Below the pieces are notes generated by a model. It was not told the origin of the DNA. It saw only the letters and a list, made by a program, of their open reading frames with translations, and searched no databases. Made by a program: the position numbers and the translations under genes. A DNA stretch of 26,241 nucleotides, taken from positions 1 through 26,241 of IMG/VR virus record IMGVR_UViG_3300017783_000173. One strand, written 5' to 3'. Origin of the DNA: a virus. Each line of letters begins with the position of its first letter. Position 1 is the first letter of the stretch. Positions 1-26,241 of the stretch are shown piece after piece.

Positions 1-276
1 CAATCACCTAAAGCACCGTGGAAGATCCGAGACAAGATCACAGCCGTCAACACTGCCCTACTTGATGCTGCTGGAACGCGAAGAACCGTAATCCATCCAC
101 GTTGCAAGCAGTTAATCAAGGATTTAAGGACATTAACTTACACGCCAAACACGGGTCTACCAAACAAGAATCTAGGAGTAGACCACGCATTTGACGCATT
201 TGGCTATCTAGTTCTACAACAATTCAACCTTGCAAAGCCAGAAACTTTAGGCACTACATCTTATCGGTTGTATTAA
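1..276 (+). CDS. terL: Terminase large subunit, C-terminal fragment
   Basis: The open frame runs from base 1 to a TAA at 274-276 and encodes 91 residues; the start lies outside the window. The protein would be the ATP-driven DNA packaging motor and headful or site nuclease that docks on the portal. Only the end of the nuclease domain is visible. A VDHAFDAFGY motif near residue 65 matches the acidic D-H-x-x-DA(x)xY element that ends terminase nuclease domains. The position directly upstream of the portal region fits. The ATPase Walker motifs are not in the window, so the assignment rests on this motif and on synteny. The gene ends five bases before the 3' end of a convergent minus-strand gene. 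Confidence 0.8.
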   Translation, partial: QSPKAPWKIRDKITAVNTALLDAAGTRRTVIHPRCKQLIKDLRTLTYTPNTGLPNKNLGVDHAFDAFGYLVLQQFNLAKPETLGTTSYRLY

Positions 277-281
277 GTAAG

Positions 282-653
282 TTATTTAACGTGTTTCCAG
301 GTTCTTCCTACGATTGCATTCCAGGCCACTTTTTGCGATACATCCCAGACCAGTCCACATTCAAAGGAGCTGGCCCCTTCAGCCGCGTACTGACGCATTT
401 CCATAACTTTGGTGTTGTCCAGCTTGGAGTTTGGGTGATCTTCCCCTACTAAGCGATAGCAAACCGTTTCTTTTTCTCGAATAACTTCTGGCGGTTGGGT
501 CGTCACAAAGGTGTAAGAACAGACCGTACATTTGCGGTATCGCCTCACCTCTTCTGGTCTTTTGCGATTAATGCTTGTGACGCGACTGCTGCTTCCGCAT
601 TTTGGGCACTTCAATGTAGTGATTGATTGGCACGAAAGGCTAGAATAGGGCAA
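282..653 (-). CDS. Zinc-ribbon (NrdR-like) plus HTH-like small protein
   Basis: This 123-residue protein is the only convincing gene on the minus strand. Residues 14-50 form a four-cysteine zinc ribbon (C16, C19, C42, C45; CPKCG then KCTVC) with a basic RRYRKC stretch. That closely follows the N-terminal zinc ribbon of the NrdR regulator of ribonucleotide reductase genes. The NrdR ATP-cone is absent. Residues about 73-123 instead read HPNSKLD...G...V..GRTWKHV, a pattern I associate with small HTH-like tails of phage HNH-type and regulator proteins. The listed start is TTG at 653. A second TTG at 614 would give MKCPKCG, the usual beginning of this ribbon, so the true start may be 614. Neither has a good ribosome site. 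It is probably DNA-binding, and its role is unknown. Confidence 0.7.
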   Translation of the reverse strand: MPYSSLSCQSITTLKCPKCGSSSRVTSINRKRPEEVRRYRKCTVCSYTFVTTQPPEVIREKETVCYRLVGEDHPNSKLDNTKVMEMRQYAAEGASSFECGLVWDVSQKVAWNAIVGRTWKHVK

Positions 654-667
654 AGCTAATCGTTGTC

Positions 668-880
668 ATGCCCCAAGGAGCTGGAACCTACGGAAGCAAA
701 AAGGGCCGTCCTGCCAAGAAGAAAAAGGGGTTGTACGACAATATTGCGGCCAAGAAAAAGCGCATTGCGGCTGGATCAGGCGAAAAGATGAGAAAAGCGG
801 GTGATCCTGGCGCACCAACAGCAAAAGACTTCAAGAAATCAGCTAAAACGGCCAAGAAGCCTGCCAATAAGAAGAAGTAA
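668..880 (+). CDS. Small lysine-rich basic protein
   Basis: This 70-residue protein is extremely basic: about 20 lysines plus three arginines, arranged as KK, KKK and KKKK clusters with Ala, Gly and Pro between them. The composition recalls histone-H1-like tails. It has no membrane segment and no globular motif. It starts at ATG 668 with an AGGAG-like stretch just inside the gene rather than upstream. Its stop overlaps the next start by one base (TAATG), so the two are probably co-translated. Position between terminase and portal is typical for small phage proteins of unknown role. DNA or RNA binding is an inference from composition only. Confidence 0.7.
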   Translation: MPQGAGTYGSKKGRPAKKKKGLYDNIAAKKKRIAAGSGEKMRKAGDPGAPTAKDFKKSAKTAKKPANKKK

Positions 881-1164
881 TGGCTGAGATCACACGCGGC
901 GGCCATAAGTTTGCTGGTTACAGCAAGCCGATCAAGACACCCGGTCATTCGAGTGGGAAGTCTCATGCCGTTGTGGTGAAAGATGGTGAGGCTGTACGTT
1001 TAATTAGGTTTGGTCAGCAGGGCGCTAGTACTGCAGGCAAGCCAAAAGCAGGCGAAAGCGAAGCCATGAAGGCCAAGCGTAAAAGTTTTAAAGCACGTCA
1101 TGCCAAGAATATTGCTAAGGGCAAAATGAGTGCCGCATATTGGGCTAACAAAGTAAAATGGTGA
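880..1164 (+). CDS. Small basic conserved phage protein
   Basis: This 94-residue protein has a beta-like N-terminal half containing VVVKDGEAVRLIRFGQQG and a basic helical C-terminal half ending in AKGKMSAAYWANKVKW. I recognise the second motif as recurring in small virion-region proteins of many phages, where no function is established. Start ATG 880 overlaps the preceding stop, and the portal start follows two bases after the stop at 1164. Conservation of the C-terminal motif and the position beside the portal suggest a packaging or head-associated role, which is inference. Confidence 0.75.
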   Translation: MAEITRGGHKFAGYSKPIKTPGHSSGKSHAVVVKDGEAVRLIRFGQQGASTAGKPKAGESEAMKAKRKSFKARHAKNIAKGKMSAAYWANKVKW

Positions 1165-1165
1165 C

Positions 1166-2617
1166 ATGACTTATTCAGTTCCCGGCTCAGTGCGGACCCA
1201 TCAGGTCAGCTCTTCCCGTCTGGGAAGTGTAGACAGTCCCTTTGTTCGCACTCGCGCAGTGTTGGACCAGATGAAGGGCTGGGAAATAATGAAAGCCGTC
1301 ACGACCGGTACAGAGTACCTGCGAGAAAACAGCGAAACATTCCTACCGATCGAACCACGCGAAGATTACATAGCGTATCTGTCCCGCGTAAATAGAGCTG
1401 TCTTCACGCCATACACGCAACGATTAGTGCGTTCAGCAGCCGGTCTAATTTTACGCAAACCTATCAACATTGAGGGCGACCCCTATTGGACAGAGATCTT
1501 CAATAAGGATGTTGATGGTTGTGGATCGGATCTAGATGAGTACGCACGACGCCTTTTGATCTGTGCTTTGACGTATGGGCATTGTCATACGTTGGTTGAT
1601 TTTCCAGCGCCTTCTACTGCAAGGAATTTGGCAGAAGAGCGTGCATTAAATCGCCGCCCATATTGGATTGAAGTTGATCCAACTAATGTCTATGGCTGGC
1701 GTTTGGATCGTGAATCAAATTATGGCAGCTTGACGCAAGTGCGTATTGGCGAGAAAGCAGTTGTTGCGGATGGAGATTTTGGCGAAAAAGTATTTGATCA
1801 AATTAGGGTGATCGAGCCTGGTCGTTATCGCGTATTCCGACAAGAGCAACAGAAGCAAGAGGTGCAAGGAGATTTTCCATATCCCGCTTCGTTCCAACAA
1901 ACAGAAGCTGGCGGTGAGTATCAACTGGTGGAATCTGGCCCTTATTCGCTAGATCAGATCCCGTTAGTAACGATTTATGCCAATAAAACAGATGTAATGG
2001 CGAGCAGGCCGCCGCTATTGGACATCGCTTATTTGAATCTGGCTCATTTCCAGCGTCAAGCTGATTTAATCCACAGCTTGCATATCGCTTCGCAGCCAAT
2101 GTTGGTACTTGAGGGCTGGGATGACCAGACGAAAGATATGGCGATTGGCGTAAATTATGCAATGGCAACACAACCTGGCAATCAGGTTTATTACGTGCAG
2201 CCAGCGGCAACCGCATTTGAAGCCCAATCAGCTGAAATCCAAGAGCTACAACAGCAAATGGCTTCGCTAGGCATCAGCACGCTAAGCCAGCAAAAGTTTG
2301 TTGCTGAATCTGCTGACGCACGACGCCTAGATCGTATTGACACAAACTCAATGCTGTCAATGGTTTCTATGGATCTTGAGTCAGGGCTGCAAAAGTCGTA
2401 CAACTTGGCTGCTGACTACCTAGGCATTAAGCCACCCAAGGTATCTATTAGCCGTGACTTTGATCTACAACGTCTTATTGGCCAGGATATTACGGCTATG
2501 GCACAGCTATTTGAAGGCAACATTATTGATCGCGAAGAGTTTAGGCAGATGCTGGTACAAGGCGAGATCCTTCCTATGGCTGCAGAAGCGCAAGACCAGG
2601 CACCAGCGGTAGAGTAA
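1166..2617 (+). CDS. Portal protein (DUF4055-like)
   Basis: At 483 residues it fits the size of portal proteins, which form the dodecameric ring at one capsid vertex through which DNA is packaged and ejected. Residues about 40-125 (GTEYLRENSETFLP, YIAYLSRVNRAVFTPYTQRLVRSAAGLILRKP) match the start of the DUF4055 portal family. The middle part carries the beta-rich wing region, and residues about 355-440 contain the long helical stem and crown segment rich in Q, E and L. It follows the two small basic genes by one or two bases and precedes scaffold and capsid, the canonical portal position. The remaining doubt concerns the exact family, since there was no profile search. Confidence 0.88.
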   Translation: MTYSVPGSVRTHQVSSSRLGSVDSPFVRTRAVLDQMKGWEIMKAVTTGTEYLRENSETFLPIEPREDYIAYLSRVNRAVFTPYTQRLVRSAAGLILRKPINIEGDPYWTEIFNKDVDGCGSDLDEYARRLLICALTYGHCHTLVDFPAPSTARNLAEERALNRRPYWIEVDPTNVYGWRLDRESNYGSLTQVRIGEKAVVADGDFGEKVFDQIRVIEPGRYRVFRQEQQKQEVQGDFPYPASFQQTEAGGEYQLVESGPYSLDQIPLVTIYANKTDVMASRPPLLDIAYLNLAHFQRQADLIHSLHIASQPMLVLEGWDDQTKDMAIGVNYAMATQPGNQVYYVQPAATAFEAQSAEIQELQQQMASLGISTLSQQKFVAESADARRLDRIDTNSMLSMVSMDLESGLQKSYNLAADYLGIKPPKVSISRDFDLQRLIGQDITAMAQLFEGNIIDREEFRQMLVQGEILPMAAEAQDQAPAVE

Positions 2618-2639
2618 GCGCGTAGCTACTTACCAAGCA

Positions 2640-2756
2640 ATGGCTGAAATGCGTTTTGAAGAGATCAATCCTCCCAAGAAGGAAGAATCTTCTCCTGCTA
2701 AAAAGACAAGCAAAAAAGAAAAGGCTACTAAGGTAGAAGAGTCCACTAACTCTTAA
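2640..2756 (+). CDS. Tiny Lys/Glu-rich ORF between portal and scaffold
   Basis: A 38-codon ORF starts MAEMRFEEINPPKK and ends in a low-complexity K/E/S/T tail. It sits exactly between the portal stop (2617) and the scaffold start (2759), leaving only two bases before the scaffold ATG. The tight spacing argues that it is translated. No ribosome-binding site is evident upstream. It could be a small virion or scaffold-associated peptide, or simply a leader that couples translation to the scaffold. No family was recognised. Confidence 0.5.
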   Translation: MAEMRFEEINPPKKEESSPAKKTSKKEKATKVEESTNS

Positions 2757-2758
2757 AA

Positions 2759-3463
2759 ATGGAAGAACAAGTCATCCAGGAAACGCCCGTGGCGTCACCT
2801 GAACAGCCCGTGGCTGCGACTGAAACTCCTGCTGTTGATTCATCTGTTTACGAACAGCAAATTAAAGCTGAAAAAGCCCGTGCTGAAGAAGCCGAAGGCA
2901 AATTCCAGCGGATTAAAGACAAGATGAATGCTCTTGATGAAAAGATGCGTTCAGAACGTCAAAAAACGCTGGAAGATCAAGGCCAGTGGAAAGACCTCTG
3001 GGAAGAGGCCAACAAAACTGGCCAAGAAAAAGATCAGCGTATTGGCGATCTAGAGCGTCAAATCTCTGATTTGCAGTCATCTAACGAGACTGCAGCAATG
3101 AAAACTGCTGCTCTTTCAGCGATTGGCCAGGCTGGTGCTGTCAATGCCGACCAAGTGCTTCAGCTTGTTCAGAGTAATCTGAAAAAATCAGAGTCTGGTC
3201 AAGTTGTCGTCCTAGACGGCGGTATTGAGCAAGATTTGAATGTTTATCTAGCCAAATTAAAGAACCCAGGTTCTGGTTGGGAACATCAATTCAAGCCCAG
3301 TGCTCAAGCTGGTATGGGCGCTAAGCCTGCAACCGGAACTGCAGGTGCTGCCGGAATCACAAATCCTTGGGCAGAAGGTAGTATTAACTTAACAAGGCAA
3401 ATGACCTTGGATAATACCGAGCCTGAACTTGCAGCCGTGCTGCGAAGAGAGGCAGGTAAATAG
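2759..3463 (+). CDS. Capsid scaffolding protein
   Basis: The 234-residue protein has an acidic, proline-containing N-terminus (residues 1-30). A long predicted coiled coil follows (about 31-115, rich in E, K, Q and R with heptad-like leucines). A smaller C-terminal domain ends in NPWAEGSINLTRQMTL, then a charged tail. This architecture and the location immediately before the major capsid gene are characteristic of scaffolding proteins that guide procapsid assembly and then leave or are cleaved. The NPW...NLTRQ motif resembles the C-terminal capsid-binding segment seen in Gp20-type phage scaffolds. No protease domain is visible here or nearby. Confidence 0.82.
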   Translation: MEEQVIQETPVASPEQPVAATETPAVDSSVYEQQIKAEKARAEEAEGKFQRIKDKMNALDEKMRSERQKTLEDQGQWKDLWEEANKTGQEKDQRIGDLERQISDLQSSNETAAMKTAALSAIGQAGAVNADQVLQLVQSNLKKSESGQVVVLDGGIEQDLNVYLAKLKNPGSGWEHQFKPSAQAGMGAKPATGTAGAAGITNPWAEGSINLTRQMTLDNTEPELAAVLRREAGK

Positions 3464-3475
3464 TCCCCGTGGGAC
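3463..3475 (+). other. Short hairpin after scaffold gene
   Basis: GTCCC (3463-3467) and GGGAC (3471-3475) form a perfect five-base stem around a three-base loop, directly at the scaffold stop codon. There is no T-tract, so it is not a convincing terminator. It could affect mRNA stability or separate scaffold translation from capsid translation. The rest of the 68-base gap to the capsid gene shows no other structure apart from the capsid ribosome site. Confidence 0.3.
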
Positions 3476-3521
3476 ACCATTCCTAAGTCCGTGACTTGGA
3501 ACTCCAGTAAACCCCAACTTT

Positions 3522-3529
3522 AAGGAAAG
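3522..3529 (+). promoter_or_regulatory. Strong ribosome-binding site of the capsid gene
   Basis: AAGGAAAG lies just upstream of ATG 3532 and fixes that start. Most starts in this window have poor or no Shine-Dalgarno sequence, so this site stands out, in line with the high translation needed for the major capsid protein. Confidence 0.65.
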
Positions 3530-3531
3530 AA

Positions 3532-4611
3532 ATGGCCGCACCATTTCAGAATTATTCCGGCGGTGTCCTACTCGCGGACATCGTCAAAAGGAATAATCTC
3601 AGCACTTATGTGTCTGAGGCGATCAAAGAGCGCAGCCTGTTCATCAAGAGCGGTGCTGTTGTTCGCAATTCACTGCTTGATTCCCGCTCAGGCGGTACTC
3701 GCATTCAAGTTCCCGAGTTCAATCCTGTATCTCCAACAGAAGAGATCATGGACGGGACTGCTACGTGGGGTTCCAGCTCTGCTGGTTACCTGACGCCACA
3801 AAAGATCGGAACTGGTACTCAAATTGCCAGCATCTGTCACCGTGGCTTTGCGTATGCCGTAGACGACATCGCAGTTTTGGCGGCGGGCGAAGACCCTATG
3901 CTTCACATCCGCAACCAACTGGCTGATGCAATCAACAAGCTGAACAGCGCACGTCTGTTCTCACAGCTTGCTGGACTGTTTGGCACGGCACTTTCTGCCA
4001 ATGCCCTTGATAAAGGCAAGGCAGCAGCTTCTGGCGCTACTGAGGCTAACTTCCTTAGTGCAACCATGGTTGCTGAAGCCCGCTCCAAGATTGGTGAGCG
4101 CGGCGAAGAGCTGGACACTCTGATTGTCCATCCTTCTGTTGCTTACTACCTGTATCAGGTAGGAATGCTGACCTTCTCTACTGCAGCACTCGCCGCTAAT
4201 GGTGCAGTGACCTGGGGTGGTGGTGGCGTAGGCATTGGCGCTCGCGAAGTCGGACAATTCGCAGGAATGCGGGTCGTTACCGACAGCTCAGTGAACACTG
4301 TTGCTCCTGGCACTGGTGGTCACCAACGTGAGTTCTATTGCTATCTGATTAAGTCAGGCACCATCCTTGAAGGTGTGCAGCAAGAGCTTCGGATTGAAGC
4401 TGATCGCAACGTCCTCTCAAAGCAAGACGTGCTTTCTGTTGACTACCACTCGACCTATCACGTAATGGGCACGAAGTGGTCTGACGCTGGTGATAACCCC
4501 ACCAACGCCAACCTGGCTACTGCTAACAAGTGGGCAGCCACCTATGACATCGACCTGATCCCTATGGTTCAGTTAACTGTCAACTCTCCGCTGGATACCA
4601 GCACCATCTGA
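3532..4611 (+). CDS. Major capsid protein (HK97-fold)
   Basis: This 359-residue protein would form the capsomers of the icosahedral head. Evidence for the HK97-type fold is pattern-based. An N-terminal arm (about 1-60) is followed by an E-loop-like stretch with IQVPEFNPV. Helical spine sequence runs around 120-200 (NQLADAINKLNSARLFSQLAG, then EARSKIGERGEELDTLIVHPSVAYYL). The C-terminal P-domain strand contains VGQFAGMRVVTDSSV and a late TYHVMGTKW segment. Its position after scaffold, strong ribosome site and downstream terminator all agree with an abundant capsid protein. There is no N-terminal delta domain, consistent with the separate scaffold gene. Confidence 0.9.
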   Translation: MAAPFQNYSGGVLLADIVKRNNLSTYVSEAIKERSLFIKSGAVVRNSLLDSRSGGTRIQVPEFNPVSPTEEIMDGTATWGSSSAGYLTPQKIGTGTQIASICHRGFAYAVDDIAVLAAGEDPMLHIRNQLADAINKLNSARLFSQLAGLFGTALSANALDKGKAAASGATEANFLSATMVAEARSKIGERGEELDTLIVHPSVAYYLYQVGMLTFSTAALAANGAVTWGGGGVGIGAREVGQFAGMRVVTDSSVNTVAPGTGGHQREFYCYLIKSGTILEGVQQELRIEADRNVLSKQDVLSVDYHSTYHVMGTKWSDAGDNPTNANLATANKWAATYDIDLIPMVQLTVNSPLDTSTI

Positions 4612-4627
4612 TCCTGATCAGACCAAA

Positions 4628-4660
4628 GGCCCTACCATTAGGTGGGGCCACCTTCTTTTT
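4628..4660 (+). terminator. Rho-independent terminator after capsid gene
   Basis: GGCCCTACC (4628-4636) and GGTGGGGCC (4641-4649) form a nine-base stem with one T-G wobble around an ATTA loop. ACC and then a T-rich run (TTCTTTTT, 4653-4660) follow. It lies 16 bases after the capsid stop and only five bases before the next ATG (4666). It probably stops a fraction of transcripts, giving more capsid mRNA than downstream neck mRNA. Confidence 0.85.
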
Positions 4661-4665
4661 GCCTT

Positions 4666-5196
4666 ATGGCTGCCACAATCGACGCCACCCTCAAGAGCGC
4701 AACAGCTAACAGCTATGTGACGTTGGCAGAAGCAGACGCGTATTTTGAAACCGTCCCAAGCTCAACGCAGTGGGACAACAAACAAGACGACAACAAAAAT
4801 CGTGCCTTGATCACAGCTACAGGCTGGATCGACACGTTGAATTTCTATGGTGATCGTTGCGATTCAGGCCAAGCTTTAAGTTGGCCACGCAATAATTATC
4901 ATGTGGATCGCGTAGAGCTAGCTTGCTCTGCAATCCCAAACTCAATTAAAAAGGCTACATATCTATTAGCGTTTGAGCTGGCTAATGACACGGACGCAAT
5001 TACAGGGACTACCGGCGATAAGGGGTTATACGAAGAGGTCAAACTCGGAGACCTCCAAGTCAAGTACAACACTGATAGCCAAGCTGTTGGAACTGTCAAT
5101 AACGTATTCGACGTTTACCCTTGGCTGCAGTCTTATCTTGGTGCTTATTGCCTTGGAGGTTCTGGCACTTATCAAGTTCGTATGGTGAGGGGTTGA
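4666..5196 (+). CDS. Head-tail connector / head completion protein (DnaT_2-like)
   Basis: The chosen ATG at 4666 gives 176 residues (MAATIDATLKSATANSYVTL). An upstream in-frame GTG at 4642 lies inside the terminator stem and is rejected. The sequence SYVTLAEADAYF, then a helical repeat with ALITATGWIDTL and LSWPR, then a helix around IKKATYLLAFEL, fits the helical connector family annotated DnaT_2 or 'DnaT-like ssDNA-binding'. In phages that family acts as the adaptor ring below the portal. The position as first gene after the capsid supports that role. A real ssDNA-binding role is unlikely here. Confidence 0.75.
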   Translation: MAATIDATLKSATANSYVTLAEADAYFETVPSSTQWDNKQDDNKNRALITATGWIDTLNFYGDRCDSGQALSWPRNNYHVDRVELACSAIPNSIKKATYLLAFELANDTDAITGTTGDKGLYEEVKLGDLQVKYNTDSQAVGTVNNVFDVYPWLQSYLGAYCLGGSGTYQVRMVRG

Positions 5197-5197
5197 G

Positions 5198-5575
5198 ATG
5201 TCATTAGTAGACACCACGTTCAAGTCGATCCCCAAGGCATTACTTGATGACTGGGGCCAAGACATAACTCTGGTTAAAACGACAACACCACGGACCTACA
5301 ACCCAACAACAGGTGCCGTGACTGGTGCGGATACATCAGTTGTGTTGAAAGGTTTAATTTCAAGCGTGACGTCTAAGGAAAGCCAAGGTCTTTACCAAAC
5401 GACTGACGTCAAGGTAATTATTGGCGGTGACGAGCTGGGTTCTTACTACCCAACTGAAGCTGACCGTATCCAGTATTCACAGGCTGGTGCGACAAGGGAA
5501 GCCAAGATTTTAAATGTAGAAAGCTTTAGGGGTGAAGACCCCTTGCTTCACACGATCATTGCGAGGCCGCAGTAA
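5198..5575 (+). CDS. Head-closure / neck protein
   Basis: The 125-residue protein is mostly beta-rich (ITLVKTTTPRTYNPTTG, VVLKGLISSVTSKES, TDVKVIIGGDEL, AKILNVESF). This pattern is typical of the small head-closure (stopper) proteins between connector and tail. A GTGAGGGG stretch just upstream may serve as the ribosome site. Its stop overlaps the next start (TAATG at 5573-5577). The assignment is by gene order and fold-type impression, without a clear signature motif. Confidence 0.65.
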   Translation: MSLVDTTFKSIPKALLDDWGQDITLVKTTTPRTYNPTTGAVTGADTSVVLKGLISSVTSKESQGLYQTTDVKVIIGGDELGSYYPTEADRIQYSQAGATREAKILNVESFRGEDPLLHTIIARPQ

Positions 5576-6114
5576 TGGCTAATAAGGATCTTAAGTTTTT
5601 AATAAAGGATATAGAGGACGCTACTGTTGAAGGGGCTCGAACAGCTTGCGTTCAAATAATGAACGATCTTGTTGAAGCTGGCCCGGCTTATTCAGGAGAA
5701 TTTTCAGCATCCTGGTATGCAGTTGCACCAGGCAAAGGCCCTGGAAACCCTCGCAGTTCCACAGGTTTATACAAATATACTTTAAGAAACGTGCCTAAAA
5801 CTAAATTTAAAGCAACGGGTTTATACACGATATTAAACACTTCTCCACATGCAAATAAGGCAATGGATCTTCGCTCTTACGCAAAACCCACGAAAGACTT
5901 AGACGAACGAAAAGTGCTTAGCAAAACAATAAAAACCGGTAGACGCTCGCCGGGAGACACGCGTGGACAAGTGCGAGGAGATGGAGGCGCTACAAGTTCT
6001 GCACCTGCTGACTGGTGGTCAACCTTCGGGTTAGGCGGACCTTTAACCAAGTCCCTTGAAAAAGGTTTTCGCAAAGGACTTCTTACATTTGGTAAAGCAA
6101 AAGGATTCGGCTAA
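5575..6114 (+). CDS. Neck / tail-completion protein (HK97 gp10-like)
   Basis: The 179-residue, basic protein has an N-terminal helix (about 5-35), then SGEFSASWYAV followed by a loop with GPGNPRSS, and YTILNTSPHANKAMDL. A helix near the C-terminus contains LEKGFRKGLL. The order S-G-x-x-x-x-S-W, then I-x-N-x-x-P-x-A, then a basic helix is typical of gp10-like neck proteins. Residues 115-145 are a polar, glycine-rich insertion that is probably flexible. It is coupled to the genes on both sides through one-base stop/start overlaps. Confidence 0.7.
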   Translation: MANKDLKFLIKDIEDATVEGARTACVQIMNDLVEAGPAYSGEFSASWYAVAPGKGPGNPRSSTGLYKYTLRNVPKTKFKATGLYTILNTSPHANKAMDLRSYAKPTKDLDERKVLSKTIKTGRRSPGDTRGQVRGDGGATSSAPADWWSTFGLGGPLTKSLEKGFRKGLLTFGKAKGFG

Positions 6115-6545
6115 TGAACTACCAAGCAATTCGAGCTGCAGTCGAAAATCCGCTTTTGACGGCTTTTAACAACCTGTCGCCAGCCGTACCAGTCTTCTTC
6201 GACAACATCACTGCCGTTCCAGCTAACACCACAACTGAGTACGTTCGCATCAATGTGACTTTTGGCCTTACTAACGAGGCAACATTGACCAGCAGCGTAG
6301 ACAATGCTCGTGGTGCGATTGTTATTCGTATTTTTACGGAGAAAGGCAAAGGTCCAGCACGTAATCAGACGTTACTGACAACTGCTGTAAGCGTTTTGGA
6401 GACGTTGAACAATACACCCAAGACAAATAGCGGTGTATTTTTTCGAGTTAGCGGCATTAACGGACCAACGTTTTCCGCTACTGAAGACTCTCCGATGTTT
6501 ATGGGAAGAATCGACACAGGCTATGTGGCGACAGTGATGTCTTGA
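6114..6545 (+). CDS. Tail terminator protein (DUF4128/gpU-like)
   Basis: This 143-residue protein starts with an amphipathic helix (MNYQAIRAAVENPLLTAF). Strands follow containing VPVFFDN, EYVRINVTFG, AIVIRIFTEKGKG and a helix TTAVSVLETLN. That alpha-beta-beta-beta-alpha order is what is seen in tail-terminator proteins, which cap the growing tail tube and join it to the head. It lies directly before the major tail protein, the standard place. The exact Pfam family was not tested. Confidence 0.72.
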   Translation: MNYQAIRAAVENPLLTAFNNLSPAVPVFFDNITAVPANTTTEYVRINVTFGLTNEATLTSSVDNARGAIVIRIFTEKGKGPARNQTLLTTAVSVLETLNNTPKTNSGVFFRVSGINGPTFSATEDSPMFMGRIDTGYVATVMS

Positions 6546-6571
6546 TTGCTTTGCGCTAATCTGTTAATAGC

Positions 6572-6584
6572 CGGGCTGTGCCCG
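6572..6584 (+). other. Hairpin in leader of major tail gene
   Basis: CGGGC (6572-6576) and GCCCG (6580-6584) pair perfectly around TGT. The 67-base gap 6546-6612 is one of the few gaps between genes here and precedes the very abundant tube protein. No T-tract follows, so it may be an mRNA stabiliser or processing site. No clear sigma-70 promoter was found in this gap. Confidence 0.3.
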
Positions 6585-6612
6585 CAGAAACCCTATTTCT
6601 CTGGTACGCCCA

Positions 6613-7383
6613 ATGGCAGCCACCGTTCTATCCGGCACCTCAGGTGCTCTCTATTACAAGCCAGCTGGCACGTTGGGTCAGTTTGCTGAAAGCGACGTCA
6701 CTGTTGCTGCGGACACCGTCACTGTCGCAACTTACCTCAACTTTAAGGCAGGCGATCCCGTCAAGTTCAGCGTAGTCAACACCACAACAGGTGCTGCTGG
6801 CTCTGGAACGTTGCCTGCTGGCATTGCCGCTGGCACGACCTACTACGTTATTTCTTACGTGGCAGCGACTGGTGTAATGCAGGTTTCTGCAACATCAGGC
6901 GGTTCTACCATTACGATCACAGACGACGGCACCGCTGTCGCTCCAAACAAGTTCCAGGTTGAATATGCAGCTTTTGCAGCTGTCGGCCAGGTTCGTGAAT
7001 GGAATTTTGAGATCACCCGTGACGAAATTGACGTCACAACCATTGGTGCTACGCCTGGGCAGTACGTTCCCTTCAAGACCTTTATTGCAGGTTTTGCTGA
7101 TGGTTCGGGAAGCGCAACTGTGTACTTCACTGACACTGACGATGCTCTGGGCAACCGGATGGTCGAAGACGTGCTTCAGCGTGTTCAGACCGGTTGTAAG
7201 TTCAAGCTTTATACCGATCAGCAATTTAGCGGTGGCACCTTGAACGACACACTGAGCCGTTCCATCGAGTTTGAGGCAAACTTGACTACAGCAAGCTTGG
7301 CCATCAACCCTGATGACGCCCAGTCTGTTGAGATCAACTTCCGTCCTACAACAACACCGACTTTCGACTTCGCTAAGTCCTAA
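6613..7383 (+). CDS. Major tail (tube) protein
   Basis: The 256-residue protein would form the stacked hexameric rings of the tail tube. A short N-terminal strand (SGTSGALYYKP) is followed by an inserted beta domain at about 25-118. That domain has the phage-tail pattern FKAGDPVKF...LPAGIAAGTTYYVI...MQVSATSGGSTI. The gpV-like tube core at about 125-256 contains VREWNFEITRDEIDVTTIG, SGSATVYFTD and GCKFKLY. Position between tail terminator and the assembly chaperones, plus a strong terminator after it, fits the major tail protein. Two later genes (17009-17443, 17440-18315) carry the same core pattern. Confidence 0.88.
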   Translation: MAATVLSGTSGALYYKPAGTLGQFAESDVTVAADTVTVATYLNFKAGDPVKFSVVNTTTGAAGSGTLPAGIAAGTTYYVISYVAATGVMQVSATSGGSTITITDDGTAVAPNKFQVEYAAFAAVGQVREWNFEITRDEIDVTTIGATPGQYVPFKTFIAGFADGSGSATVYFTDTDDALGNRMVEDVLQRVQTGCKFKLYTDQQFSGGTLNDTLSRSIEFEANLTTASLAINPDDAQSVEINFRPTTTPTFDFAKS

Positions 7384-7402
7384 TTCGTAGTTAAAACAAG
7401 AG

Positions 7403-7430
7403 AAGCTCTGGTTTATCCGGGGCTTTTTTT
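7403..7430 (+). terminator. Rho-independent terminator after major tail gene
   Basis: AAGCTCTGG (7403-7411) and CCGGGGCTT (7417-7425) pair over nine bases, with two G-T wobbles, around TTTAT. A run of T continues to 7430. It lies 20 bases after the tube stop codon. Nothing else is apparent in the remaining 38 bases before the next gene. Confidence 0.85.
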
Positions 7431-7468
7431 ATTGCACTGCTACAGTCAACACATACACAATCATTTGT

Positions 7469-7822
7469 ATGGCTGCTGCATCTTCTTTGCGAGCAATTGA
7501 TCGTCTTCGGAAAGCTGCAAATCTGGAACCTTCCAAGAAGGTAGTAGAACTTTCTGATGGCACAGAGTTTGAAATGTATGTGACACCTTTGACAATGGCT
7601 GAGCGCGAACGTGCTCAAAAGCAAGCTAAATCCGATGATGCCAATGCTTTTGCACTACAGCTGTTGATTGCTAAGGCACAGGATGCAAACGGAAACAAGC
7701 TGTTTACTGCTGGTGAGATTGACGTTCTAAAGAACGAAGTCAAAGATAAGGATCTTCAGTCTTTGATGCTTGGAGTGCTGAGCGAAGGTGAAGACGAAGC
7801 GGCAATCGACCCAAAATCCTAA
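7469..7822 (+). CDS. Tail assembly chaperone, short form (gpG-like)
   Basis: This 117-residue acidic, helical protein lies between the major tail protein and the tape measure, exactly where siphophages encode tail assembly chaperones. A beta hairpin (KKVVELSDGTEFEMYVTPLTMAER) precedes helices at about 45-110. The chaperone coats the tape measure and recruits tube subunits, and it is not part of the virion. The last codons are CCA AAA TCC TAA and include a slippery heptamer that leads to a longer form. Confidence 0.85.
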   Translation: MAAASSLRAIDRLRKAANLEPSKKVVELSDGTEFEMYVTPLTMAERERAQKQAKSDDANAFALQLLIAKAQDANGNKLFTAGEIDVLKNEVKDKDLQSLMLGVLSEGEDEAAIDPKS

Positions 7823-8007
7823 GCGCGGAGCTTCGTAAGGACAATTGGCTCATGCTGCAATTTGGCGTTGCCAAAGAGCTTGGCATGAGCTTGTCGGAAG
7901 TTCGCGCCACAATGACACCAGAGGAACTGCTTGGTTGGAGCGCTTATTTCAGCGTGATCAATGACGAGCAGCAGAAGGAAATGGATAAGGCACGGCGTAG
8001 GCGCTAA
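7469..8007 (+). CDS. Tail assembly chaperone, -1 frameshift fusion (gpGT-like)
   Basis: Slippage by -1 at CCCAAAA (7810-7816) would join 116 codons of the upstream frame to 63 codons of the -1 frame (ATC CTA AGC ... CGC TAA, ending 8007), giving about 179 residues. The extension has LSAELRKDNWLMLQFGVAKELG and then LLGWSAYFSVINDEQQ with a basic end. This is the typical T-domain look that contacts tube subunits. The T region has no good start or ribosome site of its own; an internal ATG at 7852 is the only alternative. It ends 27 bases before the tape measure start. The mechanism is known for lambda and many tailed phages; its use here is inferred from sequence. Confidence 0.8.
7810..7816 (+). 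other. Programmed -1 ribosomal frameshift site
   Basis: The heptamer is read as C CCA AAA in the upstream frame, so it fits X XXY YYZ with both tRNAs able to re-pair after slipping. It lies four bases before the TAA that ends the short chaperone, and the -1 frame is open for 63 codons after it. The GC-richer stretch downstream (from 7823) could slow the ribosome, though I see no strong hairpin. Confidence 0.8.
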
Positions 8008-8020
8008 ACTCTTAGAGCAG

Positions 8021-8027
8021 AGAGGAG
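8021..8027 (+). promoter_or_regulatory. Ribosome-binding site fixing the tape measure GTG start
   Basis: AGAGGAG ends seven bases before GTG 8035. It supports this non-ATG start and the product beginning MADYQAKINLLVSG. Confidence 0.7.
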
Positions 8028-8034
8028 TTTTGCT

Positions 8035-11000
8035 GTGGCCGACTATCAAGCAAAAATTAATTTGCTTGTAAGCGGTCAAGCCCAACTAAAAGCTCTTACA
8101 CGAGAACTAAAAGCAGCGAACGAGGAAGCTGAAACTTTAAAGAGAAAAGCTCAGTCTCTTGGGGGCGTTGCGTCAAGAGCCCGGCAAGTCCTTGGAGTAA
8201 CTGGCCGAGATCAACCACGCGGAGAAAAAGGACGTTTCGCTAAAGACCCAAACAGAGCATCACGACTTAACGCTTTGCAGTCAGAGCGTGGAGCACAAAG
8301 AGCAGCATTTTTAGCTGATCGCACCGCTAAATTGCAGTTTGCAACGGCAAGGGGCGTTCAAAAACAAATAGAAGGCCAAAAGCAACTAAACAACCTTGTT
8401 GCAAAACAAACCCGTACTCAAATTGATCTTAATAAGACTACTGATTTATTTGAAACTCGTTTAGCAAAACTTAGGCGCGGACGTGTTCAAGATTCAAAAG
8501 GAAGCCAGCCTGAGATTGATGCTATACGTGCTTCAAGCCAGCAACTTCAACAAGCATTTAAGGCGGCGTTAGCAGGGGGAGAAGCAAACCTGCAGCTACT
8601 TAAAACCACTGCCGACGCAATGGGCAAGTTGGTGGAACGTCAGAATGAACTCAACCGTCTTTCAAAATTAAGATCTAAAGGTTTTGAAAAAGGCAGGGGA
8701 CTGCAAGAGCGAGTTGACACACTTGCAGAATCTGGTCGATTTGCTCCTCAAAAAGTTAGACAGGCAAGAGCCCTTTCAACTGAGGTCATAACTGCAGCGA
8801 ACGTAGGAGACGCAACAAAGTACGCCAACGCTCTTGGCAAAGCAGAAGCTTTTATACGTCGTCAAGAGGAATTTTTAGGCAAGGTCAGAGCGGGACAAAA
8901 GAGCATAAACGTTGCCCAAAGAAGTTTAAACAAACTTAAATCCCTGGAGCTTGCAGACCAAAAATTAATTGCAGCAGTACAGGGAAAGTTAAGCAAAGCC
9001 AATGTAGAAGCACTTAAGGGCAATGTAACCAAAGCCAGACAAATTACTGACGAAGTTATTGAAGAGGTTAACGCCCACAAAGCAGTTGTAGCCGAGCTAA
9101 AAAGAGAAAATGTTCAGAGAGATAGAGGCCTTGCCAGAACCAGAAAACAAGCTGATAAAGATGCTAGAGACGCCAAAGCAGCAAAAGCAAGAGAACGTAA
9201 AAAAACAGGAAAGCTAGGCACCAATGTTGCTTTAGGAGCGGGCTTCCCATTGCTGTTTGGAGGCGGCCCTGGATCCGTTCTTGGGGGAATTTTAGGCAGT
9301 GCTTTCGGCATGGGGGGTTCCGTATTAGGAGGAGCCCTAGGTCAACAGTTCGACAAGCTTGGTGCAGCAGCACTCAGCACCGGAAAAGCTTTCAACAAAG
9401 CTTCTGACAATATCGATAAGTTTGTTTCGCTTATCGGGCAAAACGGCTCTAAAGGTTTTGCCGGAAGAGCAGAATTTTTGTCTTCACAAGGTTTAAGTTC
9501 TCAAGTTGCTGTTGCAGCAATCCAAGAGTTTGAGAAGGTTTATGGCACGGAAGCAAGAAAGAAATTTGAAGAGCTGGGCAGGACATCTAAAGAGTTTGAC
9601 AATGTAATGAATGACATAGGAGTTACATTGCAGTTGCTGATGGCGGGCCCCTTAAAGGGTTTGTTAGACATAATCAAACAAATAACAGGCGCTGGAACGA
9701 GAGAACCTCAAGGGCAAGAAGCAAGTAAGCAAAGGTTCCAAAAGAAAGCTGATACTGCTGCTATAGGCATAGCAAATCTGGCTACAAAAGTACAAGGCAT
9801 GGAACCTGGAGACGAAAGGTTCGCACTAGCACAGAAACTTAATACTTTAATAATTGAAAGAGCAGGCAATTTAAGAATGGTGGAGGATTATAACAATAGA
9901 GCCGCAAACAAAACACGTGAAATTCTTAGTTTAGAGAAGTTGTTAACTAATGAGGTAGGAAAACGTAAACAACTTCAGGCAGATGAAACAGCTATAGTTA
10001 GAGATAGATTAACAGCAAGACGTGATACTCTTGCTACAATGCAAGGAGATTTAGATCTAAATAAAGCAACTGCAGATGTAGAAAAGTTAAGAGCAGAATT
10101 AGCAGCAGAAATATCGTTGTCTGGGGAACTTAGTACCAAAAGTCTTACCGTACAAAATAACCTTAACAAAGCTATAGGCGTTCAAAACAGAGCACGACTT
10201 AACGGAGCAAACAATATTTTGCTTACGCAACGTGCGATTAATCGTGAAGTTGTTAATAACGAAATGGCCACAATGGCCTCACGGCAGGCTCTAGACAGTG
10301 TAAACAATAGCCTAAGGGCTTTTCAAAAAACAGCGGTAGAACGATACGAAGATGAGCTAACTCTTATCCAAAGTCAATTCTTTATTACAGCAGATCTTTT
10401 AGATATAAAAGAAAGGATAGAAAAGACGGGTATTAACGAAAAAGAAATTATAGATGCAATCACAGTTAAATACGAGATGCTGCGTAACCTTGAAAAAGAA
10501 CGAGCAGAGCTTGCAACCGAAACAGCCAGGCAAAGAGAGCTGGAACGTTTAGACGTTCAGCAGCAGATTAAAGATCAAGCCGCATTAAACAATTTAAAAG
10601 CCGCTTCTTCTGCTGAAAAACAAATTCGTTCTCTTAGCCCTGAGACAACAGGAGAGTTTTTAGGGACTGGCTTTGGGTTCTTCGACGGAAGTTCTCGGCT
10701 AGAAGCGGAGTTAGGGGAAGATCGAATCAGACAAACTCAAGCTTATAGCTTGGAAATACAAGCACTAACCGACAGGATTGCAGATCTTCGCGCCAAGGGA
10801 GGCGATGTAGAACTGATAACCGGCAAAGAAAAGGACCTTAAAGAAGTACAGAGGCTTGCAGATAATTACGCTAAATTACAACCCGGAATTGATGCTGCCC
10901 GTGTTTCTCAAGAGCGCTTTAACGAAGCTTTTGCGCTTACCGCCCCAGCCGTTAATTCAGTGGTGAATGGTTTAAGTGAGGTTATTCAGGGCACTCAAAC

Positions 11001-11595
11001 AGCAACTGAAGCATTCGCTAATTTCTTGAGAACCATTGGGAACATGTTAGTCCAAGAAGGTACGAGGATGATTGCTACTTACATTGCGATCGGCATTGCG
11101 AAGGCATTTGCCGGGATGAGTGGCGGTGGCGGTGGCAGTGGTTCCGGCGCTGTTGATCCTGGCATTGTTATCCAAGATGGAAGTGGATTTGGCCTTTCTG
11201 GCGACATAATTCAGCAAGGCGGCCCTGGCTTTTCAGCTCTTAACCTTCCAACTGCTGCAAACGGTGGCCCTGTTGAAGGTGGTCAGCCTTATCTGGTTGG
11301 AGAGCGTGGCCCAGAGCTATTCGTTCCAGGGCAATCAGGCGGTGTCATGCGTAATGAGGACATGCGCTCCCTTATGGGTCGTTCTCCTGCTTCAGGAGGC
11401 GCACCATCCATGAACTTCAGCTTTGAGACAACCAGTATTGGTGGAACGGAATACGTCAGCCGTGAGCAGCTTGAATCTGCAATGGCAGTGACCCGTAAAC
11501 AAGCGTCTAATGACGGAGCAAAGCGAGGTATGAGCATGACGCTAGATAAGATGCAGAATAGTCCTAGAACTAGATCCAAGATTGGTCTTCGCTGA
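8035..11595 (+). CDS. Tail tape measure protein
   Basis: At 1186 residues this is the second-longest helical protein here and sits right after the chaperones. It sets tail length as a scaffold inside the tube and is ejected with DNA. Residues about 1-390 are almost pure charged coiled coil. Residues 394-437 are a glycine-rich hydrophobic segment (GAGFPLLFGGGPGSVLGG). A second helical stretch spans about 560-930. Residues about 995-1027 form another hydrophobic segment (ATYIAIGIAKAFAG). Residues about 1086-1098 carry LVGERGPELFVPG, the classic motif near tape measure C-termini. At about 0.15 nm per residue the tail would be near 180 nm. The start is GTG with a good ribosome site. Codon use is visibly A/T-richer in the middle. 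No peptidase or lysozyme domain was recognised. Confidence 0.92.
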   Translation: MADYQAKINLLVSGQAQLKALTRELKAANEEAETLKRKAQSLGGVASRARQVLGVTGRDQPRGEKGRFAKDPNRASRLNALQSERGAQRAAFLADRTAKLQFATARGVQKQIEGQKQLNNLVAKQTRTQIDLNKTTDLFETRLAKLRRGRVQDSKGSQPEIDAIRASSQQLQQAFKAALAGGEANLQLLKTTADAMGKLVERQNELNRLSKLRSKGFEKGRGLQERVDTLAESGRFAPQKVRQARALSTEVITAANVGDATKYANALGKAEAFIRRQEEFLGKVRAGQKSINVAQRSLNKLKSLELADQKLIAAVQGKLSKANVEALKGNVTKARQITDEVIEEVNAHKAVVAELKRENVQRDRGLARTRKQADKDARDAKAAKARERKKTGKLGTNVALGAGFPLLFGGGPGSVLGGILGSAFGMGGSVLGGALGQQFDKLGAAALSTGKAFNKASDNIDKFVSLIGQNGSKGFAGRAEFLSSQGLSSQVAVAAIQEFEKVYGTEARKKFEELGRTSKEFDNVMNDIGVTLQLLMAGPLKGLLDIIKQITGAGTREPQGQEASKQRFQKKADTAAIGIANLATKVQGMEPGDERFALAQKLNTLIIERAGNLRMVEDYNNRAANKTREILSLEKLLTNEVGKRKQLQADETAIVRDRLTARRDTLATMQGDLDLNKATADVEKLRAELAAEISLSGELSTKSLTVQNNLNKAIGVQNRARLNGANNILLTQRAINREVVNNEMATMASRQALDSVNNSLRAFQKTAVERYEDELTLIQSQFFITADLLDIKERIEKTGINEKEIIDAITVKYEMLRNLEKERAELATETARQRELERLDVQQQIKDQAALNNLKAASSAEKQIRSLSPETTGEFLGTGFGFFDGSSRLEAELGEDRIRQTQAYSLEIQALTDRIADLRAKGGDVELITGKEKDLKEVQRLADNYAKLQPGIDAARVSQERFNEAFALTAPAVNSVVNGLSEVIQGTQTATEAFANFLRTIGNMLVQEGTRMIATYIAIGIAKAFAGMSGGGGGSGSGAVDPGIVIQDGSGFGLSGDIIQQGGPGFSALNLPTAANGGPVEGGQPYLVGERGPELFVPGQSGGVMRNEDMRSLMGRSPASGGAPSMNFSFETTSIGGTEYVSREQLESAMAVTRKQASNDGAKRGMSMTLDKMQNSPRTRSKIGLR

Positions 11596-12002
11596 TGGCA
11601 ACAAGATTTCCGACAATGACGCCGTCGTCTAGAAAGATCACAATGGGCGATCTGCCCATTAAGGTTTACAGGGCAATGTCTGGCGCGACAGTACGTCGTG
11701 CTTTTGGTAATCAAAAGACGCAGTATGTTTTGAAACTACAGTTCAACAACATTGGTGATGACATTGAGCTGCGTCGAGGTGCCGGAACTGTTTTAGATAT
11801 TTTGAAGCATTACGAGTCCACCAACGGAACTCTTGAAAATTTTCAGCCAGGGACAGGTTTATTGCGGGGAATGGGTAATGCTTCTAAGGTTTATATTAAA
11901 GACGTAATAAAGTGGCGTTATGCCAAGCCCCCTGAGATACAAAGCGTAAAAGAGGGAGTTAGTAACGTTTCCATTGAACTTATAGCGGAGCTTGACGCAT
12001 AA
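11595..12002 (+). CDS. Minor tail protein, gpM-like position
   Basis: A 135-residue basic protein directly follows the tape measure with a one-base overlap (TGATG), and its own stop overlaps the next start (TAATG). Beta strands alternate (YVLKLQFNNIGDDIEL, YIKDVIKWRYAKPP, SNVSIELIAEL). The pattern and the place correspond to lambda gpM or the distal-tail proteins that begin the tail tip. I recognise no decisive motif, so the label is by synteny with the M-L-K-I-J order. Confidence 0.6.
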   Translation: MATRFPTMTPSSRKITMGDLPIKVYRAMSGATVRRAFGNQKTQYVLKLQFNNIGDDIELRRGAGTVLDILKHYESTNGTLENFQPGTGLLRGMGNASKVYIKDVIKWRYAKPPEIQSVKEGVSNVSIELIAELDA

Positions 12003-12472
12003 TGAGTAACGAAATCCGAATTTGTCAATTCATTGAAATTGACCCTAGCAAAGGCATGGTTAAGCGTTACCAGAATTATTTTATACAAGAAACCAAGATT
12101 TTTAAAGGTGAAAATTATAGTTTTGCTCCTTTTGAAGCAGAAGGCGGCGTGTCTAGCTTAAATGCGGAAAATCAGCAAGTTATTATTCGTTTGCCAGCCA
12201 GTGAGTACGCAATACGTCTTGTAGAAGAAGGCGACGGCAATAGGTTGAGTAAAATGCTTTTGTGTACCAGATTTATTACGGTTGGTGGCTCTATACCCGA
12301 CACTGGACCAGAGGAGTACTACGTAGGGATTGGAGCGTCATTTAGTGACGACACGATTGAGCTTCGTTTTCGATCTGCCTTAGATGGTGTTGCAGGAGGC
12401 TTTCCGGCTAGAACCCTGACGGAAAGAAACGTTGGCATTCTGCCACTTGACTCAAACTTGTCATTGCGATGA
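12002..12472 (+). CDS. Minor tail protein, gpL-like position
   Basis: The 156-residue protein is beta-rich (IRICQFIEIDPSKGMV, ENQQVIIRLPASEYAIRLVEE, YYVGIGASFSDDTIELRFRSALD). The C-terminal FRSALDGV-like stretch and the SLNAENQQ segment resemble the beginning of gpL-type tail-tip proteins, which here would link the tube to the hub. No iron-sulfur cysteine cluster typical of lambda gpL is visible; only two cysteines are present. The last four bases overlap the next gene (ATGA). Confidence 0.6.
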   Translation: MSNEIRICQFIEIDPSKGMVKRYQNYFIQETKIFKGENYSFAPFEAEGGVSSLNAENQQVIIRLPASEYAIRLVEEGDGNRLSKMLLCTRFITVGGSIPDTGPEEYYVGIGASFSDDTIELRFRSALDGVAGGFPARTLTERNVGILPLDSNLSLR

Positions 12473-12843
12473 ATGACTTAATCGGGCTGGAATATTGCTG
12501 GGGCGCACACCCAGCAGACGGACGAAATAAGACTGATTGCTTTCAGTTGCTTTGTGAAATCCGTTCACGGCTTGGGTTGTCGGATTACAAAGAGCAGTTT
12601 TGTTGGGTTTACTGGCTGTACTCAGCCGAAACACTTAAACCAAGTCAGATGGCTCGGTGGTTACTTCAAAGCGGGAAGCGGCTTAAGATACCAAAAGTTG
12701 GTGCTGCCGCTTTGCTTGCTGAGCCAAACAATGCTGCGCTTGGAACGGTGACTGATCAGGGTTTGATCTGTCTTGCTCCTGGCGGCCAAGTTGTTTGCGT
12801 TCCAGTTGAGCGCGTCAATGCACATTATTTCTGGTTGAACTGA
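12469..12843 (+). CDS. NlpC/P60-like tail peptidase, gpK-like
   Basis: The 124-residue protein opens with a segment like the catalytic part of NlpC/P60 cysteine peptidases. It reads GLEYCWGAHPADGRNKTDCF, with C24 after an acidic residue, followed by a helix LLCEIRSRLGL. In lambda-like phages this gene (K) sits just before I and J and is thought to act on cell-wall peptides during tail entry. The C-terminal half has a short beta region (GLICLAPGGQVVCVPV) and ends with H119. Whether that histidine is the catalytic partner is uncertain, because the usual HVGIY pattern is missing. The enzyme could be degenerate or purely structural. Confidence 0.6.
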   Translation: MNDLIGLEYCWGAHPADGRNKTDCFQLLCEIRSRLGLSDYKEQFCWVYWLYSAETLKPSQMARWLLQSGKRLKIPKVGAAALLAEPNNAALGTVTDQGLICLAPGGQVVCVPVERVNAHYFWLN

Positions 12844-15800
12844 TGGATCGGAGACTGCTGCCTTACGAGTACCAGCTGATTGAAGCGCTGGGGGTAAGCA
12901 AGGAAGAGTATCTGGAGTTTGTTGCGCTACAGCAGGAATATAAGGATCCAAAAGCTGGCAGTGCGCTTGACGTTAGGAATGAAGTGGGAACGATTGCGCT
13001 TGTCCTAACGGTTGTTGGGATTCTGTTTCAGGTTGGAGCGGCACTATTAGCACCCAAGCCAAATGTTCCTGGTCTTAAAAACGATAAAAGGAGTAGACAG
13101 CAACGTTTTGCGCCCTCTTCTGGTTTTAATAGCGCCCCAGAGCTTGCGTCTTACGGTGATCCAGTAAACCTTGTCTACACCAATAAAGACCACAATCGAT
13201 CAGGAGGAGTTCGTGTTAGCGGCTCTTTAGTCTGGTCGTCAGTGGATAATTATGGTTCATCGCAGTTTATGCAGCTGCTGTTTGTTCTTGGTGCGGCGCA
13301 AATACTAAACCTTAGTATCAAAAGAACTGCTTTTGGTTCTCTTTCGGTTGACCAGTTAGACCCAGCGACAGTTTTTTTATTTTATAAGAGCGCAGCTGAG
13401 GGCAAAAATCCAGCATTTAATGATCTTGCATTGCCCAGAGGAGGTGATCTCAGCTTTTATCCACAAGACCTGAAGCGTGACAATAATCAGGCAGTTTGTC
13501 AAGTTGTTACTATTAAAAATAGCAGTGGTACGGCAGGATTCAGCCAAGCATATTCTCCTACTACTTCATCATCAATCGGAGTTTATGACCCTATCCCTGT
13601 CAACGTAGAAATGGTGACAAGAGATACTAACGGCGAGGAACGATACGCTATCAATGGAATTGAGCTAGAACAACTTGACTGGACAAGTCCAAGTTTTCAG
13701 TACACAAAAGGCAAGGAAATTATAGTTAGATTTCAGTCTAAAGGTTACGAACGCCACAACGATAATGGTGAAGCACGCCCTTTAGGTGTTAATCTTCGCC
13801 GTCAAGCAGTAAGTGCTTTGGACTTTGGAAGCACTTATATGTTGGGATCTGCAAAATTTCGTTTAATTAGTTTTGGAAACTCTAAGGATATTGATGATGG
13901 TGACGTAAACGCAACTTTTAGGTGCGTAGAGAGCGGCTTCTGCCCAACCGCCCCATACGATGAAGTGTTGCCCGTGCAGGAGGCAAAAGAGGAAAAAGCA
14001 AAGTTAGAGCAGCATATGAAAATACTAAGAAATGTGACGGAAGACGAAGAAGCAGTACCTGACCCTCCTACTCAAAGCAATAAAAATTTTCAAGACTTGT
14101 CTGCCGTTGAGAAAGAAACAGAAAAAGAATCGAATCTACGACAATACATAAGAACAAGATTTCAAAATACTTATCAGCTAGGCCACTGCAAAGTCAATTA
14201 TGATTTTAATAGCGACCGTATAGTTAGTTGGATAAACGTACTTGATGAAATAAAGTATAAAGCAATTGATCCGGGGGGTTCAATTGAATATACAAAAGAA
14301 TTACAACGTGAGTTTATGGCAGACCCGCCAACCATTAAACGGTCGAAAGTTATTGATGAGTTGGAAAGTGATCGCGATAAAGCGCAAGAGGTAATTGCTG
14401 AAGTTATTGCCGGAGAGCATGATAAGTCAGATATTTGGCTAAGCATAATTACTATAGGTGGTCAACCTAGAGGTTTAAGATCCGCTATTATAGTAGCAAT
14501 TAAAGAAGATAAGCAAAAAGGGGAGCTGGGTGTACTGCTTAGCGAGCTAGATAGTATAAAAAATGATCTAAATAACATTAAGTCAAGAATTCGTGAAGGT
14601 CTTAATAAGTCAAAACGAGTTAAAGAGTCTTCTTTCAACCAAGCGACCAAGTCAAGTAGTGCAAAGGGCGTGTACAGGATACCCAGTTGGGATCAACTAA
14701 GAGACGAGAAAACAGGAGGTATGTCATTAAGGCGCTCAGCAAGCAAACTCGAAATAAAACTTTCTGAAGTAAAAGATAAAATTCAAGCTAGGCGCGAAGA
14801 GATCAAGGCTAAGGAAAGAAGGCCGGTAATTAGGCAACTGCGAAAGGCAGAAAGCGCTTTTACGAGTCTTTCCCCAGTTGAGAATGGTTTGAACGTAGAG
14901 AATAGATACGGCTTTGGCGGCCTTAATGCAATGAACAGACTGCTAAATAGTTTGCCAAAGGGTAAAAAAATTGTTGACGAAGACGCTATAAATGCAGCAG
15001 GGAGAGTATTCGGGAAAATTTTAGCAGATAAAGGAAACGCTAAACGTGCAATTAATCGTTTTTTAGATAACTGGGAGGACTGCTTGAAGGCAGCTGATAA
15101 CCATTTCTTTGTTAAGGCTTTAGTAAAAGCAGAATCAGCGGCATACGAGACGATGAGCGAAGTTGATCAAGTTAAATTTTCAATTAAATCAAAACTGTTT
15201 AGACGAATATCTGGCCGTCAAAAAAAGTATGGCGAGATACGGGCATCAAAAAGATATTCAAGAGGCGACAACGGAATACATGCACGCCAAGCTTTCTTTA
15301 GGTTTTCCTACAAGAAAGAATCAGCCACGCGCTATACAGTGCATCCAGTGCTTTTCTCTTTGCGCCAAGCTTCAGAAAGCGATGCGTACACTGATTTTAA
15401 TTTTCTTGCCCCAAGCCGTGCCAGGTATGCTTTCAAGCTCGAACCTGTCTATGACGTAGCTTCTGAGCTTAGATTAAACGGCCAAGAAACGATTGTTGTT
15501 TTAAGCAGCAACGAAACAAGCAAGTCTACAAAAAACGCTGTTGACTCCGTAATTGTATGGTACAAAGGCTCAGAAATACATATAGCGGAGCAAAAGAAAA
15601 AGAACGAGCCATATCTTATAGAGCGTGGGCCTGAGCTTATAAATGAGTGGGACGTATTTTCGGTTAACACTGACACTGAAATTCAGTTTAGCCTTGAGAA
15701 TGGCCCCGAAATGTCATTAACCGCTGTAACTGAACAACAAATCCAAAGCGCCAAAGGAATCTACAACGACCTTTCAATGCTTGGATTAAGCATGTTTGCC

Positions 15801-16976
15801 GGTCGAAATGTTCAAGATATGCGTAATGTGAGTGCATTTGTGGAGCAAGGTAAAACAAGTTATACAGTGAACGACTTTGACAGCCTACCCACTGCAAGCA
15901 CAAGCTTTGCCCCTGACATTTTTGTAGACACCGTCCTTGACAAAAGAAATGGAATTGGCAAATACGCGCCAAAATCTGTTTTAGATCAAGATAGCCTTCA
16001 GCTTGCAAAAAGATTCTGCCAACGAAATAATCTGCCTGGTCACTTTGAAGAGAACGAGACGCCGACAAGCATTAGATTGTTTATGGATTGTGTAATTGCT
16101 GATGACTCGTCTTGGCGCGAGTTCTGGGTAAGCAATGCTCCTTTTAGCTTGCTTGAGTTTGCGCGAAAAAATGGCAAGGAGACTCTAGTTCCCGTTGTGC
16201 CCGTAACCGGAAGTGGCAGAGCAGCCGAAGACGATGGACGCCCCATCTCTCTGGCTATTTCCGCATTGTTCACGACAGGAAACATACTGGAAAATTCTTA
16301 CAAGGAAGAGTTTCTGGACTATGGCGCAAGTACTCAAGACTTAATTGCAAGTGTCATTTACAGAGAAGAATACGCAGAAACGGTTTTTCAGCGTAAAAGA
16401 ACAGTTCAAGTTAAAAGAAAAAATACTAATGTAAACAAAGCAATTAAAGAAACGTTTGACGCAAGTGGTTTTATTACGAGCAGGCAACAAGCAATTTTGT
16501 TTGGCAAGATGCTTGTCAACCAGCGTAAATTTATCAGGCGTGGCGTTGAGTTTAAGACGTTCCCTTCAAACAATCCAGTTGAGCCTGGAGCCTTTATTTA
16601 TGTAGACATCGGTCTTACTAACTGGGAAAGACGGTCTTCCGGCGTTATTGGTACGGACGGAATTTTAAATTCGCCATTGCAAGATAAAATTGAAGACGGA
16701 ACTTATAGCTTTTTAATTTACGATCGAAACGATAGCAAGGTGCACGCTAGAGACTTAGTAGCAGTGTCAGGCGGAGTTGCCTCTCAGCTTAGTGAGAACG
16801 CACAAAACCTGTATGTGATGGGGATTGATCCGGGGAAGAAGCGTGTGTTCCGCATCACGGAAGTAGAAATGGATCAGGATGGAGAGGTGACGGTAAGGGC
16901 TGTCGAGTATCCGTGCGATGATGAGGACCGCGCTTATGTTGCAGACTTTAGGTCCACCGAGTTTGATGTGAGCTAG
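12843..16976 (+). CDS. Tail-tip hub / host-specificity protein (gpI + gpJ-like)
   Basis: The 1377-residue protein would form the central trimeric hub at the tail end that opens on host contact. Residues about 49-70 are a hydrophobic, glycine-containing helix followed by APKP, which is typical of lambda gpI. The part after it (SAPELASYGDPVNLVY, residue ~100) begins the gpJ-like beta region, so I and J appear fused. Residues about 377-756 are a very charged, largely helical insertion with coiled-coil segments. The later part (ESAAYETMSEVDQVKFSIKS, then beta-rich sequence) and a C-terminal part with GKKRVFRITEVEMDQDGEVTV look like the conserved gpJ body. No repeat-rich receptor domain follows; that role is probably taken by the fibre genes downstream. 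Confidence 0.8.
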   Translation: MDRRLLPYEYQLIEALGVSKEEYLEFVALQQEYKDPKAGSALDVRNEVGTIALVLTVVGILFQVGAALLAPKPNVPGLKNDKRSRQQRFAPSSGFNSAPELASYGDPVNLVYTNKDHNRSGGVRVSGSLVWSSVDNYGSSQFMQLLFVLGAAQILNLSIKRTAFGSLSVDQLDPATVFLFYKSAAEGKNPAFNDLALPRGGDLSFYPQDLKRDNNQAVCQVVTIKNSSGTAGFSQAYSPTTSSSIGVYDPIPVNVEMVTRDTNGEERYAINGIELEQLDWTSPSFQYTKGKEIIVRFQSKGYERHNDNGEARPLGVNLRRQAVSALDFGSTYMLGSAKFRLISFGNSKDIDDGDVNATFRCVESGFCPTAPYDEVLPVQEAKEEKAKLEQHMKILRNVTEDEEAVPDPPTQSNKNFQDLSAVEKETEKESNLRQYIRTRFQNTYQLGHCKVNYDFNSDRIVSWINVLDEIKYKAIDPGGSIEYTKELQREFMADPPTIKRSKVIDELESDRDKAQEVIAEVIAGEHDKSDIWLSIITIGGQPRGLRSAIIVAIKEDKQKGELGVLLSELDSIKNDLNNIKSRIREGLNKSKRVKESSFNQATKSSSAKGVYRIPSWDQLRDEKTGGMSLRRSASKLEIKLSEVKDKIQARREEIKAKERRPVIRQLRKAESAFTSLSPVENGLNVENRYGFGGLNAMNRLLNSLPKGKKIVDEDAINAAGRVFGKILADKGNAKRAINRFLDNWEDCLKAADNHFFVKALVKAESAAYETMSEVDQVKFSIKSKLFRRISGRQKKYGEIRASKRYSRGDNGIHARQAFFRFSYKKESATRYTVHPVLFSLRQASESDAYTDFNFLAPSRARYAFKLEPVYDVASELRLNGQETIVVLSSNETSKSTKNAVDSVIVWYKGSEIHIAEQKKKNEPYLIERGPELINEWDVFSVNTDTEIQFSLENGPEMSLTAVTEQQIQSAKGIYNDLSMLGLSMFAGRNVQDMRNVSAFVEQGKTSYTVNDFDSLPTASTSFAPDIFVDTVLDKRNGIGKYAPKSVLDQDSLQLAKRFCQRNNLPGHFEENETPTSIRLFMDCVIADDSSWREFWVSNAPFSLLEFARKNGKETLVPVVPVTGSGRAAEDDGRPISLAISALFTTGNILENSYKEEFLDYGASTQDLIASVIYREEYAETVFQRKRTVQVKRKNTNVNKAIKETFDASGFITSRQQAILFGKMLVNQRKFIRRGVEFKTFPSNNPVEPGAFIYVDIGLTNWERRSSGVIGTDGILNSPLQDKIEDGTYSFLIYDRNDSKVHARDLVAVSGGVASQLSENAQNLYVMGIDPGKKRVFRITEVEMDQDGEVTVRAVEYPCDDEDRAYVADFRSTEFDVS

Positions 16977-17008
16977 TATAAAAACAATGTTCCAAGCCTA
17001 GCGAAGTA

Positions 17009-17443
17009 ATGGCCTTCTACACCGGACGCAGTGGCTCATTGGTCTTCGACAGCAAACCTGTCGCTAAGATTCGTGACTGGTCTGTAGAGACCACGCTTGA
17101 GTTGCTGAGCACCAACACTATTGACAGCGCAAGCAATACCTTTACTCCTGGAGTCAAGAGCGCAACAGGTAGCGCAACTTTGATGTACTACAGGCTTGAT
17201 GGAGGGGAGAGTGCAAGCTTTACTGAGTTTACAAAGTTGCTATCAAAGATTCACAAGACTGGCTCTATCGAGACAAGTGACAGGGTGCTTATGGAGCTAA
17301 ACGTTGGAACGGGGGACTTAGACGACATTAAGTTTAACGCTTACATCACATCTGCAAGCATTTCAGTTTCGACTGGTGAGCTAAGTGTTGTTCCAATTAA
17401 TTTTACGGTTGACGGCGACTTTATTCAAGTTATTAGTTCATGA
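17009..17443 (+). CDS. Tail-tube-like protein, short paralogue
   Basis: The 144-residue protein has the features of a bare tube domain. An N-terminal strand GRSGSLVFDSKP is followed by IRDWSVETTLELLSTNTID at residues 21-39, then a G-A-T-G-S-A-T-L strand (about 50-60) and beta-rich sequence to the end. The same succession occurs in the major tail protein (VREWNFEITRDEIDVTTIG, SGSATVYF). It lacks the inserted domain. Position after the hub and before the fibres suggests a collar or adaptor ring at the tail tip rather than the main tube. The stop overlaps the next start by four bases (ATGA). Confidence 0.65.
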   Translation: MAFYTGRSGSLVFDSKPVAKIRDWSVETTLELLSTNTIDSASNTFTPGVKSATGSATLMYYRLDGGESASFTEFTKLLSKIHKTGSIETSDRVLMELNVGTGDLDDIKFNAYITSASISVSTGELSVVPINFTVDGDFIQVISS

Positions 17444-18315
17444 CGTTTTTTCTTGGCAGCCAAGGCAATATCCGGTTACGTCGTGGAACGCAAATTGTTT
17501 TAGGCAATTTAGCGGAGCAAGTTTCTAGCGACGACATCAGTACGACGCTTAGCCGCATTGGGACGTCAAGCGGGGTAGACAATCTTTTTACAGGAGACAA
17601 GGTTGATATTGGAACAAGTGACGCACGTAATCTTTTGTTCATTCCAGCCTCTAACTGGTCTTCTGGAGCAATAGAAGACACTTTTAGCGCTTTTGTAAAT
17701 GTAAATGCTGCTGGTGGCTTGCGCTTATACCCGACATTTGCTGATGCTGTAAATAATAATCGGACAAGCGAAGTTGCCTTGCAATCGTTTACGGGAGATC
17801 CTATTGCGATAACAATTGATGTTAGAGACGTCGGCTCTAATATCCTTGGCGATGTCACGAACTACGAATTTAACGCCAGTCGTGAGCAGGTTGACACAAC
17901 AACGCTTTCGGATAAGTTTAAGAATCAATACAATGCTGGCTTGATTAGTGGCAGCGGGCGTATTGAGTGCATTTTTAACAATGCGACTAATGGCGCAAAG
18001 GAGACGTCACTCTTGATGCTTCAGTTGATACAAAGGTTAGATTTAGGCTGTGCCTTTGACCTTTTCCTTCATTTAGTTGATAACGATTTAAGCCCAACAG
18101 AGCAGAGCATTTTTTACTCTCTCACTGCTGTTGTCACCAATTCTGGCGTTTCAGTTGACCTAGATGACGCAATTAGATGCACTTTGGATTTTGTGACGAC
18201 CGGCGAGTTAAAGCTTGTGGTTGGCACGTTTGCCGAGTACCTGCTGAAAGAAGATGACGATCGAATCCGTCAAGAGCAGTCTCTCAATTTCCTGTTGACG
18301 GAAGTTACGGATTAA
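17440..18315 (+). CDS. Tail-tube-like protein, long paralogue with inserted domain
   Basis: At 291 residues this is a longer version of the same architecture. Residues 1-22 give an opening strand (GSQGNIRLRRG). Residues about 50-115 resemble the inserted domain of the major tail protein (LFTGDKVDI...IPASNWSSGAI...GGLRLYPTFADA). Residues about 139-255 carry the tube core (VTNYEFNASREQVDTTTLS, then SGSGRIECIF, then LGCAFDLFL). A charged tail follows (KEDDDRIRQEQ). It is translationally coupled to the short paralogue. I infer a pair of tip proteins derived from the tube; a role in fibre attachment is possible but not shown. Confidence 0.62.
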   Translation: MTFFLGSQGNIRLRRGTQIVLGNLAEQVSSDDISTTLSRIGTSSGVDNLFTGDKVDIGTSDARNLLFIPASNWSSGAIEDTFSAFVNVNAAGGLRLYPTFADAVNNNRTSEVALQSFTGDPIAITIDVRDVGSNILGDVTNYEFNASREQVDTTTLSDKFKNQYNAGLISGSGRIECIFNNATNGAKETSLLMLQLIQRLDLGCAFDLFLHLVDNDLSPTEQSIFYSLTAVVTNSGVSVDLDDAIRCTLDFVTTGELKLVVGTFAEYLLKEDDDRIRQEQSLNFLLTEVTD

Positions 18316-18338
18316 ACTAAACGCACGTACCCCTGGCG

Positions 18339-18345
18339 TAAGGAG
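18339..18345 (+). promoter_or_regulatory. Ribosome-binding site fixing the first fibre's TTG start
   Basis: TAAGGAG lies seven bases before TTG 18353. The good site and the product MADQRITQLNEL, a typical fibre N-terminus, make this rare start codon credible. Confidence 0.7.
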
Positions 18346-18352
18346 CTGAGCC

Positions 18353-21300
18353 TTGGCTGACCAACGAATTACGCAGCTTAACGAGCTGTCCAAGGCTGGG
18401 GTTGCAGCAGTAGACGTTCTGCCTATTGCGGACATTAGCGGTTCCGAGACCAAGAAGGTTACTGTAAAAAACCTTGTTGAAGCTGGTTTTGACCTGCTCG
18501 ACGCCAACACCGTTGACCTAAGCAAGCTTGATCAAAGCAGTACGACAAAGCTAGGCACAGTTTCGATTGCTGATGACGCAATTACCTATGCCAAGGTTCA
18601 AAACGTTACGGCCACTGATCGTTTGCTGGGACGGAGCAGCGCAAACGCTGGAATTATTGAGGAAATTGTTTGTACCGCTGCAGGCCGAGCGTTACTAGAT
18701 GACTTAAGTGCTGCAGCTCAACGAACAACGTTAGGTCTTGGCACGATTGCCACGCTTAATGCTGACGGATCAACCCTTACAAACCTGACCGTTACCAGTG
18801 GCACGATCACTGGCATTACAGACATCACCATTGCGGATGGTGGAACGGGAGCAAGTGATGCAGCCAATGCACGGGTAAATCTTGGTATAGCAATAGGCAC
18901 CAATGTCCAGGCTTATGACGCTGGCCTGCAGTCAATAGCAGCATTAACGACTGCCGCAGACCAAGGCATTTATGCGACTGCATCTAACACATATAATGTC
19001 TTTTCATTAACTGCAGCAGGCAGGGCGCTGCTTGCTGACACTGATGCCGCAACTCAACGCACCACGCTTGGTCTTGGGACGTTAGCAACACAAAACGGAA
19101 CCTTTGCTGGAACGCATTCGGGCACAAGCTCCGGCACTAATACTGGTGATCAAACGATCGCACTGACGGGAGCTGTTACCGGTACAGGTACAGGTTCATT
19201 CGCGACAACACTCGCAGCAGGGATTGTTGACGAAGCAAACATTGTCAACGATGCCGTTACTTATGAAAAAATTCAAAATGTAACAACAACTGATGTAATT
19301 TTAGGTCGAGAATCTAGTGGTTCTGGCGTAATTGAGCAGATTGATTGTACTGCCGCAGGTCGGGCGTTAATTGACGACGCTGATGCTGCTGCTCAAAGAA
19401 CAACTCTGGGCCTTGGAACGTTAGCCACACAAAGCGCCACAGTTGCTGGCACTCATTCAGGTACGAGTTCAGGCACTAATACAGGCGATCAAACAATTGA
19501 GCTTACTGGCGCAGTTACAGGTACTGGCACCGGATCTTTTGCAACCAGCCTTTCTTCAAACATTGTTCAGACAAATAATATTGCGTCAGACGCAGTCACT
19601 TACGACAAGCTGCAGGACACCACGTCTGCTGATGTACTTTTAGGCCGTGCATCTGGCGGTTCAGGCACAATTGAGCAGATTAGTTGTACTCCTGTAGGCC
19701 GTGCGTTAATTGCTGATGCCAATACTGGAGAACAAAGAGCAACATTAGGACTTGGAACGTTAGCCACGCAAGATGGCACTTTCAGTGGTTCACATTCAGG
19801 CGCAAGTACCGGCACTAACACTGGTGATCAAACAATTACATTGAGCGGTGTTGTCACAGGCACGGGCACAGGATCATTTGCAACAAGCTTTGCCGCTGGA
19901 GTTGTTAACAGTGCAGCTATTGCCAGTGACGCTGTCACCTATGACAAAATTCAAAACACAGCCAGCACTGACATAATTCTTGGCCGGAGCTCTGTAGGCG
20001 GCGGTTTAATTGAAGAAATAGCTTGTACTGCGGCTGGTCGAGCTTTACTTAATGATGGGGCGGCAGCTGACCAACGCGCCACACTAGGCCTTGGGAATTT
20101 AGCCGTTGCTAATGGAACCTGGACAGATGGTTCAGTGTTTAGCGGAACCAGTAGCGGAACAAATACTGGCGATCAAACAATTACATTGACTGGGGCCGTA
20201 ACAGGCAGCGGCACTGGATCGTTTGTAACAGCACTTGCCAATGACATTGTTCTTGAAGCGAACCTCGGAACCAGCTCGGTAACAAGTGGAAAGCTTCACG
20301 CCAGTTCAGTTATTGCAGAAAAAATTGGTGATCAAGCGACCTGCATTGTTAGCAGTGCTACTCCTTCAGGAACAGGTGAGTACATAGGCCAAGGTTGGTA
20401 TAACACCAGTACAAGCATTGCGTATCGCTGGAGCGGATCAGCTTGGTCACAAGAGGCTGGCATTCAATCAATAACAGTTACAGAATCAACCCCATTCGCT
20501 GTTGTTGTTAGCAACCCAACTGCATTTACAACTGATCTTTCGCTGTCACTTGATACGCAAGTTGCAGCAAGTGTATTTGTGGGGCCAGCTACTGGAGCGG
20601 ATGCCGCACCAACATTCCGCAGTTTGCTGCCAACTGACTTGCCTGATGCAACAGCATCTGCAAAGGGGATTATTCAGCCCGGAACAGGCTTAGCAGTCAC
20701 AAGTGGAACATTGAATCATAGTAATTCCGTAACTGGAGCAACAGTTAGCGGAGTTACATTTGACGCTCAAGGTCATATTACTGCAGCAACTGCGCTGCTT
20801 TACACAGATATTCCTGATCTTGATGCAGCAAAGATTACAACAGGTGAGTTTTCAACTACTCATATTTCTGATAGCGCAATTACTGGAAGCAAGCTTGCCG
20901 ACAGTTCTGTCACTACATTTGGCGAATCCTTGCCAACTGCTGCATTTAAAGGACAGTTATTTTTCAACCCGCTTGAAAAAAACTTCTTTGTTTGGGATGG
21001 CAACGTTTGGCAACCGCTTGGTATCTCAGCTGGCGCAATTATTCTTGCTGGTACTTACAACGCAACAACAAACAAAGTCGCAAGTGTTACTGGGGAAGGT
21101 TCTGCTTTAGGACTAGGTGTTGGCAATGCTTTGCCTTCTCCAGATTCAGAAAACTCAAATTATTATCTTGTTGTCGCGATTGGTGGCACGGGAACAGCAC
21201 CAGCGCCTCAAGTATTGCTTTCTCCGCCTGACATCCTTTTATCAGACGGAACAAATTGGATTGAAATCGATGTTTCGTCTACTTATACGTCGCAAACAGC

Positions 21301-21976
21301 TAATAATGTTTCATTTTCCCCTGCGGCAAATCTTACCAGCACAAACGTACAGCTAGCTCTTGAGGAAGTCAGTACCCAATTCCGTGTTGCTACCAACCTG
21401 ACCAGTGGAATGCTGGCTGTACCTCGTGGAGGTACTGGGATTGCCTCTTATACAAAGGGCGATCTGATCGTTTCAACAGCAGCAACAACTCTGGCCAAGC
21501 TTGGTGTTGGAACTAATGGTTACGTCCTCAGCGCTAATAGCAGTGAGACAACTGGCCTTGAGTGGGTTGCTAATCAGGCTGGCACTGTCACTAACGTCAC
21601 CGGCACCGCTCCAATTCAGATTGCAACTGGAACAACAACGCCTGCAATTTCAATCACAACTGGTACGACAAGTGCAGTTGGTGTCCTGCAGCTGACTGAT
21701 GGCGTTGCAAGTTCTAGTACAACAACTGCTGCCACACCAAATGGGGTCAAGACAGCGTATGACTTGGCTGCACTGGCATTACCAAAAGCTGGCGGCACGA
21801 TTAGCGGTCAATTGTTGTTTGACGAAAACGCATCACTGGCATTTGAGGGTGCCAGCCCTGATGATTTTGAAACAACTTTGGCGGTTGCCGATCCAACAGC
21901 AGATCGTGTTGTGACGTTGCCTGATTTGACTGGAACGGTTGCTTTAACCAGTCAGCTGGATGACGGCAGTTTTTGA
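18353..21976 (+). CDS. Repeat-rich tail fibre protein 1
   Basis: The 1207-residue protein starts MADQRITQLNEL...VLPIADISGSETKKVTVKNL, a common phage fibre N-terminus. Residues about 60-650 hold near-identical repeats of about 113 residues. Each has DAVTYxKIQN, LGRxSxGxGxIEQI, CTAAGRALL, QRTTLGLGTLAT, GTxSGTNTGDQTI and GAVTGTGTGSFAT. Later parts carry an YWWN-like collar segment (GQGWYNTSTSIAYRW, about 675-690), GGTGIAS motifs and finally LPKAGGTISGQLLF with a module (FEGASPDDFETTLAVADPTADR) also found in fibre 2. There is no extra C-terminal head after that module. The protein is probably an elongated trimeric host-contact fibre. Start is TTG with a strong ribosome site. Confidence 0.85.
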   Translation: MADQRITQLNELSKAGVAAVDVLPIADISGSETKKVTVKNLVEAGFDLLDANTVDLSKLDQSSTTKLGTVSIADDAITYAKVQNVTATDRLLGRSSANAGIIEEIVCTAAGRALLDDLSAAAQRTTLGLGTIATLNADGSTLTNLTVTSGTITGITDITIADGGTGASDAANARVNLGIAIGTNVQAYDAGLQSIAALTTAADQGIYATASNTYNVFSLTAAGRALLADTDAATQRTTLGLGTLATQNGTFAGTHSGTSSGTNTGDQTIALTGAVTGTGTGSFATTLAAGIVDEANIVNDAVTYEKIQNVTTTDVILGRESSGSGVIEQIDCTAAGRALIDDADAAAQRTTLGLGTLATQSATVAGTHSGTSSGTNTGDQTIELTGAVTGTGTGSFATSLSSNIVQTNNIASDAVTYDKLQDTTSADVLLGRASGGSGTIEQISCTPVGRALIADANTGEQRATLGLGTLATQDGTFSGSHSGASTGTNTGDQTITLSGVVTGTGTGSFATSFAAGVVNSAAIASDAVTYDKIQNTASTDIILGRSSVGGGLIEEIACTAAGRALLNDGAAADQRATLGLGNLAVANGTWTDGSVFSGTSSGTNTGDQTITLTGAVTGSGTGSFVTALANDIVLEANLGTSSVTSGKLHASSVIAEKIGDQATCIVSSATPSGTGEYIGQGWYNTSTSIAYRWSGSAWSQEAGIQSITVTESTPFAVVVSNPTAFTTDLSLSLDTQVAASVFVGPATGADAAPTFRSLLPTDLPDATASAKGIIQPGTGLAVTSGTLNHSNSVTGATVSGVTFDAQGHITAATALLYTDIPDLDAAKITTGEFSTTHISDSAITGSKLADSSVTTFGESLPTAAFKGQLFFNPLEKNFFVWDGNVWQPLGISAGAIILAGTYNATTNKVASVTGEGSALGLGVGNALPSPDSENSNYYLVVAIGGTGTAPAPQVLLSPPDILLSDGTNWIEIDVSSTYTSQTANNVSFSPAANLTSTNVQLALEEVSTQFRVATNLTSGMLAVPRGGTGIASYTKGDLIVSTAATTLAKLGVGTNGYVLSANSSETTGLEWVANQAGTVTNVTGTAPIQIATGTTTPAISITTGTTSAVGVLQLTDGVASSSTTTAATPNGVKTAYDLAALALPKAGGTISGQLLFDENASLAFEGASPDDFETTLAVADPTADRVVTLPDLTGTVALTSQLDDGSF
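18671..20300 (+). repeat. 339-base tandem repeats in fibre 1
   Basis: Units that begin at the CTAAGRA segment lie at 18671, about 19007, 19346, 19685 and 20024. Spacings are about 336 for the first and exactly 339 for the next three; the last unit is about six bases longer by its GTNTGDQ spacing. Units diverge at the third codon position, so they are old duplications under protein selection rather than recent copies. The first unit differs most: it has an ITIADGGTGASDAANA segment in place of the GTNTGDQ segment. Confidence 0.85.
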
Positions 21977-21999
21977 GTCTCGTAAGATAGAGCCATAAT
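21973..21999 (+). promoter_or_regulatory. Possible promoter before fibre 2
   Basis: TTGAGT (21973-21978) is followed after 15 bases by CATAAT (21994-21999), five of six bases matching the sigma-70 -10 box. The spacing is two bases short. The element straddles the end of fibre 1 and lies 26 bases before the fibre 2 start. The rest of the 49-base gap shows nothing. Confidence 0.25.
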
Positions 22000-22025
22000 T
22001 TCCGGCCTGGCAACAGGTATTAAGG

Positions 22026-24779
22026 ATGGCTCTACAGCACTTGCGTTCTGGCACAGCAAATAAGCGTCCTATCGCAACCGCAATGTCGGATGGGCAGCTT
22101 GCTGTCAACACTAATCTTGATAGCCCTGGTCTGTTCTTTAAAAACAGCAATGGCGATCTAGTCAAAGTTGGTCCAGTTCATATTGGTTCGACCGCACCTA
22201 ATGCTTCGCCAGCCAGTACGGCTGCAACGGCGTTGGTCTCCGGCACTGCTTATCAAATCCTGACGGTTGGGACGTCAGATTTTACGACTGTTGGTGCGGG
22301 CTCAAATGCTGTTGGTGTTGTCTTTACGGCAAGTGGCACAACAACTGGCACAGGCACGGTTAGTGGCCAGCAGGGCAATGAAAGAGGAGAAATGTGGCTT
22401 GACAACACAGGGGGGAGGTACGTACTAAAGATTTATGACGGCACTGCATGGCGCAGTGAGGCTGATGAATTTGTGAATGCCACTGGCGACACAATGACCG
22501 GCGATCTACTTTTCAATAACGCAAATATTGTATTTGAAGGTTCAGCAGCCGATGAGCATGAAACTACGTTAACGGTTGCAAATCCAACAGCAGATCGCAC
22601 AATTACGCTGCCGAATGTTACCGGAACGGTATTAACAACTGGCGATACAGGAAGTGTTACTAGCGCGATGATTGTTGACGGTACTATTGTCAATGCAGAC
22701 GTCAATGCTAGTGCCGCTATTGGTCTAAGCAAGCTAGCTACAGGTGCTCTTCCCACTGGGATCACCGTAGCCTCAGCCAATATCGTTGATGGTTCTATTG
22801 TTAACGCAGACATTAATGCGTCTGCAGCGATTGCTGGTACGAAAGTTAGTCCTGACTTTGGTAGTCAGGCTATTACAACAACTGGAATCATTAATGCCAA
22901 TGGCAAAGTTAGTTTTCCGCTTGGTAGTGAATCCGCACCAAGCTTGCTGCCTGGGAGCGATACTAATACTGGAATCTTTTCACCTGGAGCGGATTCATTA
23001 GCGATTACAACTTCTGGAACGCAACGAGTTGTTGTTGACAGCTCGGGCGATGTCCACATCGGCGGCACCCTACCCTCAGCACCAAACATCTCGCTAAATG
23101 CAAACGGCGGCGCCACGTTTGCTGGCGTAGTCACTGCTCCTACAGCAAACAGTGGAACAAATACTACTCAGGTTGCTACAACAGCTTTTGTAACAGCAGC
23201 TGTTCCTGATGTAAGTGGCAAAGCAAATTTAGCTTCTCCTACATTCACTGGCACCCCAGCAGCTCCTACTGCGAGTAGCGGGACAAACACAACTCAAATT
23301 GCTACAACAGCGTTTGTAACAGCCGCTGTTCCTAATGTCAGCGGTAAGGCTGATCTAGCTTCGCCTACATTTACCGGCACACCAGCAGCTCCTACTGCAA
23401 GTGGCGGTACCAATACAACACAACTAGCTACTACAGCATTTGTAACAGCCGCTGTTCCTGACGTAAGTGGCAAAGCAAACCTAGCTTCTCCTACATTTAC
23501 TGGAGTTCCAGCAGCGCCTACTGCGGGTAGCGGGACAAGCACGACTCAAATTGCTACAACAGCGTTTGTAACAGCCTCTCCTACTTTTACTGGAACGCCT
23601 GCAGCTCCTACTGCTGGTAGCGGCACTAATACAACACAATTAGCTACTACAGCATTTGTTACTGCAGCAGTTGCTGGTGGTGGTGGCTCATCGTTTTCAA
23701 CAGACATAGTAGTTAACTCATTAACAGTTGGTCGTGGCGCGGGTAACGTTTCAAGCAATACAGCGTTTGGCGACGATGCTCTTGGTGCAAGCACTTCTGG
23801 AGCTAACAACGTAGGGGTTGGAAAGGATGCTCTTTCTTCACTTACCAGTGGCAATAATTGCACGGCTCTTGGAAAGGATGCTTTACGGTCTAACACAGCA
23901 AGCGATCTTGTAGCCGTTGGTAAAAATGCCCTTTATTTCAACACAACTGGGGGTTCAAATGCAGGCTTTGGAACCGGTGCTCTCTTCACCAATACGACTG
24001 GTTCTGGCAATTTAGCAATTGGAATCAGAGCTGGCGACAATATCACTACTGGCAGCCAGAACATTGTTATAGGTACGGATGCAGACGCAAGTACCGCAAC
24101 AGTCAGCAACGAGATTACTTTAGGAAGTACAGCTATCAACAGTCTGCGTATTCCTGGCTTGCAGGCTGGTGCATCCGACGGGGATGTTTTAACTTACAGC
24201 TCATCAGCGGGGAAGATTACGCTTGCTGCTGCTAGTGGTGGTGGTGGTGGTGGGGCTATGGAATACATCAGCACAACTACGATATCAGCTGCTACTGCAA
24301 ATGTTGGATTTGATCTTTCAGATGCAAATTATGATTTTTTCGTACTTAAAGCCTATGGGTGTAAGTTTACTGCAACACCTACTAATGGGTATTGTGTATA
24401 TTTTAATTTTTATGATGGAGCCTACAACCCAAGTAGCGTTGGCACTAACAGGATGAGTTTTTTATACCAGCGAAATAGACTGGACGGCAGCACTATAGCT
24501 TCAAGTAGTGCTTACTCTCATAACTTGACATTGTTTTTAGGTTGGACACCTACTACTTCAGCTAATTTTGGGTTTAGTGCAGAAGTTGGTGGCAAAACAA
24601 ATTCACCGGTTACTATTAATAGCAATTTTCTAGAAGGCACAAGCACCTCTTCTGGCTGTCCTAGCGCCGCCGGAGTAGCACCTAACTCATCAAATAACAT
24701 GACTTATATGACAGTCATGCCAAGTACAACCACGTTTGCTGCTGGCACGTTTTTGCTGTACGGTATTAAAAACTCGTAA
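22026..24779 (+). CDS. Repeat-rich tail fibre protein 2 with C-terminal head
   Basis: The 917-residue protein begins MALQHLRSGTANKRPIATAM, a fibre attachment-like N-terminus (GQLAVNTNLDSPGLFFKN). A module containing YQILTVGTSDFTTVGA follows (about 75-110). A segment shared with fibre 1 (MTGDLLF, VFEGSAADEHETTLTVANPTADR) spans about 155-205. Residues about 372-550 hold short tandem repeats (SPTFTGTPAAPTA, GTNTTQxATTAFVTA). A glycine hinge precedes residues about 575-700 with NTAFGDDAL / VGVGKDAL / ALGKDAL repeats like a beta-roll or YadA-type stalk. Another glycine run leads to a non-repetitive C-terminal domain of about 175 residues with many aromatic residues, the likely receptor-binding head. 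Confidence 0.85.
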   Translation: MALQHLRSGTANKRPIATAMSDGQLAVNTNLDSPGLFFKNSNGDLVKVGPVHIGSTAPNASPASTAATALVSGTAYQILTVGTSDFTTVGAGSNAVGVVFTASGTTTGTGTVSGQQGNERGEMWLDNTGGRYVLKIYDGTAWRSEADEFVNATGDTMTGDLLFNNANIVFEGSAADEHETTLTVANPTADRTITLPNVTGTVLTTGDTGSVTSAMIVDGTIVNADVNASAAIGLSKLATGALPTGITVASANIVDGSIVNADINASAAIAGTKVSPDFGSQAITTTGIINANGKVSFPLGSESAPSLLPGSDTNTGIFSPGADSLAITTSGTQRVVVDSSGDVHIGGTLPSAPNISLNANGGATFAGVVTAPTANSGTNTTQVATTAFVTAAVPDVSGKANLASPTFTGTPAAPTASSGTNTTQIATTAFVTAAVPNVSGKADLASPTFTGTPAAPTASGGTNTTQLATTAFVTAAVPDVSGKANLASPTFTGVPAAPTAGSGTSTTQIATTAFVTASPTFTGTPAAPTAGSGTNTTQLATTAFVTAAVAGGGGSSFSTDIVVNSLTVGRGAGNVSSNTAFGDDALGASTSGANNVGVGKDALSSLTSGNNCTALGKDALRSNTASDLVAVGKNALYFNTTGGSNAGFGTGALFTNTTGSGNLAIGIRAGDNITTGSQNIVIGTDADASTATVSNEITLGSTAINSLRIPGLQAGASDGDVLTYSSSAGKITLAAASGGGGGGAMEYISTTTISAATANVGFDLSDANYDFFVLKAYGCKFTATPTNGYCVYFNFYDGAYNPSSVGTNRMSFLYQRNRLDGSTIASSSAYSHNLTLFLGWTPTTSANFGFSAEVGGKTNSPVTINSNFLEGTSTSSGCPSAAGVAPNSSNNMTYMTVMPSTTTFAAGTFLLYGIKNS
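23138..23680 (+). repeat. 126-base tandem repeats in fibre 2
   Basis: The (G)TNTTQ-ATTAFVTA-VPDVSGKANLA-SPTFTGTPAAPTA unit (42 residues) repeats with an exact 126-base period at 23151, 23277, 23403 and 23529. The next unit is only 90 bases long because 12 residues (VPDVSGKANLA segment) are absent. Nucleotide similarity between units is high, so copies are recent or homogenised. Confidence 0.88.
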
Positions 24780-24784
24780 TTAAC

Positions 24785-24790
24785 AGGAGA
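24785..24790 (+). promoter_or_regulatory. Ribosome-binding site of the next small gene
   Basis: AGGAGA precedes ATG 24796 by five bases and supports that start. Confidence 0.6.
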
Positions 24791-24795
24791 CAAGC

Positions 24796-25074
24796 ATGAA
24801 CAGAATGGAGAATGGCGTTGCCGTTACTATGACAAGCGCCGAAATAGCTGCATGGAACGCAGAGCAAGAAGCTTATGTCCGTGATGTCTTGCCTGTAGAG
24901 CAGATGGCAGCAATGCGAGCCGAACGCGACAGGCTTTTGGCTGGCACTGATTATCTAGGATTGTCTGACGTTACGATGAGCGCAGATATGCAAACATATC
25001 GTCAGGCTTTGCGCGATCTGCCTGCTAATACTAGCGATCCTGCAAGCCCAACTTGGCCCGTTAAACCTTCCTAG
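24796..25074 (+). CDS. Phage tail assembly chaperone-like small protein
   Basis: The 92-residue protein carries MRAERDRLLAGTDYLGLSDVTM and YRQALRDLPANTSDP...WPVKP. This matches the common phage C-terminal pattern of R-x-x-RD-x-LL-x-x-TD, then YRQALRD and a final W-P-x-x-P. I associate it with small tail-fibre assembly or chaperone proteins encoded after fibre genes. A good ribosome site (AGGAGA, 24785-24790) precedes ATG 24796. Position directly after fibre 2 fits an assembly helper for the fibres. A role in folding is inferred. Confidence 0.72.
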   Translation: MNRMENGVAVTMTSAEIAAWNAEQEAYVRDVLPVEQMAAMRAERDRLLAGTDYLGLSDVTMSADMQTYRQALRDLPANTSDPASPTWPVKPS

Positions 25075-25079
25075 CCCTG

Positions 25080-25304
25080 ATGTCTGACACCCTGACCGCT
25101 GAAGAAATTGCAAGACATTATTCTGCAGCAATGGACAGCGTAAATTTAATCAACGCTTTAGCGGCTCAAGAAAGCCGCACCACCGAAGAACAAAACACGG
25201 TGAGTCGAAATGTCGAACACCTTGAGATTATGGTCGCTAAGGACTACTGGACAACAGAAGACCTTGCGCCTTTAAGCTCCGCAATCACCGCAGGCAAGGC
25301 TTGA
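25080..25304 (+). CDS. Small hypothetical phage protein
   Basis: A 74-residue acidic, helical protein (SDTLTAEEIARHYSAAMDSVNLINALAAQES and onward). It starts at ATG 25080 right after the stop at 25074 and overlaps the neighbouring ORF region at 25301-25304. No family function is recognised. Compact spacing on both sides indicates a real gene in a small operon with its neighbours. Confidence 0.65.
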   Translation: MSDTLTAEEIARHYSAAMDSVNLINALAAQESRTTEEQNTVSRNVEHLEIMVAKDYWTTEDLAPLSSAITAGKA

Positions 25305-25306
25305 CC

Positions 25307-25621
25307 ATGGCTACAACTTTCACTTGGGCAATTGCCAACCTAGATCGTGAAACATCCGACGGTTTCGTTTTCACTGCTCACTACACCGTTTCAGCTGCAG
25401 ACGACACCTATTCATCTGGTGCGTATGGAAGCATCAACTTTGAGCGTCCTGACACGCTGATTGCTTTCGCCGACCTGACCTCTGACATTGTTGTCGGTTG
25501 GGTCAAAGATGCTTTGACTGCGGAAAAGGTCACTGAAATTGAAACTGCTTTGCAAGGTCAGATTGATGAGCAACGCGCTCCAACCAAAGCTGCTGGTCTG
25601 CCTTGGGATGCTGCTAAGTAA
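25307..25621 (+). CDS. Conserved phage protein (cyanophage-type)
   Basis: The ATG at 25307 is preferred to the upstream TTG at 25301, giving 104 residues. The opening MATTFTWAIANLDRETSDGF and the later GAYGSINFERPDTLIAF...VGWVKDAL recall a small conserved family common in cyanophage and pelagiphage genomes, without known function. It appears to be a beta-rich domain with a C-terminal helix. Its stop and the next start share a base (TAATG). Confidence 0.7.
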   Translation: MATTFTWAIANLDRETSDGFVFTAHYTVSAADDTYSSGAYGSINFERPDTLIAFADLTSDIVVGWVKDALTAEKVTEIETALQGQIDEQRAPTKAAGLPWDAAK

Positions 25622-25725
25622 TGACGTTTATTCTTGGTGCGTTGGCTGGGGTTGTATTGACAGCCCTTGTCCTGGCGTTTAATCCAGACGATGACCTGTA
25701 TGAAGATGAACGACGTGACTGCTAG
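25621..25725 (+). CDS. 34-residue single-span membrane protein
   Basis: The ATG at 25621 overlaps the preceding stop (TAATG). The product is MTFILGALAGVVLTALVLAF, one clear membrane span at residues 2-20, followed by a charged tail (NPDDDLYEDERRDC). It overlaps the next gene by about 20 bases. Size and shape would suit a small lysis-related or membrane-modulating protein, but no family is recognised. The translational overlap on both sides makes a real gene likely despite its size. Confidence 0.5.
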   Translation: MTFILGALAGVVLTALVLAFNPDDDLYEDERRDC

Positions 25726-25912
25726 ACCTGATCCAATGATCCCCTGCAAGCCAGGTGCAGAGGATTTAACTGCAATGCGAAATCGAGTGGAATGGATGGA
25801 GATGCTCTTCATGCTGGAAGGGCGGGACAAGCCAGACCATCCAAGGCGGGGCCTTTTTACGGGCTTGCACAAGAAGCACTTTTCTACGTTCCCTGGAACG
25901 GATGAAAACTAA
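25706..25912 (+). CDS. Small conserved phage protein
   Basis: The frame is open from TTG 25667, but ATG 25706 gives a 68-residue protein beginning MNDVTARPDPMIPCKPG, which I judge the likelier start. The pattern DPMIPxKPG...MRNRVEWMEMLFMLEGRDKPDHPRRGLFTGL resembles a short cyanophage protein family of unknown function. Other ATGs at 25691 and 25700 are possible. It overlaps the small membrane-protein gene, implying coupled translation. The final bases have an AAGGC-GGG-GCCTT hairpin within the coding region. Confidence 0.6.
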   Translation: MNDVTARPDPMIPCKPGAEDLTAMRNRVEWMEMLFMLEGRDKPDHPRRGLFTGLHKKHFSTFPGTDEN

Positions 25913-25926
25913 GGAGCAGATCCTTA
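25909..25926 (+). other. Weak hairpin at end of small gene cluster
   Basis: TAAGGA (at the stop codon) and TCCTTA pair over six bases around GCAGA. No T-tract follows, so termination is doubtful. The remainder of the 71-base gap up to 25983 contains two TTGACT hexamers. Confidence 0.25.
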
Positions 25927-25934
25927 ACTGTCCA

Positions 25935-25963
25935 TTGACTGTCTCAGTTAATGTACCTACAGA
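25935..25963 (+). promoter_or_regulatory. Possible promoter of the secreted-protein gene
   Basis: TTGACT (25935-25940) is followed at 17 bases by TACAGA (25958-25963). The -35 box matches five of six bases, the -10 box only about three. It lies 20 bases before ATG 25984, in one of the longest gene-free gaps of the window, so a separate promoter for this gene is plausible but weakly supported. Confidence 0.3.
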
Positions 25964-25983
25964 AAACGTTGACTCTTTCAACA

Positions 25984-26241
25984 ATGATCAAAGCATTAAT
26001 TGCAAGCTCTGCTGTAGTTGGAGCTGCCTTGGCACCAATGTCGGCTATCGCTGGCCCTTATTTTAACCCAGAGTTCAATGGTTCAACCTACGCTGAGGAG
26101 TATCTTGGCGGCGTTTTAACCATGGACATTGGTTATGAAGGCGGCGGTGAAGGCTTCTCTTGGTATGTGCAGGGTGGCCCTGCCGCTGTAATGCCTGAAG
26201 GCGCTGACAACGAAGTTGAATTTGCTGGCAAGTTTGGCGGC
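25984..26241 (+). CDS. Secreted (signal peptide) protein, N-terminal part
   Basis: The gene runs off the window; 86 codons are visible. Residues 1-23 form a clear signal peptide (MIKALIASS, hydrophobic core, A-I-A cleavage site) before GPYFNPEFNGSTY. The mature part is glycine-rich with alternating strands (LTMDIGYEGGGEGFSWYVQG, AAVMPEGADNEVEFAGK), the look of a small beta-barrel or outer-membrane protein. I recall similar short secreted proteins from marine picocyanobacteria and their phages, so it may be a host-acquired gene. That and the function are inference. There is no strong ribosome site. Confidence 0.65.
   Translation, partial: MIKALIASSAVVGAALAPMSAIAGPYFNPEFNGSTYAEEYLGGVLTMDIGYEGGGEGFSWYVQGGPAAVMPEGADNEVEFAGKFGG

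Follow-up and report, generated by a model that had tools for sequence, protein, structure and literature searches.

What are two tube-like proteins doing between the hub and fibre genes of a tail module that already has a major tail protein? The question is raised by a 26,241-base virus record (the whole stretch analysed, called here the window) with a siphovirus-type head–tail module. Its genes run portal, capsid, head–tail adaptor, head closure, tail terminator, major tail (tube) protein (MTP), chaperone and tape measure, followed by gpM-, gpL-, gpK- and gpJ-like tip genes, the two genes in question (X144 and X291) and two fibre genes; the names portal, capsid, gpL, gpK and fibre 2 are based on position and resemblance. 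The virus belongs to an uncultured aquatic lineage and, judging from the best isolate matches, which are Synechococcus and Prochlorococcus phages, probably has a cyanobacterial host. The features needed below are as follows.

6613–7383, + strand: MTP, 256 aa; the tube domain contains an insert (about residues 20–121); matches phrog_1407 and phrog_10528, 'major tail protein'
11595–12002, + strand: gpM-like minor/distal tail protein; phrog_15525 'minor tail protein', E 1e-15
12843–16976, + strand: gpJ-like hub/central fibre, directly 5' of X144; phrog_31 'central tail fiber J', E 3e-7, and a TipJ-related NCBIfam model under its cut-off
17009–17443, + strand: X144, 144 aa; tail-tube paralogue without insert (hhalign, AlphaFold2 model, PHROG matches)
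17440–17443, + strand: ATGA overlap of the X144 stop and the X291 start (from the coordinates)
17440–18315, + strand: X291, 291 aa; tube domain (about residues 4–28 and 121–263), inserted domain (about 29–121) and conserved C-terminal tail (about 263–291) (hhalign, AlphaFold2 model)
18353–21976, + strand: fibre 1, directly 3' of X291; phrog_24210 'tail fiber protein', N-terminus conserved across relatives

Translational coupling of X144 and X291 through the ATGA overlap is possible. Promoter and terminator counts around the pair were about those of shuffled sequence, and no gpI gene was recognised in the tip region of the window. Elsewhere in the window, positions 282–653 on the − strand hold an ORF with a zinc-ribbon-like CPKC...CTVC start, resembling by eye an NrdR-type regulator, and positions 12469–12843 encode a small gpK-like protein that has no significant family match and whose DCFQL motif resembles, by eye, that of cysteine peptidases.

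Three tube-domain proteins in one tail module

The MTP gene is flanked by those of the tail terminator (phrog_179) and the assembly chaperone (phrog_344), and the protein is 71% identical to one encoded at the equivalent gene position in the isolate phage KBS-S-2A. A preliminary description of this DNA had grouped X144 and X291 with the MTP on the strength of short shared motifs. The three ORFs lie where it placed them and have the lengths it gave, and the motifs are found; the 'SG' opening attributed to all three is exact in the MTP (SGALYY) and X144 (SGSLVF), and X291 has a looser form of it (QGNIRL). The likeness goes beyond the motifs and is well above chance. BLASTP aligns the MTP with X144 at E 9e-8 across 126 residues and with X291 at E 2e-6, and the corresponding Smith–Waterman z-scores are 9.6 and 9.1, with none of 1000 shuffles scoring as high. 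Identity to the MTP is 23–26% over the aligned stretch, and X144 and X291 are separate ORFs about 10 kb from it. Compared directly, X144 and X291 are only weakly similar (Smith–Waterman z 2.6). Between profile families (51 sequences for X144, 40 for X291 and 19 for the MTP), hhalign gives 97.8% (E 1.2e-12) for X144 and the MTP, 96.0% (E 4.2e-9) for X291 and the MTP, and 93.3% (E 2.6e-7) for X144 and X291. As a negative control, the family of the gpM-like neighbour stays at noise level, below 1% against each of the three, and was rejected as a homologue of the paralogues: the profiles detect nothing, though lambda gpM has a tube fold.

Family databases agree with this grouping. PHROG 'major tail protein' models match the X291 family as well as X144, where 39 of 51 members match phrog_10528, and Pfam tail-tube families match some members of both (best E 6e-9 for X144, weak for X291); a PDB sequence search with the three profiles returned nothing relevant. 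When six-frame ORFs were searched with the HMMs, exactly three tube-domain ORFs were found in the window, and likewise three in every one of six relatives. Isolates that were examined carry a single one, except Synechococcus phage S-H1, in which two tube-protein genes, both annotated hypothetical, stand in tandem in the MTP position (L137:19582–19998 and 20001–20423). In phage MED4-117 the MTP gene and the one after it appear at both record ends (L222:229–1030 and L223:10092–10806); this is probably an unresolved assembly end repeat rather than a true duplication.

The predicted structures, which are of moderate confidence (AlphaFold2 pLDDT 72 for X144 and 74 for X291), match solved tail tubes, with a beta-sandwich and a flanking helix, as the preliminary description had led one to expect. 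All 18 Foldseek matches of X144 at E ≤ 0.001 are tail, neck, tip or baseplate chains of phages or phage-like particles, headed by the tail tubes of a monocin, roseophage R4C and lambda (gpV), with E about 1e-4 and probability 1.0; VIA-align against the PDB gives Z up to 9.2. The model of X144 is a plain single-domain tube architecture with no additions. Whole-chain Foldseek matches of X291 are weaker than those of X144. With VIA-align, which can skip inserts, its best match is a chain of an 80alpha baseplate entry (Z 12.1, rmsd 3.2 over 122 residues), followed by the SPP1, R4C and lambda tail tubes. The aligned range of X291 spans residues 4–263, yet only about 110–125 residues are aligned, which fits a tube fold broken by residues about 29–121. 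Its C-terminal tail (about 263–291) is about as conserved as the rest of the protein but has low pLDDT. The inserts of X291 and the MTP sit in the same place, after the first strand; homology between them was rejected (hhalign 1.8%, with only a short GDxV match). T5 p140, discussed below, could not be recognised among the listed structural matches, which is no evidence against an analogy with T5.

Sequence and fold together support X144 and X291 as true tail-tube paralogues and members of the tail-tube protein superfamily. In a tree the MTP and X291 each form one well-supported clade and X144 nearly does so (one long-branch row strays), which indicates that the tube-gene duplications are old. 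That the two are recent tandem duplicates, or functionless remnants of a captured MTP, is hardly credible: a tandem tube-gene pair does exist in S-H1, but X144 and X291 fall into separate deep clades, occur in hundreds of relatives and are strongly conserved (median identity of X144, 73%). The fold itself is versatile, since Hcp, terminator and baseplate chains are likewise among the structural matches. It could thus serve outside the tube channel, in fibre-base adaptors or decoration, and both the position of the genes directly 5' of a fibre gene and the insert and tail of X291 would suit such a use; X144, however, retains the unembellished tube architecture, and we regard this role as unlikely.

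An obligate pair linked to the tip genes

A scan of IMG/VR by sequence pattern, confirmed with profiles, recovered at least 538 relatives with X144 and 363 with X291, the X291 profile being small and led by a divergent member. The two genes overlap or nearly overlap among relatives and are practically inseparable. Among 187 distinct X291 genes with sufficient sequence on their 5' side, HMM searches place X144 immediately before 186; in the sole exception (L327) the X144 gene overlaps the open frame and fails the distance rule only, a boundary artefact. In the other direction, 153 distinct X144-type genes had sufficient sequence on their 3' side, and X291 directly follows 150 of them, the other three being that of L327 and the short MTPs of L019 and L082, both in the MTP position. 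The pair comes after the hub genes in every relative whose gene order was read, so that the placement between hub and fibres pointed out earlier for the window is conserved, and conserved for the two genes as a unit. It is absent from every isolate phage examined; tblastn found no match to X291 in 50,697 phage records, including with the divergent member as query, and none of 50 pattern matches in bacterial and archaeal genomes was confirmed. The X144–X291 pair is a stable trait of a widespread uncultured aquatic siphovirus lineage.

Whether this trait belongs to the tube or to the tip can be read from natural gene exchanges. KBS-S-2A, which has the MTP in common with the window (71%), carries a classic lambda-type gpM-L-K-I-J tip (genes named by position and sequence) and lacks X144 and X291. 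In L019 and L082 the MTP is a different, short one, yet X144 (80% and 75% identity) and X291 (63%) are still there. The swapped-in gene, a tube protein of another type, lies at 1519–1965 in L019 and 1236–1685 in L082, with the tip pair retained. The pair survives replacement of the MTP and is missing where only the MTP is common; it therefore tracks the tip and not the tube. In the window, too, the main-tube position between tail terminator and chaperone/tape measure is held by 6613–7383, and the place of X144 and X291 after gpJ does not correspond to it. These exchanges weigh directly on the reading of X144 and X291 as alternative subunits of the tube, either interspersed over its entire length or building a distinct segment of it, somewhat in the manner of SPP1 gp17.1 and gp17.1*. 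Fold and homology would allow such subunits, but proteins that travel with the tip rather than with the MTP make it decidedly unlikely.

Two tip gene orders occur within the lineage. In the window the order is tape measure-gpM-gpL-gpK-gpJ-X144-X291-fibre; in many relatives it is tape measure-gpL-gpK-gpJ-gpM-X144-X291-fibre, so that the gpM-like gene (11595–12002 in the window, 9594–9968 in L079) adjoins X144. Between hub types, as compared with within them, median identity drops from 32 to 22% for gpJ and from 51 to 30% for gpL; it hardly changes for X144 (73/73%), X291 (58/55%) and the fibre N-terminus (71/67%). As the MTP is likewise unchanged (few pairs available), this comparison alone cannot separate tip from tube, which the KBS-S-2A and L019/L082 swaps do; the pattern would also arise from a hub block recombining between conserved flanks.

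Probable extra rings at the hub: precedents and arrangements

Tube paralogues at the tail tip have precedents. In T5 the tube extends beyond its last tube-protein ring by a ring of p140, a trimer forming a pseudo-hexamer, judged to be a tube-protein duplicate and encoded among the tip genes; the p132 collar encircles this ring and anchors the side fibres (PMC10038345). The preliminary description had called tube paralogues between hub and fibres unusual, which holds for lambda-like siphophages but overlooks p140. X144 and X291 resemble p140 as tube paralogues encoded beside hub and fibre genes. They differ in that the window has two paralogues instead of one, and in that a p140 ring of three chains implies two tube domains per chain, whereas X144 has one domain and X291 one domain plus an insert. 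The hub of the window is lambda-like, unlike that of T5, and the window ORFs pass from X291 straight to fibre 1, with no extra gene in between as a candidate counterpart of the Ig/BppU-like p132. T4 gp54, named as a similar extra ring (PMC10038345), and gp48 add tube-like rings where tube and baseplate hub meet (PMC10038345; PMC8718954); the likeness to X144 and X291 is by description, and T4 is contractile and of a separate lineage. By its topology lambda gpM is a tube protein, and its ring links tube to hub (PMC10721106), but the window has a gpM-like gene of its own in addition, in which profile comparison detects no similarity to X144 or X291. In SPP1, gp17.1* is the tube protein gp17.1 with a C-terminal extension (PMC8718954); more than one form of tube protein in one phage is common to both cases, but the second SPP1 form is an extension of one protein and X144 and X291 are separate old genes near the tip.

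Our preferred reading, to which we assign a probability of about two in three, builds on the homology and predicted fold of X144 and X291, on their obligate pairing and on their association with the tip genes: they are specialised tip tube paralogues, probably forming one or two extra hexameric rings by the hub and offering an outward docking surface, probably for fibres. The rings would follow the last MTP ring and precede the distal-tail/hub proteins (gpM-, gpL- and gpJ-like), and the DNA channel of the tube would run on through them. We infer ring formation and position in the virion, and likewise fibre docking, for which the insert and C-terminal tail of X291, if they point outward, would be natural elements.

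Genes that overlap and are obligately paired suggest that the two proteins occur in a fixed ratio, which keeps a special form of the extra-ring explanation alive: one mixed ring with three copies of each protein, a pseudo-hexamer at which the six-fold symmetry of the tube would give way to a three-fold platform on top of the trimeric hub. The p140 ring of T5 is likewise a pseudo-hexamer (PMC10038345), and the last ring of lambda is made up of hexamerisation domains, three from gpL and three from gpJ (PMC10721106). Two stacked rings would, however, also account for the pairing, and lambda manages the six-to-three transition with gpM conformers alone (PMC10721106), so that we hold the mixed ring to be rather improbable, if a live alternative.

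That the fibres attach at X144 and X291 is plausible from gene order and the T5 analogy. The conserved N-terminal domain of fibre 1 was considered as proof of docking and rejected, because it also occurs in KBS-S-2A, which has neither protein; this weakens the claim that the domain docks on the pair. A bolder proposal, in which the mixed 3 + 3 ring, or two specialised rings, would be a dedicated fibre-bearing tube collar in a lambda-like tip, separate from T5 p140/p132, is put forward tentatively, and the balance tilts against it.

Extra tube rings next to the hub were known already from T5 p140 and T4 gp54; X144 and X291 show that tube-gene duplication for use at the tip occurs with lambda-like hubs too. 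For annotation they carry a warning, as 'major tail protein' matches located after gpJ are likely to be tip proteins and not the tail tube. The authors of the T5 work regarded the p140/p132 landmark as confined to T5-like phages and argued that side-fibre anchoring must therefore differ in other siphophages (PMC10038345). The X144–X291 pair is a concrete, testable candidate for such anchoring outside the T5-like phages, and a fibre-bearing collar made of it would, if true, be an attachment solution common to a widespread lineage of uncultured aquatic phages.
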